Shown piece after piece: positions 1 to 64,000 of a stretch of DNA of 64,000 nucleotides. The notes beneath the pieces were generated by a model. That model searched no databases. It was not told where the DNA came from and saw only the letters and a list, made by a program, of their open reading frames with translations. The stretch spans positions 197,435 to 261,434 of the forward strand of contig JAJEAN010000007.1 of assembly GCA_022822725.1 (NCBI GenBank), in the 5' to 3' direction. This DNA is from Candidatus Latescibacterota bacterium (GTDB taxonomy: Bacteria; JAAXHH01). Numbering within the stretch: the stretch's first letter is position 1; each line of letters begins with the position of its first letter. A program made the position numbers and the translations under genes.

Positions 1-104
1 TTGGTTTTTTTCTACTCCTGATGCTATGCCCGGACGGCCGATGCCGCACATTACGGCTGAGTGGCCGCGCGTCATGACAGGCCGACCTCCGGGTCAATAA
101 ACAT

Positions 105-132
105 AAAAAGGGCGAGTCATAAGACCCGCCCT
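105..132 (-). terminator. Intrinsic terminator or attenuator, leftward
   Basis: Positions 109-132 form a hairpin: GGGCG and GTC pair with GAC and CGCCC around an ATAA loop, with one A-C mismatch. On the minus strand it is followed at once by TTTTT (105-109). It sits only about 20-45 nt downstream of the predicted start of the leftward promoter, and no minus-strand gene lies between. It is either the end of a very short RNA or an attenuator for a gene beyond the left edge. Confidence 0.6.
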
Positions 133-156
133 CAAGACCTTTAGATCTTACAGTTC

Positions 157-186
157 ATTTTATGCAGTATGGACGCGGGGTGTCAA
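157..186 (-). promoter_or_regulatory. Leftward sigma70-type promoter
   Basis: On the minus strand a perfect TTGACA (complement of 181-186) lies 18 bp from TAAAAT (complement of 157-162). Transcription would start near position 150 and run leftward into the hairpin at 109-132. It is back to back with a plus-strand TTGACA at 202-207. Seen in sequence; activity is inferred. Confidence 0.55.
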
Positions 187-201
187 GGGAAAAGGCGGCC
201 G

Positions 202-230
202 TTGACATTCCTGTACTTTGTGCTACTAAT
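202..230 (+). promoter_or_regulatory. Candidate rightward promoter for the first gene
   Basis: TTGACA at 202-207 is followed after 17 bp by ACTAAT (225-230), a 4/6 match to the -10 consensus. It precedes the membrane-protein gene by about 50 bp and is divergent from the leftward promoter. Confidence 0.4.
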
Positions 231-282
231 GCGTATATATCCCTTTCATTTCGGACTTCGGTAAACGACCACATCTCGCGGT

Positions 283-2364
283 GTGACGGGCCACATGCAC
301 TCATCCACTGAAAGCCGGCAGCATGCGCGCGGGCGCCCTGGCGGCGAGACACGCCGGCGCCCCGGCGGCGAGACACGCGGGCACCCCGGCGGCGGGACGC
401 GGGGGCACTCCGGCGGCGGGACGCGGGGGCTGCCCGGTCCCCATCCTGTTTCGGCGGGACTGACGGTCCGGGCCGTCGCCCTCGGGATGGTGCTCTCCGT
501 GCTCGTCACGCTGTGGACGATCCATTCCGCCTACGTAATCCACGCTTCTTTCATTACCATCGCCCACCTGCCCATCGCCGCCCTTTGCCCCCTGGTGCTG
601 GTCGTGCTCGTGCTCAATCCCGCGCTCAAGATCATTGATCCGGTCCGGGCGCTGTCCCGGCAGGAAATCATCGTCATCTTCTTCCTGGTGTTTACCGCAT
701 CCGCCATTCCGGGCTGGGCCTTCAGCACCTACGCGCTTTCCGTCATCAGCGGCCCCCATTACTTCGCGTCGGCCGAGAACCGCTGGGTGGAACTGTTCTT
801 CGACTACCTGCCCGCATGGCTCGTGGTTTCCGACCGGGGCGGCGCCGTCACCTGGTTCTACGAGAGTCTTCCCCGCGGGCAGTCGGTGCCGTGGCAGTAC
901 TGGGTGATCCCCCTTTTCTGGTGGGGCGCTTTCTACGCGGCCATCTTCTTCGTCGGCGCGTCTCTCATGGTCATCCTCCGGAAACAGTGGATCGAACACG
1001 AGCGGTTGACCTTTCCCCTGGCCCAGGTACCCCTGATGCTCATCGAAGGCAGCGAAGAACGGGCGATCATGCCCCGGATCGCCCGCACGCGGTCCTTCTG
1101 GGTCGGATTCGGCGCCACACTGGCGGTGATGGCCTGGAACGCGGGTGGCTTTTTTACCTCCTGGCCCGCCGTCCCCCTGGGCAACCCCTCCACCGTAAAC
1201 CTGGAGCTGGGGGAAGCCTGGCCGCCGGTCATGATCCGTTTCAACTACCTGCTGATGGGCATCGCGTACTTCACGCGGACCGAGATCCTGTTCAGCGTCT
1301 GGTTTTTCTACCTGGTGCAGTTGATACAGCATGGCGTCATGGGTCGGACGGGGGTCTCGAACGCCCAGGGTGTGATGGATCTCCAGCATTTCGCGGGTTT
1401 CCTGGTATTTGTGCTGTTTACGGTGTGGATGGCGCGGCGGCACCTGTACAGGGTGTGGCGCAAGTGCCTTGGCGGCGCGAAGGACCTGGACGATTCGAGG
1501 GAGTTCTTTTCGTATCGAACCGCGGTGATCGGCCTCATCGTCGGCGTCGTCTTCATGGTCGGGTGGCTGCGGGCTTCCGGCATGTCGCTGTGGCTCGTCT
1601 GCCTGTTCCTCGGCTTTCTCATCGTGGTGTATCTCGGCATCACCCGGATTGTCGCGGAAACCGGGCTCGCCGGCCTGGACCTGCCCCACAACGACGTCAA
1701 CACGGCGACCGTGCGTCTCCTGGGGACGGAAAGCCTCGCGTCGCCGGACCTGACGGTGCTTTCGCTGGCCAACGCGTACGGCCGCAACTGGCGTACCCTG
1801 GGGATGTGCCCCATGGCCCACGCGGCCAAGGTGGGGGACCGGACGGGCGGGGTGGGCAAGGGCGTGTACCTGGCGATCGCGGCCACCCTGGCGCTGACCT
1901 TCATGACGTCGGTCGTGTATACACTCCACCTCGCGTACCGGGGCGGCGCCTTCGATTTTACCGAACCCGCCTTCGTGGCCGGCGCCCGGGGAGTCTGGGA
2001 CGGGCTGGAGATGTGGATCCGCAACACGCAGGTCCTCTCGCCCATGGAACGGGTTTCCTTCGGTGCCGGGACCCTGGCCGGTCTCCTTCTGGTCGTGGCC
2101 CACCACAGGTGGCCCTGGTGGCCGCTGCACCCGGTGGGATTCGCCGTCGCCAGGATCGGCGGCGTCCGCAAGAGCGTCGTGGGGATTCTGCTGGTCTGGC
2201 TCGCGAAGGTGATCATATTGAGGATGGGCGGCGAGTCGCTCTATCGGCGGGGCCAACCCTTCGTAATCGGCGTGATCGCGGCCTACGCGCTGGGCGTCCT
2301 GCTGTCCTACTTCGTGGATGTGATCTGGTTTCCCGGAAACGGCCATGCGATTCACGGCTGGTGA
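283..2364 (+). CDS. DUF6785-type polytopic membrane protein
   Basis: A large integral membrane protein (693 aa from the GTG at 283) with roughly a dozen hydrophobic segments starting near residue 65. The region around LSRQEIIVIFFLVF and a following cytoplasmic loop resemble the DUF6785/DUF6784 family of Planctomycetes, Latescibacteria and relatives, which has distant oligopeptide-transporter character. No substrate is known. The first 60 residues are low complexity, encoded by four 24-bp repeats, and precede the first membrane segment. An ATG at 295 is an alternative start and neither start has a clear ribosome site. The gene sits upstream of a beta-propeller hydrolase-like protein and a sugar isomerase, which hints at carbohydrate uptake. 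The family call rests on recalled sequence resemblance; the transport role is inference. Confidence 0.6.
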   Translation: MTGHMHSSTESRQHARGRPGGETRRRPGGETRGHPGGGTRGHSGGGTRGLPGPHPVSAGLTVRAVALGMVLSVLVTLWTIHSAYVIHASFITIAHLPIAALCPLVLVVLVLNPALKIIDPVRALSRQEIIVIFFLVFTASAIPGWAFSTYALSVISGPHYFASAENRWVELFFDYLPAWLVVSDRGGAVTWFYESLPRGQSVPWQYWVIPLFWWGAFYAAIFFVGASLMVILRKQWIEHERLTFPLAQVPLMLIEGSEERAIMPRIARTRSFWVGFGATLAVMAWNAGGFFTSWPAVPLGNPSTVNLELGEAWPPVMIRFNYLLMGIAYFTRTEILFSVWFFYLVQLIQHGVMGRTGVSNAQGVMDLQHFAGFLVFVLFTVWMARRHLYRVWRKCLGGAKDLDDSREFFSYRTAVIGLIVGVVFMVGWLRASGMSLWLVCLFLGFLIVVYLGITRIVAETGLAGLDLPHNDVNTATVRLLGTESLASPDLTVLSLANAYGRNWRTLGMCPMAHAAKVGDRTGGVGKGVYLAIAATLALTFMTSVVYTLHLAYRGGAFDFTEPAFVAGARGVWDGLEMWIRNTQVLSPMERVSFGAGTLAGLLLVVAHHRWPWWPLHPVGFAVARIGGVRKSVVGILLVWLAKVIILRMGGESLYRRGQPFVIGVIAAYALGVLLSYFVDVIWFPGNGHAIHGW
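340..435 (+). repeat. 24-bp tandem repeat x4 inside a coding N-terminus
   Basis: Four consecutive 24-bp units (340-363, 364-387, 388-411, 412-435) each begin GGCGGCG and encode GG(E/G)TR-x-x-x octapeptides. The units differ at a few positions, so the array is partly diverged. It lengthens the N-terminal tail of the membrane protein. Confidence 0.9.
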
Positions 2365-2479
2365 CGCCAGGGCGCGTTCCCGTTTCAGGCACGGATGGAA
2401 ACATGGACAGGTAACACAGCTGGTGACGCCAGGACGCGTTCCCGTTTCAGGCACGGATAGAAACATGGACAGGTAACAC
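2357..2479 (+). repeat. 62-bp tandem duplication spanning a stop codon
   Basis: Two near-identical copies with an offset of 62 bp (about 2357-2418 and 2419-2479). They differ by G-to-A changes at about two positions. The first copy contains the TGA stop (2362-2364) of the upstream membrane-protein gene. The duplication fills most of the gap before the next gene. Confidence 0.9.
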
Positions 2480-2523
2480 GGACGTAATCACGGATGGAAA
2501 CACAAACGGAAAGGCATAACCGG

Positions 2524-4059
2524 ATGGCCGATGAAGTCGCCACACCAAGGCCCTTCCTGGACTGGTACGGTATATGGCCCGGTCATACGGGCGCGGGCGC
2601 GGACGAACTGGGCGTGTCCCAGGATCCTCCAACGGGCGAACTGCGCCTGAGGGTGCAGCCGGCCGATATCACAGATCCCTTTATCCAGCCCGAAAGGGAT
2701 TGGGAGTCCTCCATGCTGATGCCGTTCTGCGTTATCCGGGAGGGAGATATCCTGCGGATGTGGTACAAGACGGCCGGCGAGGGCGGCATTTCCTGTATCG
2801 CCTATGCGGAAAGCGCCGACGGGTTCGACTGGAAGCGTCCCGCCCTCGGGCTGCAGGAATATGGAGGTAACCGGTCCAACAATCTGCTGCACCCGGCAAG
2901 CCATTTCGATTTCCACTCCATATTTGTCGATCCTTCGGCGCCGCCGCCGGAAAGGTACAAGGGCATCAGCACGGTTTCCGAAATCACCGTGGACGGCGTC
3001 CTCCGAGACGACGTGCACGAAGGGGACTTCTTTGACGACCTCGTCACGGGCATGGTGGACCAGGGCCGCGGAAACGAGGAGATCGCGGAGAGGCTCGAAC
3101 TGTGGCACCCGTACGTCACGGGCGCTGTTTCCGGCGACGGCCTCTCGTGGAAGGTGTGCGATGCCCCGCTGATGCATCTGGGCAAGGCGCATCTCGACAC
3201 CCAGAACATCGCCGCATACGACGCGGGAAAGCAGGAGTACGCGGTCTATCTACGCGGCCGGCAGGACGACCGGCGGGCGGTCATCAAGACGGGCGGTCCG
3301 GATTTCGGCGGCTGGCCGCCGCCCCGGTTCGTCTTCATGGCCGATACGCTCGATACGATCGACGACGACGTCTACGACAGCTGCTACTGCCGCTATCCCG
3401 GCACTGATCTGCACCTGATGTTTCCCTCGTTCTACCATCGCGGCAGCGCCTCGCTGGATATCCACCTGGCCACGAGCCGGGACGGCGACCTCTGGAGCCG
3501 CCCGGAACGCAGGCCGATCATCGGGCGGGACCAGGGGCCGCGGCGTTACATGGCCGTATATGCCAAACCCAACCTGGTTCCCCTGGACGACAGGAAATGG
3601 GGCCTGATGTACTGCGGCACACCGGTCAGTCACGACATCCGCCGCTTTCCCGGCTGCGACCGCGGCGCCATCATGGCTTCCTTCGAACACCGGTGGGCCA
3701 CCTGGGAACGGGATCGTCTCGTGGCGCTCGAGGCGCCGGGCGAGGCCCGGTTCACCTTGAACGCCACTGCGCAGATTGGCACGCCCTGCCTGGGACGGGA
3801 ACTCAGGCTCAACTACCGGACGGAACCCGGCGGATGGATCCGGGTGGGTCTGGCCCAGCCCCAGACGCCCTATGCCCTGGTGCGCCCGCAGCTGTCCCAT
3901 GACGGCTTCAGCCTCGACGAGGCCGACCCCCTCATCGGTGACGACCTTTCGGGCGTGGTTTCGTGGAATGGAAAGCGCGACCTGTCCGCCTTCCGCGGAA
4001 GACCTGTTTCGGTGGCCATCCATATGAACCGGGCGAAATTGTACTCCGTGTCGCTCTGA
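2524..4059 (+). CDS. Beta-propeller glycosidase-like protein
   Basis: A soluble protein of about 511 aa with no signal peptide. Its repeated blocks of aromatic/Gly/Asp-rich strands (for example GDILRMWYK near residue 80, ATSRDGDLWSRP near 320, WGLMYCG near 360) are typical of five-bladed propeller proteins related to glycosyl hydrolase families 32/43/68. No catalytic triad can be assigned with confidence, so it may be a hydrolase or a binding protein. The start at 2524 is chosen because GGAAAGG lies 9 nt upstream; an in-frame ATG at 2494 is possible but has no ribosome site. It is followed after 32 nt by a sugar isomerase/epimerase gene, probably in the same transcript. Confidence 0.55.
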   Translation: MADEVATPRPFLDWYGIWPGHTGAGADELGVSQDPPTGELRLRVQPADITDPFIQPERDWESSMLMPFCVIREGDILRMWYKTAGEGGISCIAYAESADGFDWKRPALGLQEYGGNRSNNLLHPASHFDFHSIFVDPSAPPPERYKGISTVSEITVDGVLRDDVHEGDFFDDLVTGMVDQGRGNEEIAERLELWHPYVTGAVSGDGLSWKVCDAPLMHLGKAHLDTQNIAAYDAGKQEYAVYLRGRQDDRRAVIKTGGPDFGGWPPPRFVFMADTLDTIDDDVYDSCYCRYPGTDLHLMFPSFYHRGSASLDIHLATSRDGDLWSRPERRPIIGRDQGPRRYMAVYAKPNLVPLDDRKWGLMYCGTPVSHDIRRFPGCDRGAIMASFEHRWATWERDRLVALEAPGEARFTLNATAQIGTPCLGRELRLNYRTEPGGWIRVGLAQPQTPYALVRPQLSHDGFSLDEADPLIGDDLSGVVSWNGKRDLSAFRGRPVSVAIHMNRAKLYSVSL

Positions 4060-4091
4060 TTCATGGCGGCGCCAGATAAGGAGCGTTATTC

Positions 4092-4898
4092 ATGTATTCA
4101 TGCATCAACGGCGCGACGACCATGCCCTATACGCTCGAACAGGACCTGGAAGCCGCGGCGAAGGCGGGGTTCGACGCCGTGGAGATCTGGTCCAGGAAGC
4201 TCGATGCCTACCTTAAAACCCGCGATGCCGGAGCGTTGAAGGCGCTGCTGGATTCCCACGGACTGCGCGCGGCGTCGCTCTGTCCCTACGGGCTGGTGGG
4301 GTTCTCCGACAACCGGGAACAGCTGCGGGCCATCGAACGCGCGGCAGCGGTGGCCGCGGGGATCGACTGCCCCGTCCTTCTAGTCTGCGCCGACGCACCG
4401 CCGGCCGGCATGGACCGGGACGAAGCCTTTGATGTCATGGCCGCCACGGCCCGCGACTATGCCGTGCGGGCCGCCGGCCACGGCGTGAAGATCGCCATCG
4501 AGCCCCTCGGGCGGCATCCCTTCATTCCGGGACCCCGGGAGGCCCTGGAAGTGATCGAACGGGCCGGACACGACAGCCTGGGGCTGATGATGGATTTCTT
4601 CCACTACTACAAGTCGGGCGTTCCCCTCGAGGACATACGGGCTATCCCCACCGAATTGCTGCTGATCGTCCATGTGGACGACTGCGAGGACCTGCCGCCC
4701 GCCGACCTGACCGACGGGCACCGTCTATACATGGGCGAGGGCGTGCTTCCCCTGAAGGACATGATGGGCATACTTCGCGAGAAGGGCTATTCGGGCGCCC
4801 TGTCCGTCGAGATCTTCCGGGAGGAATACTGGGAGAAGGACCCGGTGGAAATATCCGTCGCGGCGAAGGCGGCCTACGACCGCATGGTGGAGGGTTGA
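4092..4898 (+). CDS. Sugar phosphate isomerase/epimerase (xylose isomerase-like TIM barrel)
   Basis: 268 aa, the usual length for this family. The four metal ligands expected in the AP-endonuclease-2/xylose-isomerase-like barrel are visible: E137 (IAIEPL), D168 (MMDFFH), H194 (IVHVDD) and E240 (LSVEIF). Such enzymes isomerise or epimerise keto-sugars, inosose or hydroxypyruvate-type compounds; the substrate cannot be read from the sequence. A good AAGGAG lies 8 nt before the ATG at 4092. It is the last gene of the plus-strand carbohydrate cluster and runs convergent with gcvPB, only 18 nt away, with no obvious terminator in between. Confidence 0.8.
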   Translation: MYSCINGATTMPYTLEQDLEAAAKAGFDAVEIWSRKLDAYLKTRDAGALKALLDSHGLRAASLCPYGLVGFSDNREQLRAIERAAAVAAGIDCPVLLVCADAPPAGMDRDEAFDVMAATARDYAVRAAGHGVKIAIEPLGRHPFIPGPREALEVIERAGHDSLGLMMDFFHYYKSGVPLEDIRAIPTELLLIVHVDDCEDLPPADLTDGHRLYMGEGVLPLKDMMGILREKGYSGALSVEIFREEYWEKDPVEISVAAKAAYDRMVEG

Positions 4899-4916
4899 TG
4901 CCGATCCCGAAAACCG

Positions 4917-6419
4917 CTACTCCGCCAGCGACTTCTCGTACCGCAGGTTCAGGGTCTTCGGATGGGCGGCGCGCGCCTCGTCGAGACGGCCCACCGGCGT
5001 GGTGTGCGGAGCGTTCCGGACCAGTTCAGGGTCGTTTTCCACTTCCTCGGCGATGGCCGTCATGGCGTCGATGAACCGGTCGATGGACTCCTTGCTCTCG
5101 GTTTCGGTGGGTTCGACCATGGCCGCCTCGGGCACGATGAGCGGGAAGTAGATCGTCGGTGCGTAGAAACCGTAGTCGAGCAGGCGCTTGGCGATGTCCA
5201 GCATCCTGACGCCGTGCGCGCGGAACCGGGTGCCGGAGGCCACGAACTCGTGCTGGCAGGGCACTTCGGCGGGGATGGGGGTCTCCTTCTGCGTGCCGTG
5301 GACGAGGACGGTGCGGGGATAGTGTTTCTCCAGGCGGCGCATGATGTAGTTGGCGTTCAGGATGGCGTTCTCGCTCACCTGGCGCAGGCCGTCGGGACCG
5401 TTGGCCCGGATATAGGCGTAGGCCCGGACCATCATGCCGAAGCTGCCGCCGAAGCCGCGTACGCGGCCGATGGAATCCGGCCGGTCGTAGTCGAACCGGT
5501 ACGCGTCGCCGTCCTTTACCGGCACGGGCGTCGGCAGGAAACGGACCAGGTCGCTCCGCACGCCCACGGGGCCCGCCCCGGGACCGCCGCCTCCGTGGGG
5601 CGTGGAAAAGGTCTTGTGCAGGTTGAAGTGGACGACGTCGAACCCCATGTCGCCGGGCCGGGTAATGCCCAGCACCGCGTTGAGGTTCGCCCCGTCCATG
5701 TAGAGCAGCGCCCCGGCGTCGTGGACGATGTCCGCGATGGTGCGTATCTCCGATTCGAACAGGCCCAGCGTATTGGGATTGGTGAGCATGAAGGCGGCCG
5801 TTTCCTCGTCGATCAGCTCCGCCAGCCGGCCGGTGTCCACGAGCCCGTGGGCATTGGTCGGGATCTGGACCGTTTCGTAGCCCACCAGGGTGACGCTGGC
5901 CGGGTTGGTGCCATGGGCGGAATCGGGGATGATGACCTTGCGCCGGGCATGTCCGCGCGCCTCGTGATAGGCCCGCATGACCATCAGGCCGGTCAGCTCG
6001 CCGTGGGCCCCGGCGGCAGGCTGCAGCGTAACCCCTTCCAGTCCGGCGATTTCCGCGAGATCCCGCGAGAGTTCGTACATCAGTTGAAGACCGCCCTGGC
6101 AGGTCTCGTCCTGCTGCATGGGGTGCAGGCGCGCGAATCCCGGCAGGGCCGCCATGTCCTCGTTGACCTTGGGGTTGTGCTTGATGGTGCACGAACCCAG
6201 GGGGTACATGGCCCGGTCCGGATGGTAGTTCAGGGTGGACAGCCGGGTGTAGTGGCGGACGACGTCGACCTCGCTGACTTCGGGCAGCCCGGGCGGCGTG
6301 CCGCGGAGGTCCGCATCGGGCAGGTACGACGAAACCGGTCTGACGGGCACGTCCGGTGTGGGCAGCGAAACGCCTCTTCGCCCGGGTGAACTCAGTTCAA
6401 ATATAAGCGGTTCCGACAA
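4917..6419 (-). CDS. gcvPB: Glycine dehydrogenase (decarboxylating) subunit 2, P-protein beta chain
   Basis: The C-terminal half of the two-gene type glycine decarboxylase. The P-protein removes CO2 from glycine and passes the aminomethyl group to the lipoyl arm of GcvH. The protein is 500 aa, normal for GcvPB. The PLP lysine is K269 in [19 protein letters not shown], preceded by the conserved MDGANLNA. It is last in the run gcvH-gcvPA-gcvPB, with a 73-nt gap after gcvPA. The aminomethyltransferase gcvT, often the neighbour, is not in this window. Confidence 0.96.
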
Positions 6420-6492
6420 TGTATATCCTCTCCCGATGCGTCTGCTTCTGCTGGCGGCTCCGCGCCCACAGATGCCCGGTCCAATCCACCGT

Positions 6493-7836
6493 TCAACTGA
6501 ATTTCCCCAGAGCCTCGACCAGCCGGTCGATCTGTGCGCGCGTCCGCCGCTCCGTCACCGCGATCAACAGGCCGTTTTCGATTTCCAGTGAAGGGAAGCG
6601 TCTCAGGTCGATACCGGTAAGCAACCCATCATCCGCAAGCCGGGTCACGATTTCGCCGGGGGCGGCCGGCGTCCTTACCACGAATTCCTTGAAGAACGGT
6701 CGGTCGAAGGCGAGTTCAAAGCCCGGCAGGTCCGCGATGCGCTCCGCCGCGTAGTGGCTCTTGTGCAGGCACAGTTCCGCGACCTGCTTCAACCCCTCTT
6801 TCCCGATCAACGACAGATAGATGGTCGCCATCAGGGCGTTGAGCTGCTGGCTGGTGCAGATGTTCGACGTCGCCTTGTCCCGGCGGATATGCTGTTCGCG
6901 GGCCTGCAGCGTCAGTACGAATCCCCGGCGGTTCTCCTGGTCGACGGTCTGTCCCGCGATGCGGCCGGGCATGCGCCGGACGAAGCGGTCCCGCGCCGCG
7001 AAGAAACCCAGGGCCGGTCCGCCGTAGCTCACCTGGTTGCCCATGGATTGCCCCTCCCCCACGGCGATGTCCGCGCCGTAAGCGCCCGGAGACTCGATGA
7101 CCCCGAGGGAAATCGGATCCACGGCCATGACCAGGAGGGCGCCCGCGCCGTGCACGACCCGTTCCAGGTCTCTCATGGATTCCAGGCATCCGAAGAAATT
7201 GGGATGCTGGACGATGACGCAGGCCGTGTCGTCGTCCAGGGCCGACTCCAGCAGATCAGGATCCAGCGTGCCGTTCGGGCAGGGGAGCGTCTCCACGCTG
7301 ATGCCCGGCCCATGGGCGTAGGTGCGGACCGTCTCGATGTAATGGGGGTGGACGCTACCCGCGAGGATCACGCGGTCGCGCCGCGTGGCCGACCGGGCCA
7401 GCATGGCCGCTTCCGCCGTCGCCGAGGCGCCGTCGTACATGGAGGCGTTGGCCACGTCCAGGCCCGTCAGTTCGCAAATCATCGTCTGGAATTCGTAGAT
7501 GCCCTGCAGCGTGCCCTGGCTCACTTCCGGCTGGTAGGGCGTGTAGGAAGTCAGGAATTCCGAACGGCCGGCCAGGTGGCCGATGGCGCTGGGAACGAAG
7601 TGGTCGTACATGCCGCCGCCCACGAAGGACGCCATCCGGTCGGCCGAACCGTTGCGGGCGGCCATCTCGCCCATCGTGTCGTGGAGTTCGAGCTCCGACA
7701 GGGCGGGTGGGAGGTCCAGGGCGCCGTCGAGCCGGACGCCGGTCGGGATGACGGTCAGCAGTTCTTCGACCGACCCGATGCCGATGGCTTCCATCATGGC
7801 CTGGCGGTCGGCGTCGGTATTGGGAATGTACGTCAT
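6493..7836 (-). CDS. gcvPA: Glycine dehydrogenase (decarboxylating) subunit 1, P-protein alpha chain
   Basis: The N-terminal half of the split P-protein, partner of GcvPB. It is 447 aa from the ATG at 7836 ([12 protein letters not shown]), which matches family length and N-terminus. The reading frame stays open to 8022, but that extension is Arg/Pro-rich and overlaps the gcvH end, so I reject it. Typical blocks are [27 protein letters not shown] and [14 protein letters not shown]. It sits between gcvH and gcvPB in one probable transcript. Confidence 0.95.
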
Positions 7837-7934
7837 GGATGCTCCGCAGGAGCCGGCCTCTGAAGGCGCCGACGAAGGAACGGTGGACTTCGGCGGTCTT
7901 CGGGCCGGTAACGTACGGCTCGGTCGTGGCCGCC

Positions 7935-8315
7935 TCAGGCGCCGACGAAGGATCGATAGTCCGCGGCGGTCATCAGGCTGGTGAAGGCGCCCGCGTCGTC
8001 CACTTTCAGCCGGATCATCCAACCGTCGCCGTACGGATCCTGGTTGACCGCCTCGGGGTTGTCTTCCAGGTCGTCGTTGACCTCGGTCACGGTCCCGCCC
8101 ATCGGACTGTAGAGGTCCGACACGGTCTTCACGGCTTCCACCGCCCCGAAGACACCCATTTCGGCTACGGGGTCGCCTTCCGAAGGCAGCTCCACGAAGA
8201 CGATGTCACCGAGTTCGGACTGCGCGAAGTCCGTGATGCCGACGGTGGCGATGTCACCCTCCAGGCGCACCCACTCGTGTTCGGCCGAATAGCGAAGATC
8301 CGAGGGCGTGTTCAT
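7935..8315 (-). CDS. gcvH: Glycine cleavage system H protein
   Basis: A 126-aa lipoyl carrier that shuttles the aminomethyl group between the P, T and L proteins. The lipoylated lysine is K63 in GAVEAVKTVSDLYSP, in the family-standard position, and RYSAEHEWVRL opens the domain. The start at 8315 (MNTPSDLRYS) is preferred over an upstream in-frame ATG at 8360 because family members begin just before this motif. It lies 56 nt after accC and 98 nt before gcvPA. Confidence 0.95.
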   Translation of the reverse strand: MNTPSDLRYSAEHEWVRLEGDIATVGITDFAQSELGDIVFVELPSEGDPVAEMGVFGAVEAVKTVSDLYSPMGGTVTEVNDDLEDNPEAVNQDPYGDGWMIRLKVDDAGAFTSLMTAADYRSFVGA

Positions 8316-8371
8316 GCGGTCCTTTCTCCGGCGCCAGGGTCCGCTGCGGGCCGCCGCCACCGGTCAATGCG

Positions 8372-9718
8372 TCAACTCAGGGAACTTAAGGATTCAACGA
8401 AGTCCGTATCCGCCTGCCCGGAACGGAAGGTCGGGTGCTTCAACATGAACCGGTGGAACGGTATCGTCGTGCTGATGCCTTCGACGACGAACTCCTCCAG
8501 GGCCCGTTCGGTCCGCGTCAGCGCCTCCTCCCGGTCTCTTCCCCAGACGATGAGCTTCGCCAGCATGGAGTCGTAGAAGGGCGTGACGACGTACTGCGCG
8601 TACACGTGGCTGTCTACACGGACCCCGTATCCGCCCGGCGTATGAAAACTCGTGATCTCGCCCGTGGAGGGCATGAAGTTCCGGTCCGGGTCCTCGGCGT
8701 TGATCCGGCATTCGATGGCGTGTCCCCGCATCTGCACGTCTTCCTGCGCGAAACCCAGGGGACTTCCCGCGGCGACGCGGATCTGTTCCTTCACGAGGTC
8801 CTGCGAAACAACCATTTCCGTCACGGGGTGTTCCACCTGGATGCGCGTGTTCATCTCCATGAAATAGAACTGGCGGTCCTCGGTCACGAGGAACTCGACG
8901 GTGCCCGCGTTTTCGTAGTCGATCGCCCGCGCCGCGCGCAGGGCGGCCCCTCCCAGTTGAGCACGGAGTTCGTCGTCGACGAAAGGGGACGGCGACTCTT
9001 CGATGAGCTTCTGCCGGCGCCGCTGGATCGAACAGTCCCGCTCGCCGAGGTGGACGACCTGGCCGTGCCGGTCGCCCAGGACCTGCACCTCGATATGCCG
9101 GGCCTTTTCAATATATCTTTCCAGGTAGAGCGCGGGGTTGTTGAAGGCGTTCTGGGCCTCGCGGGAAGCCAGGCGGAAGGCTTCGCGCAACCCGTCTGCG
9201 TCGCGGACGATGCGGATACCCCGCCCGCCTCCTCCGGCGGAGGCCTTTATCACCAGGGGAAACCCGATCTCGTGGGAAACCTCGACCGCGGCGTCCTCGT
9301 CGTCGACGACGTCTTCCGTGCCCGGTATGGTGGGTACGTCGGACGCCGCTACCGTCTTGCGCGCTTCGGCCTTGTCGCCCATCAGGCGGATGGCCCTGGA
9401 CGGCGGTCCGATGAAGGCGATGTCGCAGGATTCGCAGACTTCGGCGAAGTGGGGGTTTTCGGACAGGAACCCGTATCCGGGATGCACGGCGTCGGCGTTC
9501 ATGATTTCAGCCGCGCTGATGATGTGGGGGATGTTCAGGTAGCTGTCGTTGGGCGAGTTGCTGCCGATGCAGACCGCCTCGTCGGCGAAGCGGACGTGGA
9601 GGGAGTCACGGTCCGTCTCGGAGTGGACGGCCAGCGTCGCGATATTCAACTCTTTGCACGAGCGGATGACGCGCAGGGCGATCTCGCCGCGGTTGGCGAT
9701 GAGGATCTTCTGAAACAT
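8372..9718 (-). CDS. accC: Acetyl-CoA carboxylase biotin carboxylase subunit
   Basis: 448 aa, the standard AccC size. It carboxylates the biotin on AccB using ATP and bicarbonate, the first half-reaction of malonyl-CoA synthesis. Clear landmarks are [15 protein letters not shown] at the N-terminus, the glycine-rich ATP-grasp loop [12 protein letters not shown], the catalytic [16 protein letters not shown] stretch and [13 protein letters not shown]. It begins 6 nt after accB ends, in the usual accB-accC order. The carboxyltransferase genes accA and accD are not in the window. Confidence 0.97.
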
Positions 9719-9724
9719 CGCTGC

Positions 9725-10192
9725 CTATGCCGGTTCGATCAGAAACAACGGTTGGCCGAACTCCACGGGCTGGGCGTCTTCCACCAGGATGGCCATCACG
9801 CGCCCGTTCAGCTCGGACTGGATGGGGTTCATCAGCTTCATGGCTTCGATGATGCACAGCTGCTGGCCGGTGCTGATCCGGTCCTGCTCCTGAACGAAGG
9901 GCTCGGCGTCGGGCTCGGGTGACCGGTAGAAGGTGCCCACCATGGGCGAGGTCACCTCGACGTAGGTGCTGTCCGCGGAATCTGCCCGGGTGTCGTCCTG
10001 CTGCACGTGTTCCGCAGGCGGCGCGGTGGTTTGAAGGTGCGGATCCGCCGCAGGCACAGGGATGGCGGACGCGGTCGCGCCGGGTGTCATGCGCACGATC
10101 CGGATCCTCCGATCGCCCTCGGCCACCTCGACTTCCTGGATGTCCGTATCCTGCAGCGATTCGATCAGCTTGAGCACCTCATCGATTCCCAT
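9725..10192 (-). CDS. accB: Acetyl-CoA carboxylase biotin carboxyl carrier protein
   Basis: 155 aa. The biotinylated lysine is K119 in the canonical EAMKLMN motif of a C-terminal biotinyl domain. A Pro/Ala-rich linker separates it from an N-terminal helical segment (MGIDEVLKLIESLQ). It accepts carboxylated biotin from AccC. It starts 23 nt after the efp stop codon, so efp, accB and accC are probably cotranscribed. The matching biotin ligase gene (birA) is about 21 kb away in this window. Confidence 0.96.
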   Translation of the reverse strand: MGIDEVLKLIESLQDTDIQEVEVAEGDRRIRIVRMTPGATASAIPVPAADPHLQTTAPPAEHVQQDDTRADSADSTYVEVTSPMVGTFYRSPEPDAEPFVQEQDRISTGQQLCIIEAMKLMNPIQSELNGRVMAILVEDAQPVEFGQPLFLIEPA

Positions 10193-10214
10193 GTCAGGCT
10201 CCTCGGAAGGGCGA

Positions 10215-10772
10215 TTACACCCGCTCTACGTATTCGCGGGACCGCGTATCGATGCGCAACACGTCGCCGGGGTTGATGAACAGCGGGACCTGTACCACGG
10301 CGCCGCTTTCGAGCGTGGCCGGCTTGGTGCCGCCCGTCGCCGTATCTCCGCGGATACCCGGATCGGTCTGCGTCACTTCCAGCTCGATGAAATTCGGCAT
10401 TTCGATGCCCACGACGCCCTGGTCCGCGGTCAGCAGCTCGAGCGTCATGCTGTCCTTGATGTAGTCATTGTTGTCGCCGATGATCGACGCGCCTACCGGC
10501 ACCTGTTCGTAGGTCTCCAGGTCCATCATGTAGTACATGTCGCCGTCGGTGTACTGGAACTGGGCCTTGCGGCGTTCCACCCGCACGTCTTCCAGCTTGT
10601 CTGAGGCTTTGTAGGTCTTCTCGATCACGGCCCCGGTGTGGATATGCTTCAGGCGGGTGCGCGAGAAGGCCGTTCCCTTGCCCGGCTTGATGTGTTCGCA
10701 ACCCGTGATGAAGTAAATGGATCCGTCGATCCTTATGGTCATACCGGTGCGCAGGTCCGTAGCGTTCACCAT
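10215..10772 (-). CDS. efp: Translation elongation factor P
   Basis: 185 aa from the ATG at 10772 (MVNATDLRTGMTI), the normal EF-P length. The frame is open further upstream through the tRNA gene, but that part is not coding. EF-P rescues ribosomes stalled at polyproline. The loop CEHIKPGKGTAF carries the lysine (K32) that corresponds to the modified lysine of E. coli EF-P, and the C-terminal TDPGIRGDTATGGTKPATLESG block is typical. The gene lies about 120 nt downstream of tRNA-His and just upstream of accB. Confidence 0.96.
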   Translation of the reverse strand: MVNATDLRTGMTIRIDGSIYFITGCEHIKPGKGTAFSRTRLKHIHTGAVIEKTYKASDKLEDVRVERRKAQFQYTDGDMYYMMDLETYEQVPVGASIIGDNNDYIKDSMTLELLTADQGVVGIEMPNFIELEVTQTDPGIRGDTATGGTKPATLESGAVVQVPLFINPGDVLRIDTRSREYVERV

Positions 10773-10827
10773 AAGATCCGGCTGGTCTCCTTTGTCTGCT
10801 TCATCGGCCGTTACGCGGCAACGGGTT

Positions 10828-10846
10828 CTAAAGCCGGAACTCCGGC
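10828..10846 (-). terminator. Weak hairpin between tRNA-His and efp
   Basis: A GCCGGA/TCCGGC inverted repeat (10833-10846) is followed on the minus strand by TTTAG. The loop is very short and the T tract is poor, so this is at most a partial terminator or a processing signal downstream of the tRNA. Confidence 0.3.
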
Positions 10847-10893
10847 GCGCCGTGGACCCGGTCGGGTCGGGAAGAAAGCGTCCTGATTTAAAG

Positions 10894-10968
10894 GGTGGGC
10901 AACGGGATTCGAACCCGCGACCTCCAGAGCCACAGTCTAGCGCTCTAACCAACTGAGCTATGCCCACC
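10894..10968 (-). tRNA. tRNA-His (GTG anticodon)
   Basis: The minus strand folds into a full cloverleaf: acceptor GTGGGCA/TGCCCAC, D arm GCTC/GAGC, anticodon stem CTAGA/TCTGG with loop CTGTGGC giving GUG, and T arm GCGGG/CCCGT with TTCGAAT. The nucleotide before the acceptor (10968) reads G and the discriminator (10894) reads C, matching the G-1:C73 pair that marks tRNA-His. CCA is not encoded. Confidence 0.97.
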
Positions 10969-10990
10969 ATCACCGACGAATGGAGCAGGC

Positions 10991-11020
10991 AATATAGGCG
11001 CGATACCAAACGGCTGTCAA
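10991..11020 (-). promoter_or_regulatory. Promoter for tRNA-His and efp
   Basis: On the minus strand TTGACA (complement of 11015-11020) is 18 bp from TATATT (complement of 10991-10996). The predicted start is about 15 nt before the tRNA. The sequence just upstream of the -35 (to 11032) is almost identical to that at the promoter at 36013-36030. Confidence 0.7.
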
Positions 11021-11091
11021 GGGAATTGTCGGGAATCCGGCGCCTGTTTACCGTACCGGCCGGGATGGTCCTGGTCCCGTGCTCCGGCCCC

Positions 11092-11919
11092 TCAGTCCAC
11101 GGTTTCGAAGACCGTACCGGCCTCTTCCAGGGGACGGCGGACGACGGTTTCAGGGAGACGTACCGTGATGTCCGACGGCCGCAGCCCGCGGTTGACCGAC
11201 TGGGTCCGGTACGCCAATTCGAACGTTCCCGCCCGAGGGCCGTCCCGGGTGATGAGGACGCGGTCCGGCCTCCAGACCCCGTTCCGGTTTCGAAAGCGTT
11301 CGAAGGTTCTGGTGATTGACCCGGTGATAGGCCCCTGGTTCACGGAAGATTCCGACATCTCGCGCGTGACCGTCATGTTTCCTCTGTCGATCCACAGCGT
11401 CCTTCGGCCGCCATCGCCCGCGAGCGTGACGATCGCCGTGTCTCCGTCATGGCGGTAGTCGGCGACGGGCAGCCCCGGGTACCTGCCGGGCGCTATGGTC
11501 CCGGTCACGGCGGTACGTACGTCGTCCAGGGTCAGGTCGAGTCCCGGAATGGACGCGTCGCGCGACTTGAGCGTGCCTTCGAACACGGTGTTTTCCCCGG
11601 GCATGTACAACTGAACGCGGAGGTCGTGGATCAGGACGACGGCGAGGATCTGGAACAAGGCGCCGTGCACGTCGATTCGGAAACGTGCCGGGCTGAGATA
11701 TCGAATGCGGAGGGATGCGCGGCTCCGGCGGTCCGCGTAGGAAGTCTCCACGCGGGCGCTGCCCCTGAAATCCTGTAGGCGCCGGGAGGACGTATCGATC
11801 TCCTGGAGCAGCGACTCGACCGGCTGGGGAGGCGGCGCCGGAGGCGGAGGACGGCAGGACAGCAGAAGGAGACCGAGGCAGGCGAACGTACAGATCCGCC
11901 CGGACATGTTACTGGGCAT
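11092..11919 (-). CDS. DUF4292-type lipoprotein
   Basis: 275 aa with a lipoprotein signal peptide: hydrophobic CLGLLLL followed by LLSC, with the cysteine near residue 22, then a proline-rich linker. The remainder (LQDFRGSARVETSYADRRSRASLRIRYLSPARFRID and later strands) resembles the LolA/LolB-like DUF4292 family, which is probably involved in outer-membrane lipoprotein or envelope handling. The start overlaps the end of the upstream TPR gene by 11 nt, so the two are translationally coupled. It is the last gene of the long minus-strand run. The exact function is unknown. Confidence 0.7.
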   Translation of the reverse strand: MPSNMSGRICTFACLGLLLLSCRPPPPAPPPQPVESLLQEIDTSSRRLQDFRGSARVETSYADRRSRASLRIRYLSPARFRIDVHGALFQILAVVLIHDLRVQLYMPGENTVFEGTLKSRDASIPGLDLTLDDVRTAVTGTIAPGRYPGLPVADYRHDGDTAIVTLAGDGGRRTLWIDRGNMTVTREMSESSVNQGPITGSITRTFERFRNRNGVWRPDRVLITRDGPRAGTFELAYRTQSVNRGLRPSDITVRLPETVVRRPLEEAGTVFETVD

Positions 11920-14242
11920 CCTGGAGCTTCTGCTGGATCTCTTCGGTTTCCTCGGGCGTTATGTCTTCCATTTCGAGGGCGCGCTGCCAGTAGCGAACAG
12001 CGCTTTTGTGCATGCCGAGTCGGCTGTAGATGTCCCCGAGATGGTCGTGCACCGTGGCGCTCGTGTCTTCATATTGCAACGCTTTTTCCACAAACTGCCG
12101 CGCTTTCCGGTATTCGCCAAGGCGGTAGAACACCCAACCCAGGCTGTCCAGGAACGCGCCGTTTTCCGGGCTTTTCTCGAGGGCCTTCTCGATCATCACC
12201 CTGGCTTCTTCGAGCCGAAGGCCCCGGTCGGCCAGGATGTATCCCAGGTAGTTCAGCGTGTAGATGTCTTCGGGGTCGATTTCAAGGGCGATCTCGAAGG
12301 TGGCCACGGCCTTCTCGAACTGGCCGGACTGGTCGTAGTTCTGCGCCAGCAGGAAATGGAGGCGGTGGTGGTCGTTGAATTGCTCGACCGCTTCTTTCGT
12401 GATCGCGATGGCCTCGTCGTAATCTTCCTGCTCGGTATGGGCGTAACCCAGATAGAACCACAGGTCGGGGTTCCCGGGCGCTTTTTCCAGGCCGTCGCGA
12501 AGGACCTGTATGCCGGTCTCGAAATCCTCCCGGCGCAGATGGGACAGACCGAGATTCAACCACCCTCTTCCGTCTTCCGGATTGAGTTCCACGACTTTGC
12601 GGAAGTGTGCGCCGGCCTGGTCGAATTCCTCCCTGGACATGAAACTCACGCCCAGGTACAGGTAGAACTCGGGGATATCGGGCAGGATCGACAGGGCCTG
12701 TGTAAGCACGCGTTCGGCCTGGGTGTACTGGTCCTGCCGGAGATAGGCCAGGCTCAGGCTGATCCACCCGCGCGGATCATGGCGGTTGATGCCGATGCTC
12801 TTCTGCGACTGGTCGATGGCCTGGTTGTACATGCCGTTTTCGAGGTAGACGTTCGCCAGGTTCAGGCGCAGGGTAACGTCATCGGGCAACTGTTCCACGC
12901 CTTCATGCAACGCGGCGATGCCCTCCTGCGTCTGACCCTGTTCCATGAGGGCGTATCCCATCGAGATCCAGCTCCGGCCGTGGGCGGGGTCCGCGGCGAC
13001 GGCCGACCTGAACGCGGCGACGGCGCGGGGATAGTCGCCGGCTTCCTGATGAACGAACCCCAGGTTCAGGTAGAGATCGGGATGTGCTCCAAGGACGCTC
13101 AGACCCTCGTTCAGCGCGTTCACGGCCAGTTCGGTCTGTCCGGTGGCGCGATAGGCCATTCCCAGGCCGATCCGGTATCTCACATCGCGCTCGTCCAGGG
13201 AGATCGCCTTCTGTAGCGCCGCCACGGCCTCCGCCGGCCTGTCCTGGTCGAGCAGCACGTCGCTCAGTGTGCCATGAAGCTGCGCCGAGCCGGGGTGCAG
13301 TTCAAGGCCCTCCTCCAGTGTGTAAAGCGCCTGTTCCACCTCGCCGAGGTACTGGTAGGCCTCCCCCAGCTCCGCCCACAGGTCCGGCGACGTCCGGTTG
13401 TGCTCGAGCAGCACGCGGTACTCCTCGACGGCTTCGCCCGGTCGTCCGAGGAAAACCAAAAGTCGCGCAAGCCGGTGCCGCAGGGCCGCTTCCCGGTCGG
13501 GGCCCAGTGCGATGAGTTCGCGGTACATGACGACGGCCCGGTCCCACTGCCGCCTTTGCTCGTAAATCTCCGCCAGGCCCACCCGCGCGGGGATTGATTC
13601 GGGATCGTCGTCGAGCACCTTCTGCAGCGCGATGACCGCCTTGTCGTACATCCCTCTCTGCTTGTAGACGTCGGCCAGTTTGAAGTGGAATTCGGGATTG
13701 CGCGGCGCCAGGCGGCTCACCGATTCCAGCGCGCTCAGCGCGGCGTCGGGATCGTTCAACCGGCTCGCGAGCTGGGAGAGGGCGATATGGGCCTCGATGT
13801 GTTCCGGTTCCAGCGATACAACCCGTTCGAATGCGGTCCGGGCCGGCAGGTACCTGCCCAGTTCGGCGTGGTATCTGCCCAGTACGAACCAGGACTCCGT
13901 GGCCGTCGAATCGAGGTCCACCGCCGTCCTGGCATGCTGGTGCGCCTTGTCGCGCTGCATCACGCGGTAGTAGGCCTGGGCGAGGGCGGTGTGGATATCC
14001 GCCGAGGTGGAATCGTACGCCAGCGCCTGGAGATAGGATTTGATCGCGTTGACGGGATCGTTCATGGCGTCGTGCAGGCCGCCTTCCGCGTAATGCTCCA
14101 GGGCCCTTGCACGGTCCACCTGTCCGAGTGCGTTGCCCAGGGGACAAACGGCGGTCAGCATCACGGTGACGACGAGGACGTACCAGGTACGACCGGCGGC
14201 GCCGAGACTTCTCCCGGCCGGCATGTTCCCTCCCTTCGCCAC
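11909..14242 (-). CDS. Secreted or periplasmic TPR-repeat protein
   Basis: 777 aa. A signal sequence (about residues 17-38, WYVLVVTVMLTAVCPLGNALG) is followed by around twenty consecutive 34-residue tetratricopeptide repeats running to the C-terminus, with the usual W/L-G-Y-A-P spacing (for example DLWFYLGYAHTEQEDYDEAI). Such proteins are protein-protein scaffolds; no enzymatic domain is visible. The gene starts 4 nt after the rseP stop and overlaps the DUF4292 lipoprotein gene, which suggests a shared envelope function. The near-identical repeats make this a spot where assemblies can collapse. Confidence 0.85.
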   Translation of the reverse strand: MAKGGNMPAGRSLGAAGRTWYVLVVTVMLTAVCPLGNALGQVDRARALEHYAEGGLHDAMNDPVNAIKSYLQALAYDSTSADIHTALAQAYYRVMQRDKAHQHARTAVDLDSTATESWFVLGRYHAELGRYLPARTAFERVVSLEPEHIEAHIALSQLASRLNDPDAALSALESVSRLAPRNPEFHFKLADVYKQRGMYDKAVIALQKVLDDDPESIPARVGLAEIYEQRRQWDRAVVMYRELIALGPDREAALRHRLARLLVFLGRPGEAVEEYRVLLEHNRTSPDLWAELGEAYQYLGEVEQALYTLEEGLELHPGSAQLHGTLSDVLLDQDRPAEAVAALQKAISLDERDVRYRIGLGMAYRATGQTELAVNALNEGLSVLGAHPDLYLNLGFVHQEAGDYPRAVAAFRSAVAADPAHGRSWISMGYALMEQGQTQEGIAALHEGVEQLPDDVTLRLNLANVYLENGMYNQAIDQSQKSIGINRHDPRGWISLSLAYLRQDQYTQAERVLTQALSILPDIPEFYLYLGVSFMSREEFDQAGAHFRKVVELNPEDGRGWLNLGLSHLRREDFETGIQVLRDGLEKAPGNPDLWFYLGYAHTEQEDYDEAIAITKEAVEQFNDHHRLHFLLAQNYDQSGQFEKAVATFEIALEIDPEDIYTLNYLGYILADRGLRLEEARVMIEKALEKSPENGAFLDSLGWVFYRLGEYRKARQFVEKALQYEDTSATVHDHLGDIYSRLGMHKSAVRYWQRALEMEDITPEETEEIQQKLQDAQ

Positions 14243-14246
14243 GAAA

Positions 14247-15569
14247 CTACCTGAAGATCCGTGTGACGTCGTTGAAAACCACGAAGACCATCAGCAGCAA
14301 CAGCAAGGCCATGCCCGTCTGCTGCCATACCAGCCGGTACTTCAGGGAAAGCGGACGCCGGATGATCTTCTCGACGCCCAGGATGAGCAGTTGGCCGCCG
14401 TCCAGCGCGGGTATGGGCAGGAGGTTGAGGATGGCGAGGTTGATGCTCAGAAAGGCCATGAAGCTGAAAAGGCTGCTCGCCCCCTGGCGGGCGCTGTCTC
14501 CCGCCATCTGGGCAATCGCGATGGGACCGCCCACCGAGTCGGTGGACACCTGTCCCATGACCAGTTTCCCCACGAAATCAACTATGGTAAAGGTGACGCC
14601 CACCAGTTGCGTACCGGCCATGCCGGCGGAGGTGAAGATCCCGGCCGGACTGCGTTTGATGTGGTCCTGCTGGGTGATGCCGATCTGGCCGATGTCGATG
14701 ATGTCCCCGGTCTCCCGGTCCAGGTCCTGTGCCGTATTGGGTATGATGATCACCTGGTGGGACTGGCCGTTCCGGGTCCAGGACAACGCGGTCTCCATCC
14801 CCGGCCGGACGCGTATCTGCTGGACCATTTCGTACCACTGCGAAACCGGGACCCCGTTCACGGACGTGATCACGTCCCCGGACCGGAGACCGGCCTTTTC
14901 GGCGGGTGAATCCGGGATGACGGTGCTCACGGCCGACGCACGGAAATAGTCGAGCCCGCCCAGCCGATCGGCCATGCCGCCGTCGCCGTGCCGCACCTGG
15001 ACCGTCCGTTCCTGGCCGTCCCGGCGCAGCTTCAGGGACTGGGACGCCCCCGTGCCGGCCGAGAGCCGTTCCCGGACATCCTCCCAGGTATCGACGGGCG
15101 CCTGGTCGATTTCGAGGATTTCATCGCCGACCCGCAGTCCCGCCGCGGCGTAGGGACTTTCGACGGCCACCCGGCCCACCGTGGTCGTGTCCACGAGCAT
15201 CACGCCCATGGTCGCGTAGAACAACCAGAAGATGATGAAGGCGAGGACGAAATTGGCCCCGGGACCGGCCGCGATGACGAAGGCGCGGGCCCCCACGGAC
15301 TTGGACTGGAACTCCCATGGCTTGCCGCCATCCTCTTCGGACTGGTCGTCGGGCCGTTCCCCGGCCATGGACACGTATCCCCCCAGGGGAATCCAGGAGA
15401 TGCAGTACTCGGTGTCCCCCACCTTCTTGCCGATCATCTTGGGCGGAAAGCCGAGGGAGAACCGTTCCACCCTGATGCCCATGCGCTTGGCGGCCAGGAA
15501 ATGGCCGAGTTCGTGGAAGAATACCAGCAACCCCAGGACGAAAATCGCCGATAACACGGTGGTCAGCAT
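14247..15569 (-). CDS. rseP: RIP metalloprotease RseP (site-2 protease)
   Basis: 440 aa intramembrane zinc protease. The HExxH motif is H19-E20-x-x-H23 (FFHELGHFLAAK) in the first membrane helix, and the third ligand is D390 in LLPIPALDGGQLL near the C-terminus. Two PDZ domains lie between (about 125-200 and 205-300, with VTSVNGVPV in the second). In other bacteria RseP cleaves anti-sigma factors and signal peptide remnants. It follows dxr after 108 nt in the conserved order cdsA-dxr-rseP. Confidence 0.95.
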   Translation of the reverse strand: MLTTVLSAIFVLGLLVFFHELGHFLAAKRMGIRVERFSLGFPPKMIGKKVGDTEYCISWIPLGGYVSMAGERPDDQSEEDGGKPWEFQSKSVGARAFVIAAGPGANFVLAFIIFWLFYATMGVMLVDTTTVGRVAVESPYAAAGLRVGDEILEIDQAPVDTWEDVRERLSAGTGASQSLKLRRDGQERTVQVRHGDGGMADRLGGLDYFRASAVSTVIPDSPAEKAGLRSGDVITSVNGVPVSQWYEMVQQIRVRPGMETALSWTRNGQSHQVIIIPNTAQDLDRETGDIIDIGQIGITQQDHIKRSPAGIFTSAGMAGTQLVGVTFTIVDFVGKLVMGQVSTDSVGGPIAIAQMAGDSARQGASSLFSFMAFLSINLAILNLLPIPALDGGQLLILGVEKIIRRPLSLKYRLVWQQTGMALLLLLMVFVVFNDVTRIFR

Positions 15570-15643
15570 GCCATTGTCTCCGTTCTGCGCCTGCGGTCTC
15601 TGATCTGATGCCTCTTGATGCCGCCCCGCCGCTGCCGGCGCGC

Positions 15644-15697
15644 GGCAATCAACTTATGAATATACAGGTTTTCGGCACTACCCGGCAATCAACTTTT
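15644..15697 (-). repeat. 12-bp direct repeat copying the 3' end of dxr
   Basis: GGCAATCAACTT occurs at about 15645-15656 and again at about 15685-15696. The second copy lies in the last codons of dxr and the first just beyond its stop codon. A small duplication at a gene end, like several others in the window. Confidence 0.7.
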
Positions 15698-16862
15698 CTT
15701 CGCAGAACGTCCGGGTCCACCGGTCCGCCGCCATGATGGATTCCAGGGTGACGGGAGCCGTGAGATCAGACGCGGCCAGGTGCCGGTCCATGGCCTCGGC
15801 GATGATGCGCGGTATGTCGGTGAACCCGATCCGCTGCCGGAGGAAGGCCTCGACGGCCATCTCGTCGGCGACGCTCAGCACGGCGGGCACGGTGGACCCC
15901 AGGCGGATGGCCTCGTAGGCCAGCCCCAGGCAGGGGAACATGGCCTCGTCGGGCGGGTCCAGGGTCAGGGACCAGTTCCGCGTGATGTCGAACCGGGGCC
16001 AGGGAGATTCAAGACGCTCCGGGTACGAGAGGACGTACTGGATCGGTATGCGCATGTCGGTCGGCCCCATCTGGGCCAGCAGCGACCCGTCGACCATCTC
16101 GACCATGGAGTGGATGATGGACTGTGGATGGATCACCACGTCGATCTTCGAGACGGGAAGGCCGAAAAGCCAGTGGGCCTCGATGACCTCGAATCCCTTG
16201 TTCATGAGCGTGGCGGAATCGATCGTGACCTTCTGCCCCATGTTCCACGTGGGGTGGTTCAGCGCGTCCTTCGAAGTCATCCGCGCCAGGGCCGCCGGGG
16301 AGCTGTCGCGGAAGGGGCCGCCCGATGCCGTGAGGACCACGCGCTGGATCCGGTCCGGGTCCTGCCCGGCCAGGCACTGGTGCACCGCGCAGTGTTCGCT
16401 GTCCACCGGCAGGATCTCCACCCCGTTGCGCCGCGCCGATGCCATCACGATCTCGCCGGCCATGACCAGGATCTCCTTGTTGGCCAGGGCGATGGTCTTG
16501 CCCGCTTCGATCGCCCGCAGCGTGGGCACCAGCCCCGCGCTGCCCGGGAGGGCGCTGATGACCAGGTCCACGTCGGGGTGGGTGACCGCTTCGATCAGGC
16601 CCTCTACGCCGGTGTGGACCGACGGTCCAGGCTGACCGCCGCCTCGCGCGAACCCGGCGGTCAGCCTGGTCCGCTCGGCGCTGTCTGCGTCCCGGACGGC
16701 AACCATGCGCGGGCCGAAGCGCGCGCACTGTTCCTCCAGCAGGTCGATCCGGCTCCTGGCCGTCAGGCTGTGGGCCGAATACCGGTCCGGAAAGGCCGCG
16801 ATGACCTCCAGCGTCTGCGTGCCGACCGAACCCGTCGAGCCGAGGATGGCGATGCGTTTCAT
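15678..16862 (-). CDS. dxr: 1-deoxy-D-xylulose-5-phosphate reductoisomerase
   Basis: 394 aa, standard length. It makes 2-C-methyl-D-erythritol 4-phosphate in the MEP isoprenoid pathway. The NADPH site is KRIAILGSTGSVGTQTLEV; LANKEILVMAG, LPVDSEH, SGGPFRD and HPTWNMGQKVTIDSATLMNKG are the family blocks for metal and substrate binding. The SEH motif continues CAVHQ rather than the common xAIFQ, a mild variation. It lies in the cdsA-dxr-rseP order, 124 nt after cdsA; the intervening gap is filled by 9-bp repeats. Confidence 0.96.
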   Translation of the reverse strand: MKRIAILGSTGSVGTQTLEVIAAFPDRYSAHSLTARSRIDLLEEQCARFGPRMVAVRDADSAERTRLTAGFARGGGQPGPSVHTGVEGLIEAVTHPDVDLVISALPGSAGLVPTLRAIEAGKTIALANKEILVMAGEIVMASARRNGVEILPVDSEHCAVHQCLAGQDPDRIQRVVLTASGGPFRDSSPAALARMTSKDALNHPTWNMGQKVTIDSATLMNKGFEVIEAHWLFGLPVSKIDVVIHPQSIIHSMVEMVDGSLLAQMGPTDMRIPIQYVLSYPERLESPWPRFDITRNWSLTLDPPDEAMFPCLGLAYEAIRLGSTVPAVLSVADEMAVEAFLRQRIGFTDIPRIIAEAMDRHLAASDLTAPVTLESIMAADRWTRTFCEEKLIAG

Positions 16863-16869
16863 GGCTGGT

Positions 16870-16985
16870 CGATGCTCCGTTCGTCTGTCCGGGCCGTCCC
16901 GATTGTCCCGGCCGTCCTGACTGTCCCGTTTGACTAGGCTGTCCCGGTCGTTCGGACCGTCCCGGCTGTCCTGGCCGGCCGCCGC
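16870..16985 (-). repeat. Degenerate 9-bp tandem repeat between cdsA and dxr
   Basis: On the minus strand about ten imperfect nonamers of the type GCCGGGACA or ATCGGGACG follow one another from just after the cdsA stop codon to near the dxr start. The array makes up nearly the whole intergenic space. No other signal is obvious in it. Confidence 0.8.
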
Positions 16986-16986
16986 T

Positions 16987-17829
16987 TCATCCGGTCACGT
17001 AGGCCAGGTAGTAGTACACGAAAGGCGCTGCGAAGAATACGCTGTCGAACCGGTCCAGGATGCCGCCGTGTCCCGGGATGATGCGGGAGGAATCCTTCAG
17101 GCCGGCATCTCTTTTCACCAGGGACTCCACCAGGTCACCCAGCTGGGCGACGATCGCACCGGCGGCGCCCAGTACGATACAGTGCAGCGGACTGAGAAAG
17201 GGAAACAGGGCGTACTTGAGCGCGAACATGAAGGCGACTGCGCCGATCAGCCCCCCGGCGGCGCCTTCGACGGTCTTGCTCGCGCTGACGCGTTGCAGCA
17301 GCTTGCGGCGGCCCAGCAAACGGCCCGTGAAATAGGCGAAGGCGTCGTAGGACCAGGGTATGGCGAAGGCGAGCAGGGCCGGCGTCATGGCCCGTTCTCC
17401 CCATTCGACGACGTCCGCGCCGTCCATCGGCCACTTGCCCAGCAGGACCAGGTGGCTGCCCAGCAGGCCGATCCATGCCACGCCGAAGACCGTGGCGGAG
17501 ATGTTGTGAAAGGGGGACTGCGCGCGCTTTCTGAATACTTCCGCCGCGGCCGTCGTGAGCAGGAGGGCCGTGAGGATCAGGGGGGCGTGGCGGCCTGCTT
17601 CGAGCCAGGCGTCGAGACAGAGCAGAATAGCCGCGGGCACGCCGACGTACCAGTTGGGTTCCAGGTCCCTGGCCGCGGCGATGCCGTGGTACTCGCGCAG
17701 GCCGAAGAGCACGACCAGGGTGACGAACACGAAGAGGCTCGTCCCGCCGATCCAGCAGACCAGCACGATGCACGGGATGAACACCGCGCCTACCAGGATT
17801 CGGATCCAGGTCTCCGCGTAGGCCGCCAT
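16987..17829 (-). CDS. cdsA: Phosphatidate cytidylyltransferase
   Basis: 280 aa membrane enzyme that makes CDP-diacylglycerol from CTP and phosphatidic acid. About eight hydrophobic segments are visible. The C-terminal signature is present: DAFAYFTGRLLGRRKL, SASKTVEGAAGG and KRDAGLKDSSRIIPGHGGILDRFDS, which hold the metal-binding acidic residues. It starts 14 nt after uppS in the conserved uppS-cdsA-dxr order. Confidence 0.95.
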   Translation of the reverse strand: MAAYAETWIRILVGAVFIPCIVLVCWIGGTSLFVFVTLVVLFGLREYHGIAAARDLEPNWYVGVPAAILLCLDAWLEAGRHAPLILTALLLTTAAAEVFRKRAQSPFHNISATVFGVAWIGLLGSHLVLLGKWPMDGADVVEWGERAMTPALLAFAIPWSYDAFAYFTGRLLGRRKLLQRVSASKTVEGAAGGLIGAVAFMFALKYALFPFLSPLHCIVLGAAGAIVAQLGDLVESLVKRDAGLKDSSRIIPGHGGILDRFDSVFFAAPFVYYYLAYVTG

Positions 17830-17843
17830 GGAGATGTGCTCCG

Positions 17844-18662
17844 TTACGTGCTGTGCGAGGAGACCTGTTCGCCGGTTCGGCCGAAACGGCGCTCCCTCGA
17901 CTGGTAGTCCCTGATGGCCCCGATGAAGTGGCTCCGCGAGAAATCGGGCCAGAGGACCGGAGAAACCAGGAGTTCGGTATAGGCCAGTTGATAGAGCAGG
18001 AAGTTGCTGATCCGCATCTCCCCGCTAGTCCGGATCAACAGGTCCGGGTCGGGCAGGTGCTCCGTGTACAGGTAGGACGCGAAAAGCGACTCGTCGATGG
18101 CTTCCGGGTCCAGCCGGCCGGCCTGGACCTCCAGGGCGATGCATTGCGCGGCTTCGACGATCTCCTGCCGGCCGCCGTAGTTCAGGGCGAAGTTCAACAG
18201 AAGGCGGTCGTTGCCCGCCGTCTGCTCCGTGATCTGCTTGATGGCCTGCCGGTTGGATTCCGGAAGTTCGTCCCACCGGCCCAGGAAGGAGACCCTGATC
18301 CCGTGCGCGCTGGCTTCTTCGACGGCGCCGCGGAGCGATTCGACGATCAACTGCATGATGGCGGCGACTTCGCGCCTGGGACGATTCCAGTTTTCGGTGG
18401 AGAACCCGAAGAAGGTGAGGATCCCCACGCCGAACTCCCCGGCGCACCGGATCATTTCGCGAACGGACTCCACCCCCGCGGAGTGACCCTGGTCCCGCGC
18501 GAGCCCCTGCTTCTTCGCCCACCTGCCGTTGCCGTCCATGATAAACGCGATGTGGCGGGGCATGCGCTCCGGATCCAGTCCTGCTTCCGAGACCGCCCGG
18601 TCCTGCTCTGCGTCTCGACCCACGTCACCCCCGTAAGACCGCCGTCGGGTATGGACCCCCAT
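17844..18662 (-). CDS. uppS: Undecaprenyl diphosphate synthase (cis-prenyltransferase)
   Basis: 272 aa. It condenses isopentenyl diphosphate onto farnesyl diphosphate to make the C55 lipid carrier for cell-wall synthesis. The catalytic Asp lies in HIAFIMDGNGRWAKKQG and the second conserved block RTSGEMRISNFLLYQLAYTEL is present. About 33 residues precede the usual start, so translation may begin at the internal MPRHIAF. It is 13 nt downstream of frr. Confidence 0.95.
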   Translation of the reverse strand: MGVHTRRRSYGGDVGRDAEQDRAVSEAGLDPERMPRHIAFIMDGNGRWAKKQGLARDQGHSAGVESVREMIRCAGEFGVGILTFFGFSTENWNRPRREVAAIMQLIVESLRGAVEEASAHGIRVSFLGRWDELPESNRQAIKQITEQTAGNDRLLLNFALNYGGRQEIVEAAQCIALEVQAGRLDPEAIDESLFASYLYTEHLPDPDLLIRTSGEMRISNFLLYQLAYTELLVSPVLWPDFSRSHFIGAIRDYQSRERRFGRTGEQVSSHST

Positions 18663-18675
18663 GGCCGGTCTCAGC

Positions 18676-19236
18676 CTAAATCTCCAGGATTTCCTGTTCT
18701 TTTGTCGATATGGCGCTGTCTATGGAGGTGATATGCTCGTCGGTGAGATCCTGGATGGTCTTCTGATACCGTTTGCTATCGTCTTCCGACAACCGGTGGG
18801 CTTTCTCTTCGGACTTGATGCGCTCGTTCATTTCCCGGCGTACGTTCCGAACGCCGATCTTGCCGTCCTCTCCCAGTTTCTTGATCAGCTTCACGTATTC
18901 GAGCCTGCGTTCTTCGGTCAGCGCCGGAACCGGCAGGTGAATCACGTTGCCGTCGGAATTCGGCATGAGACCCAGGTCGGACGTCTGGATGGCCCGGATG
19001 ATTTCGTTGATCATCTGCTTGTCCCACGGCTGTATCGAGATCGTACGGGCATCCGGCGTATTGATGGTGGCGACCTGGTTGATGGGCGTCATGGTCCCGT
19101 AGGCTTCCACCTGGATGTTGTCCAGCAGGGCCGGATTGGCCCGCCCCGCCCGGACGCCGGCAAGCTCCATGCGCAGCACCTCGACGGACTGGTCCATCTT
19201 CCGGCTGGTTTCCTTGATGATCTCTTTCGCTTCCAC
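18676..19236 (-). CDS. frr: Ribosome recycling factor
   Basis: 186 aa, the standard RRF length. With EF-G it splits post-termination ribosomes. Typical sequence includes LAGVRAGRANPALLD near residue 25-40, TINTPDARTISIQPWDK, and the C-terminal helix with RYQKTIQDLTDEHI. In most bacteria pyrH (UMP kinase) lies between tsf and frr; here frr follows tsf directly with a 60-nt gap. Confidence 0.97.
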   Translation of the reverse strand: MEAKEIIKETSRKMDQSVEVLRMELAGVRAGRANPALLDNIQVEAYGTMTPINQVATINTPDARTISIQPWDKQMINEIIRAIQTSDLGLMPNSDGNVIHLPVPALTEERRLEYVKLIKKLGEDGKIGVRNVRREMNERIKSEEKAHRLSEDDSKRYQKTIQDLTDEHITSIDSAISTKEQEILEI

Positions 19237-19296
19237 GATACACCTCTCTGCATCGGAAATCCGGTTACGTTCCTGCCGGCATGGGCGTTCGGCGGG

Positions 19297-19893
19297 TTAT
19301 TCTCCGCCCAGCTCGTACCGGACGAACCTTCTGACCATGATGTTCTCGCCCAGCGTAGCCACCGCCTCGGTGATCAGTTCCCGCACCGTCTTGTCGGTAT
19401 CCCGTATGAAAGGCTGTTCCAGGAGGCAGTTTTCCTGGTTGAATTTCTCGATCCTTCCCTGGACGATCCGGTCGATGATCTGATCCGGCTTGCCCTCGTT
19501 CCGCGCCTGGTTCCGGTAGATCTCCCGTTCCTGTTCCAGGACGGCTTCTTCGATCTGGTCCCGGTCCACGGCAAGGGGGCGGGTGGCCGCCACCTGCATG
19601 GCGATATCGCGGGCCAGGGTCTGGAAGGACTCGTTCCGCGCGACGAAATCGGTCTCGCAATTGATCTCGACCATGGTGGCGATGCGGCTGCCGGGATGGA
19701 TATAGGTATGGATGATGCCTTCTTTCGCCTCCCGGGCGCTCTTCTTGGACGCCGCCATGATGCCTTTTTCACGCAGGAGCGTGACCGCTTTTTCGATGCT
19801 GCCTTCGGACTCTTCGAGGGCCCGCTTGCAGTCCATCATTCCGGCGCCGGTCTGGTTCCTCAATGTTTTTACGTCACTGGCTGATATAGTCAT
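19297..19893 (-). CDS. tsf: Translation elongation factor Ts (short form)
   Basis: 198 aa, like the short EF-Ts of Thermus and clearly shorter than the roughly 280-aa proteobacterial form. It is the nucleotide-exchange factor for EF-Tu. The N-terminal UBA-like domain (VKTLRNQTGAGMMDCKRALEE) and the TDFVARNESF contact motif are present. The second dimerisation subdomain is reduced, which is a known lineage variant and not a truncation. It lies 88 nt after rpsB. Confidence 0.96.
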   Translation of the reverse strand: MTISASDVKTLRNQTGAGMMDCKRALEESEGSIEKAVTLLREKGIMAASKKSAREAKEGIIHTYIHPGSRIATMVEINCETDFVARNESFQTLARDIAMQVAATRPLAVDRDQIEEAVLEQEREIYRNQARNEGKPDQIIDRIVQGRIEKFNQENCLLEQPFIRDTDKTVRELITEAVATLGENIMVRRFVRYELGGE

Positions 19894-19981
19894 GAAATCA
19901 TATGAAATCTAGCGGTCATGATTGGATACGATCGGATCCGATCATCCGCTACGGCCGCCTTTCCCCGGCCATGTATCCGCT

Positions 19982-20734
19982 TCAGGCCTGCTGCTCTTCG
20001 ACTTCTTCGACCTCTTCTTCCGGTGCCTCGTCCCCGGGCACGGGCCGCCCGGAATTGCGCAGCCCTTCCTCCGCCGCGCTCGCGACGACTTCCGTGATGA
20101 GGCTGATGGACCGGAGGGCGTCGTCGTTGCCGGGTATGGGATAGTCGATCAGGTCCGGATCGCAGTTCGTGTCCAGGATGCTGACGATGGGGATCTCCAG
20201 GGTGTTCGCCTCGGCGACGGCGATCCGTTCCTTACGGGCGTCCACCACGAAAATGATGCCGGGCAGGTCGCGCATTTCGCGGATGCCGCCCAGTACTTTC
20301 TGCAGGCGCTCCCGCTCCTTCTCCAGGCTGGCGGCCTCTTTTTTCGTGAGCGCTTCCATGGTGCCGTGCTCTTTCATTTTCTCGAGCTCTTCCAGGCGCT
20401 TGACACTGGTCTGGATGGTCTGGAAGTTCGTCAACATGCCGCCGAGCCAGCGTTCCGCGACGTAGAACATCCCGCACCGCTGCGCCATTTCGATAATGAC
20501 GGGCCTGGCCTGCTTCTTCGTGCCCACGAAGAGGACGGACTGCCCGTTCTCGACGGCCTTGCGTACGGCGTCGTACGCGATCTCGATCTGGCTGAGCGTC
20601 TTCTTCAGGTCGATGATGTAAATGTTGTTGCGTTCGGCGAATATGAACTGCTTCATCTTCGGGTTCCAGCGTCGGGTCTGGTGGCCGAAGTGTACGCCCG
20701 CACCCAGCAGGTCCTGTATGGTCGGAATCCCCAT
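19982..20734 (-). CDS. rpsB: Small ribosomal subunit protein uS2
   Basis: 250 aa. The opening [27 protein letters not shown] motif region and [20 protein letters not shown] are diagnostic of S2. A Glu-rich C-terminal tail (residues about 233-250) is common in the family. Downstream comes tsf, as in most bacteria. It follows rpsI after 52 nt, so the r-protein genes rplM-rpsI and rpsB-tsf are joined in one run. Confidence 0.97.
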
Positions 20735-20786
20735 AGGCGGTACTGATCTCCTTGTCTGGCAGGCGGTCAGGCCTGCGTCCGGTGAA

Positions 20787-21191
20787 TTAACGCTTAGAGA
20801 ACTGGAACCGCTTGCGTGCGCCGGCCAGTCCGTATTTCTTGCGTTCCTTGATGCGTGAATCCCGTGTCAGCATGCCCGCTTCGCGCAGCGGCGCGTGCAG
20901 GCTTTCGTCCATGTCCTTCAGCGCCCGCGCGATCCCGAGTCTCAACGCCCCGGCCTGTCCGGTCTTGCCGCCGCCGAAAGTCCGTGCGAACACGACGATC
21001 TGGTCGTTCATCTCGGTGAGTACCAGGGGTTCCTCGATCGCGGCGACGAGACCGGGCCGGTCGAAGTAGTCGAGCAGCGGCTTGTCGTTGACCTGGTGAC
21101 TGGCGCCTTCCTTCTTCGCGCGAAGCCATACCTTGGCGATGGCCCGCTTCCTCCTGCCCACTGCGTGGTGTCCATGGGTATCCGAATTCAT
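20787..21191 (-). CDS. rpsI: Small ribosomal subunit protein uS9
   Basis: 134 aa. [12 protein letters not shown] at the start, the [17 protein letters not shown] core and the basic C-terminus ending [17 protein letters not shown] are hallmark S9 features; the tail reaches the ribosomal P site. It follows rplM after 15 nt, the conserved pair. Confidence 0.97.
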
Positions 21192-21206
21192 GCTTCGTCA
21201 GGCTCC

Positions 21207-21638
21207 TTATATGTCCAGCGCGACCGGTTTCTGGGCGCTGTGGGGGTGTTCCGCGCCGGCGTACACGCGGAGTTTACGAAATATCTGGCGGCCCAGGGCG
21301 TTGTGGGGCAACATGCCCTTGATGGCCATGCGCAACGCACGGTCGGGATGGCGGGCGGCCATGCGTTCGTAACTGATCGTCTTCAGACCGCCGGGATAGC
21401 CGCTGTGGCGGTAGTAGAGCTTGTTCTGCGGCTTCTTGCCCGTCAGCACCACCTTTTCCGCGTTGATGACGATGACGTGGTCGCCGGTGTCCAGGTGCGG
21501 CGAGTAGATCGGCTTGTGCTTGCCGCGCAGGATCTTGGCCACTTCGCTGGCCAGCCTGCCGAGTACCTTGCCGTCGGCGTCCACGACGTGCCAGTCGCGC
21601 TGCAGGTCTTCCATTTTAACCGTGGGTGTCTTCTTCAT
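21207..21638 (-). CDS. rplM: Large ribosomal subunit protein uL13
   Basis: 143 aa. The motifs [41 protein letters not shown] and the [20 protein letters not shown] block identify L13. It starts 25 nt after the mtnA stop, so it is either read from upstream or from a promoter inside mtnA; none was obvious. Confidence 0.97.
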
Positions 21639-21663
21639 GGATAGTACGCGCTCCTTTATCCGG

Positions 21664-22734
21664 TTATCCGGTGACGGCCGGTTCCCCTTCCTGGTGTGAC
21701 AACTCGGCCAGGCTTTCGGCGTAGGGCTGCCTGGCCACGCCGCGTTCGGTGATGATCGCAGAAACGTAACGGGCCGGCGTTACGTCGAATGCGGGATTAT
21801 ACACCTCCACCTCCTCGGGTGCGGTGCGTCCGCCCGGCCCCTGGTTGACTTCGGCGGCCGCGCGTTCTTCAATCGGAATCTCAAGGCCCGATTCGATGGA
21901 GAGGTCGATCGTAGAGTAAGGCGCCGCCACGTACAGGGGCACGTCATGTGCGTCGGCCAGCACGGCCACGCCGTAGGTGCCGATCTTGTTGGCGACGTCG
22001 CCGTTGGCGGCCACGCGGTCCGCGCCCACGATCACGCAGTCGATCCGACCTTCCTTCATGACCTGGGCGGCCATGCTGTCGCAAATGAGCGTCACGCCTA
22101 TGCCCGCCTGGGCCAGTTCCCAGGAAGTCAGCCTGGCGCCCTGGAGGACGGGCCTCGTCTCATCGGCGTACACGTGGACCCGCTTTCCTTCGCTGTGGGC
22201 CTGGTAGACCACGGCAAGGGCCGTGCCCGTTCCGGCCGTGGCGAGCGCGCCGGCGTTGCAGTGGGTGAGCACCGTCTGTCCGTTGCTGAGCAATGCGGCG
22301 CCGTGCTCACCGATCAGGCGGCACGTGTATTCATCCTCCGACTGAATGGCCAGGGCTTCATCGAGCAGGGCGCGCCTGATTCCCTCCACCGTTTCATTCC
22401 TGTGTTCGCGGACGGTCCGGCGCATCCGCTCCAGCGCCCAGAAGAGGTTGACGGCCGTGGGCCGGGTGGCGGCCAGCAGATCCACGGCTTCGTCGACTTC
22501 CCGGCTGAAGGAGGCGAAGTCGGCCGCGCGGCTGTGCTGGACCCCGACGACGACCCCGAATGCCGCGGCGACGCCGATGGCCGGCGCACCGCGTACGCTC
22601 AGCCGCCGGATGGCTTCCGCAACGGACGCGATATCCTTGCACCGGGTGTAGGCCACTTCACCGGGCAGGCGCGTCTGGTCCAGCAGCACCAGCACGCCTT
22701 CGTCGCGGTCCCAACGGATGGTCTTGAATTTCAT
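21664..22734 (-). CDS. mtnA: S-methyl-5-thioribose-1-phosphate isomerase
   Basis: 356 aa, the eIF2B-related isomerase of the methionine salvage pathway, which converts MTR-1-P to MTRu-1-P. Characteristic stretches are [35 protein letters not shown] (catalytic Cys) and [19 protein letters not shown] (catalytic Asp). Its start codon overlaps the end of the sugar-kinase gene by 4 nt (ATGA). The neighbouring kinase could in principle act in nucleoside or methylthioribose metabolism, but that is a guess from context. Confidence 0.93.
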
Positions 22735-23648
22735 GGCGTGATCATCTCCATGAACCGGTCGAGGCGGTCCGAAATCTCGGCTTCGGTAAGCGACTCGAGC
22801 CGTTTGACGCTGAAGTCCTCCACGTTGAACGAGGCCATGACGCTTCCGTGCACCATGGCGCGCTTCAAGGCGCCTACGCCCGTTTCGCCCGACCGGGCAA
22901 GGTAACCCATGAACCCGCCCGCGAAGCTGTCCCCGGCACCCGTCGGGTCCACCACGGTGGACACGGGGTATGAAGGGATGCCGAACCAGGCGTCGCGCGT
23001 GCAGAGCGTCGCTCCGTGCGCGCCTCTTTTGACCACCACCGCCCGCGGGCCGAGTTCCAGGATGCGTTCCGCCGCCCGTACGAGGTTGTGGTCATCCACC
23101 AGTTGAAGGGCCTCGCTGTCGTTGATGATCAGCACGTCCACTCGGCTGAGCGTCGACAGCAGGGACGCCTTTTGCCCCTCGATCCAGAAGTCCATGGTGT
23201 CGCAGGCGACGACACCGGACCGTCCCGGCTGGTCCGTATGGCTTGCCTGGGTCAGCACGTCGCGCTGCACGTCAGGATCGAGATTCGCCAGGAACACGTG
23301 ATCGTGCGCGCGATGCCGCTCCGCCAGCACGGGTTTGAATCCGGAAAACACGTTCAATTGCGTGTCGATCGTGCGGCGGTCGTTCATGTTGGCGGCGTAC
23401 TCGCCCGCCCAGCGAAAGGTCCTGCCTTCCTTCACCTCCAGGCCCGATACGTCGACCTGTCTCTCCCGCAGGAAATCGAGGGACGCCATGGGGAAATCGT
23501 CCCCCACGACGGCAATGACGTCAACCGGCGCGTAGAAACTGGCGGCCGCGGAAAAATAGGTCGCCGACCCCCCGATCGCGTCGTTCGCCTCTCCTTCCGG
23601 CGTCTTCACCGAATCAAACGCCACCGTTCCGACGACGAGAATACCCAA
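22731..23648 (-). CDS. PfkB-family carbohydrate/nucleoside kinase
   Basis: 305 aa from a TTG start at 23648. The open frame extends upstream, but it overlaps rsfS in another frame. The family N-terminus (LGILVVGTVAFDSV) begins right at this TTG, and GAGG-type ribosome site GAGG lies 6 nt upstream, 1 nt after the rsfS stop. The kinase signature VDPTGAGDSFAGGFMG holds the catalytic Asp, and the substrate-side glycines are in AIGGSATYFSAAAS. Related proteins sit beside mtnA or adenosine-handling genes in several phyla; the substrate (adenosine, ribose or another sugar) is not decided by sequence. Confidence 0.82.
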   Translation of the reverse strand: MGILVVGTVAFDSVKTPEGEANDAIGGSATYFSAAASFYAPVDVIAVVGDDFPMASLDFLRERQVDVSGLEVKEGRTFRWAGEYAANMNDRRTIDTQLNVFSGFKPVLAERHRAHDHVFLANLDPDVQRDVLTQASHTDQPGRSGVVACDTMDFWIEGQKASLLSTLSRVDVLIINDSEALQLVDDHNLVRAAERILELGPRAVVVKRGAHGATLCTRDAWFGIPSYPVSTVVDPTGAGDSFAGGFMGYLARSGETGVGALKRAMVHGSVMASFNVEDFSVKRLESLTEAEISDRLDRFMEMITP

Positions 23649-23649
23649 T

Positions 23650-24081
23650 CTATGCCTCGTGTTCCAGCGCGTCCACCCTGGTCCCGGGGTCGTCCGCATC
23701 GGGTGTGCGAATGATCTCGCCCGTTGCCGCGTCGGCCGAAACGGCGACCCGGGGCGCATCTCCCCAGAGTCGCTCGAGTCCGTAAAACGTGCGGACTTCC
23801 GCTCTGAACACGTGTACGACCACGTCCACGTAGTCGAGCAGTACCCACCGCCAGCTCTGTTTGCCTTCCGTGTGCCAGGGCGTCGTTTCCCGCTCCTTGA
23901 GATCCGACGCCACCTGATCGACGACCGCCTTGATCTGAGGTTCGGAACCCGCCGTCCCGATGACGAAGTAGTCCGTGATGGACGAAAGCCCCCTGAGATC
24001 GATGATCATTACGTCCGCCGCATTCTTGGCCAGCATGGACAGGGTGGCCTGCTCCGCGATTTCCTGGGATGCCAGCGCCAC
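23650..24081 (-). CDS. rsfS: Ribosomal silencing factor RsfS
   Basis: 143 aa. RsfS binds L14 and blocks subunit joining under starvation. Diagnostic segments are DVMIIDLRGLSSITDYFVIGT, the HTEGKQSWRWVLLDYVDVVVHVF block and FYGLERLWGDAP. The tail after about residue 115 is a short unstructured extension. It lies 2 nt downstream of the LytR_C gene and 1 nt upstream of the PfkB kinase start. Confidence 0.95.
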   Translation of the reverse strand: MALASQEIAEQATLSMLAKNAADVMIIDLRGLSSITDYFVIGTAGSEPQIKAVVDQVASDLKERETTPWHTEGKQSWRWVLLDYVDVVVHVFRAEVRTFYGLERLWGDAPRVAVSADAATGEIIRTPDADDPGTRVDALEHEA

Positions 24082-24083
24082 GA

Positions 24084-24605
24084 TCAGTCGTTCTCCACGG
24101 AAAAGAGCAGTTCGTCGTAATCCTTGCCGATCACCACAGATACGTCCACCAGTCGGTCGTCGTTACGCTGGAGCAGGACGTATTGCGTACCCAGCGCGTT
24201 GCCTACCGCGCGGGCGGCCTCGGACGGACCGTCCGTTCCCCTGCGGTCCAGCACGACCGTTTCCCGGTACTCGAAATGGTCGGCGTTATCGATATTGACC
24301 ACGTCGAATCCCCGTTCCCTCAGGAATCGCATGGCCCGTTGTCCTATCCCCTGTTCGCCGCATCCGTTCAGGACCTCCACCTGGATATGGAAGGCCGAGG
24401 GGTCGACGACCGACTCGGCAGACCGAACGGCGGAGGTAGAGAAGGCGGACGAGGTCGCCACCGAATAGACCAGGTAGGCGTTCAACCCGACCAGGAAGAT
24501 AATCACGCCTTCAAGCACCCGGACGCGCCAGCGGCCACCTGGCCCGCGTCCTTCCGACACGGCGTCCGGCCGTTTCGCTGCGGGTTGGATGACCTGTCTC
24601 GTCAT
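24084..24605 (-). CDS. LytR C-terminal domain membrane protein
   Basis: About 173 aa from the ATG at 24605; an upstream in-frame GTG at 24617 is also open. One membrane helix (about residues 28-50, LEGVIIFLVGLNAYLVYSVA) anchors a periplasmic domain. The C-terminal hundred residues (FHIQVEVLNGCGEQGIGQRAMRFLR onward) match the LytR_C/VPS-associated domain, with the conserved VEVLNG-G start. The location just upstream of rsfS is seen in other FCB-type genomes. The function is unknown, probably envelope-related. It is the first gene after the strong promoter at 24868-24897. Confidence 0.75.
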   Translation of the reverse strand: MTRQVIQPAAKRPDAVSEGRGPGGRWRVRVLEGVIIFLVGLNAYLVYSVATSSAFSTSAVRSAESVVDPSAFHIQVEVLNGCGEQGIGQRAMRFLRERGFDVVNIDNADHFEYRETVVLDRRGTDGPSEAARAVGNALGTQYVLLQRNDDRLVDVSVVIGKDYDELLFSVEND

Positions 24606-24805
24606 GGCGGATCCCACGCGGTATTCGTCCGCGGTACGGCCTGAAACGGGACCGGGCGACCATCGATATCTGCTTGCCAGAGATAACCGGAGAGCTTACT
24701 AGGGGAATACACCAGGAAGGGAAACATAGGTAGGGTACCAACAGTGCTTCATCGACCAGCTCCTTTCACCATGCGATCCCCCTTTGTACCCCGGTCTCGA
24801 CACAG

Positions 24806-24843
24806 TTCCGCCGTCAAATCGAACCCAGGTTCGACAGGCGGAA
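24806..24843 (-). other. Nested stem-loop in the leader of the housekeeping run
   Basis: TTCCGCC (24806-24812) pairs with GGCGGAA (24837-24843), and inside this TCGAAC (24819-24824) pairs with GTTCGA (24829-24834) around CCAG. It lies about 20-55 nt into the predicted transcript, ahead of a roughly 250-nt untranslated leader. No known riboswitch consensus was recognised. The rest of 24618-24904 holds the promoter and nothing else that I can name. Confidence 0.6.
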
Positions 24844-24867
24844 TCCGATTCGCTTTTCAGACCACTA

Positions 24868-24897
24868 TATATACAGAATGGGCGGGTGCCGTGTCAA
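24868..24897 (-). promoter_or_regulatory. Strong promoter for the rsfS to rseP run
   Basis: On the minus strand a perfect TTGACA (complement of 24892-24897) is 18 bp from TATATA (24868-24873). The -35 begins 7 nt after the stop codon of the uridylyltransferase gene. It would drive the LytR_C gene and the genes downstream. Confidence 0.75.
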
Positions 24898-24904
24898 CTG
24901 TTTT

Positions 24905-25675
24905 TTACCCGGCGCGCGGCCCCGCACGGTCCCCTTCCAGCAGCCACGTTTCGGCCGCCGACAGTTGTTCCGGTGTGTTTATACCCAACGCTTCTTCCTG
25001 CATGACGGCCGGTGCGTCGGCAATGCGGCGGCCCTCCCGCCGGAGGATCCCGATGGTATCCGTCAGGTAATACTCGCCCTGCCGGTTCTCCGGGGTCAGC
25101 CGGTCCAGGGCCCGCATCAGCAGGGCCGGTTCGAAACAATACGTGCTGGTGTTGATCTCCTTAAGCGCCCGCTGTGCCTCGGTGGCGTCCTTCTCCTCCA
25201 CGATCCGGTCGATTCGGCCCGCATCGTCGCGCAGGATGCGCCCCAGGCCCGTGGGGGCGGCGACGCGAGCGGTGAGTACCGAGGCCGCGGCGCCGTCACG
25301 GCGGTGCGCGTGGATCAACGAAGCCAGGGTGGTAGGACGGATCAGGGGGGTGTCGCCCGCGACGACGAGGACGACGCCGCTTTCGCCGGCCAGCAGCGGC
25401 TCGGCCTGGCGCACCGCGTGGCCTGTTCCCAGCTGCTCCTCCTGCACGGCGAATTCCACGGGCAGTCCGGACAGTTCCCGCCGCACCGCGCCGGCCTGGT
25501 GGCCGACGATGACGACGATTCGCCGTGGTCGGAGCGCGCGCACAGTGTCGAGCACGTAGTGAATCATCGGCCGGCCGTTTATACGGTGCAGCACTTTCGC
25601 GAGGTCGGAGTGCATCCTGGTGCCTTTTCCCGCGGCCAGGACCAGCGTGATCAGATCGCTATTGGTTTCCTGCAT
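24905..25675 (-). CDS. GlmU-like UDP-N-acetylglucosamine pyrophosphorylase, uridylyltransferase domain only
   Basis: About 256 aa. The N-terminal nucleotidyltransferase domain is complete: LVLAAGKGTRMHSDLAKVLH (nucleotide loop), QEEQLGTGHAV, VVAGDTPLI (metal Asp) and EINTSTYCF. The left-handed beta-helix acetyltransferase half found in bifunctional GlmU is absent, so if this makes UDP-GlcNAc the acetyl transfer must be done elsewhere. The ATG at 25675 has GGGAG 5 nt upstream; an ATG at 25687 overlaps a tandem repeat and lacks a ribosome site. Downstream of folK, probably the end of that operon. Confidence 0.8.
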   Translation of the reverse strand: MQETNSDLITLVLAAGKGTRMHSDLAKVLHRINGRPMIHYVLDTVRALRPRRIVVIVGHQAGAVRRELSGLPVEFAVQEEQLGTGHAVRQAEPLLAGESGVVLVVAGDTPLIRPTTLASLIHAHRRDGAAASVLTARVAAPTGLGRILRDDAGRIDRIVEEKDATEAQRALKEINTSTYCFEPALLMRALDRLTPENRQGEYYLTDTIGILRREGRRIADAPAVMQEEALGINTPEQLSAAETWLLEGDRAGPRAG

Positions 25676-25686
25676 CGAGGCTCCCA

Positions 25687-25758
25687 TAACGGCGCGGCGA
25701 GACAGCGGACGAGGTGGTCCACTTACGGTGCGGCGTGATAGCGGACGAGGTGGTCCAC
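25687..25758 (-). repeat. 36-bp tandem duplication spanning the folK stop codon
   Basis: Two 36-bp copies, 25687-25722 and 25723-25758, share the segment GCGGACGAGGTGGTCCAC and most of the rest. The right copy contains the end of folK including its TAA stop (complement of 25723-25725). The left copy reaches the start region of the uridylyltransferase gene. Confidence 0.9.
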
Positions 25759-26217
25759 GGGTCTCAAGTCATCCAGCAGATCGGACACGGTCCGTCCGTG
25801 CTCCGGGTGGACCAGGTCCGGGTGGATTTCGGCCAGGGGAACGAGCACGAAGGCCCGTTGCGCCATGGCGGGATGGGGAATGTCGAGACCAGGCTGCCCG
25901 AGCACCAGGTCGTCGTAGAGCAAAAGGTCCAGATCGATTTCGCGGGGCCCCTTATCCCAGGTGACGGAACGACCCATGCGCGTTTCGACGTCCTTGAGCG
26001 TTTCAAGCAGTCGCAAGGGCGCCAGCATGGTCTCCAGGAGGGCTGCGCCGTTGACGAAATCGGGCTGGCCGGTGTGGCCTACCGGTCGCGTCTCGTACCA
26101 TGACGAGTGCCTGACGATCCGGATCGCCTCGACGCCGGACAGTTCACGAAGCGCCTGCCGGCATCTCGCGACGCGATCCCCGATGTTGCTGCCCAGTCCC
26201 AGCGCGACAGACGCCAT
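25723..26217 (-). CDS. folK: 2-amino-4-hydroxy-6-hydroxymethyldihydropteridine diphosphokinase
   Basis: 164 aa HPPK of folate synthesis. It pyrophosphorylates the pterin produced by the aldolase FolB, whose gene is 8 nt upstream. Motifs present are LGLGSNIGDRVARC, SSWYETRPVG, FVNGAALLET and the metal/ATP site GPREIDLDLLLYDD. The extreme C-terminus (HLVRYHAAP) lies inside a 36-bp duplicated segment. Confidence 0.94.
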   Translation of the reverse strand: MASVALGLGSNIGDRVARCRQALRELSGVEAIRIVRHSSWYETRPVGHTGQPDFVNGAALLETMLAPLRLLETLKDVETRMGRSVTWDKGPREIDLDLLLYDDLVLGQPGLDIPHPAMAQRAFVLVPLAEIHPDLVHPEHGRTVSDLLDDLRPVDHLVRYHAAP

Positions 26218-26225
26218 TTCGCACC

Positions 26226-26615
26226 CTACAGTCCGGGACGTCCTGCCTCCCTGCTTCGATGCACGGTGACCCCGGGGGTTCCCGAATACGGCAGTCCCGC
26301 GGCCGCGCCGGGCTTCCGCAGTCTGACCACGACCTGATCCACCGGGGGGTAGGCGGTGAGCAGTTCTTCCGCCACCCGGCCGGCGACCGCCTCCAGCAGC
26401 CGGTACGGCTTGCCGCCGATGATGCGTCCCACGCGCCGGCAGACGTCCGCGTAATCCACGGTATCGGACAGGCGGTCCGTCCGGGACGCCTCCGTCAGGT
26501 CCAGGCGCAGTGCGACGTGGGCCTCGAAGACCTGTCCCCGTGTCCGTTCACAGGCCGTCACGCCATGATGGCCGAATGCGCGGATACCCCGCACGCTGAT
26601 CCAGTCTCCGGGCAT
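26226..26615 (-). CDS. folB: Dihydroneopterin aldolase
   Basis: 129 aa from the ATG at 26615 (MPGDWISVRGIRAFGHHGV). The open frame extends much further upstream but overlaps the aminotransferase gene and is not coding. The typical short tunnelling-fold enzyme cleaves dihydroneopterin to the hydroxymethyl pterin used by FolK. HHGV near residue 16, VDYADVCRRV and the E/A-V-A-x-R-V-A-E-E-L helix with the active-site lysine in VRLRKPGA are visible. Confidence 0.92.
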   Translation of the reverse strand: MPGDWISVRGIRAFGHHGVTACERTRGQVFEAHVALRLDLTEASRTDRLSDTVDYADVCRRVGRIIGGKPYRLLEAVAGRVAEELLTAYPPVDQVVVRLRKPGAAAGLPYSGTPGVTVHRSREAGRPGL

Positions 26616-26626
26616 GGGGGATCCGA

Positions 26627-27865
26627 TCAGGCCAGGCTGACCGCGGGGAAAGCGCGCTTGCGCAAACGGAACCGCGACATCTGCCGGTCGATGCGGTCGA
26701 GCGCGTCCCGGATCTGGGCCTCGTCGCCGTTGAAGGCCATTCGGACGTATCCTTCGCCGTATTCGCCCAGGTATGCGCCGGGTACGACGAACACGCCCGC
26801 CTTGCGAAGCAGGATGCTGAATCGAACGGAGGAATAGCGGGGCGGCACGGGAAGCCACACGAAAGGTCCGCCGCCGGGTGCGGGCAGGTGCCAGCCGAGT
26901 TCCCGCAGCCCCGATACCATCAGGTCCCGTTGCGAGCGGCACCTTGAAACCATGGCTTCCACATGACGGTCCAGACGGGGAAGCTCCGCGGCCGCGGCCG
27001 CGAGTAGGCCGGGAAGCAGCGGGGCCTGCAGATGGGAGGTCAGCTGGGACATAGCGGCCAGCGCGGAAGGATTGCCCACCGCCACGCCCAGGTCGCGGAA
27101 CAGGCCGCCGGGCAGCACGGACAGGGAGAACAGCTCGATGCCCACGTTCATCGCACCGGGCGGCTGCAGCAGGCTCGAGGCTTCGACCCCGTCATATGTC
27201 AGGAAATGATGTGTCGCGTCGTGACAGACGATGATGTTGTGCCTGCGTGCGAAATCGATGAGTTCCCGGAAGAACGAATGGTCCGCCACGACCCCGGTCG
27301 GGTCGTTGGGAAAACCGACGTACATCAGCTTCGCCTGCCCCGCGACCCGGGTTTCGATCTGCTTCAGGTTGGGCAGGAAATCGTTCCGCCCGTGCAGGGG
27401 ATAGGACAGGATCTGTCCGTTCGCCAGCACGGCGCTGGTCCTGTAGGCCGGGTGGGAGGGATCAGGCGCCAGCACGGTTTCGCCGGGATTGACCAGCGCC
27501 ATGGCCACACAGGCCGGACCGACCGCCGAACCCGCGAAGGGCAGGACGTGCGCGTCCGGATCGATCTCCACGTCGAACCGGTACGCGAACCAGTTGCTGA
27601 ACGCCCTGCGGAACTCGGCGCTGGCGAGCCGGGATGTCTCGGCCGGAACTACCGGTCCGCCACGACCGCCGGAGGCCGGATCGGAGGCGAAGGTTCTTTC
27701 ATCTGCATCCTGCCGGGAGGGAGGGTCGGCGATGCCCGTGGTCAGATCTATGGGCTCTATGCCCCTGGCGGCCAGTCTTCTTAAGTACCGGGAATGTTCC
27801 AGGGGCCGGTTCAGCGGGATCTGGTGAAGCCGTTCCGCGCGTTCTATCACCACCGGGTTTCTCAT
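26627..27865 (-). CDS. Fold-type I aminotransferase homologue lacking the PLP lysine
   Basis: 412 aa from the ATG at 27865. The layout is that of class I/II aminotransferases: DLTTGIADPPSR near residue 41, YVGFPNDPTGVVAD (substrate/PLP Asn, N187), IIVCHDATHHF (PLP-N1 Asp, D216) and GEGYVRMAF (carboxylate Arg) near the C-terminus. Where active relatives read SLSKT, this protein has SLSVLPGGLFRDLG, so position 250 is Val and the Schiff-base lysine is missing. The usual Tyr after the Asp (DxxY) is His219. It is therefore probably not a transaminase; it may be a pseudoenzyme or bind PLP or substrate without catalysis. It heads the operon with folB and folK. Confidence 0.75.
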   Translation of the reverse strand: MRNPVVIERAERLHQIPLNRPLEHSRYLRRLAARGIEPIDLTTGIADPPSRQDADERTFASDPASGGRGGPVVPAETSRLASAEFRRAFSNWFAYRFDVEIDPDAHVLPFAGSAVGPACVAMALVNPGETVLAPDPSHPAYRTSAVLANGQILSYPLHGRNDFLPNLKQIETRVAGQAKLMYVGFPNDPTGVVADHSFFRELIDFARRHNIIVCHDATHHFLTYDGVEASSLLQPPGAMNVGIELFSLSVLPGGLFRDLGVAVGNPSALAAMSQLTSHLQAPLLPGLLAAAAAELPRLDRHVEAMVSRCRSQRDLMVSGLRELGWHLPAPGGGPFVWLPVPPRYSSVRFSILLRKAGVFVVPGAYLGEYGEGYVRMAFNGDEAQIRDALDRIDRQMSRFRLRKRAFPAVSLA

Positions 27866-27918
27866 GGTCGCTCCGTCGCTCTGGACCTGTCTCCACATCC
27901 GCCGTCCGGTCTCGGGGA

Positions 27919-27947
27919 AATATAGAATCAGCGACCGGCGGTAGCAA
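27919..27947 (-). promoter_or_regulatory. Promoter for the aminotransferase-folB-folK operon
   Basis: On the minus strand TTGCTA (complement of 27942-27947) is 17 bp from TATATT (complement of 27919-27924). It sits between the groL terminator and the ATG at 27865. Confidence 0.6.
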
Positions 27948-27951
27948 GAGA

Positions 27952-28004
27952 AAACCCCCGGTGGAGCCACCGGGGGTTTGCCTTCAACCGGTCGGGGACC
28001 GGTT
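27952..28004 (-). terminator. Double hairpin terminator after groL
   Basis: Two consecutive hairpins follow the groL stop codon. The first met by the polymerase is AACCGGTC/GACCGGTT with a GGG loop (27986-28004). The second is a long AAACCCCCGGTGG/CCACCGGGGGTTT stem (27952-27979) ending on the minus strand in TTTTCTCTT. This isolates groL from the folate operon. Confidence 0.9.
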
Positions 28005-28023
28005 CCTGTTTGAAGCGTCGCGC

Positions 28024-29646
28024 TTAGTACATGCCGCCGCCGTGGGGCATGGCCGGAGGCGGGGTCTCCTCGGGGAGTTCCGCCACCAGCGCTTCGGTGG
28101 TCAGCAGCAGGCCGGCGATGCTCGCGGCGTGCTGCAGCGCTACGCGGGAAACCTTGGCGGGTTCGATCACGCCCGTTTCGGACATGTCGCCGTAGGTATC
28201 GGAATCGAAATTGTACCCGAATCCGCCTTCGCCTTCCCGGATCTTCTGCAGGATGATGGAACCTTCCAGGCCGGCGTTATCCGCCAGCTGCCGCACGGGC
28301 GCCTCGAGCGCCTTGCGGACGATGCCGGCGCCTACCGCTTCGTCGCCCTCGGTGTCCAGTCCGTTGTCCAGCGCGGAGAGCGCGCGGATGAACGTGACGC
28401 CGCCGCCCGGTACGACCCCTTCCTCGATGGCCGCCTTGGCGTTGTTGAGGGCGTCTTCGACCCGGGCTTTCTTCTCCTTCATCTCGGCTTCCGTCGCGGC
28501 GCCCACGTTGATAACGGCCACGCCGCCAGCCAGCTTGGCCAGGCGTTCCTGCAGCTTCTCCTGGTCGTAATCGGAGGTGGTCTCCTCGATCTGGGCGCGT
28601 ATCTGGTTGATGCGTCCCTGGATCGCGTCGGTGCCGCCGGCGCCTTCGACGATCGTCGTGTTGTCCTTGTCGAGGGTGACGCGCTTGGCCGTACCCAGGT
28701 CGCCCACGGTCACGTTTTCCAGTTTGAAACCGGCGTCCTCGGAAATGACCGTACCACCGGTCAGGATGGAGATATCCTCGAGCATGGCCTTCCGGCGGTC
28801 GCCGAACCCGGGCGCCTTGACCGCGGCGACCTTCAGGGTGCCGCGAAGCTTGTTGACCACCAGCAGGGCAAGGGCCTCGCCCTCGATGTCCTCGGCGATG
28901 ATCAGCAGCGGGGAGCCGCTCTGGGCGATCTTCTCGACGACGGGATAGATATCCTTGACGGCGCTGATCTTCTTGTCGTGTATCAGGATCTTCGTGTCCT
29001 CGAGCACCGCTTCCTGGGAATCGGCGTCGGTGACGAAGTATGGCGAGAGATATCCGCGGTCGAACTGCATGCCTTCCACGACGTCGAGGGAGGTTTCCAT
29101 GCTCTTGGCCTCTTCGACCGTGATGACGCCGTCCTTGCCCACTTTTTCCATGGCATCCGCGATCAGGTCGCCGATGGTGGCGTCGCCATGGGCCGAAACG
29201 GTGGCGGTCTCCGAGATTTCCTTCCGGCCGTCCACGGCCTTCGAAATGTCAGCGATCGCGCTTACGATCTTGTTAACGGCCTTGTCGATACCCCGCTTGA
29301 GATCCATGGGGTTGGCGCCGGAAGTCACGTTCCGCAAGCCTTCGGCGTAGATGGCCTGGGCGAGCACGGTGGCCGTGGTCGTCCCGTCGCCGGCCACGTC
29401 GCTCGTCTTCGACGCGGCTTCCTTGATCATCTGGGCGCCCATGTTCTCGTAATTGTCTTCGAGCTCGATTTCCTTCGCCACCGTGACGCCATCCAGCGTG
29501 AAGGTGGGCGAGCCGAATTTCTTGTCGAGCACGACGCACCGGCCCTTGGGACCCATGGTGACGCGGACCGCGTCAGCCAGGGTGTCCACGCCGCGTTTGA
29601 GGGCCTGTCGGGCATCCGCGTCGAATGAAAGTTGTTTTGCTGGCAC
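28024..29646 (-). CDS. groL: Chaperonin GroEL (Hsp60)
   Basis: 540 aa ring chaperonin. The nucleotide site VTMGPKGR and [12 protein letters not shown] (catalytic Asp D87), the substrate-side apical domain, and the Gly/Met-rich tail ending HGGGMY are all present. No groES lies next to it; the upstream 300 nt hold only the promoter and CIRCE operator. The co-chaperonin must be encoded elsewhere, or this is one of several groL copies. Control by the HrcA repressor is predicted from the operator. Confidence 0.97.
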
Positions 29647-29771
29647 TTCTGCTACCCCCTATGTTTCGCCTGGGTGATACCGGGCGTTTCCAATCAAGGC
29701 GAACAGACTAGGCTGCGCGCATTTATGAGTCGTCTAAGTACTTGTATATTCAACAAGTAGCAATACTGCAA

Positions 29772-29798
29772 TTAGCACTCGAATGTCCAGTCTGCTAA
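29772..29798 (-). promoter_or_regulatory. CIRCE operator (HrcA binding site)
   Basis: TTAGCACTC (29772-29780), 9-nt spacer, GTCTGCTAA (29790-29798). The left arm is a perfect match to the consensus inverted repeat TTAGCACTC-N9-GAGTGCTAA and the right arm matches 7 of 9. It lies at the predicted transcription start of groL, so HrcA bound here would block initiation. Confidence 0.9.
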
Positions 29799-29825
29799 TA
29801 TATGAAGGGTTATTGGATGATGCAA
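29797..29825 (-). promoter_or_regulatory. groL promoter
   Basis: On the minus strand TTGCAT (complement of 29820-29825) is 17 bp from TATATT (complement of 29797-29802), whose downstream edge touches the CIRCE element. A leader of about 140 nt follows before the groL ATG. Confidence 0.8.
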
Positions 29826-29858
29826 GTGTTTTTTGTTTTGCGTCGCTCGCGTTTTCAG

Positions 29859-29914
29859 GCGCTGGCAGATGATCTGACGTTGTGTGGCGCTAGCAGGGGA
29901 TCTGGTGTTGTGCG
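29859..29914 (-). repeat. 28-bp imperfect tandem duplication near the symporter 3' end
   Basis: GCGCTGGCAGATGATCTG-type sequence at 29859-29886 recurs with several mismatches at 29887-29914. It lies in the gap between the symporter gene end (29957) and the groL promoter. Confidence 0.65.
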
Positions 29915-29956
29915 GCGCGCGCAGTCCGAGGCCGGCATCCGATCCTCTGCTTTGGA

Positions 29957-30820
29957 TCAGGCGGCCCGCCGCAGCACGGCGACATAGATCAGCGCGGTGG
30001 CGAACATGATCAGGCTGTAGGTCGCCGCCGGCATGGTCGCGAGCCCGCCGCCGAACAGCATAACCGCGACCGCGATCGCGAGCGTCCCGTTCTGGATGCC
30101 GCATTCGATCGCAATAGCGGTCCGCCGGGTCGGTCCGGAGGCGAACATCCGGGCGAGAAACCAGGCGATCGTCATCATCAGCAAGTTGAGCACGAGCGTG
30201 ACCAGCCCGGCCTGGGCGAAATAGAGGACGATGTTGGCGCGTTGATCGAAGATCGCGCCGGCGAGAACGAGCACCAGCAGCACTGCGGAGACCTTGCGGG
30301 CTGCTTGTTCGAACCTGATTGCGAAGCCTTCCGCGAAACGGCGGATGGCAAGACCGATCAGCACCGGAACGGCGACAATCAGGAATACGCTGATTGCGGC
30401 GCTTGCGACTGAGATATCCTTCTCCGCCGAATCGCCGATGAACTGCTCGTAGGCAAAGACCACAATGGCCGGAATCGTAATCACGCTTGCCAGACTGATC
30501 ACCGCGGTCAGCGAAATCGACAGCGCGACGTCCCCGCGGGCAAACGCGGTCAGGATGTTGGAAGTCGGGCCGCCAGGCGCGGCGGCGATGATCATCAGTC
30601 CCAGGGCCAGCTCCGGCGCCATCGGCCAGACGCTGGCGAGCACGAAGGCAACCGCCGGCAGCAGGACGATCTGGGAGAGGGCACCCACCGCGAAGTCGCG
30701 CGGCCGGCGCACCACCCGGGCGAAATCGTCGAAGGTGAGCCCGAGCCCAAGCCCGAACATGATGAAGGCGAGCGCAAGTGGCAGCGCGACATCGACAAGT
30801 AGTCCCATGAGGCTGGTCAC
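29957..30820 (-). CDS. Bile acid:sodium symporter (BASS) family transporter
   Basis: 287 aa with about nine to ten membrane segments. ALAFIMFGLGLGLTFDDFARVVRRPR at the N-terminus, the APGGPTSNILTAFARGDVALS region with its broken helix, and the conserved GIQNGTLAIAVAVM near the C-terminus are typical of the family. Members carry organic acids such as bile acids, pantoate or pyruvate with sodium; the substrate here is unknown. The gene stands alone between groL and birA. Flanking DNA is much more AT-rich than the rest of the window, which hints at acquisition by transfer. Confidence 0.88.
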   Translation of the reverse strand: MTSLMGLLVDVALPLALAFIMFGLGLGLTFDDFARVVRRPRDFAVGALSQIVLLPAVAFVLASVWPMAPELALGLMIIAAAPGGPTSNILTAFARGDVALSISLTAVISLASVITIPAIVVFAYEQFIGDSAEKDISVASAAISVFLIVAVPVLIGLAIRRFAEGFAIRFEQAARKVSAVLLVLVLAGAIFDQRANIVLYFAQAGLVTLVLNLLMMTIAWFLARMFASGPTRRTAIAIECGIQNGTLAIAVAVMLFGGGLATMPAATYSLIMFATALIYVAVLRRAA

Positions 30821-30977
30821 TCCTTCACATAAAATTCACCGCAATATAAACCGCAAAATGAATAATGAATCAAAATGTATAATGATTAACAATGAATAAT
30901 GAATAAGGTACGCGCGGGCAGGTGCGCGAAGGGGTTGGATCGAGGTAAGCTCTTACGCGTGGACTTACCGCGTGGAC
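30821..30977 (-). other. AT-rich leader upstream of the symporter gene
   Basis: 30835-30905 is strikingly AT-rich, with repeated AATGAATAATGAAT-type words. A possible minus-strand promoter is TTGATT (complement of 30868-30873), 19 bp, TATATT (complement of 30843-30848). The remainder to the birA stop carries nothing recognisable. Confidence 0.5.
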
Positions 30978-31805
30978 TTACGAGCGGAGTTTGATGGATC
31001 CGGATCGGATGACCAGGGGTTCCTCGTCTTGTCGGTCAAGCACCAGTCCGCCCTCCTCATCGATGCGGGATACACGGCCGGCGGCTCCGGCGGGGCTGTC
31101 GGCCTCGACCGTCATTCCTCGCCAGGCAAGCCGGGCGTCGACTTCGGCGAGGAAAGACACGGTCCCGTTCGCCAGGTAGTACCCGTAGGCGGATTCGAAG
31201 GCATCCAGGATGGCCAGGAACAGCGCCTCGCGACCCACGGGTCGGCCCGACACGATACGCAGCGAAGTGGCGGAGGCGGAAAGCTCGTCCGGGAACTGTG
31301 CACGGGTCTGGTTTACATTGATCCCCATGCCGATCACGATGACCGGCTCGTTTCCGGACACGATGCGGGACTCCGCCAGGATGCCGGCGACTTTGCGTCC
31401 TCCCATGAGCAGGTCGTTCGGCCACTTGATCTTCACCTGCTCGCCGGCAGCCGGTTCCAGGACACGGGTCACGGCCGCGGCCGCACACAACGTAAGTGGC
31501 GGAGTCCGGGCGGCGGACAGCCGGGGCCGGAGGAGGACGGAAGCCCAGATCCCGCAACCGGGGGGTGAGAACCACCCGTATCCGCGGCGGCCCCTGCCGG
31601 CCGACTGCTCATCGGCAAGGCAGACCGTCCCATGGGGCGCGGCCTGTTCGGCCATGTCCAGGATCACGTCATTGGTGGAACCTACCCGTTCGTGGTATTC
31701 CAGTACCCGGCCGAAGACCCGTGAGGACAGTTTCGCGCGCATGCGGGCCGCATCGTATCGGTCCCGGAGTCCTGCCGACTTATCGCTCGGAGAAGGACGT
31801 TTCAT
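30978..31805 (-). CDS. birA: Biotin--[acetyl-CoA-carboxylase] ligase
   Basis: 275 aa, catalytic ligase domain without the N-terminal DNA-binding domain of regulatory BirA, so it should not act as a repressor. It activates biotin with ATP and attaches it to the AccB lysine. The biotinyl-AMP loop DEQSAGRGRRGYGWFSP, the KWPNDLLMGGRKVAGILAE block with the catalytic lysine, and GMGINVNQ are all visible. It starts 12 nt after nadC in a four-gene run. Confidence 0.93.
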   Translation of the reverse strand: MKRPSPSDKSAGLRDRYDAARMRAKLSSRVFGRVLEYHERVGSTNDVILDMAEQAAPHGTVCLADEQSAGRGRRGYGWFSPPGCGIWASVLLRPRLSAARTPPLTLCAAAAVTRVLEPAAGEQVKIKWPNDLLMGGRKVAGILAESRIVSGNEPVIVIGMGINVNQTRAQFPDELSASATSLRIVSGRPVGREALFLAILDAFESAYGYYLANGTVSFLAEVDARLAWRGMTVEADSPAGAAGRVSRIDEEGGLVLDRQDEEPLVIRSGSIKLRS

Positions 31806-31817
31806 CGTCGTTCCGAT

Positions 31818-32696
31818 TCAGGCGGACGCTGTCACGTTCAGGCTGATATCGAGCGCCGGCGCGGAATGGGTCAGGGCACCTACGGATATCACGTCGACCC
31901 CGGTTCTCGCGATCGCCTCGAGCCGTTCGAGCGTGATCGCGCCCGACGCTTCGACCACGATGGACCGATCCGCCGCGGGCAACGCGCGGATCCGGCCGAC
32001 CGCCGTCCGCATTTCCGCTTCGCGCATGTTGTCCAGCATAATCCAGTCCGCCCCGCTGCGAACGGCCTCCTCGACCTGGTCGAGGTTACTCGTCTCCACC
32101 TCGATGTCGTACTGCCTGCCTGATCGCTTCATGTTCGTCCTGCACCTTTGGACCGCGGCGGCGATGCCACCCGCGGCGGCGATGTGGTTGTCCTTGATCA
32201 GCACCATGTCGTAGAGACCGTGGCGGTGGTTGTCTCCGCCGCCATGCAGTACGGCCCTTTTCTCCAGGACGCGGAGACCGGGCGTGGTCTTGCGGGTATC
32301 CACGATGCGTGCGCCGGTGTTCCGTACGGCGTCGGCGTATTGCCGGGTCAGCGTGGCGATGCCGGAAAGATGGCACAGGAAGTTGAGGGCCGTGCGTTCG
32401 CCGGTCACTATCGACCGTGCGGCGCCGCGCACTTCTGCGATGGGCTGGCCCGGTTCCACCTGATCGCCATCGGTAAGCAGGGCCCGGAATTCCAGGCCGG
32501 GGTCCACCTCCCGGAACGTGAGACAGGCCGGGAACAGGCCGGACACGGTGCCGGGCTTCCCGGCCTCGAACCGGGCGACGGCTACTGCACCGGTCGCCAG
32601 CGTCCACTCGGTGGTAACGTCGCCGTCTCCCACGTCCTCCCGCAGTGCGCGGGCCACGACTTCCTCAAGCGAAGCCGGGTCGTATTTCGTGTCCAT
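31818..32696 (-). CDS. nadC: Nicotinate-nucleotide pyrophosphorylase (quinolinate phosphoribosyltransferase)
   Basis: 292 aa. It converts quinolinate and PRPP to nicotinate mononucleotide in de novo NAD synthesis. Diagnostic stretches are EDVGDGDVTTEW, ERTALNFLCHLSGIATLT, IVDTRKTTPGLRVLEK, GGGDNHRHGLYDMVLIKDNH and EASGAITLERL. It lies between nnrDE and birA; NAD(P)HX repair next door makes a small NAD-themed group. nadA and nadB are not in the window. Confidence 0.96.
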   Translation of the reverse strand: MDTKYDPASLEEVVARALREDVGDGDVTTEWTLATGAVAVARFEAGKPGTVSGLFPACLTFREVDPGLEFRALLTDGDQVEPGQPIAEVRGAARSIVTGERTALNFLCHLSGIATLTRQYADAVRNTGARIVDTRKTTPGLRVLEKRAVLHGGGDNHRHGLYDMVLIKDNHIAAAGGIAAAVQRCRTNMKRSGRQYDIEVETSNLDQVEEAVRSGADWIMLDNMREAEMRTAVGRIRALPAADRSIVVEASGAITLERLEAIARTGVDVISVGALTHSAPALDISLNVTASA

Positions 32697-32732
32697 GGAG
32701 TCCTGCTTTCCAGGTTGAAACCTGCCCCTTCG

Positions 32733-34310
32733 TTACGGTGAAACCCGCCCCTCGGTCGTACGCAGGAACGCGCCGGGCAGATGGTCGATGAGGTCACCGG
32801 CCACCAGGCTGTGCGGCCCCATGGCTTCCGCTCCGAGATCGCCGGCCAGGCCGTGAAGGTATACCCCCAGGCGGGCCGCGTCCCAGGCACAGAGACCCTG
32901 TCCGAGCAGGGCCGCGATGAGGCCGGTAAGCACGTCGCCCGATCCGGCGGTAGCCATACCCGGGTTCCCCGTGGGATTCACCGAGACCTGACCATCGGGG
33001 GAAGCCACCAGCGAGGCGGCGCCTTTGAGCACGAGCGTGACCTGCAGGGAACCGGCGGCCTTTCTTGCGGCCGCGACCCGGTCCCCTTCGATGTCGTCCA
33101 CGGCCATGCCTGTCAGCCTGGACAGCTCGAACACGTGGGGCGTCATGATGACTTCCGGCGCCCTGCCGGACAGGCCGTCCGGGTGGCCTGAGAAGGCGTT
33201 CACGCCGTCGGCGTCGATGACGACCGGCCGTTCGCTGTTCGATACGACGCGGCGGACCAGCGCGGAGGTTTCCTCGTGGCGCGTCAGACCCGGACCGATG
33301 GCCAGCACGTCGGACCAGGAGAGCAGCGCATCGATGTCGGACTCGGCCGCGAGAGAAAGCGATCCTTCGGCGGTTTCGGGCAGGCCGCGAAGCATCACTT
33401 CCGTGTGCCTGGCCGTCAGGGCATCCATCAGGCCCGCAGGCGCGCCGAGCATGACCATGCCCGCGCCGCCCCGCAGGGCCGCGCGGGAAGCCAGTGTGGC
33501 CGCTCCCGCCATGCCCGCCGAGCCGGCGACGACGGCGACTCTTCCGCGGCTTCCCTTGTGGTCGTCGGGACTGTGAACCGGGATCAGGCCGGCCATCTCG
33601 CTTCGTTCGGGCATGAAGAGGTACAACCCCTCCTCTTCTATGGCACGGTCGGGAAAGCCGATGTCCGCGACCTGCAGATCTCCGCACCAGGAACGGCCGG
33701 GGAAAGTGGCATGGTCGACCTTCATCAAACCGATCGCGAGGGTGTGGTCGGCGCGCACGCAGGTCCATTCCGCGCGAGGGCGGGACTGCGGACTTCCGCA
33801 ACCGGGTGCCAGGCCCGACGGGGTGTCGACGGAGAGCACGGGGGAAGTACTGAGGTTGATCACCGCGATGGCGGCGCCGTATGGATCGCGCGGGGACCCC
33901 GTCAACCCGGTGCCGAGAAGCGCGTCGATGATCAGCGCCGGGGGCTGGCCGGGCATTTCAAGCGGACCGTCAGACCGGAAGTCCGGAACCAGGCCGGATT
34001 CTTCGAGCCGTTCCAGGTGCTTCGCCGCGTCGACGGGCAGGGCCGTCCTGGCGGCGAGCACGTGGCAGGCGACCGAGGCGCCCCACAGGTGGAGATACCG
34101 GGCGGCTACGAATCCGTCTCCCCCGTTGTTCCCCTTGCCACACGCCACGGCGATCGTCTTGCCGGCCACGCCGTCCAGGAGTTGCTTCGCAGTCTCCGCC
34201 ACCCGGCAGCCCGCCCGTTCCATGAGTTCGTAGCCGGACAGGCCGTAGCCTTCGATGGTACGGCGGTCGATCGACCGCATCTGGAGCGTGGTACAAAGCC
34301 TCATGGTCAC
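32733..34310 (-). CDS. nnrDE: Bifunctional NAD(P)H-hydrate epimerase / ADP-dependent dehydratase
   Basis: 525 aa with two fused domains. Residues about 1-220 are the epimerase (YELMERAGCRVAE, ACGKGNNGGDGFVAARYL), and about 235-515 the ribokinase-like dehydratase (AGSAGMAGAATLASRAALRGGAG, DADGVNAFSGHPD, GNPGMATAGSGDVLTGLIAALLGQG). The enzyme repairs hydrated NADH and NADPH. The start at 34310 (MTMRLCTTLQMRSID) may really be the MRLCT two codons downstream. The upstream gap to the nucleotidyltransferase stop is 20 nt. Confidence 0.93.
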   Translation of the reverse strand: MTMRLCTTLQMRSIDRRTIEGYGLSGYELMERAGCRVAETAKQLLDGVAGKTIAVACGKGNNGGDGFVAARYLHLWGASVACHVLAARTALPVDAAKHLERLEESGLVPDFRSDGPLEMPGQPPALIIDALLGTGLTGSPRDPYGAAIAVINLSTSPVLSVDTPSGLAPGCGSPQSRPRAEWTCVRADHTLAIGLMKVDHATFPGRSWCGDLQVADIGFPDRAIEEEGLYLFMPERSEMAGLIPVHSPDDHKGSRGRVAVVAGSAGMAGAATLASRAALRGGAGMVMLGAPAGLMDALTARHTEVMLRGLPETAEGSLSLAAESDIDALLSWSDVLAIGPGLTRHEETSALVRRVVSNSERPVVIDADGVNAFSGHPDGLSGRAPEVIMTPHVFELSRLTGMAVDDIEGDRVAAARKAAGSLQVTLVLKGAASLVASPDGQVSVNPTGNPGMATAGSGDVLTGLIAALLGQGLCAWDAARLGVYLHGLAGDLGAEAMGPHSLVAGDLIDHLPGAFLRTTEGRVSP

Positions 34311-34330
34311 AACTCGCAGTCCGAACCGCG

Positions 34331-35875
34331 CTACGCAATTTCCGCGCCGGCCTGGTCGCCCGCGCCGGCCTGGTCGCCCGTGCCGGCCTGGTCGCCCGCG
34401 CCGGCCGGGCCATGGGCGGCATCGCCGTAAAGTAGCTTCCGGGCTTGTTCCCTGGTCCGAATATCATGTTTAGTCTGGATCGATTCAAGCTTAACCAACA
34501 GGCGGCCGATCTCAGGTCCCTCGGCCAGGCCCAAGTCGTCCATGATGTCCTCACCGTTCAATACCAGGCCCTCTGCCCGTAGGGTACGGTACCGGGTGTA
34601 AAGCCGCAGGAGCCGTCGTGCGGCCTTCGCGATCCTTCCTCCCGCCCCTTTCGCCTCGTTGTCCTCGTCCGGCGCATGCGCCAGGGCAAGGAGTGCCGCG
34701 CCAGGGGTATCGTCTTTCGACCCGCGCAGAATCCGGCAGAGCGCTTCGTCGTCCAGTTCCCGCGAAACGGCCCCTTCGAGCAGTCTCGCGGCCCCGAACA
34801 CCAACTGGTGGAGCGCTTGCCTTTCCCGCTTGCTCAGTCTGAGCCGGTCGGCCGCGCCTTCGACCAGGTCAAGGGCTGTGTTTTCGGCCGCACCGCCGGC
34901 CGTACCGCTTGACGCACCGCCGGCCGCGCCTTCGACCAGGTCAAGGTCCGGGTCTATGCCGACGTTCCGGATGACGCACACCAACAGGCTGGCGAACCGG
35001 AGGATCCACAGGTTGGACCGGTCGCCCGCCATTTTGGTTTTGAATCCGGTCAGATGGGCGTAAAGCCCCTGGTCCTCCTGGAAAACATCCCTTTCGATGA
35101 GCCGGTCCGTCCGCTCCAGACACCGAAACAGCGATGTGGTCGGCGATGTGGACGGCGATGTGGACGGTGTTTCCATCCACCCGGGAAAGAGCGACCCGAA
35201 CACGCCGGAGCGGAACATGGCGGACACCTGGTCCGCGGCGCGGCGCCTGCCCATGATCAAGGACAGTTCGTAAAGAATGCGTTCTCCGGAAACCTCTCGA
35301 AGGTCTTCGTCGCATGACGCGATCCACGCCTCGGTACGGGGCGTGATGTCAAGGCTGAACTGGCCGGCTAGCCGGAACGCCCTGAGTACCCGCAGCGGGT
35401 CGTCGCGAAAGGACGTCTCGGAAACGGCCTTGAGCCGCCTGGCAGCGAGGTCGGCCGCGCCGCCAAGGGGATCGATGACAGACGGCCTGCCGTCCAGTAC
35501 GTCCGACAGGCGGACGGCCATGGCGTTGATGGTGAAATCCCGCTTGCGGAGGTCCGCCTCCAGTGAATCGCCTTTGAAGGAAGATATATCGATGGTAAAC
35601 CGTCGCCGCAACACGACGCGCCCGGTCCGGTCCGTGTCGTCAAGCGGTACGAAGGGACACCGCAGGCGGTCCGCCAGTTTCCGTCCCAGCGCAAGTCCGT
35701 CCGCCGCGAGCGTAAGGTCCAGGTCCCGTACCGTGCGGCCCAGGATGGCATCCCGCACGGAACCGCCCACGAGATAGACTTCGTGGTTCACTTCCCGGCA
35801 CAGATCGGCCAGATCGGAAGCCAGTCGCCTATGGGCCTTCAACAGGGGCTGAACAGGATCGACAAGGGCTGACAT
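34331..35875 (-). CDS. CCA tRNA nucleotidyltransferase / poly(A) polymerase family protein
   Basis: 514 aa from the ATG at 35875. The class II nucleotidyltransferase head is clear: VYLVGGSVRDAILGR, DLDLTLAA (metal-binding DxD) and RKRDFTINAMAV, followed by DPLGGAADLAARRLKAV and DDPLRVLRAFRLAGQ. The family adds or repairs the tRNA 3' CCA, or only A or CC; this cannot be told apart here. The C-terminal half carries unusual low-complexity insertions: a Ser/Thr-Pro stretch near residue 250, an Ala/Gly-rich segment near 345-370 with DLVEGAA twice, and a repeat-encoded GDQAGAGDQAG tail. Confidence 0.82.
   Translation of the reverse strand: MSALVDPVQPLLKAHRRLASDLADLCREVNHEVYLVGGSVRDAILGRTVRDLDLTLAADGLALGRKLADRLRCPFVPLDDTDRTGRVVLRRRFTIDISSFKGDSLEADLRKRDFTINAMAVRLSDVLDGRPSVIDPLGGAADLAARRLKAVSETSFRDDPLRVLRAFRLAGQFSLDITPRTEAWIASCDEDLREVSGERILYELSLIMGRRRAADQVSAMFRSGVFGSLFPGWMETPSTSPSTSPTTSLFRCLERTDRLIERDVFQEDQGLYAHLTGFKTKMAGDRSNLWILRFASLLVCVIRNVGIDPDLDLVEGAAGGASSGTAGGAAENTALDLVEGAADRLRLSKRERQALHQLVFGAARLLEGAVSRELDDEALCRILRGSKDDTPGAALLALAHAPDEDNEAKGAGGRIAKAARRLLRLYTRYRTLRAEGLVLNGEDIMDDLGLAEGPEIGRLLVKLESIQTKHDIRTREQARKLLYGDAAHGPAGAGDQAGTGDQAGAGDQAGAEIA
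34344..34406 (-). repeat. 18-bp tandem repeat at the 3' end of the cca-like gene
   Basis: About 3.5 copies of an 18-bp unit containing GCCTGGTCGCCCG (34344-34361, 34362-34379, 34380-34397, partial to 34406). In the coding frame they give repeated GDQAGA peptides just before the stop codon. Confidence 0.9.
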
Positions 35876-35989
35876 CGGGTATTTGAAAGGCGTGGAGTCG
35901 TGGGGTCGGAGGGGAAGTCGGCCATCGCACGGGGTACCGGCGAAGCATGGGCCGGGACACCAGGTAGCCATCGAGCCGGATTCCTCCGA

Positions 35990-36018
35990 AAACTATGGGC
36001 CCGGGTTGTCCGTGTCAA
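35990..36018 (-). promoter_or_regulatory. Promoter for the cca-nnrDE-nadC-birA run; divergent TTGACA for hisA
   Basis: On the minus strand TTGACA (complement of 36013-36018) is 17 bp from TAGTTT (complement of 35990-35995). On the plus strand a second TTGACA lies at 36031-36036 and could serve hisA, but its -10 is unclear. 36013-36030 differs from 11015-11032 by one base. The rest of the 249-bp divergent gap (35876-36124) shows nothing else. Confidence 0.55.
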
Positions 36019-36124
36019 GGGATTTGTCGGTTGACAGACCGGCGCTTTTCCGTCCATCTTTAGCACAGGTCGCGTGGCTCGAAAGCACGCAGGCGTACAG
36101 GGCTTCGGAGGGTGATGTTTCCAG

Positions 36125-36910
36125 ATGCAGTTATACCCCGCCATCGACATCAGACAGGGGCGATGCGTCCGGCTCGTCAAGGGCAGGCGCGATCACGAAA
36201 CAGTGTACGGGGATTCCCCGGCCGAGGTCGCGTCGAGATGGAAATCGCAGGGCGCAACCTATCTGCACGTCGTCGACCTGGACGGCGCATTCACCGGCGA
36301 AGCGGGCAACCGGAACAGTGTCGTCGGCATACTGGAACAGGCCGATATGCCGGTGCAACTGGGCGGAGGCATCCGTACGCCGGAGGCCGTGGAGGCCTGG
36401 CTGGCCCTGGGGGTGAGCCGCGTCATCCTGGGCACGGCGGCCGTGGAACGTCCCGACATGGTGCGACAGGTGGTGGAGGCGTGGGGGCCGGAGCGCATCG
36501 TCGTCGGCATAGACGCCAGGGCGGGACGGGTCGCCGTTAACGGCTGGACGTCCGGCGTGTCCTGTTCATCGCTCGAACTGGCGGAGGAAATGAGGGAAGC
36601 CGGAGTCTGCAGGATCGTCTACACGGACATCGACCGGGACGGTACGATGAACGGACTGAATACCGGTTCGACGGCGCGCCTGGCACGGGAAAGCGGAATG
36701 CGGGTGATCGCGTCGGGAGGCGTGGCCACGCTGGACGACCTCGAACGGGCCTCCGCAGCGGTCGCGGACGGCCTGGAAGGGGTAGTGCTCGGGAAGTCCC
36801 TGTACGAAGGAACGATCGATCTGTCGGAAGCCGTACGCAAATACCAGTCTGCCCCGGACGCCCGGGAGCCTGGAGAGGAACCATGCCGGAAAACACCGTC
36901 GAAGTCCTGA
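36125..36910 (+). CDS. hisA: HisA: phosphoribosylformimino-AICAR phosphate isomerase
   Basis: 261 aa beta/alpha barrel of histidine synthesis. The two catalytic aspartates lie in YPAIDIRQGRCVRL (D8) and IVYTDIDRDGTM (about D170 here); QLGGGIRTPEAVEAWL and ASGGVATLDDL form the phosphate sites. No other his gene is nearby, and hisF, the usual partner, is replaced by an unrelated gene whose start overlaps the hisA end by 28 nt. The C-terminal 15 residues are beyond the normal fold and coincide with that overlap. GGAGG lies about 13 nt upstream of the ATG. Confidence 0.93.
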   Translation: MQLYPAIDIRQGRCVRLVKGRRDHETVYGDSPAEVASRWKSQGATYLHVVDLDGAFTGEAGNRNSVVGILEQADMPVQLGGGIRTPEAVEAWLALGVSRVILGTAAVERPDMVRQVVEAWGPERIVVGIDARAGRVAVNGWTSGVSCSSLELAEEMREAGVCRIVYTDIDRDGTMNGLNTGSTARLARESGMRVIASGGVATLDDLERASAAVADGLEGVVLGKSLYEGTIDLSEAVRKYQSAPDAREPGEEPCRKTPSKS

Positions 36911-38529
36911 TGATCGAAGACAACCCCGTGCACGTGCAGCTGATTCGCCACTACATGGAATCCAGCCGGCTTACGACCCGGCTTCACGTCGCCGGGACGC
37001 TCCGGGAAGGGCTGGACCTGATCGGGGAGGCGTCCTTCGACGTGGTGCTGCTGGACCTCGTCCTGCCCGACAGCGCCGACCTCGACACGCTCCACAGCGT
37101 GCGTTCGGCCGCGCCGGATCTGCCGGTCATCATCCTTACCGGGCTCGACGACGTTTCCCTGGCCGCCACCGCCGTGGAAGCGGGCGCCCAGGACTACATC
37201 GTCAAGACCCAGGTCGACACGAACCTGCTATCTCGGTCCATCCATTATGCCATCGAGCGCGTGCGCGCGCGCACCGGCGAGTGGGATTCGGCCATGTTCA
37301 AACTGGCCCAGCAGCAGTTTCTCAAGGCGGCGCAGATCATGGGGCTCGACGCGAACATCCGGGAACGGCTGCTCTTTCCCCAGCGGACACATATCGTGAC
37401 GCTCCCCTTCCGCCGGGACGAATACAACCTCGTGGAAAATGTCTTCGGTTACCGGGTGCAGCACCTGCTCACCATGGGACCGACCAAGGGCGGCATCCGC
37501 TACCACGAGGACGTGAACCTGGGTGAAGTTTCCGCCCTGGCCATGTGGATGACCTGGAAATGTGCGCTGATCAACCTGCCCTTCGGCGGCGCCAAGGGCG
37601 GCGTCCGGATCGACCCGACCGACCTGTCCCGGCGCGAACTGCAGCGCCTCACCCGCCGCTTCACGTCGGAAATCATCGATATCATCGGGCCGGACAAGGA
37701 CATCCCGGCCCCCGACATGGGCACCGATGAGCAGGTCATGGCCTGGATCATGGACACGTACAGCCAGCAGGCGGGCTACACGGTGCCGGGCGTCGTCACC
37801 GGCAAACCGGTCGTGCTGGGCGGGTCCCTGGGGCGCCGCGAAGCCACCGGCCGGGGCCTGGTCTACCTGATCGAGGAAGCCGCGAAGCACATGGGCATGT
37901 CCCTGGACGGCGCAGCGGCGGTGGTCCAGGGCTTCGGCAACGTGGGCAGCAACACGGCGCGTTTTCTGGATGAGGACGGTGTCAGGATAGTCGCGGTAAG
38001 CGACGTCACCACCGGGATCTACAACGCCAACGGACTGTCGCTGGAGGACGTCTTCAGGTACTGCGAGGAAAACCGTTTCCTTTCGGGCTATCCCGAGGCC
38101 GACGAAGTGACCAACCAGGAACTGCTCGAGCTGCCCTGCGACATCCTCGCCCCGGCCGCGCTTCAGAACCAGATCACCGGCGACAACGCGGACCGGCTTC
38201 AGTGCAGGCTGCTCGCGGAAGGGGCCAATGGTCCCACCACGCTCGATGCCGACGAGATCCTCGGGGACAAGGACGTATTCATCCTTCCGGACGTGCTGGG
38301 CAACGCCGGCGGCGTGACCGTCTCCTACTTCGAATGGGTGCAGGATACGCAGAACTACACCTGGACGCTCGAGGAGATCAACAGCAGGCTGCACAACATC
38401 CTCATCGACGCCTTCGGCAGGACCGTCCGCCGGTCTTCCGAAGACAAGATCGACATGCGCACCGCGGCGTTGATCGAGGGGATCAGCCGGGTGACCCAGG
38501 CGAAACTGCTCCGTGGGATCTTTCCCTGA
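36883..38529 (+). CDS. Response-regulator receiver domain fused to glutamate dehydrogenase
   Basis: 548 aa, one open frame with two complete domains. Residues 1-125 form a CheY-like receiver: acidic pair E12/D13 (MIEDN), phosphoacceptor D58 (VVLLDLVLPDS), T86 (IILTG), Y105 and K108 (DYIVK). After a helical linker, residues about 138-548 are an NAD-type glutamate dehydrogenase: K202 (GPTKGGIRYHED), K226 (MTWKCAL), K238 (PFGGAKGG), D278 (PAPDMGTD), Rossmann GFGNVGSNTA and glutamate-contact S481 (GGVTVSYFEWVQ). All residues needed for phosphorylation and for catalysis are kept. GGAGAGGA precedes the ATG. An internal ATG at 37294 could give a free enzyme. The next gene is a hybrid kinase with HPt, 34 nt away. 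The obvious inference is phosphorylation-controlled glutamate deamination. Confidence 0.92.
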   Translation: MPENTVEVLMIEDNPVHVQLIRHYMESSRLTTRLHVAGTLREGLDLIGEASFDVVLLDLVLPDSADLDTLHSVRSAAPDLPVIILTGLDDVSLAATAVEAGAQDYIVKTQVDTNLLSRSIHYAIERVRARTGEWDSAMFKLAQQQFLKAAQIMGLDANIRERLLFPQRTHIVTLPFRRDEYNLVENVFGYRVQHLLTMGPTKGGIRYHEDVNLGEVSALAMWMTWKCALINLPFGGAKGGVRIDPTDLSRRELQRLTRRFTSEIIDIIGPDKDIPAPDMGTDEQVMAWIMDTYSQQAGYTVPGVVTGKPVVLGGSLGRREATGRGLVYLIEEAAKHMGMSLDGAAAVVQGFGNVGSNTARFLDEDGVRIVAVSDVTTGIYNANGLSLEDVFRYCEENRFLSGYPEADEVTNQELLELPCDILAPAALQNQITGDNADRLQCRLLAEGANGPTTLDADEILGDKDVFILPDVLGNAGGVTVSYFEWVQDTQNYTWTLEEINSRLHNILIDAFGRTVRRSSEDKIDMRTAALIEGISRVTQAKLLRGIFP

Positions 38530-38563
38530 CGACCGACGGCCTGCATTGACCGGGAGGTAGGCC

Positions 38564-41500
38564 ATGGCTTCATCGGAAAACGACGCGGCTTCAACGGAAA
38601 ACGACGCGGCATCAAAAGAATCCGGCGCGGCTACGTCGGAGATCGGTTCGGATTCACCGGGAATCGATGCGGATTCACCGGGAATCGATGCGGATTCGAC
38701 GGAAATCGACGTGGCCTGGGTGCGGTTGCTTCAGAAAGCCGCCTACCTGTGCAGCGTGGTCGTCATCGCGTGCTCGGTGCTCGTGCTCGCCGGCTGGCAG
38801 TTCGATCTCTCTGTCCTGAGGGGCCTGATCAACCCCGGGCGGGTCCCCATGAATCCGCTCACGGCCGCCGCCTTTCTGCTGGCCGGCGGCACGTTGTGCG
38901 CCTTGCTGCCGCGGAACGCTTCGGCCTTCCGCAGGTGGACGGGATTCGCCGGCGCGGCGCTGCTCATGGCGCTGGGGGCCGCAAAGCTCCTCGACCTCGA
39001 CCTGGGCGGCCGGGGGATCGACCAGTGGCTTTTCGCCGAGTTCCTGAGCGGCAACCGCATGGCCCCGCACACCGCCTTTACCTTTATGCTCGTGGGCCTG
39101 GCGCTCCTGCTCCTCGATCTACGCGGCCCGAGACACTGGTTGTCCCACGTCTGCGTCATGAACGCCGGGATCATCGCCCTGCTTTCGCTGGCCGGGGCGA
39201 TTTACAGTACCCTGGTGCTGTACCGGGTTTCCGGCGCTATCCCCATCACCCTGAACACCGCCCTGGGTTTCGGCGTCCTGTGTGCGGGCATCTTCTGCGC
39301 GCGGCCCCGGCGCGAACCGGCCGCCACGCTGGTCAGCGCCACGGCCGGCGGCCTCATGGCCCGCCGCCTGCTCCCCGCGGCCTTCCTCATCCCCATCGTC
39401 CTCGGATGGGTGCAGTTCCAGGGGGAAAGAGCGGGTTTGTACGGGGTGGAATTCGGCCATTCGCTCTTCGTGGTCTGCAACGTGATCGCCTTCAATATCC
39501 TGATCTGGTGGAACGCCCGCTGGATCGGGCAGATCGATGCGGAACGCACGCGAATCGCCCATGAACTGCACCGGCAGAACGCCTTGCTGGAGACAACGAC
39601 CCACGACATGGTGCTTTTCCAGGGGGAACTCCAGGAAGCCAAGGAGTCGGCCGAGGAGGCCAGCAGGGCCAAAAGCGAGTTCCTCGCCAACATGAGCCAC
39701 GAGATCCGCACGCCGATCAACGGGATCACCGGCATGACCCAGCTCATGCTGCATACCGACCTCACCTCACGGCAGCGGGAGTTCATGCGGCTCATCGACC
39801 AGTCCACGGAATCTTTACAGGGCCTGTTGAACGATATCCTGGACTTCTCGAAGATCGAGGCGGGCCGCCTGGAACTCGAATCGATCCCCTTCGAACTGCG
39901 AGAGCGCATCGCCAATACCGTGCAGGCCATGTCGATCCCCGCTACGGAAAAGGGTCTCGAGCTGGCCTACCGGGTAGCTCCCGACGTGCCGGACCTGCTG
40001 ATGGGCGACCCGGGCAGGTTGAGCCAGATCGTGATAAACCTGCTCGGAAACGCGATCAAATTCACGGAATCGGGAGACGTGGTCCTTTCCATGTCGATGG
40101 CCTCGGAATCGATGGACACCGTGACGCTGGCCTGCTCGGTAGCCGACACCGGCATCGGCATACCGGAAGACAAGCAGCAGCTGATTTTCGACGTCTTCAG
40201 CCAGGCGGACAGTTCCATGTCGCGTAAGTACGGCGGCACGGGCCTGGGACTGGCCATCTGCGCGCAGTTGACCGCCATGATGAACGGCCGCATCCGGGTC
40301 GAAAGCGAAGAAGGCCGGGGAAGCACCTTCCACTTCACCGTCGAAATGCAGAAAAGGCCCTCCGCGGCAGTCAAGCCGGCCGTGGACGCCGGGCCGTTGT
40401 CCGGCCTGAGGGTACTCGTGGTCGACGACCATCCCACCAACCGGGGGTTCCTGGTCGACATGCTGACCGAATGGTCCATGCGGACGACGGAAGCCGGCAC
40501 CGGCGTGGAAGCCCTCGCCGCCCTTACCGGCGATGGCGGTGAGGCCATCCGGCTGGTCCTGCTGGACGAAACCATGCCGGAAATGGAAGAACACGGGCTC
40601 ATCCGGGAAATCAACCGGTGCGCCGAAGGGCGAAACCTCGACGTCATCCTGCTGGTATCCGCCGGACAGCGGGACGACCTCGAGTACGGCAAGTCCTTCG
40701 GAATCGCCTGTACGGTCACCAGGCCGGTCAGGCAGTCCGATCTGCTGAACGCCATCATGGAAACGGTGGCCGGCGCGAGCGCTCCCGCGTTGGAAGAGGG
40801 CGCCGATGGCTTGTCCGAAGGGGTGGCGCCACGGCGCATCCTCCTGGCCGAGGACGGCGCCGTGAACCAGCGCGTCGCGGTGCTCATGCTGGAGTCCAGG
40901 GGCCACGAAGTCACCGTGGCAGGAAACGGCCGGGAAGCCGTCGAGCGGTTCGAGTCCGGCGCGTTCGACCTGATCCTCATGGATGTGCAGATGCCCGAGA
41001 TGGATGGACTGGAGGCCACGCGGACCATACGCGGCCGGGAAACGGGCGGCGATCATATCCCCATCATCGCCATGACGGCCCACGCCATGCGCGGCGACCG
41101 TGAGCGGTGCCTGGCTGCCGGGATGGACGATTACCTGTCCAAGCCCATCCAGGCCCCGTTGCTGTACGCGGCGGTGGAAGGCGTCATGGCCGGTGCGCGG
41201 GAGGATGTACCGCCAAGATCGGACTCGGCGGTCGCGGCCGATGGACCCGAAACGACGGATACGGCACATGCGGCCGGCAGTCCACCGGCTGAACCGGATA
41301 CGACGCCATCAGACTTATCGACGGCCGCCGCGCCGGTCGATTGGGAAAAGGCCGTTGCACAGGTGGGCGGGGACGAGGCCGTGATCGCCGATCTGGCTGG
41401 ACTCTTCCTGGCCGAGTGCCCGGGGCTCGAAACCGGCATACGCGCGGCGGTCGATGCGGGGAACGCCGCCGACCTGAGACGGCATGCCCATACGTTGAAG

Positions 41501-41692
41501 GGCTCAGCCGGGGTTTTCAGGGCCGAGGCCGCCGTCGAAGCCGCCCAGCGCCTGGAAAAGATGGGCAGGGAAGGCGACCTGGATGGTGCGGAAGAGGCCG
41601 TTTCCGCGCTCGCCCACGAACTGGACCGGTTGAAGCCGGTCCTCGCGGAACGCGTCGCCGAAGCGAAACCGCAGGCCGGGAGGGGAAAATGA
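38564..41692 (+). CDS. Membrane hybrid histidine kinase with two receivers and HPt
   Basis: 1042 aa. A repeat-encoded acidic N-tail (1-50) precedes about eight membrane segments (55-315). These contain a thrice-repeated motif (MNPLTAAAFLL, MAPHTAFTFML, ITLNTALGFGV) suggesting internal triplication. Then come a coiled coil (325-370), the HisKA H379 in SHEIRTPING, HATPase N496, DTGIGIP and GGTGLGL. Receiver 1 (615-735) has D621/D622, D668 and S699 but Arg720 replaces the conserved Lys, so it may be weakened. Receiver 2 (757-875) is complete (D807, T838, K860). The C-terminal HPt has H976 in HTLKGSAG. No extracytoplasmic sensor domain is present. The stop overlaps the next start (ATGA). A likely phosphodonor for the neighbouring receiver-dehydrogenase. 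Confidence 0.92.
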   Translation: MASSENDAASTENDAASKESGAATSEIGSDSPGIDADSPGIDADSTEIDVAWVRLLQKAAYLCSVVVIACSVLVLAGWQFDLSVLRGLINPGRVPMNPLTAAAFLLAGGTLCALLPRNASAFRRWTGFAGAALLMALGAAKLLDLDLGGRGIDQWLFAEFLSGNRMAPHTAFTFMLVGLALLLLDLRGPRHWLSHVCVMNAGIIALLSLAGAIYSTLVLYRVSGAIPITLNTALGFGVLCAGIFCARPRREPAATLVSATAGGLMARRLLPAAFLIPIVLGWVQFQGERAGLYGVEFGHSLFVVCNVIAFNILIWWNARWIGQIDAERTRIAHELHRQNALLETTTHDMVLFQGELQEAKESAEEASRAKSEFLANMSHEIRTPINGITGMTQLMLHTDLTSRQREFMRLIDQSTESLQGLLNDILDFSKIEAGRLELESIPFELRERIANTVQAMSIPATEKGLELAYRVAPDVPDLLMGDPGRLSQIVINLLGNAIKFTESGDVVLSMSMASESMDTVTLACSVADTGIGIPEDKQQLIFDVFSQADSSMSRKYGGTGLGLAICAQLTAMMNGRIRVESEEGRGSTFHFTVEMQKRPSAAVKPAVDAGPLSGLRVLVVDDHPTNRGFLVDMLTEWSMRTTEAGTGVEALAALTGDGGEAIRLVLLDETMPEMEEHGLIREINRCAEGRNLDVILLVSAGQRDDLEYGKSFGIACTVTRPVRQSDLLNAIMETVAGASAPALEEGADGLSEGVAPRRILLAEDGAVNQRVAVLMLESRGHEVTVAGNGREAVERFESGAFDLILMDVQMPEMDGLEATRTIRGRETGGDHIPIIAMTAHAMRGDRERCLAAGMDDYLSKPIQAPLLYAAVEGVMAGAREDVPPRSDSAVAADGPETTDTAHAAGSPPAEPDTTPSDLSTAAAPVDWEKAVAQVGGDEAVIADLAGLFLAECPGLETGIRAAVDAGNAADLRRHAHTLKGSAGVFRAEAAVEAAQRLEKMGREGDLDGAEEAVSALAHELDRLKPVLAERVAEAKPQAGRGK
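38567..38710 (+). repeat. 21-bp repeats encoding the acidic kinase N-tail
   Basis: Imperfect 21-bp units encode S(T)ENDAAS-like and SPGIDAD heptapeptides; the unit TCACCGGGAATCGATGCGGA occurs twice exactly (around 38656-38696). The repeats sit wholly inside the start of the kinase gene. Confidence 0.85.
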
Positions 41693-42825
41693 CGAGCATG
41701 CTCCATGAGCTCACCGCAGAACTCGTATCGATCGACTCGACCAACCCCTCGCTGTCAGCGGCCGCGGCGGGCGAGAAGGAAATCGCCGCCTTCGTCACGG
41801 ACTGGTGCAGGGACCGGTCTCTCGACGTACGGATCGTGGATGCGGACGGACGTCCCAGTGTGGTTGCCGTCGCGCGGGGTACGGGGGGCGGCCGCTCGCT
41901 GATCCTGAACGGCCATCTCGATACGGTCGGCGTGGACGGCATGGACGACCCCTTCCGTCCGAGGATTGATGGAGGCAGGATGTACGGCCGAGGCGCCGGT
42001 GACATGAAGGCTTCCGTGGCGGCGATGATGGCTGCATTGGCCCGTGCGCGGACCATGGATCTCAGGGGGGACGTGGTCATGACGGCCGTTGCCGACGAAG
42101 AGGCCTACAGCGTCGGTACCACGGCCGTGCTGGACAGCGGAGTATCGGCTGACGCAGCCATCGTGACCGAGCCCACCAACGGGGAAGTCCTGGTCGCGCA
42201 CAAGGGTTTCGTCTGGGCGGATGTCATCACACGGGGCCGGGCCGCGCACGGCTCCAGGCCGGAAGACGGGATCGACGCCATCGCGAAGATGGGGACTTTC
42301 CTCCAGGGGCTCGAGCAACTGCAGGCCGAACTGCAACAACGTACAGGGGATCCGCTGCTCGGGACCGGATCGGTGCATGCATCGGTCATCGCCGGCGGCC
42401 GCGAGATGTCAAGCTATCCCGCGACGTGCCGCCTGGGCGTGGAAAGGCGCACGGTCCCGGGAGAGACGGCGCGGAGCGTGATCATCGAGCTGGAGGAAAT
42501 AGCCGAACGATGCCGTCGGGCCGATCCGGGTTTTAAGGCCACGATCGATCTGACCTTCGAACGGCGGCCGTTTTCGATCGATGCCGGTCATGAAATCGTC
42601 GAGCTGGTCAGGACAGTCGCCGCACGGACATCCGGTCGCCGGCCCCGTGTCTCCGGGAGCGCCGGCTGGATGGACGCCGCGCTGCTGAGCGGGCGCTCGA
42701 TCCCGACGGTAATCTACGGCCCGACGGGCGGCGGTTTCCATGGCGATGGCGAATGGGTGGATGTGGCGTCGATTGAAACCTGTGCCGAGGTGCTCACAGA
42801 GGTAACCAGGGGGTACTGCGCATGA
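41689..42825 (+). CDS. M20-family metallopeptidase (ArgE/DapE/acetylornithine deacetylase type)
   Basis: 378 aa from the ATG at 41689, which overlaps the kinase stop by 4 nt (ATGA). The frame is open further upstream but that part lies inside the kinase gene. Zinc ligands and catalytic residues appear as H76/D78 (LNGHLDTV), D105 (GAGDMK), E137/E138 (VADEEAY), E161 (VTEPTN) and H351 (GGGFHGDGE). The family removes acyl groups or cleaves small peptides; the substrate is not evident. Translational coupling to the kinase puts it in the same unit as the receiver-dehydrogenase. Confidence 0.88.
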   Translation: MTSMLHELTAELVSIDSTNPSLSAAAAGEKEIAAFVTDWCRDRSLDVRIVDADGRPSVVAVARGTGGGRSLILNGHLDTVGVDGMDDPFRPRIDGGRMYGRGAGDMKASVAAMMAALARARTMDLRGDVVMTAVADEEAYSVGTTAVLDSGVSADAAIVTEPTNGEVLVAHKGFVWADVITRGRAAHGSRPEDGIDAIAKMGTFLQGLEQLQAELQQRTGDPLLGTGSVHASVIAGGREMSSYPATCRLGVERRTVPGETARSVIIELEEIAERCRRADPGFKATIDLTFERRPFSIDAGHEIVELVRTVAARTSGRRPRVSGSAGWMDAALLSGRSIPTVIYGPTGGGFHGDGEWVDVASIETCAEVLTEVTRGYCA

Positions 42826-42869
42826 CCCGGTGCCCGGCGCCCATCGCCCGGAACATGGACCGGATGGTG

Positions 42870-44564
42870 TCACGTCTTCTTCCCGTACCGCTCCAGATAC
42901 CTGTTTTCCGCTTCGATCGTCCCGATGAGCAGAATCTCGCACCCGGTGGGAAGTTTCATCGACGGTGGGGGACTCACGATACTTTCCTTTCCGGTGAAAA
43001 CGGCCGCGATGTAACATCCCGTCTCCTGGTAGACCTGCGACTCGGCGATGGTCTTGCCGGCAAGTTCGCGGGGGAGTCTGACCCGGAAGAAGTTCAGCCC
43101 TTCCGTGATCATGACGATGTCGTTCCGCTTGAGCAGGTTCAGGATGATGTTGGCGCCCATGGAAGCATAGGACATGACGAAGTCGGCGCCCGCCCGGTGT
43201 AGCGCTTCCACGTTCCGTTCCTCTTTCGCCCGGGTGATGATCTGGATATCCGGCCGCAGTTTGCGGCAGTAAATCGTGAGGTAGATATTCATGTCGTCTT
43301 CATGGGACGTGATGATGACGGTGGGTGCGTCCATGAGGCCGGCCTTCTTCATGGTCTCGATATCCGCCGCGTCGCCCAGTACGTAGTGTTTTTCGTCCCG
43401 AATCCGGTCGGCCTGCTGCTCGACGATCCGGTAGTCCAGCCCTCTCTCCGCGAGCGTGCCTCCCGCGGACCGTCCCACGCGCCCGCCGCCGATGATGACG
43501 ATGGGCGGATCGGAAACGTTGTAGATGGCGAAGAGCTCATTGTAGGAAGTGATCTGGCTTTCCGTCCCCAAAAGCACCAGGATCATCCGCTCGGTCAGCG
43601 GCTTATCGGGCGCGATCACGTGGAACCTGCCGCGCTCCCACACGCCGACGACCGTGACGCCGGTCAGTTCGCGCAGACGCGTCTCGCGCAGGGTCTTGCC
43701 GATGAGCGGCGTATCCACGATACTCGCGTCTGCGACCATCAGGTCTTCGACGTTTCCGAGTACGTGTGACATGGAATCCACGCTCGAAGCGAGCCGTGCG
43801 AGCAGCTGCCCCATCTGCTGTCCCAGCTGGATCACGTGGGTGCAGCCCGCCAGTTCGAGGATATCCACGGAGTCGGGAGAATTCGCCGTGGCCAGGATGG
43901 GGATGTCCCGGTTGATATTCCGGATCGTGAAGGCGATGCTGGTATTCAGCGTGTCCTTGCCGGTGGCCACGACGAGCGCCGCCTGGTCCACGTTCGCGCG
44001 CCGGTAGGTCTCCGCGTTGTCCAGGTCGCCGTATACGACGCTGAGGCCCCGGTCGTGGAGGAGCAACGCTTCGTCCAGGTCCGGTATGATGAATACGTAA
44101 TCGTTTCCGTATTGCCTGAGTCTGGCGGCAAGCGAACTCGTCACTTCGTCGTGATGGGTGATGACCACGTGTTCCTGGAAGGTCGGTTCCAGCGCACGGG
44201 GCGCGCGCGCGATGGAATGGGCGCTGAGCCAGGGCCGGTAGATGAATTCGACAAAGGCCACGGGAAGCACGATGATCAGCGTCGTCAGACCCGTAAGCAA
44301 CACGCACAGTGAGAAAGCACGGCCCAGGTCGGTGGTGAATACGATGTCGCCGTACCCGAGCGTGGTCATCGTGACCAGCGTCCAGTAGAACCCGGTGAAC
44401 CACGTATGTTCGTGTCCCTCCATTTCCTGGAGTTGGTGGAACAGGAACGTATAGACCAGGATCAACAGGAAGAGGAAGATGAAGAACCGGTAGAAGAACT
44501 TCAGGTTTCCCGATCCGATCGTGGTGCGCAACACGCCCAGGTACTGTTTTAAGAAGGTCTGCAT
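42870..44564 (-). CDS. Potassium channel with two RCK (TrkA-N/TrkA-C) modules
   Basis: About 564 aa from the ATG at 44564; an in-frame GTG at 44600 is possible. The two-helix pore has a selectivity filter TTLGYGD between membrane segments RFFIFLFLLILVYTFLF and LCVLLTGLTTLIIVLPVAFV. Two cytoplasmic RCK modules follow: a first Rossmann unit that reads VVITHHDEVTSSLA and lacks the usual GxGxxG, and a second, PPIVIIGGGRVGRS, that has it. Each carries a TrkA-C domain. Such channels are gated by nucleotides or calcium. It runs convergent with the M20 gene and divergent from the dipeptidase. Confidence 0.9.
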   Translation of the reverse strand: MQTFLKQYLGVLRTTIGSGNLKFFYRFFIFLFLLILVYTFLFHQLQEMEGHEHTWFTGFYWTLVTMTTLGYGDIVFTTDLGRAFSLCVLLTGLTTLIIVLPVAFVEFIYRPWLSAHSIARAPRALEPTFQEHVVITHHDEVTSSLAARLRQYGNDYVFIIPDLDEALLLHDRGLSVVYGDLDNAETYRRANVDQAALVVATGKDTLNTSIAFTIRNINRDIPILATANSPDSVDILELAGCTHVIQLGQQMGQLLARLASSVDSMSHVLGNVEDLMVADASIVDTPLIGKTLRETRLRELTGVTVVGVWERGRFHVIAPDKPLTERMILVLLGTESQITSYNELFAIYNVSDPPIVIIGGGRVGRSAGGTLAERGLDYRIVEQQADRIRDEKHYVLGDAADIETMKKAGLMDAPTVIITSHEDDMNIYLTIYCRKLRPDIQIITRAKEERNVEALHRAGADFVMSYASMGANIILNLLKRNDIVMITEGLNFFRVRLPRELAGKTIAESQVYQETGCYIAAVFTGKESIVSPPPSMKLPTGCEILLIGTIEAENRYLERYGKKT

Positions 44565-44647
44565 GGCGAATCCGGGTTGGCCGGAAATGGTTCGAGTCAC
44601 GATGCGGCGGATCCTGCCGGCACCGTGCGACGCACTGCGAAGTTACC

Positions 44648-44676
44648 AGTCTAAAACCATCCCGGCATACTGTCAA
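44648..44676 (-). promoter_or_regulatory. Potassium channel promoter
   Basis: On the minus strand TTGACA (complement of 44671-44676) is 17 bp from TAGACT (complement of 44648-44653). A leader of about 75 nt follows before the ATG at 44564. Confidence 0.6.
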
Positions 44677-44686
44677 GCCAACACGG

Positions 44687-44866
44687 GAATCCCGTGGCCG
44701 AAAAGTAGAATCCCGTGGCCGAAATGTCGAATCCCGGTCCAGTCACCGGCCGAAATGTCGAATCCCGGCCGGTTCCGGCCGAGCCGCGTTCCAGTTCCCG
44801 CCCCCGAGCCCGCCCCCGCCCCCGCCCCCGCCCCCGCCCCCGCCCCCGCCCCCGCCCCCGTCCCCG
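44687..44866 (+). repeat. Composite repeat: GAATCCCG units and a CCCCCG microsatellite
   Basis: The 410-bp gap between the channel and dipeptidase genes (44601-45010) is mostly repeats. At 44687-44770, four GAATCCCG-headed units carry GGCCGAAATGTC-type sequence. At about 44800-44866 there are roughly nine CCCCCG hexamers; the minus strand is a run of G5 tracts able to form a G-quadruplex. 44867-45010 holds no clear promoter that I can name. Confidence 0.9.
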
Positions 44867-45010
44867 AGTTTTTCTCCTTGCTCCTCTGCACGCCGTTCCT
44901 GTAACCTGCCAGATGCACGCGGCCCTGCGGTCGCGGGCGGCCAGTTCCCGTCGCGGGCGACCGAAGGCCGGTACTCATCTCACCATCCACAACGAACGGA
45001 TTCGCAGACC

Positions 45011-46381
45011 ATGGACAACGTCATTTCCTACTTGGAAGGACAGCGAGCTCAGGCCCTTGAAGGCTTGAAGGACTTCCTCCGCATTCCCAGCGTGAGCACC
45101 CATCCCCACCACAGCGAGGACCTGCGCCGGTGCGCCCGGTTTCTCGCCGGCGAACTGGAACGGATCGGCATGCAAAATGTGGCCGTGAACCCCACGGCCG
45201 GCCATCCCATCGTGACGGCGGACTGGCTGGGCGCGCCCGGAAAGCCCACCGTACTCTTCTACGGGCACTACGACGTCCAGCCCGCGGAACCCTTTGAACT
45301 TTGGGAAAGCGATCCCTTCGATCCCGTGATCCGGGGCGACAACCTGTACGCCCGCGGTTCGACGGACGACAAGGGGCAGGTCTGGCTGCACGTGAAGGCC
45401 CTGGAGGCCCACCTGCGGGAGAACGGCAGCCTTCCGGTGAACGTCCGCATGCTGATCGAAGGAGAGGAAGAGGTGTCGAGCGAGAATCTGGAAGCCTACC
45501 TGGAAAGCCACAGGGAAGAACTGGCGGCGGACGTGGTGGTCATTTCCGATACGTCCATGTTCGACTACGAGCAACCTTCCATCGGATACGCCTTAAGGGG
45601 CATGGCCTACATGGAGATCAGGCTGGAGGGACCCAACAAGGACCTGCATTCGGGCATCTATGGCGGCGCGGTGCCCAACCCGCTCAATGTTCTGTCGGAG
45701 ATCCTGGCCAAGATGGTGGACGGCGACGGAAGGATTACGGTGCCCGGGTTCTACGACGACGTCCTGCCGCTGGGTGACGAAGAGCGCGAAGCACTTGCCG
45801 CGCTATCCTTCGACGAGGCGGGCTTCGCCGGTAAACTCGGCCTGCCTGAAGTCACCGGTGAAAAAGGATTCTCGGTCGTTGAGCGCCTCTGGGCCCGGCC
45901 CACCCTGGATGTAAACGGGATGCTGGGCGGGTTCACGGGCGAGGGATCGAAGACCGTGATCCCGTCAAAGGCCATGGCGAAGGTCAGCATGCGTCTCGTG
46001 CCGGACCAGGACCCCGACAAGATCGCCCGGTCGTTCGAAGATTACGTCAGAAGCCTCGCGCCAACCTCGGTCAAGGTAGAGGTCATCTGTCACGGCACGG
46101 GCAAACCGGTCCTCACGGCCCGGGACCATCCCGCGGTGAGGGCCGCCCACGCGGCCATAACGCGAGGCTTCGGGAAGGAGCCCGTCTACATCCGGGAGGG
46201 TGGGAGCATCCCGGTGGTGTCCATGTTCGAGGATCAGCTCGGCCTGCCCACGGTCCTGATGGCCTTCGGGCTGCCCGATTGCGACGCCCATGCGCCCAAC
46301 GAGAAGTTCCACCTGCCCAATTTCTACCGGGGAATCGACAGCGCGGCCTGGTTCTACGAGGAATACGGCCGGGGACATTGA
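45011..46381 (+). CDS. M20-family dipeptidase
   Basis: 456 aa, carnosinase/CNDP-like branch of M20. Zinc site residues appear in order: H86/D88 (FYGHYDVQP), D119 (GSTDDKG), E152/E153 (LIEGEEEVSSENL), and DLHSGIYGG in the dimerisation lid domain. No signal peptide, so cytoplasmic. It would release free amino acids from imported dipeptides. Convergent with the dicarboxylate/amino-acid symporter 6 nt away. Together with the symporter and the dehydrogenase fusion it suggests amino-acid use as a local theme. Confidence 0.92.
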   Translation: MDNVISYLEGQRAQALEGLKDFLRIPSVSTHPHHSEDLRRCARFLAGELERIGMQNVAVNPTAGHPIVTADWLGAPGKPTVLFYGHYDVQPAEPFELWESDPFDPVIRGDNLYARGSTDDKGQVWLHVKALEAHLRENGSLPVNVRMLIEGEEEVSSENLEAYLESHREELAADVVVISDTSMFDYEQPSIGYALRGMAYMEIRLEGPNKDLHSGIYGGAVPNPLNVLSEILAKMVDGDGRITVPGFYDDVLPLGDEEREALAALSFDEAGFAGKLGLPEVTGEKGFSVVERLWARPTLDVNGMLGGFTGEGSKTVIPSKAMAKVSMRLVPDQDPDKIARSFEDYVRSLAPTSVKVEVICHGTGKPVLTARDHPAVRAAHAAITRGFGKEPVYIREGGSIPVVSMFEDQLGLPTVLMAFGLPDCDAHAPNEKFHLPNFYRGIDSAAWFYEEYGRGH

Positions 46382-46387
46382 ACCGGC

Positions 46388-47689
46388 CTATGCGGACTGA
46401 CGGGCGGCCGCCCGTTTCTCCATGGCGTCCACCGAGGTTGCCACGGCCGCGTCGCCCGTGACGTTCACCGCGGTGCGGCACATGTCCAAGATACGGTCGA
46501 CACCGAGGATCAGCGCGATGCCCGCCGCCGGTACGCCGACGGTCTCGAGGATGATGATCAGCATGATGATACCCGCGCCGGGCACCGCGGCGGTGCCGAT
46601 GGAGGCGAGGACGGCCGTGAGGACGATCTGCAACTGGGCGGTCGTGTCGAGCCCGAGGCCGAGGGCCTGGGCGATGAACACGGCGGCCACGGCCTGGTAG
46701 AGCGCGGTGCCGTCCATGTTGATCGTGGCGCCGAGGGGCAGGACGAAGGAGGAAACCTCTTTCGTGACGCCGAGATTCCGTTGGCTTACATCCATGGTGA
46801 CGGGGAGGGTGGCCCCGCTCGAACTGGAGGAGAAGGCCAGGAGCTGGGCCGGGGCGATCCCCCGGAAGAAGCGGATGATCTTCATGTCGGAGAAGATCTT
46901 CAATAGCAGCGGGTAGGTGACGATGCCGTGGATCAGCAGGCCAACGAGGACCACCAGGCAGTAAAATCCAAGGGCGCCAAGGAGTTCGCCGACCGCGGAC
47001 AGATCGTCCCTGGCCACCTGGTTGATGGTCTTGGCGATCAGGGCGAAGACCCCTATGGGGGCGGCGACCATGATCATGTGTACGATCTGGATGATGACCG
47101 ACGTGAGCCCGCCGAAGAAGTCCACCAGGGGCTTGCCCTTGTCGGCCGGGATCAGGACCAGGGCAATGCCGAAGAGGAGGGAGAAGAAGACGACCTGGAG
47201 CATGCGCCCGTTGTTGCTCAGGGCGCCGAAGATGTTATCGGGCGTCATGTCCACGAAGACCTGCAGCGGTCCCCGGTCCTTCGCCGATTCGGCCCGTTCC
47301 ATGTCCGATTCCGCGTCGGACTGGTAGGCCGCCTGCAGCTGTTCCTGCAGCCCCTGGGGCACGCCCGTACCGGGTTTGAGCAGGTTGACCATGACGAGAC
47401 CGATGGTCACCGAGACGGTCGTCGTGATGATGTAGATGGCGATCGTCCTGCCCCCGATCCGGGACAGTTTCTTCACGTCCGACAGGGAAGCGACGCCCAT
47501 GATGAGCGAGCCCAGTACGAGGGGAACGGCGATGACCTTGAGCAGGTTCAGAAAGATGTCGCCGAAGGGCGTGATCCAGTCTTCGGTGAACTCACTCCAG
47601 CCCATGGCCGCGGAGAGTAGTCCGTACAACAGGCCCAGGATCAGGCCGATGATGATCTTCCAGTGCAGGGGCAGGCGCCACAGGTTCAT
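46388..47689 (-). CDS. Dicarboxylate/amino acid:cation symporter (DAACS family)
   Basis: 433 aa, eight membrane helices plus two re-entrant loops. The serine-rich loop FSSSSSGATLPVTMDV and the NMDGTALYQ motif, which bind cation and substrate in GltPh-type carriers, are intact. An acidic loop (SDAESDMERAESAKDR, about residues 122-137) is an insertion relative to short relatives. Likely carries glutamate, aspartate or C4-dicarboxylates with Na+ or H+. It follows the E1 beta gene after 27 nt and may be cotranscribed with it. Confidence 0.92.
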   Translation of the reverse strand: MNLWRLPLHWKIIIGLILGLLYGLLSAAMGWSEFTEDWITPFGDIFLNLLKVIAVPLVLGSLIMGVASLSDVKKLSRIGGRTIAIYIITTTVSVTIGLVMVNLLKPGTGVPQGLQEQLQAAYQSDAESDMERAESAKDRGPLQVFVDMTPDNIFGALSNNGRMLQVVFFSLLFGIALVLIPADKGKPLVDFFGGLTSVIIQIVHMIMVAAPIGVFALIAKTINQVARDDLSAVGELLGALGFYCLVVLVGLLIHGIVTYPLLLKIFSDMKIIRFFRGIAPAQLLAFSSSSSGATLPVTMDVSQRNLGVTKEVSSFVLPLGATINMDGTALYQAVAAVFIAQALGLGLDTTAQLQIVLTAVLASIGTAAVPGAGIIMLIIILETVGVPAAGIALILGVDRILDMCRTAVNVTGDAAVATSVDAMEKRAAARQSA

Positions 47690-47716
47690 ATGGTATGATC
47701 GCTCCGCGGTCTCGGT

Positions 47717-48718
47717 CTAAACGGCAACGTCGTGGAAAAGTCCCTGGACGGTGCGGACCAGTTTCGCCTCGTCGGGAATGGTTTCCGGTTCCAGCCCGGG
47801 GCTGAAGGGTACGGGGACGTCCATGGCCCCCACCCGCTTCACGGGGGCGTCCAGGTAGTCGAAGGCCTCGTCGGCGATCCGGGAGGCCAGTTCACCCGTG
47901 ACTCCGTAGCTCTGGTAGGCCTCGTCGACCACCACGGCGCGGCTGGTCTTTTCGACGGAACGAATGATCGTGTCCATATCGAGGGGCGACAGCGTCCTGG
48001 GATCCACCACCTCGGCGCTGACGCCTTCCTTCTCCAGCATGCCCGCGGCCTTGAGTGCGGTGTGCACCATGCTCGAGGTGGCGACGAGGGTCACGTCCGA
48101 CCCCTCCCGCTTTATGTCGGCCACGCCGAAGGGTATGGTGTAGTCGTCGTCATCGGGTACCGGCCCCTTCAGGCCGTACATCATCTTGTCTTCGTAAATG
48201 ACGGTGGGGTTGTCGTCGCGGATGGCGGTCTTGAGCAGTCCCTTCAGGTCGGCCGGCGTGGAGGGTATGGCCACCTTGACGCCGGGTATGTGGGACAGCC
48301 AGGCCTGCAGGCTCTGGGAGTGCTGGGCCGCGGAGGATCGTCCCGCGCCGATCGTGGTCCGAACCGTCAGCGCGCAGCTGGCCTGGCCTCCGGTCATGTA
48401 GCACATCTTGGCGGCCTGGTTGACGATCTGGTCCATGGCGATGGTAATGAAGTCGCCGAACATGATCTCGACGATGGGCCGCATGCCCGTCAGGGCTGCG
48501 CCTACGCCGGCGCCCATGATGCCCGCTTCCGAAATGGGCGTGTCCCGCACCCGGTCTTCGCCGAACTCGTCAAGCAACCCGACGGTGACCTTGAATACGC
48601 CACCCGCAGCGGCCACGTCCTCTCCCATGAAGAAGACGGTCTCGTCCCGCCTCATCTCTTCCGCGATGGCCTCGCGGACGGCTTCACCGTATGTGATCAC
48701 GCGCTCAGGCGTAGACAT
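47717..48718 (-). CDS. 2-oxoacid dehydrogenase E1 component, beta subunit
   Basis: 333 aa. The transketolase-like pyrimidine-binding domain (TYGEAVREAIAEEM, GEDVAAAGGVFKVT, DTPISEAGIMGAGVGAAL) and C-terminal domain (VVDPRTLSPLDMDTI, VVVDEAYQSYGVTGELASRI) are standard. With the alpha subunit it decarboxylates pyruvate, acetoin or branched-chain 2-oxoacids with thiamine diphosphate. The specificity is not decided; the AcoA/AcoB-like arrangement is closest by eye. Its start overlaps the alpha gene end by 14 nt. E2 and E3 genes are not adjacent. Confidence 0.93.
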   Translation of the reverse strand: MSTPERVITYGEAVREAIAEEMRRDETVFFMGEDVAAAGGVFKVTVGLLDEFGEDRVRDTPISEAGIMGAGVGAALTGMRPIVEIMFGDFITIAMDQIVNQAAKMCYMTGGQASCALTVRTTIGAGRSSAAQHSQSLQAWLSHIPGVKVAIPSTPADLKGLLKTAIRDDNPTVIYEDKMMYGLKGPVPDDDDYTIPFGVADIKREGSDVTLVATSSMVHTALKAAGMLEKEGVSAEVVDPRTLSPLDMDTIIRSVEKTSRAVVVDEAYQSYGVTGELASRIADEAFDYLDAPVKRVGAMDVPVPFSPGLEPETIPDEAKLVRTVQGLFHDVAV

Positions 48719-49724
48719 GATCGGTCACCTCGCCGGCTTCGGGATAGGGGGATTCGTTCGCAAAGGCCACGGCGTCTTCCACCCGCTTCGTGATGGTCGT
48801 ATCGATGGATTCCAGTTCGGCCTCGTCCATCATGCCCGCCTTCAGCATGCGACGGGCGAAACGGGGAATGGGGTCTTTTGCGAGCCAGGTGTCTGTTTCC
48901 TCCTGGGTCCGGTAGGTCTTTTCCGGGTCACCGTCGCCCACGTGGTGGCCGCGGTACCGGTAGGTCTTGTTCTCGATCAGGCAGGGTCCTTCGCCGGTCC
49001 GGGCCCGCTGGACCATCTCCACGGCGGTCTGGTGCACGGCGACCGCGTCGTTGCCGTCGACCACCACGGCCGGCATGTCGAAACCCGCGGCCCGTTCGGC
49101 CACGTGTTCCCTGACGGCCGTCACGTCGCTCGCGGCGGTATATTCCCCGTAATGGTTGTTTTCGCAGACGAACAGGACGGGCAGCGACCAGATGGAAGCC
49201 AGGTTGGCGGATTCCAGGAATGCGCCCTGGTTGATGGCGCCGTCGCCGAAGAAGCACACGGCCACCTGTCCGCTGCCGCGCATCTTTCCGCTCAGGGCCG
49301 CGCCGGTCGCCATGCCCATGCCGCCTCCCACGATGCCGTTGGCGCCCAGGATGCCCAGGCTCATGTCGGCGATGTGCATGGTGCCGCCCTTGCCTCGGTT
49401 GTATCCATCGACCTTGCCCATCATTTCCGCCATCATGCGGTCCACCTTGCCGCCCTTCGCGATCAGGTGCCCGTGACCCCGGTGGGTGCTGGTGAGGTAG
49501 TCGTCGTCGTTCAATGCCGAGCAGATGCCGACGGCCGAGGCTTCCTGGCCGATGTACAGGTGCGCCAGGCCGCGCATCAGGCCCTGTGTGTAGATGTCCA
49601 GAACGGCCTCCTCGAACCGCCGTATGGTCAGCATTTTGTCGTAGATCTCACGGCACAGCGGCTCGGGCAGCGGCAGCGTTCCTTCGTCGCTGGAGGTCGT
49701 GATCATCTCGAGGGATTCCGACAT
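48705..49724 (-). CDS. 2-oxoacid dehydrogenase E1 component, alpha subunit
   Basis: 339 aa. The thiamine diphosphate motif is intact: GDGAINQGAFLESANLA to FVCENN. RGHGHLIAKGG, GYNRGKGGTMHIAD and the phosphorylation-loop-like YRYRGHHVGDG are typical of PDH/acetoin dehydrogenase alpha chains. It precedes the beta subunit gene. A thiamine transporter gene lies just upstream, which fits the cofactor need. Confidence 0.94.
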   Translation of the reverse strand: MSESLEMITTSSDEGTLPLPEPLCREIYDKMLTIRRFEEAVLDIYTQGLMRGLAHLYIGQEASAVGICSALNDDDYLTSTHRGHGHLIAKGGKVDRMMAEMMGKVDGYNRGKGGTMHIADMSLGILGANGIVGGGMGMATGAALSGKMRGSGQVAVCFFGDGAINQGAFLESANLASIWSLPVLFVCENNHYGEYTAASDVTAVREHVAERAAGFDMPAVVVDGNDAVAVHQTAVEMVQRARTGEGPCLIENKTYRYRGHHVGDGDPEKTYRTQEETDTWLAKDPIPRFARRMLKAGMMDEAELESIDTTITKRVEDAVAFANESPYPEAGEVTDHVYA

Positions 49725-49784
49725 GGATCGATCGCTCCTGAACAGTGAAGGCTAACGGGATAAACGGTCTGGACGAACTGTGAC

Positions 49785-49813
49785 ATAATACGGGTGGGCC
49801 TTCGGGCAGGCAA
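49785..49813 (-). promoter_or_regulatory. Promoter for the E1 alpha/beta operon
   Basis: On the minus strand TTGCCT (complement of 49808-49813) is 17 bp from TATTAT (complement of 49785-49790), about 55 nt before the E1 alpha ATG. No TPP riboswitch-like sequence was recognised here. Confidence 0.5.
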
Positions 49814-49878
49814 GAGGAAAATCCTGTCGTCGAGGCGCAGTCGATAAAGCACGAATTCACCGGTTCCAACGATGGCAC

Positions 49879-50514
49879 TCACCCGGTCTGTGCTGGCGCG
49901 AAACCACGGTTGAGCCGGCGGACCAAAGGCGGGGCGATAAGGATCATCAGGATCGTCTCGGGGACGACAACGCTGGCATTGTACAGCAGTGCGTAGAGCC
50001 ACGGCGCCGTCCATTCCTGGAGCAACGGGGAGAGGGTGATCCCCGTATAATCCCGGACCAGTTCGTAGACCTGCCGGTTAAGTTCCGGGGGCGTGAAGGC
50101 CGCGAAGTAGACCGCGCCGGACACCACGTGGCTTGCCAGGCGGAGTACGCCGGCCGCGAGAATGCCCACCCTGGGCCAGGACGGGAAGATGCCGATGGTC
50201 CCGAGCAGCGCATAGGGCAGCAGGTAGTCCAGGAAGACTTGTATGGGATGGAGGATGACCGGATCGACGATCAGCGTGACCAGGCCCGCGGCAAGCCCCC
50301 CGGCCATGCCCGCCCTGGGTCCGTAGGTGATCGCCAGGTGGACCAGGGGCAGGATCTTGAGCGAAAGCGAGCCGCCCCACGGCAGCCGGTAAAGACGGAT
50401 GAACCCGAGGAGGACCGCAAGGGCCACGGCCACGGCCATGGCCGTCAGGCGGCGCGTGCCGGCGGCGCTATTCGCCGTCTTCGGATTCGCTTTCTTCGGG
50501 CTCGTGCCTGCCAT
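49879..50514 (-). CDS. ThiT-type thiamine transporter (ECF S component)
   Basis: 211 aa with about six membrane helices. The block YRLPWGGSLSLKILPLVHLA and the later HPIQVFLDYLLPYALLGTIG closely resemble the S-component ThiT, in which these helices line the thiamine site. S components need the shared ECF module (EcfA/EcfT), not present here. The annotated start overlaps the LON-domain gene by 47 nt; an internal ATG at 50439 (MAVAVALAVLLG) would avoid overlap. Its position just upstream of thiamine-dependent E1 genes supports the assignment. Confidence 0.75.
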   Translation of the reverse strand: MAGTSPKKANPKTANSAAGTRRLTAMAVAVALAVLLGFIRLYRLPWGGSLSLKILPLVHLAITYGPRAGMAGGLAAGLVTLIVDPVILHPIQVFLDYLLPYALLGTIGIFPSWPRVGILAAGVLRLASHVVSGAVYFAAFTPPELNRQVYELVRDYTGITLSPLLQEWTAPWLYALLYNASVVVPETILMILIAPPLVRRLNRGFAPAQTG

Positions 50515-51121
50515 GTCCGTTCATTTCGGCAACGCGCTTCTGTTTTTCCTGCTTGTCCAGTTTCCGCATGGTCACGAGGAGCGCAGTATCCAATTGCCTG
50601 ATGCGTTCCGTGGTGGAAGTCAATTCCAGCAGGGACTGCCGGTCCCTCAGGACCATGTCGATCGTCGACGCGATGATGAAGGAGAAGTGCACCGGGTCGA
50701 ATATGCCGCGGATGGCGCCCACGCCCCTGGTCTGCAGGCGGATCATTTTCTGGTAGGCGTTCAGTACCTTCTTCAGGAGGTCGGAGGGGATGTCCTCGTT
50801 CTCGTCGTCGAAGTACTCCACTACGGCTTCCAGGTAGGACTCCCGGTTCAGCACGTCGAGGACCCGGAACCGTCTGCTGCCCTCGGTGAGTATATCCATG
50901 GAACCATTCTCGAACTGCCTCAGAATCTGTGTGATCCGGGCCGTGCAGCCCACCTGGCACAACTGGGTTTCATGGAGGAGGAGAATGCCGAACTCCGTTT
51001 TCTCGTGGATGCACTTTTGCACCATTTCCTTGTAGCGCGGTTCGAAAATGTGAAGGTGCAGCGGCATGCCCGGGAAGAGCACGGTATTGAGCGGAAAGAG
51101 CGGTATCTCGGGAGCGTTCAT
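50468..51121 (-). CDS. LON substrate-binding-domain protein
   Basis: 217 aa, a stand-alone Lon N-terminal domain without ATPase or protease parts. IPLFPLNTVLFPGMPLHLHIFEPRYKEMV at the start, FGILLL, VGCTARITQI and GSRRFRVLDV are family blocks. Such small proteins are common and of uncertain role, possibly binding misfolded proteins or regulating Lon. The Glu-rich C-terminus overlaps the start of the thiamine transporter gene. Confidence 0.87.
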   Translation of the reverse strand: MNAPEIPLFPLNTVLFPGMPLHLHIFEPRYKEMVQKCIHEKTEFGILLLHETQLCQVGCTARITQILRQFENGSMDILTEGSRRFRVLDVLNRESYLEAVVEYFDDENEDIPSDLLKKVLNAYQKMIRLQTRGVGAIRGIFDPVHFSFIIASTIDMVLRDRQSLLELTSTTERIRQLDTALLVTMRKLDKQEKQKRVAEMNGHGRHEPEESESEDGE

Positions 51122-51238
51122 GAGCTATGCCGGATGTACGGGATTCGAGAAAATGACGCGGGATTCCACTGTTATTGAGGATGGCGAACGTGGCCCGGAG
51201 GAGGTGCGAGACTTAAAATCGCCGCGCGTGAACATTCA

Positions 51239-51256
51239 CGACCATACGTGTGGTCG
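51239..51256 (-). other. Small hairpin at the start of the LON-gene leader
   Basis: CGACCA (51239-51244) pairs with TGGTCG (51251-51256) around a 6-nt loop, just downstream of the predicted minus-strand start. The remaining 313-bp divergent gap (51122-51434) contains two promoters and no other gene. Confidence 0.4.
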
Positions 51257-51266
51257 GGTCATTCGA

Positions 51267-51296
51267 ATCTTAATCCGGCCACGGCGGAATTGTCAA
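51267..51296 (-). promoter_or_regulatory. Promoter for the LON-domain gene
   Basis: On the minus strand TTGACA (complement of 51291-51296) is 18 bp from TAAGAT (complement of 51267-51272). It would give a leader of about 140 nt. Confidence 0.6.
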
Positions 51297-51342
51297 CGGA
51301 ATTCGGCAGTCCCCGCGGGTGTTTCACGGGGGCACTTCCCGC

Positions 51343-51370
51343 TTGACGACCCCTTGCCCGCGGCTATATT
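51343..51370 (+). promoter_or_regulatory. Promoter for the acyl-CoA mutase gene
   Basis: TTGACG at 51343-51348 is 16 bp from TATATT at 51365-51370, divergent from the LON-gene promoter. The start would lie about 58 nt before the ATG at 51435. Confidence 0.65.
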
Positions 51371-51434
51371 ACGGTGTTGTTTACGGGTGTAACTGAAATA
51401 GTTTGGCGCAATTAAGTCTTGCCGGGCGGACGTA

Positions 51435-53075
51435 ATGGACGGAATCGAAAGAAGGCCGAAGGAAGTTGGAGATGGGGGGCGGGCCCTGCGCAAGCCTTCC
51501 TTTACCAATATCTCGGGTTCTCCCGTGGAAGGGCTGTACAAGGCCGCTCGACCGTCAGGTTCCGGCTATCTGCGCGACGAAGGATATCCGGGGCAGTACC
51601 CCTACACGCGCGGGATCCACGCTTCCCTGTACCGCGGCAGGCCCTGGACCATCCGGCAGTTCTCCGGCTTCGGGTCCGCGGCCGATTCGAACGCCCGATT
51701 CAGGTTCCTCCTGGACCAGGGCCAGAACGGCCTGTCGGTGGCCTTCGACGTTCCCACGCTGATGGGGCTGGATTCGGATCATCCGTCCTCCGAAGGCGAG
51801 GTAGGCGTCTGCGGAGTCGCCGTCGACACGCTTGAGGACATGGAGACCCTGTTCAGCGGCATCCCGCTGGACCGGATCAGTACGTCCATGACCATCAACG
51901 CCCCGGCCGCCGTGCTGCTGGCCATGTACCTGGCCCTGGCGGAACAAAGGGGCATTCCCTGGACCGCGTTGCGGGGCACGCTCCAGAACGACATCCTGAA
52001 AGAGTACATCGCGCAGAAGGAGTGGATTTGCCCGCCGGCATCCGCGGTGCGGTTCGTCTCCGATACGGTGGTTTTCTGCACGGAGCGCGTACCCCGGTGG
52101 AACCCCGTCAGCATCAGCGGATATCACATCCGGGAAGCCGGTGCAACGGCCGCCCAGGAACTGGCCTTCACTTTGGCGGACGGGTTCGCCTACGTCGACG
52201 CCTGCATGGCCTCCGGTCTCGAAGTCGACCGGTTCGCCTCCCGGCTGTCCTTCTTCTTCAACGCCCATATCGATTTCTTCGAGGAGATCGCCAAGTTCCG
52301 CGCCGCCAGGAGGATCTGGGCGCGCCACATGCGCCGCCGGTACGGCGCCCGGTCCGAGCGTTCCTGGATGCTGCGATTCCACACCCAGACCGCCGGGTGC
52401 AGCCTGACCGCGCAGCAGCCGGAGAACAACATCGTGCGCACGGCCGTGGAGGCGCTGTCCGCGGTACTTGGCGGTACCCAGTCGCTGCATACTAACGCGC
52501 TGGACGAAGCCTACGCGCTGCCATCGGAAAAGGCGGCCCGCATCGCCGTGCGGACCCAGCAGATCATCGCCCATGAAACCGGCGTGGCCGACACGGTCGA
52601 TCCCCTGGGAGGATCGTACTATGTCGAGTCCCTGACGAACCGGCTGGAAGAAGAGGCCGAAGCGTATTTCGAGCAGATCGACGGCTTCGGCGGCATGGTC
52701 GCGGCGATCGAGGCGGGCTTTCCCCAGCGCGAGATCATGGCCGCGGCCAATCGGTACCAGGCGGAGATCGAGGACCGGGAACGGATCATTACCGGGGTGA
52801 ACGAATTTGTCGCTCCCGAGGACCACGACCTGGAGACGCTTCGCATCGACCCCCGCATCGAAAGGGAACAGCGAGGCCGCCTCGGCGGGGTGCGGCGGCG
52901 GAGAGACGGTGCGGCGGTCCGGCAGGCACTCGATGCCCTGGGCAGCGCGCTGCGGAAGGGGGAGAATTGTATGCCGCCCACGCTGGCCGCGGTAAAGGCC
53001 TATGCCTCGCTCGGGGAAATCGTGGGCGTGATGCAGGAAGTACACGGTTTGTACGAGGAATCCGTGGTTTTTTAG
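51435..53075 (+). CDS. B12-dependent acyl-CoA mutase large subunit, isobutyryl-CoA mutase type
   Basis: 546 aa, the substrate-binding barrel of the methylmalonyl-CoA mutase family without a cobalamin-binding domain, so a separate small subunit is needed; none is nearby. Conserved blocks include [45 protein letters not shown] (catalytic H231) and [11 protein letters not shown]. The two residues that set substrate in this family are F76 and Q194, matching the Phe/Gln pair of isobutyryl-CoA mutase rather than the Tyr/Arg pair (Y89/R207) of methylmalonyl-CoA mutase. I infer interconversion of isobutyryl- and butyryl-CoA, as in valine or fatty-acid metabolism. A transsulfuration gene follows after 40 nt. 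Confidence 0.88.
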
Positions 53076-53115
53076 CGCGTCGCACGTTTAGGAATCATAA
53101 AGGAAACCGGATCAC

Positions 53116-54297
53116 ATGCCGCGTAACAAGAAGGGACTGTCCACACGCTCCGTGCATGGCGGGGAACACCGCGACAAACCGTTTTCGTCGGTGACCAATC
53201 CCATCGTCCAGACTTCCACCTACGTCTTCCAGAATACCCGGGAGTTGATCGACTACACGACGGGAGCGGTCGACCGGGAGGAGTACGGTCGCTACGGCAA
53301 CCCCACCAAGTCGGTGGCGGAGCGCAAGATCGCCGCGCTGGAAGGCGGTGAGGACGCCGCCCTGTTCTCTTCGGGGATGAGCGCATTCACGTCCGTGCTG
53401 CTCGCCATGCTCTCCTCGGGCGCACACGTGATCGTCATGGACGAGTGCTACCGGCGCAGCCGCCAGTTCTGCCGGCAGATCCTCCCGCGGTACAACATCG
53501 ACGTGACCTTCGTCAAGACGGGCGATTACGATGAACTGGCCTCGGCGATCAACGGGAAGACCCGCCTTATCGTATCCGAATCCCCCACAAACCCGTATCT
53601 GAACGTGATCGACCTGGAGAAGGTCGTGGAGATCGCCGCCAGGCACCGCGTTAAGGTGCTGATCGACGGCACGTTCGCCACACCTTACAACCAGAAGCCC
53701 ATGGATTACGGGATCGACCTGGTCCTCCACAGTGCCACAAAATACCTGGGCGGCCACAACGACCTGCTGTCCGGTGCCGTCGTGGGCAGCGCGCCGCTCA
53801 TCGCCGCCGTCCGCGAGTTCCGCGACGTCACCGGGGGCATCGTCGATCCGCACGGCGCTTACCTGCTGATCCGCGGCCTGAAGACCTTCGCCCTGCGCAT
53901 GGAACAGCATAACGCGAACGGCCTGGCCGTCGCCCGTTTCCTGGAAGGCCACCCGCGCATCCGGAAGACGTACTATCCCGGACTGGAGAGCCACGCGGGT
54001 CACGATACCGCGCGTAAGCAGATGAGCGGTTTCGGCGGCGTAGTGAGCTTCGAGGTCGACGGCGACATGGATACGACCATCCGCTTCATAGACGCGGTGC
54101 GCATTCCCTACATCGCGCCGAGCCTGGGCGGAGTGGAAAGCCTGATCGAGCAGCCCGCCATCATGTCATTCTATGAAATGGACCGGTCCGAGCGCCTCGA
54201 GATCGGCATCAAGGACGAACTCGTCCGGTTCTCCGTGGGGATCGAAAACGCCGATGATCTGATCGCCGACCTGGACCAGGCCCTGGGAAAGATCTAG
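53116..54297 (+). CDS. Cys/Met-metabolism PLP enzyme (cystathionine gamma-synthase/lyase type)
   Basis: 393 aa. The PLP lysine is K209 in HSATKYLGGHNDLLSG, and YGRYGNPTKSVAERKIAALEGGEDAALFSSGMSA is the family N-terminal block with the phosphate-binding Tyr and Arg. Enzymes of this fold include cystathionine gamma-synthase, gamma-lyase, methionine gamma-lyase and O-acetylhomoserine sulfhydrylase; sequence alone does not decide. If it is a gamma-lyase it would yield 2-oxobutyrate, but that is speculation. No terminator was recognised between its stop and tRNA-Gln. Confidence 0.9.
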   Translation: MPRNKKGLSTRSVHGGEHRDKPFSSVTNPIVQTSTYVFQNTRELIDYTTGAVDREEYGRYGNPTKSVAERKIAALEGGEDAALFSSGMSAFTSVLLAMLSSGAHVIVMDECYRRSRQFCRQILPRYNIDVTFVKTGDYDELASAINGKTRLIVSESPTNPYLNVIDLEKVVEIAARHRVKVLIDGTFATPYNQKPMDYGIDLVLHSATKYLGGHNDLLSGAVVGSAPLIAAVREFRDVTGGIVDPHGAYLLIRGLKTFALRMEQHNANGLAVARFLEGHPRIRKTYYPGLESHAGHDTARKQMSGFGGVVSFEVDGDMDTTIRFIDAVRIPYIAPSLGGVESLIEQPAIMSFYEMDRSERLEIGIKDELVRFSVGIENADDLIADLDQALGKI

Positions 54298-54424
54298 GTC
54301 GCGGCGAAGCAGGATGAGGTGAGCCTGGAGTCCGTGGTTAATTCGCCGGGATTGTTGTGGCAGACCGAACACGAAATTCCGAAAACAGCAATGGCGAATT
54401 CAGAGGCGATTTCAAAGCGGCAAA

Positions 54425-54496
54425 CTCCGGGGCCAGGACTCGAACCTGGATAGCCAGAACCAAAATCTGGTGTCCTGCCAATTGAACGACCCCGGA
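54425..54496 (-). tRNA. tRNA-Gln (TTG anticodon)
   Basis: Minus-strand cloverleaf: acceptor TCCGGGG/CCCCGGA, D arm GTTC/GGAC, anticodon stem CCAGA/TCTGG with loop TTTTGGT giving UUG, and T arm CCAGG/CCTGG with TTCGAGT. The discriminator is G; CCA is not encoded. The 5' end is only 4 nt beyond the stop codon of the small lipoprotein gene, so the two are likely cotranscribed and the tRNA is cut out. Confidence 0.96.
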
Positions 54497-54500
54497 ATAC

Positions 54501-54899
54501 TCACGGTCCGGTCGGCGTTTCGGACCGGAAGACTTCCACCCTCAAGGCGATTTCGCACGCCCCCGTCTGCGCGTTTCTTGCCGCCCGGTACCGGAGCACG
54601 GTGTCGGCGACGACTTCCACCGTGTTGCGGTCGACACCCGAACAGGTCGGCGATTCCACCGACAGGATGTGCGTTCCGGGCTTAACGGACCGGAACTCCG
54701 TATAGGCGCCTGCAGGCAGTTCCCTTGCGTCCCCCGCCAGGTCGACCCGAATGGCTTCGGTACTCTCCAGCGTATTGTAAACGGTCAGGACGTAGGTGTC
54801 TCCGCCCCCGCAGGCCGCATGCATCATCGCGGCGACGAACAGGGCAGTGATGCTGCCGGCTCGCATTCGTGACGGTCCTGAGCCGATGTATCCATTCAT
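54501..54899 (-). CDS. Small predicted lipoprotein, function unknown
   Basis: 132 aa. A signal peptide (AGSITALFVAAMMHAAC) ends at a cysteine near residue 30 followed by GGG, as in lipoproteins. The mature part has beta-rich sequence (TYVLTVYNTLESTEAIRVDL, YTEFRSVKPGTHILSV) with two further cysteines, a pattern seen in small envelope proteins. I do not recognise the family. An ATG at 54866 would give a more ordinary signal peptide. Its transcript probably continues into tRNA-Gln. Confidence 0.65.
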   Translation of the reverse strand: MNGYIGSGPSRMRAGSITALFVAAMMHAACGGGDTYVLTVYNTLESTEAIRVDLAGDARELPAGAYTEFRSVKPGTHILSVESPTCSGVDRNTVEVVADTVLRYRAARNAQTGACEIALRVEVFRSETPTGP

Positions 54900-54949
54900 G
54901 ACAATACCCGAAACCGTTGCCCAGTAGCGCGGTACCCGCGGCCCGGCAC

Positions 54950-54978
54950 AATCTACCCGGCGGGGCGCCGGCTGTCAA
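54950..54978 (-). promoter_or_regulatory. Promoter for the lipoprotein gene and tRNA-Gln
   Basis: On the minus strand TTGACA (complement of 54973-54978) is 17 bp from TAGATT (complement of 54950-54955). The -35 lies inside the 56-bp tandem repeat, whose second copy carries a spare TTGACA (complement of 55029-55034) with no -10. Confidence 0.6.
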
Positions 54979-55080
54979 TCGGAAGTTGGCCGTCGGTCTG
55001 CGTTCGGCATCGACCCGCGTCGGCCGGCTGTCAATCGGAAGTTGGCCGTCGGTCTGCGTTCGGCATCGGCCCGCGTCGGC
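54969..55080 (+). repeat. 56-bp tandem duplication
   Basis: Two copies, about 54969-55024 and 55025-55080, with a single clear difference (CATCGACCC versus CATCGGCCC). They lie in the 321-bp divergent gap 54900-55220 and contain no gene. The rest of the gap holds the two promoters noted. Confidence 0.92.
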
Positions 55081-55137
55081 CGGCGGACTGCGATAGCCGG
55101 CATTCCGCGTCGGCCTGTGCCCCGGGCCGTAATCTGC

Positions 55138-55166
55138 TTGACAGATCGGCCAGTCCATATTAAAAT
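55138..55166 (+). promoter_or_regulatory. Promoter for the solute-binding protein operon
   Basis: TTGACA at 55138-55143, 17 bp, TAAAAT at 55161-55166; near-consensus. It would start the transcript of the binding protein, kinase, regulator and glycosyltransferase genes about 48 nt before the ATG at 55221. Confidence 0.8.
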
Positions 55167-55220
55167 GTGGAGACTCACACGATCCCCCCTCCAGCTCAAG
55201 TACCACCAGGCGGTGTTTTC

Positions 55221-56888
55221 ATGCTGAAGACACGGCACATCACAGTCAGACACCTGCTTGCCTGTTCGTTGACCCTGTCCCTGTTTTCTTTGCCCGGCGC
55301 GGTCTTCGGCCAGCTTGCGGAGCGCCCTGAGCCCCAGGACCGCCTGAACCCCCGGGAGCACCCGGTCCGGGAAGGCGGTACGGTCACCATCGGCAAGGTG
55401 GCCGTGGGAGAACTCACCTTCCATCCCCTGTTCAACAGCCTTGGTGTGGAGCGGGAGATCGCCTCGCTGATCTACGGCGAAGGCCTGCTTCGCGTGGACG
55501 AATCGGGCACGCCGTCGGAGGGGCTGGCCTATCTGCCGTTCAAGCTTTCGAACGGCAGCGACTGGGTGTTCCGGCTGAAGCAGGGCATTGAGTTCCACGA
55601 CGGGGAGCCGATGACGGCCGCCGACGTGATCTTTACGTACACGCGGTACAAGGCCGCCCGGGTGTACGATCCTGTCTTCCACCGCTATTTCCAGAACATC
55701 GAGCAGATTACCGCCCTCGATCGGCAAACCGTCCGGATCATCATGAAATCGCCGATCGAGTCCTTTCCCGATCGGCTTGCCACCCTGCCCATACTGCCCC
55801 GGCACCAGATGGGGTCCGGCCTCTTCGCCGACACCGGCGCGCACCTGGAAACGACCCGGCCCATCGGACTGGGTCCGTACAGGGTCGCGTCATGGCCCGT
55901 CCGCGATACGGTAACGCTCGAGGCCAATGAAACCTGGCACCAGGGCCGCGCGAACCTGGACAGGGTAGTCTACCGGTTCTATCCCACATCCGAATCCCTG
56001 CAGGCGGCTTTCATCATGCGGGAAGTGGATCTCATCGAAGTGGAACGCGACGGCACGCTGAAGGACCTGAAGCGGGCGCGGTCCGATGCGAAGATCCAGG
56101 CGATCGTACCCGGAAACCGAGCCTTCTCGGCGATTTTCTACAATCACCGGCATCCGCTGCTTTCAGATTCGGCCATACGGCGCGCGCTGACCTATGCCAC
56201 GGACCGCCAGCGCATCCTCGACGAGGTGCTCGTGCGTGGCGCCGGGGTGCTGGCCCAGGGTCCCATACACCCGGATTTCGAGTTCAAGGGCGGCGACATG
56301 GGATTCGAATACAGGCCGCGCGAGGCCCGTGAAATGCTGCTTCTGCAGGGCTGGGAGGACGGCGACGGCGACGGGTTTCTCGACCGGGAGGGACGGCCCC
56401 TCCGGTTCGAACTGCTGTTCCCGAGGGGACAGACCTCGGCCGAAAAGACCGTGAGGGTCCTCAAGCTGAACCTGAACCATATCGGCATCCAGGTCATTCC
56501 CGTGCCCGTCACCCAGAAGGAACTGGTCCAGCGACTCGGTATCGGCAGCTACGACGCGGCGCTGTTCGTGCAGGATTTCGAGCCCACGGCGGACGATCTC
56601 TACGCCGTGTTCCACTCGGAAAGCATCGGCCTGGGGAACATGCTCGGATATCGGAATCGCCAGGTCGACCGCAACATAAACTTCCTCTTCGGGCTGTCCG
56701 ACAAGTACCAGGCCGGACCCGTCTACCAGCAGCTCGAAATGCTGTTGGTCCGGGACCAGCCCTGCATGTTCCTCTACTTCGTGGATACCCGGTACATCGC
56801 GTACGATCCCACCTTGAACAACCTGGGCCGCCCGGGCGAATCGCTCCAGTCGCCCGCGGCATGGTTCCGGACCGAACGCGCCCGCTGA
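55221..56888 (+). CDS. Extracytoplasmic solute-binding protein, family 5 (DppA/OppA type)
   Basis: 555 aa from the ATG at 55221; a longer open frame to 55167 lies over the promoter and is rejected. A Sec signal peptide (HLLACSLTLSLFSLPGAVFGQ) is present. The body follows family 5 proteins: SNGSDWVFRLKQGIEFHDGEPMTAADVIFTYTRYK-type N-lobe, IRRALTYATDRQRILDEVL in the C-lobe, and the domain III segment near residues 370-400. Ligands are usually peptides. No permease or ATPase gene is near; instead a kinase gene starts 13 nt later. It may serve as the sensing partner of that kinase. Confidence 0.9.
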   Translation: MLKTRHITVRHLLACSLTLSLFSLPGAVFGQLAERPEPQDRLNPREHPVREGGTVTIGKVAVGELTFHPLFNSLGVEREIASLIYGEGLLRVDESGTPSEGLAYLPFKLSNGSDWVFRLKQGIEFHDGEPMTAADVIFTYTRYKAARVYDPVFHRYFQNIEQITALDRQTVRIIMKSPIESFPDRLATLPILPRHQMGSGLFADTGAHLETTRPIGLGPYRVASWPVRDTVTLEANETWHQGRANLDRVVYRFYPTSESLQAAFIMREVDLIEVERDGTLKDLKRARSDAKIQAIVPGNRAFSAIFYNHRHPLLSDSAIRRALTYATDRQRILDEVLVRGAGVLAQGPIHPDFEFKGGDMGFEYRPREAREMLLLQGWEDGDGDGFLDREGRPLRFELLFPRGQTSAEKTVRVLKLNLNHIGIQVIPVPVTQKELVQRLGIGSYDAALFVQDFEPTADDLYAVFHSESIGLGNMLGYRNRQVDRNINFLFGLSDKYQAGPVYQQLEMLLVRDQPCMFLYFVDTRYIAYDPTLNNLGRPGESLQSPAAWFRTERAR

Positions 56889-56901
56889 CGGCGCGCAATC
56901 C

Positions 56902-58728
56902 ATGTTTCCCGGTAACTTACGAGAACGACTGTGGCCACGGCTGCTCGTGTCCCATATCGCGCTGGCCACCATTCCGGTGCTGATCGTCGGACTGCTTCTG
57001 CTCGCGACGGCCCGTCGTTCGATCGAGGACACGGTGGCCGACGGCAACCTCGAGGTCGCGCGCAGGGCGAGCAACGAGATCAGGCTGTATATCGAACAGG
57101 CGCAGCGCGTGATCGACCTGGCCGCGGACAACATGGACATGATCGACGCGACGGACGCGGTGTACCAGCAATTGATAGACAACCTGGTCATCCGCCAGGA
57201 CTTTCTCAGCGAACTGGCCGTGCTTGACCTGTCGGGCGGCGAAAGGCTGACCACCCGGCTCGAAGGGCCGTTGACGGCGCGGCCGGACCTGGCGCTGCCT
57301 CCGGGCGAAGGCACCGCGATCTCTCCGGTGTTCATCGCGGACGACGGCCTGCCCGCGGTGACGATCACCGTGCCCCTGCGCCGATTCGACGAACACACGG
57401 GGTACCTTGCGGCGCGGGTGAGCCTGAAGGACATGTGGGACCTGGTGGACAACATTCAACTGGGGGAGGGACAGCGGGAGGGTTTCGGCAACGCATACGT
57501 CGTGACCGGGAACGGCCGCCTGATTGCCCATCCGGAACGGGAAAGGGTGTACCGCCAGGACAATCTGTCCGGTTCTCCCGTCGGCATGGAACTGGGTGAA
57601 CAGCAGAGCGGTACGCTGGTCTATACCGGGGCGTCGGGTGAGATGGTCTCCGCCTTCGCGACCGTCATGCCGATCGGGTGGAAGGTCGTCATCGAACAAC
57701 CGGCGGACCGGGCCTTTGCCAGGTCGCGGGACATGATCCTGGGCATCAGCGTACTCATGGTGATCAGCGCGGCGGTCGCTTCGCTCATCGGCATTCTGGT
57801 CGTCCGCAAAATCGTCCGCCCGATCTACGAACTGGTGCGCGGCGCGCAGTTGTTTGCCCGGGGCAGGCTGACCCATACCATAGAAACGCCGGGACACGGC
57901 GAACTGACGACCCTGGCCCGGGAGTTCAACCAGATGGCCCGCGAGCTGCTGGAAAAGGAACGACGGCTGAAACGGGCCGAACGCCTGGCGACGCTGAGCA
58001 AGTTCGCCACCATTCTCTCCCACGAGATCCGGAATCCGCTCAACTCCATGATCATCAACCTGCGGATTCTCAAGCGGGATATGGAGAAACAGAACGGCGA
58101 CCTGGGAAACAGGGGCGGGCACTACGAGAAGGTGATTTCGGAAATCTGGCGTATCGACAGCCTCGTCGAGAACTTCCTGAATTACGCCCGGCCCCCCGAA
58201 CTTATGCCTTACCCCCACGACATCAACGGGGTGCTCGACGAGGTCGTCGCGACCCACCAGGGTACGGCACAGGAACGGGGCGTCCGCATCGTATCCCGGT
58301 ACCAGGACGGCGAATTGCCGGTATCGGTCGATGTAAACCAGATCAAGCAGGTGTTTCTGAACATCATGCTGAACGCCTTCGATGCCATGGAGACCGGGGG
58401 CACGCTTACGATTTCCACGGAACGGGCGCCGCCCCGCGACCGGGCCGACCGGACCCTGGAAGGCTTCGGCGACAGTCCCCGGGTAAACATAAAATTCGAA
58501 GATACGGGAAGGGGTATTGATCCGGGACGGCTGGATCGTATATTCGAGGTGTACTACACGTCCAAGTCGAACGGAACGGGTCTGGGCCTGCCCATCGCCC
58601 AGCAGATCGTGGAGAAACACGGGGGCGTGATCACGGTCGAAAGCACGCCCGGACAGGGGACGGCTTTCACGCTGGTCCTGCCGGCGCTGGAAGCGGAAAT
58701 GGCCGAGTCTTCATCAGGGCAAGAGTGA
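56902..58728 (+). CDS. Sensor histidine kinase with double-Cache-like periplasmic domain
   Basis: 608 aa. Membrane helix 1 (about 14-36), a large periplasmic domain of dCache type (about 40-275), helix 2 (about 278-302), HAMP (303-355), HisKA with H374 (ILSHEIRNPLNSM), and HATPase with VFLNIMLNAFDAM, DTGRGID and NGTGLGLPIA. Such kinases commonly pair with NtrC-type regulators, and one is encoded 13 nt downstream. The upstream solute-binding protein may present ligand to the periplasmic domain. Confidence 0.94.
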   Translation: MFPGNLRERLWPRLLVSHIALATIPVLIVGLLLLATARRSIEDTVADGNLEVARRASNEIRLYIEQAQRVIDLAADNMDMIDATDAVYQQLIDNLVIRQDFLSELAVLDLSGGERLTTRLEGPLTARPDLALPPGEGTAISPVFIADDGLPAVTITVPLRRFDEHTGYLAARVSLKDMWDLVDNIQLGEGQREGFGNAYVVTGNGRLIAHPERERVYRQDNLSGSPVGMELGEQQSGTLVYTGASGEMVSAFATVMPIGWKVVIEQPADRAFARSRDMILGISVLMVISAAVASLIGILVVRKIVRPIYELVRGAQLFARGRLTHTIETPGHGELTTLAREFNQMARELLEKERRLKRAERLATLSKFATILSHEIRNPLNSMIINLRILKRDMEKQNGDLGNRGGHYEKVISEIWRIDSLVENFLNYARPPELMPYPHDINGVLDEVVATHQGTAQERGVRIVSRYQDGELPVSVDVNQIKQVFLNIMLNAFDAMETGGTLTISTERAPPRDRADRTLEGFGDSPRVNIKFEDTGRGIDPGRLDRIFEVYYTSKSNGTGLGLPIAQQIVEKHGGVITVESTPGQGTAFTLVLPALEAEMAESSSGQE

Positions 58729-58741
58729 ACTGGAGTAATCC

Positions 58742-60091
58742 ATGGAACGCATCCTGATCGCGGAAGACGACCGGAACACCCGTGAGGGCCTGGTCGAGCT
58801 GCTTTCGGGCGAGGGGTACGAAGTCACGGGGGTGACGGACGGAGAACAGGCCTATGAAACGGCCCGGAACGGCCAATTCGACGTCTTGCTCACGGACATG
58901 AAAATGCCCCGGGTCAACGGCCTGAACCTGATCAAGCGCGTGACCGGTACTTCGCCGGAAACGAGTATCATCATGATGACGGCCTTCGCCACCGTGGAAA
59001 CGGCCGTCAAGGCCATGCGCGACGGCGCCTTCTCATACCTGACCAAGCCGGTGAAGTTCGAGGAACTGCTCGCCACCATAGAAGGCGCGCTGCAGGAGAA
59101 GAAGAACCGGCGGCGCACGGATACATCGCCTAGGCCGTCTTCCATCCCCGACCCGGACATCATTGGCGAAAGCGCCCGGATCAGGGACATCTTCGACCGC
59201 GTGGAGAAGGTCGCCAGGGCCAATACGACGGTACTGCTGCTCGGTGAAAGCGGAACGGGCAAGAGCCTGATCGCCCGGGCGATACACGCCAGAAGCTACC
59301 GGAGGGAACATCCCTTCGTGGATGTAAGTTGCGCTTCCATTCCAGAAAGCCTGATGGAAAGCGAACTCTTCGGGACCGAGAAGGGGGCCTATACCGGCGC
59401 GCTGAACACGACGCGCAAGGGGTATTTCGAACGGGCGGCCGGCGGGACGATCTTCCTGGACGAAATCGGGGAGATCAGCGGGGCCGTCCAGGTCAAGCTG
59501 CTGCGCGTGCTGCAGGAACGCCGTTTCGAACGGCTCGGCGGCACGGAACCGCTGCATATCGACGTGCGGGTGATCGCCGCCACCAACCGCAACCTGGAGG
59601 ACGCGGTCGCCGAGGGGCGCTACCGGCAGGACCTCTACTACCGGCTGAACGTCTTGCCCATCGTAGTGCCTCCCCTTCGCGAGCACAGGGACGACATCCC
59701 GCCGCTCATCCACTACTTCATCCGGAAGTACGCGGGGGAGAACGGACTCGGCGAAAAGTACATCTCCGAAGAAGCCCTGGAGATCTGCACGAAGTACGAC
59801 TGGCCCGGGAACATCCGGGAAGTGGAGAACGCCATCGAGAGCGCCGTCGTACTAAGCGACGGAGAATGCATCCTGCCGGAACATCTGCCCGGCTTACCCC
59901 ATGCGTCCGCGATCGAACCGGCCGCGGTCCCCGTCCAGGGATCACTCAAGGACTCCAGGGGACAGGCCGAAAAGCGCCTCATCCAGCAGGCGCTGCTGGA
60001 ATCCGGCGGAAACCGGAGGCGCGCGGCAGAAGCCCTCGGCGTCACGGTCAGGACCATCCAGTACAAGATCAAGAAATACGGGCTTCAGTGA
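58742..60091 (+). CDS. Sigma54-dependent response regulator (NtrC family)
   Basis: 449 aa. The receiver (1-118) has D9/D10, D52, T80 and K102. The AAA+ domain (about 140-375) has Walker A GESGTGKS (168-175), the sigma54 loop GAYTGA (215-220, the Phe of GAFTGA being Tyr, a tolerated change), and Walker B GTIFLDEIGE. A Fis-type helix-turn-helix closes the protein (GGNRRRAAEALGVTVRTIQYKI). Phosphorylation by the kinase encoded just upstream is expected to activate sigma54 promoters. The target genes are not identified. Confidence 0.95.
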   Translation: MERILIAEDDRNTREGLVELLSGEGYEVTGVTDGEQAYETARNGQFDVLLTDMKMPRVNGLNLIKRVTGTSPETSIIMMTAFATVETAVKAMRDGAFSYLTKPVKFEELLATIEGALQEKKNRRRTDTSPRPSSIPDPDIIGESARIRDIFDRVEKVARANTTVLLLGESGTGKSLIARAIHARSYRREHPFVDVSCASIPESLMESELFGTEKGAYTGALNTTRKGYFERAAGGTIFLDEIGEISGAVQVKLLRVLQERRFERLGGTEPLHIDVRVIAATNRNLEDAVAEGRYRQDLYYRLNVLPIVVPPLREHRDDIPPLIHYFIRKYAGENGLGEKYISEEALEICTKYDWPGNIREVENAIESAVVLSDGECILPEHLPGLPHASAIEPAAVPVQGSLKDSRGQAEKRLIQQALLESGGNRRRAAEALGVTVRTIQYKIKKYGLQ

Positions 60092-60137
60092 CGGACCTCC
60101 GTTCAGTGACGGGCTTCCGTTCAGTGACGGGCTTCCG
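60084..60137 (+). repeat. 18-bp tandem repeat x3 spanning the regulator stop codon
   Basis: Units TTCAGTGACGG(A/G)C(C/T)TCCG at 60084-60101, 60102-60119 and 60120-60137. The first contains the TGA stop (60089-60091) of the NtrC-type gene; the array fills the gap to the glycosyltransferase gene. Confidence 0.93.
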
Positions 60138-60148
60138 GACGGTACCGC

Positions 60149-61006
60149 ATGGAAACGAAAATCCGCCCCGTCTCCGTGGTGATTCCCACCTACAACCGGG
60201 CAGACCGGCTGCCGTCGGCGATACGGTCCGTCCTGGAACAGACGGCGCCGCCGGCCGAGATCATCGTGGTCGACGACGGTTCGACGGACGGCACCGCCGC
60301 CCTCGTCCGCACTTTTCCCGGGGTGCGTTACCTGCGCCAGGCAAACCAGGGCGTGAGCGCGGCCAGGAATCACGGCATCCGCGAAGCGCGACACAATTGG
60401 ATCGCCTTGCTCGATTCCGACGACGAATGGCTTCCCCGCAAGGTGGAAAGACAGTGGGGCGCGCTGGAACGCGAGCCGCGGTTCAGGTTCTGCCATACCG
60501 ATGAAATCTGGATCCGCAAGGGCAGGCGCGTCAATCCCATGAAAAAACACGCCAAGTACGGCGGACACATCTTCCATCACTGCCTGCCCCTGTGTGTAAT
60601 ATCCCCTTCTTCCGCATTGATACATCGCGATCTGTTTGAACGTTACGGCCTATTCGATCCGCAGTTGCCGGTCTGCGAAGACTACGACCTGTGGCTGCGC
60701 ATCTGCGCGCGGGAACCCGTGCTCTACTTGGACGAACCCCTGCTGGTGAAGTACGGCGGCCACGAGGACCAGTTGTCGCGCGCGTACTGGGGCATGGACC
60801 GTTTCCGCATACGCGCACTGGAGAAGCTGATACAAAGCGGCGTGCTGGAAGACGAGGCACTGAATGCCGCCCTGGATACCCTGTACCGGAAAATCGACGT
60901 ATACGCAGCCGGCGCGGAGAAGCGGCAAAAGTTCGGGGAAGCTGACCGCTACCGGGACAAGAAACGGCGTTTCTCGTCCAGTTTCGCCGGGCCGGCGAGC
61001 GGCTGA
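60149..61006 (+). CDS. Glycosyltransferase family 2
   Basis: 285 aa. GT-A fold signature: VVIPTYNRADRLPSAI, IIVVDDGSTDGTAALV and WIALLDSDDEWLP (the metal-binding DxD), and CEDYDLWLRI as the acceptor-side ED motif. No membrane segment, so a soluble or peripheral enzyme that transfers a sugar to an unknown acceptor. It is 57 nt after the NtrC-type regulator and probably the last gene of the unit; a functional link with the two-component system is not obvious. Confidence 0.9.
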   Translation: METKIRPVSVVIPTYNRADRLPSAIRSVLEQTAPPAEIIVVDDGSTDGTAALVRTFPGVRYLRQANQGVSAARNHGIREARHNWIALLDSDDEWLPRKVERQWGALEREPRFRFCHTDEIWIRKGRRVNPMKKHAKYGGHIFHHCLPLCVISPSSALIHRDLFERYGLFDPQLPVCEDYDLWLRICAREPVLYLDEPLLVKYGGHEDQLSRAYWGMDRFRIRALEKLIQSGVLEDEALNAALDTLYRKIDVYAAGAEKRQKFGEADRYRDKKRRFSSSFAGPASG

Positions 61007-61066
61007 TCCGTCTTCGAGCGGCTGATCCGTCGGCGTGCGGTTGATCCGTCGGCGATCGGCTGATCC
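60996..61066 (+). repeat. 19-bp tandem repeat at the glycosyltransferase stop codon
   Basis: About 3.7 copies of a 19-bp unit built on GCGGCTGATCCGTC (starting near 60996, 61015, 61034 and 61053). The first contains the TGA stop (61004-61006). The remainder of the 306-bp gap 61007-61312 shows an AACGTTTTCGGCAG-like direct repeat near 61197-61230 and no firm promoter. Confidence 0.9.
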
Positions 61067-61312
61067 TATGCAATTCCTTTCACTTCGCTCCGAAGGGGAT
61101 TTCCTGTTTTACCCAAGGCTTACATGGAATCGCGCCCGTGTCCCGCATCGAATCCCCGCGTCCCGGGCGATTTGATCCCGGAAATTCACGATTTTAAACG
61201 TTTTCGGCAGTTTTTGAACGTTTCCGGCAGAAAACGAAGACACCGAATGCCCGTCGGCATGTTATTTGCGACTTGGTGGGAACGGGTGATTGTATCGAAA
61301 TTGCGAGGAACC

Positions 61313-63934
61313 ATGAAGCGCATCGCTTTGCTGATCATTCTCTTCTGCGGACTCGTCCCGGGTTCCGCGCTGGCCGTTACCTCCGGCAAGGTCACGGGGT
61401 TTGTGCGGGACGCGGAAACCGGCGATCCGCTGGCCGGCGTCACGGTTCGCGTCGAAGGCACCGATTCACGGGCCATTTCCGGCCTGAACGGCGAGTATTT
61501 CATCCTTAACGTTCCCGTTGGCGCGTACCGTCTCGAAGTCCAGATGATCGGCTACCTGCCCGTCCGCACCCAGGTGCTGACCGTCAACAGCGACCGCACC
61601 ACGCGGATCGACTTCGAGCTGGAAACGACGATGCTCGATCTGGCCGAGCCCGTCACCATCACCGCGCGGAGGACGTCCGTCCGTTCGGATCTGACCGCTT
61701 CGAGCGAATTGGTCGTACCCCGGGAAATCGAGTCCCTGCCCGTAACGGACCTGTCGGACCTGATCTTTCTCCAGAACGGTGTGGTACGGGATGCCGAGGG
61801 CGGCCTGCACGTTCGGGGCGGCCGGGCGAACGAGATCTCCTACTACGTGGACGGCGCCAACCTGGAGGATCCCCTGCTGGGTGGCATGGGTACGCATATA
61901 CCCCTGGGTTCTGTCGAGGAACTGGTAATCAACCGGGGCGGCTTCAACGCGCAGTACGGGGAGGCCATGTCGGGTGTCGTCAACATCGTGACCCGAGAAG
62001 GAAGCGGCCCCCTGGCCGGCACCTTCAGGGTCGCGACGACACTGCAGTCCCAGTACGACCTGGAGGCGGGAAGCTACGACGAGACCGCGGCGGGACGGGG
62101 AGGACGCCTGGAGGGGACGTTGAGCGGCGCGCTGCCCTGGTTCGGGGACCGTGGCGGCTATTTCCTTTCAGGCCAGATCCTGAGCGACGGGCACCATATC
62201 CCCCACAACAGCCGTTCGCTGGCCACGGTGGCGGGCAACCTGGTATTCAAGCCCTATCCCCTCATGAAGCTGAAGATCAGCGGTCACTACTTCCGCCAGC
62301 GCCATCTTCAGTATGACCACCGCAATCAGAATGGACTTTCATACGATTTCAACCCGGACGGGCTTCCGGAACGTCAGGCCGGCAGCCAGGCGCTCAACCT
62401 GACCGTCAGCCAGAACATCAGTCCGCGGCTCTTCTATACCGCTCGGTTTTACAGGTATGCCACCAACAGCATACTGTTTCCCACCATGCTGGCGGACAGT
62501 TACTGGTCGGAGTGGCCGGGTTATTCGGAGGACGATCTGGGCCAGTACAACGGATCAATCTACGAGTCCACCCAGTTGCCGTCCGATAAATACGAGGGAC
62601 TGCCGTTTACGGAAGGCAGCGACTTCTTCCCGCTGTACCGCGACGCCCGATCGACCTATTACGGCGCCAGGGCTGACCTGAACGGGCAGGTCACCTACTG
62701 GAGCCAGGTCCGGGCGGGGATCGAAGCGCAGTGGTACCGGCTGGACTGGAACGAACGGTCGTTCCTGCAGACCGTACCGCAGGGTCAGCGGTACACCGTC
62801 AATCCGGTGGAGGGCGCCCTTTACTTTCAGAACAGGCTGGAGTTGAACCGGTTGATCGTGGACGCCGGGCTCCGGGTGGACTACCTGGACACGAGCCAGC
62901 GGTTCTTCGTCGATCTCCCTTCGGGCCAGGCCGCGCAACGGGACAACTCGACCAAGATACGGCTGAGTCCCCGTCTGGGCGTATCCCACTCCTTCACGCC
63001 GAGGAGCCTGCTCCGGTTCAACTACGGCTACTTCTACCAGCCGCCGGAATTTCGACATGCCTATACGAACCTGCGGCGCGACTTCAGCGGCGATTCACCG
63101 CGCCTGGGGAATCCCGACCTGGCCCCCCAGAAGACCGTGGCTTACGAGTTCGGCCTCGAGCATATGCTCACCAGGGACGTCCGCGTCGGATTCACGGCAT
63201 CCTACAAGACCATCTCGAACCTGACTTCCACGGCGCAGGTCCAGTTTCCCGGCGGGATGTATTACATCTTCAACAACGCGGACTTCGGTTCCGTGCGCAG
63301 CATGGAGCTGATCGTGAAACGGGACGTGTCGCGCGTGGTTTCCGGTTCCTTCAACTACACCTATTCCATCGCCCGGGGAAGCGCGTCAACGCCCCAGGAG
63401 CGCGCGGATCAGGCCAGGCCGGCCGGCTCCGCCGATACCGCGGAAAGAGGCTATTTCCCGCTCGCCTTCGACCAGCGGCACACCCTGAAAGCCGTGGTGA
63501 ATGTGCTTGCGCCCGAGACGGTACAGCGGCGCATACTGGGCGTACCGCTTCGGGGGTGGGGTTTGTCCCTGGTCGGTTATTTCGGCAGCGGCCTGCCCTA
63601 CACGCCGACCAACGCCCTGCGCGAGCGAACGGAGATCGGGCGGAACCAGGCGCGCCTGCCGGCCTTCGCCAACGTCGACCTGCGCGTAAGGAAGCGCTTC
63701 AGGGCCGGCCGATACGCCTACACGTTGTTCTCGGAATTCCGGAACGTGTTCGACCGGCGGAACGTCGTGAGCGTTTACGCCAATACGGGCCGCCCGGGAG
63801 ACGACGGTTATACCCTTGAGTCGTTCACGGGCCGGTCGGAAGAGTTTGTCCGGCTGCGGCGCCTTCTAAGCCTTGATCCCCAGCAGTACGCTCCGCCACG
63901 GGAGATCCGGTTCGGTTTCGAAATCGGCTTCTGA
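61313..63934 (+). CDS. TonB-dependent receptor with carboxypeptidase-like N-terminal domain
   Basis: 873 aa from the ATG at 61313, which has GAGGA 5 nt upstream; the open frame reaches 61124 but lacks a ribosome site there. A Sec signal peptide (ALLIILFCGLVPGSALA) leads to a CarboxypepD_reg-like domain (about 25-105, GKVTGFVRDAETGDPLAGVTV). A plug follows (about 125-235: LQNGVVRDAEGGLHVRGGRANEISYYVDG, then GGFNAQYGEAMSGVVNIVTREG), then a 22-strand-type barrel ending in the aromatic EIRFGFEIGF. Such receptors import large ligands in Bacteroidetes-like phyla. The ligand is unknown and no SusD-type partner lies in the window. Confidence 0.9.
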   Translation: MKRIALLIILFCGLVPGSALAVTSGKVTGFVRDAETGDPLAGVTVRVEGTDSRAISGLNGEYFILNVPVGAYRLEVQMIGYLPVRTQVLTVNSDRTTRIDFELETTMLDLAEPVTITARRTSVRSDLTASSELVVPREIESLPVTDLSDLIFLQNGVVRDAEGGLHVRGGRANEISYYVDGANLEDPLLGGMGTHIPLGSVEELVINRGGFNAQYGEAMSGVVNIVTREGSGPLAGTFRVATTLQSQYDLEAGSYDETAAGRGGRLEGTLSGALPWFGDRGGYFLSGQILSDGHHIPHNSRSLATVAGNLVFKPYPLMKLKISGHYFRQRHLQYDHRNQNGLSYDFNPDGLPERQAGSQALNLTVSQNISPRLFYTARFYRYATNSILFPTMLADSYWSEWPGYSEDDLGQYNGSIYESTQLPSDKYEGLPFTEGSDFFPLYRDARSTYYGARADLNGQVTYWSQVRAGIEAQWYRLDWNERSFLQTVPQGQRYTVNPVEGALYFQNRLELNRLIVDAGLRVDYLDTSQRFFVDLPSGQAAQRDNSTKIRLSPRLGVSHSFTPRSLLRFNYGYFYQPPEFRHAYTNLRRDFSGDSPRLGNPDLAPQKTVAYEFGLEHMLTRDVRVGFTASYKTISNLTSTAQVQFPGGMYYIFNNADFGSVRSMELIVKRDVSRVVSGSFNYTYSIARGSASTPQERADQARPAGSADTAERGYFPLAFDQRHTLKAVVNVLAPETVQRRILGVPLRGWGLSLVGYFGSGLPYTPTNALRERTEIGRNQARLPAFANVDLRVRKRFRAGRYAYTLFSEFRNVFDRRNVVSVYANTGRPGDDGYTLESFTGRSEEFVRLRRLLSLDPQQYAPPREIRFGFEIGF

Positions 63935-63944
63935 AGTCCCGGTC

Positions 63945-64000
63945 TCAGAGTGGTTTCGCCCGTTGCACCAGTTGCAGCGGCGCGCCTTCCGGATCGCGGA
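63945..64000 (-). CDS. VOC-family protein, C-terminal fragment cut by the window edge
   Basis: On the minus strand, reading in from the right edge, 18 codons encode RDPEGAPLQLVQRAKPL followed by TGA (complement of 63945-63947). The DP-G-PLQLVQ pattern is the typical last strand of glyoxalase/bleomycin-resistance (VOC) proteins. Convergent with the TonB receptor gene, 10 nt away. The assignment rests on a short motif. Confidence 0.55.
   Translation of the reverse strand, partial: RDPEGAPLQLVQRAKPL

Follow-up and report, generated by a model that had tools for sequence, protein, structure and literature searches.

Background

Response regulators with an enzymatic output, such as those of the CheB, PleD and RpfG types, act in signalling or chemotaxis, and two-component systems in general are mostly regarded as circuits that control transcription or second messengers. 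The glutamate dehydrogenases (GDHs) of Thermotoga maritima, Thermus (GdhB) and Bacillus subtilis (GudB-RocG) are chains without a receiver, and we know of no phosphorelay control of these enzymes. A receiver-like fold is present on the inducible lysine, arginine and ornithine decarboxylases, in the form of a wing domain that is not known to carry the phosphorylation site.

In 2009 the P2CS compilation marked EC 1.4.1.3, glutamate dehydrogenase, as 'Probable' for proteins that carry two-component domains, in a table that also includes the inducible decarboxylases (PMC2716373). In section 5 of that paper the entry is a single line of a curation table, with no sequence, taxon, mechanism or test beside it. 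Passages of PMC12421884, PMC7326016, PMC9570180, PMC12918730 and PMC10194956 do not name GDH among two-component enzymes. Apart from PMC2716373, we found no description of a receiver-GDH fusion in open PMC text, though reviews of output domains may mention it earlier. The sequence-only reading of the locus described here knew the architecture from no characterised system; this stands in that open PMC text yielded no characterisation, but the P2CS line had already placed a GDH among the probable cases. As far as these searches reach, the receiver-GDH is a response regulator of the enzymatic kind whose output lies in central metabolism, and it is uncharacterised in open PMC text.

The fusion gene

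The gene occupies positions 36883 to 38529 on the forward strand of the window, by which we mean the whole stretch of 64,000 nucleotides that was analysed. One open frame of 548 amino acids contains a receiver domain (residues 8-116, 36904-37230; Pfam PF00072 Response_reg, E 2e-18), followed by ELFV_dehydrog_N (residues 166-294, 37378-37764; PF02812, E 3.3e-52) and the coenzyme-binding ELFV_dehydrog domain (residues 313-545, 37819-38517; PF00208, E 6.4e-77, with a fold match). A receiver and a complete GDH in one frame is what the sequence-only reading had described, and its assignment of individual residues was also correct: E12, D13, D58, T86 and K108 in the receiver, K202, K226, K238 and D278 in ELFV_dehydrog_N, and S481 further on. 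The first five supply the acidic pair, acceptor Asp, Thr and Lys expected of a phosphorylatable receiver, the codon of the predicted phospho-acceptor D58 being at 37054-37056. The remainder of the chain has both ELFV domains, the GDH fold and the catalytic Lys and Asp residues of the hexameric GDH class.

Like CheB, PleD and RpfG, the fusion consists of an N-terminal phosphorylatable receiver and an enzyme, but the enzyme is a central-metabolism dehydrogenase instead of one serving signalling or chemotaxis. With the GDHs of Thermotoga, Thermus and Bacillus it shares the enzyme half, catalytic residues and fold (52% identity over 410 columns with 1b26), whereas those chains lack its receiver. 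It is also related to the NCBIfam equivalogs GdhB_Halo and GdhA_Arch, though it scores under the cut-offs of both (493.2 against 620 bits and 478.7 against 750, respectively). The wing-domain decarboxylases resemble it in having a receiver-like N-terminal fold on an amino-acid enzyme; their wing is not known to carry a phosphorylation site, whereas D58 and K108 are retained in all 49 fusions compared below, and a Pfam scan of the window fusion found no PLP decarboxylase domain. In the window genome (97.8% complete) the fusion gene is the sole match to its own enzyme half, which is the sense in which we call it the only GDH of this genome or genus; six other matches concern the receiver alone.

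Upstream, a hisA-like gene (36125-36910, forward strand; identified from the ORF list and Pfam) overlaps the start of the fusion by 28 nt. The good ribosome site noticed earlier is present as GGAGAGGA at 36872-36879 on the forward strand. An internal ATG (M138, forward strand, 37294-37296) had been named as a possible origin of a free dehydrogenase. With no Shine-Dalgarno (SD) motif ahead of it in the window, M138 was judged not to be a start here, and a free enzyme is disfavoured for this locus. Of 42 homologues, 32 carry an SD-like motif at the start of the fusion, and of 40, 8 carry one ahead of M138. Five of these eight (L136, L138, L139, L186 and L189) have the motif ahead of M138 and none at the start, which points the opposite way and appears to speak against dismissing M138 in those cases. 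M138 occurs in several receiver-less relatives too.

A stop or frameshift between the domains in related genomes would have undone the fusion. No stop was seen within any of the listed genome-search matches covering receiver and enzyme, which rules out an assembly artefact or an interdomain stop. The list of 49 fusions is open by construction, because it was defined by both domains in one open frame.

Elsewhere in the window, the ORF list shows a short amino-acid repeat, GAGDQA, at the end of one frame (34331-34430) and simple repeats of the GAGAGAG/PAPAPA kind at 44673-44990.

Conservation and structure of the fusion family

The family comparison covers 49 distinct fusions from several phyla, that is, the window fusion and 48 more; four that are cut by contig ends (L157, L158, L187 and L188) were kept in the residue counts. 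Alignments A1 and A2 hold 43 and 40 of these rows, and the later finds L239 and L241-L243 lie outside the set. Besides the unchanging D58 and K108, E12/D13 is found in 48 of the 49 (the remaining row being truncated at the edge of its contig), and residue 86 is T in 42 and S in 7. By these residues the receiver of the family is predicted to be of the working type. On the enzyme side K226 is present in 49/49, K238 and D278 each in 48/49 and K202 in 47/49.

The connection between the two halves is equally constrained. Residues 103-145 are free of gaps across all 49 rows, so that the linker has a fixed length, and L116, R118 and E133 are invariant in 43 fusion rows. Within the window genus dN/dS amounts to 0.141 for the receiver, 0.051 for linker residues 119-137 and 0.059 for the enzyme, values taken from 55 non-independent pairs among 11 sequences and, for the linker, from a short segment. 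These ratios indicate purifying selection on receiver, linker and enzyme alike.

A single-chain AlphaFold2 model of the fusion reached a pLDDT of 91.9 and a pTM of 0.79. It was computed from 111 rows; an earlier input of 43 fusion rows gave a pLDDT of 75.9 and a poor enzyme half. In the model the last receiver helix (113-132) is followed by a short turn and then by the first enzyme helix (137-153); helix and linker up to residue 137 correspond to 37219-37293 on the forward strand. The enzyme half (residues 134-548) superimposes on T. profundus GDH 8xcr with Z 62.4 and an rmsd of 1.3 over 412 residues. The second strand of the coenzyme domain ends with D374, which is the same in all of 43 fusion rows. 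An Asp at this place as a rule goes with NAD rather than NADP, which suggests the same preference here, and the fusion enzyme is probably NAD-dependent.

The adjacent hybrid kinase

Directly after the fusion, as the earlier reading had remarked, follows a hybrid histidine kinase with an HPt domain. Its gene (38564-41692, forward strand, 1042 aa) begins 34 nt past the fusion stop and has the Pfam order HisKA-HATPase-REC-REC-HPt, with HisKA at 39668-39865 and HPt, the putative phospho-donor to D58, at 41393-41635 on the same strand. This adjacency is conserved. Of the 49 fusions and 123 receiver-less proteins, 43 and 108 have at least 1 kb of sequence on both sides and are counted as testable. 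A same-strand hybrid kinase lies within 300 nt at 33 of the 43 fusion loci (30 downstream of the fusion, 3 upstream) against 0 of the 108 receiver-less relatives. On either strand the counts are 34/43 and 1/108. Fusion loci mostly have longer flanks than the controls, and the count was therefore repeated at equal flank limits: where each flank measures at least 4 kb, linkage is seen for 28 of 37 fusions and none of 43 receiver-less loci. The loci are not independent, 10 of the 43 being from the window genus, and the Fisher p-values assume that they are; outside this genus 23 of 33 fusion loci are linked. One protein (L021, from G004) was classed as receiver-less because it is cut at residue 215; it has a kinase beside it and was left out of the 108 as untestable.

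A same-strand adjacent kinase is absent at ten fusion loci (L232, L040, L044, L045, L046, L049, L214, L217, L218 and L219), several of them planctomycete. L044 has just 1147 nt of downstream sequence and L046 has a kinase on the opposite strand. At the three plasmid loci that were read (Sinorhizobium/Ensifer), the kinase is downstream in each. One neighbouring kinase, that of S. fredii NXT3 (L243:9796-12643), is annotated as two overlapping genes, a PAS part and a kinase part, and may for that reason be broken.

The kinases are alike in their transmitter and differ in their input. Nine of ten that were scanned show HisKA-HATPase-REC-REC-HPt (L222 is without HPt), whereas the input part is variously PAS, GAF, CHASE, dCache-HAMP, YfiR-like or without a Pfam match. 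Over 21 of the 24 kinase loci (L046, L204 and L221 omitted), the distances of the kinase core correlate with those of the receiver at a Mantel r of 0.84, which exceeds the 0.75 between receiver and enzyme, although these are parts of one chain. Kinase core and enzyme correlate as well (r 0.72), so that the co-divergence may partly reflect shared descent. Taken together, the conserved transmitter, linkage, co-divergence and varied inputs suggest that transmitter and receiver-enzyme stay together and that it is the sensor which is replaced. Judged by gene linkage, the adjacent kinase is likely the cognate kinase of the receiver-GDH.

Two features of the window kinase may be added. According to its translation the first receiver has VTRP in place of the conserved Lys (TKP) and may consequently be a pseudo-receiver, while the second appears intact. 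Furthermore, the N-terminal region (38684-39643) is a hydrophobic stretch of about 320 amino acids without a Pfam match. A similar region is present in the kinases of L199, L203-L208, L211 and L213 (36-93% identity), and no significant match was obtained in the remaining kinases of the compared set; it is a candidate for an undescribed sensor domain.

Distribution and origin

In the window's phylum the full-length fusion is present in 14 of 16 genomes; of the other two, G004 has it cut by a contig end and G014 has a receiver-less GDH only. Outside this phylum its distribution is patchy. The phylum of G040 (a MAG labelled Gemmatimonadota) has it in 9 of 64 genomes, that of G042 (Rhodopirellula) in 8 of 343, an overlapping sample taken around G041 in 5 of 246 and the phylum of G051 (Lujinxingia) in 11 of 235. 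For the order to which G045 (Halomonas) belongs the count is 2 of 293, and the phylum sample of that genome has the same two among 398. All these counts concern sampled genomes, with mostly three to six candidates scored per genome. Among named relatives the nearest is a Gemmatimonadetes MAG (L037, 96%). Named holders include Rhodopirellula sp. JC639, Aestuariicella hydrocarbonica and Lujinxingia vulgaris, as well as Zobellella maritima and Halomonas stenophila, where the kinase again adjoins the fusion.

Among plasmids, nine records match over at least 80% of the query. Eight of them are listed, seven from Sinorhizobium fredii (NGR234 included, where fusion and kinase are on pNGR234b) and one from Ensifer adhaerens; three of these were examined, and their fusions come on top of the 49. 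Two plasmid records annotate the product as 'Glu/Leu/Phe/Val dehydrogenase dimerization domain-containing protein'. On the Ensifer adhaerens plasmid (L242:1-7275) the fusion is near genes for methylaspartate mutase, methylaspartate ammonia-lyase, CoA-ester metabolism and fumarate hydratase, a predicted methylaspartate-pathway neighbourhood that fits glutamate breakdown. A tblastn search with the Ensifer proteins against the other loci longer than 9 kb and the window found no second methylaspartate cluster, the only matches being to CoA-transferase in L066 and L106 and to fumarase in L110.

Three close relatives of the fusions, L047, L048 and L050, have no receiver. Together with the fusions they form one side of a branch with an SH-aLRT of 99, and the neighbours of this branch are GDHs without a receiver, from G051's phylum among others. 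Quick trees require three receiver changes, and in a 57-row tree (L143, L187, L188 and L189 excluded) the starred branches alone force two. A single clade of all fusions is nevertheless not rejected (p-AU 0.5), so that the three relatives may be either receiver losses or pre-fusion branches. One origin of the fusion is compatible with the trees. A larger tree contains 110 of 147 selected proteins, after removal of near-copies from the window's own genus and of 30 near relatives, most of them GDHs from Nitrospira and planctomycetes. Here L143 and L189 meet as long branches, a pairing we do not rely on. No relic of a receiver was detected at seven receiver-less loci (tblastn, E up to 0.01; four with about 1.5 kb of flank). 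One receiver-less GDH (L051:5346-9932, forward strand) is part of a 1529-aa frame ending in an AhpC-TSA/redoxin domain, which would reflect an unusual fusion or else an overlooked stop.

Proposed mechanism and alternatives

We consider it probable that the fusion belongs to a two-component phosphorelay in which the activity of glutamate dehydrogenase is itself the output. The adjacent hybrid kinase would sense a signal, and phosphate would pass by way of the kinase's receiver and HPt domains to D58 of the fusion. The resulting change at the last receiver helix would be transmitted by the fixed-length helical linker to the first enzyme helix and would alter the balance between open and closed subunits and hence the rate at which glutamate and 2-oxoglutarate are interconverted. 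In Arabidopsis GDH1, according to PMC7326016, the N-terminal helix is part of the domain that forms the hexamer and changes its bend as the enzyme opens and closes; the N-terminal region lies exposed at the surface. The fusion enzyme would be hexameric, and a receiver held at fixed distance and phase by the N-terminal helix could tune its opening and closing. The direct phosphorylation switch put forward in the sequence-only reading hence gains comparative support and, in the kinase next door, a likely partner; that there is such a switch, which way it acts and what it does to flux is what we infer from this comparison.

The dehydrogenase as output agrees with the retention of K202 in nearly all fusions, but it probably does not apply to every member. 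Three divergent fusions have lost catalytic residues and kept the receiver: L143 (K202L, K238M, A276M and N449D; receiver complete), L189 (K202L and D278G; receiver complete) and L239:6990-8654 (forward strand), a second fusion of G808 with F, Q and F at K202, K226 and K238 and an intact receiver. All three genomes hold other GDH genes, and G808 also has an intact fusion. A kinase adjoins L189 and L239, its frame in the latter (8621-10909, forward strand) overlapping the end of the damaged fusion. Damaged sites, intact receivers and the other GDHs together make a role as regulatory subunit or scaffold possible. There is a precedent in Thermus, where the GDH hetero-hexamer includes a catalytically inactive regulatory subunit (PMC9570180); by that analogy a dead subunit could regulate a live one.

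Two readings build on these members. One takes the receiver-GDHs as phosphorelay-driven subunits of GDH hexamers, catalytic in most lineages, with some dead ones that would still receive the phosphoryl signal and serve as kinase-controlled regulatory subunits or metabolite sensors, so that a single sensor kinase would set the glutamate/2-oxoglutarate balance through mixed hexamers; for the family as a whole we regard this as rather unlikely. The other takes the enzyme half as a hexamer frame, with receiver-bearing subunits tuning other dehydrogenase subunits or a partner and their own catalysis dispensable. This we hold to be distinctly unlikely: the damaged fusions, the kinases beside two of them and the Thermus precedent speak for it, but L143 has no adjacent kinase, and most fusions keep their catalytic residues. 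In the window genus (the window genome and ten congeners) the fusion, with catalytic residues kept, is moreover the only match of its GDH type, so that there would be no other such subunit to regulate.

Signals might also flow in reverse, the enzyme half sensing glutamate, 2-oxoglutarate or NADH and altering the receiver, which would then drain or feed the phosphate of the kinase. The anatomy is the same as for the phosphorelay with GDH output, and the coenzyme-site residues G350, G352 and D374 persist in L143 and L189 in spite of their damaged catalytic sites. As a rule, however, response regulators act downstream, and no other output gene appears consistently linked, the non-kinase neighbours varying in length and strand between groups; we therefore give this direction little credence. 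That the receiver is a passenger, on a constitutive enzyme or one made free from M138, is hardly credible given the full conservation of D58 and K108, the purifying selection that acts on both receiver and linker, the linked kinase and the missing SD motif ahead of M138 in the window, even though L047, L048 and L050 imply that the enzyme can do without a receiver and five homologues have the motif ahead of M138 only.

Implications

If GDH activity is indeed the output of the phosphorelay, the fusion would connect sensed signals with central metabolism directly and at the post-translational level, at an enzyme of the carbon-nitrogen branch point. A sensed signal would then probably turn a central enzyme of nitrogen metabolism up or down directly.
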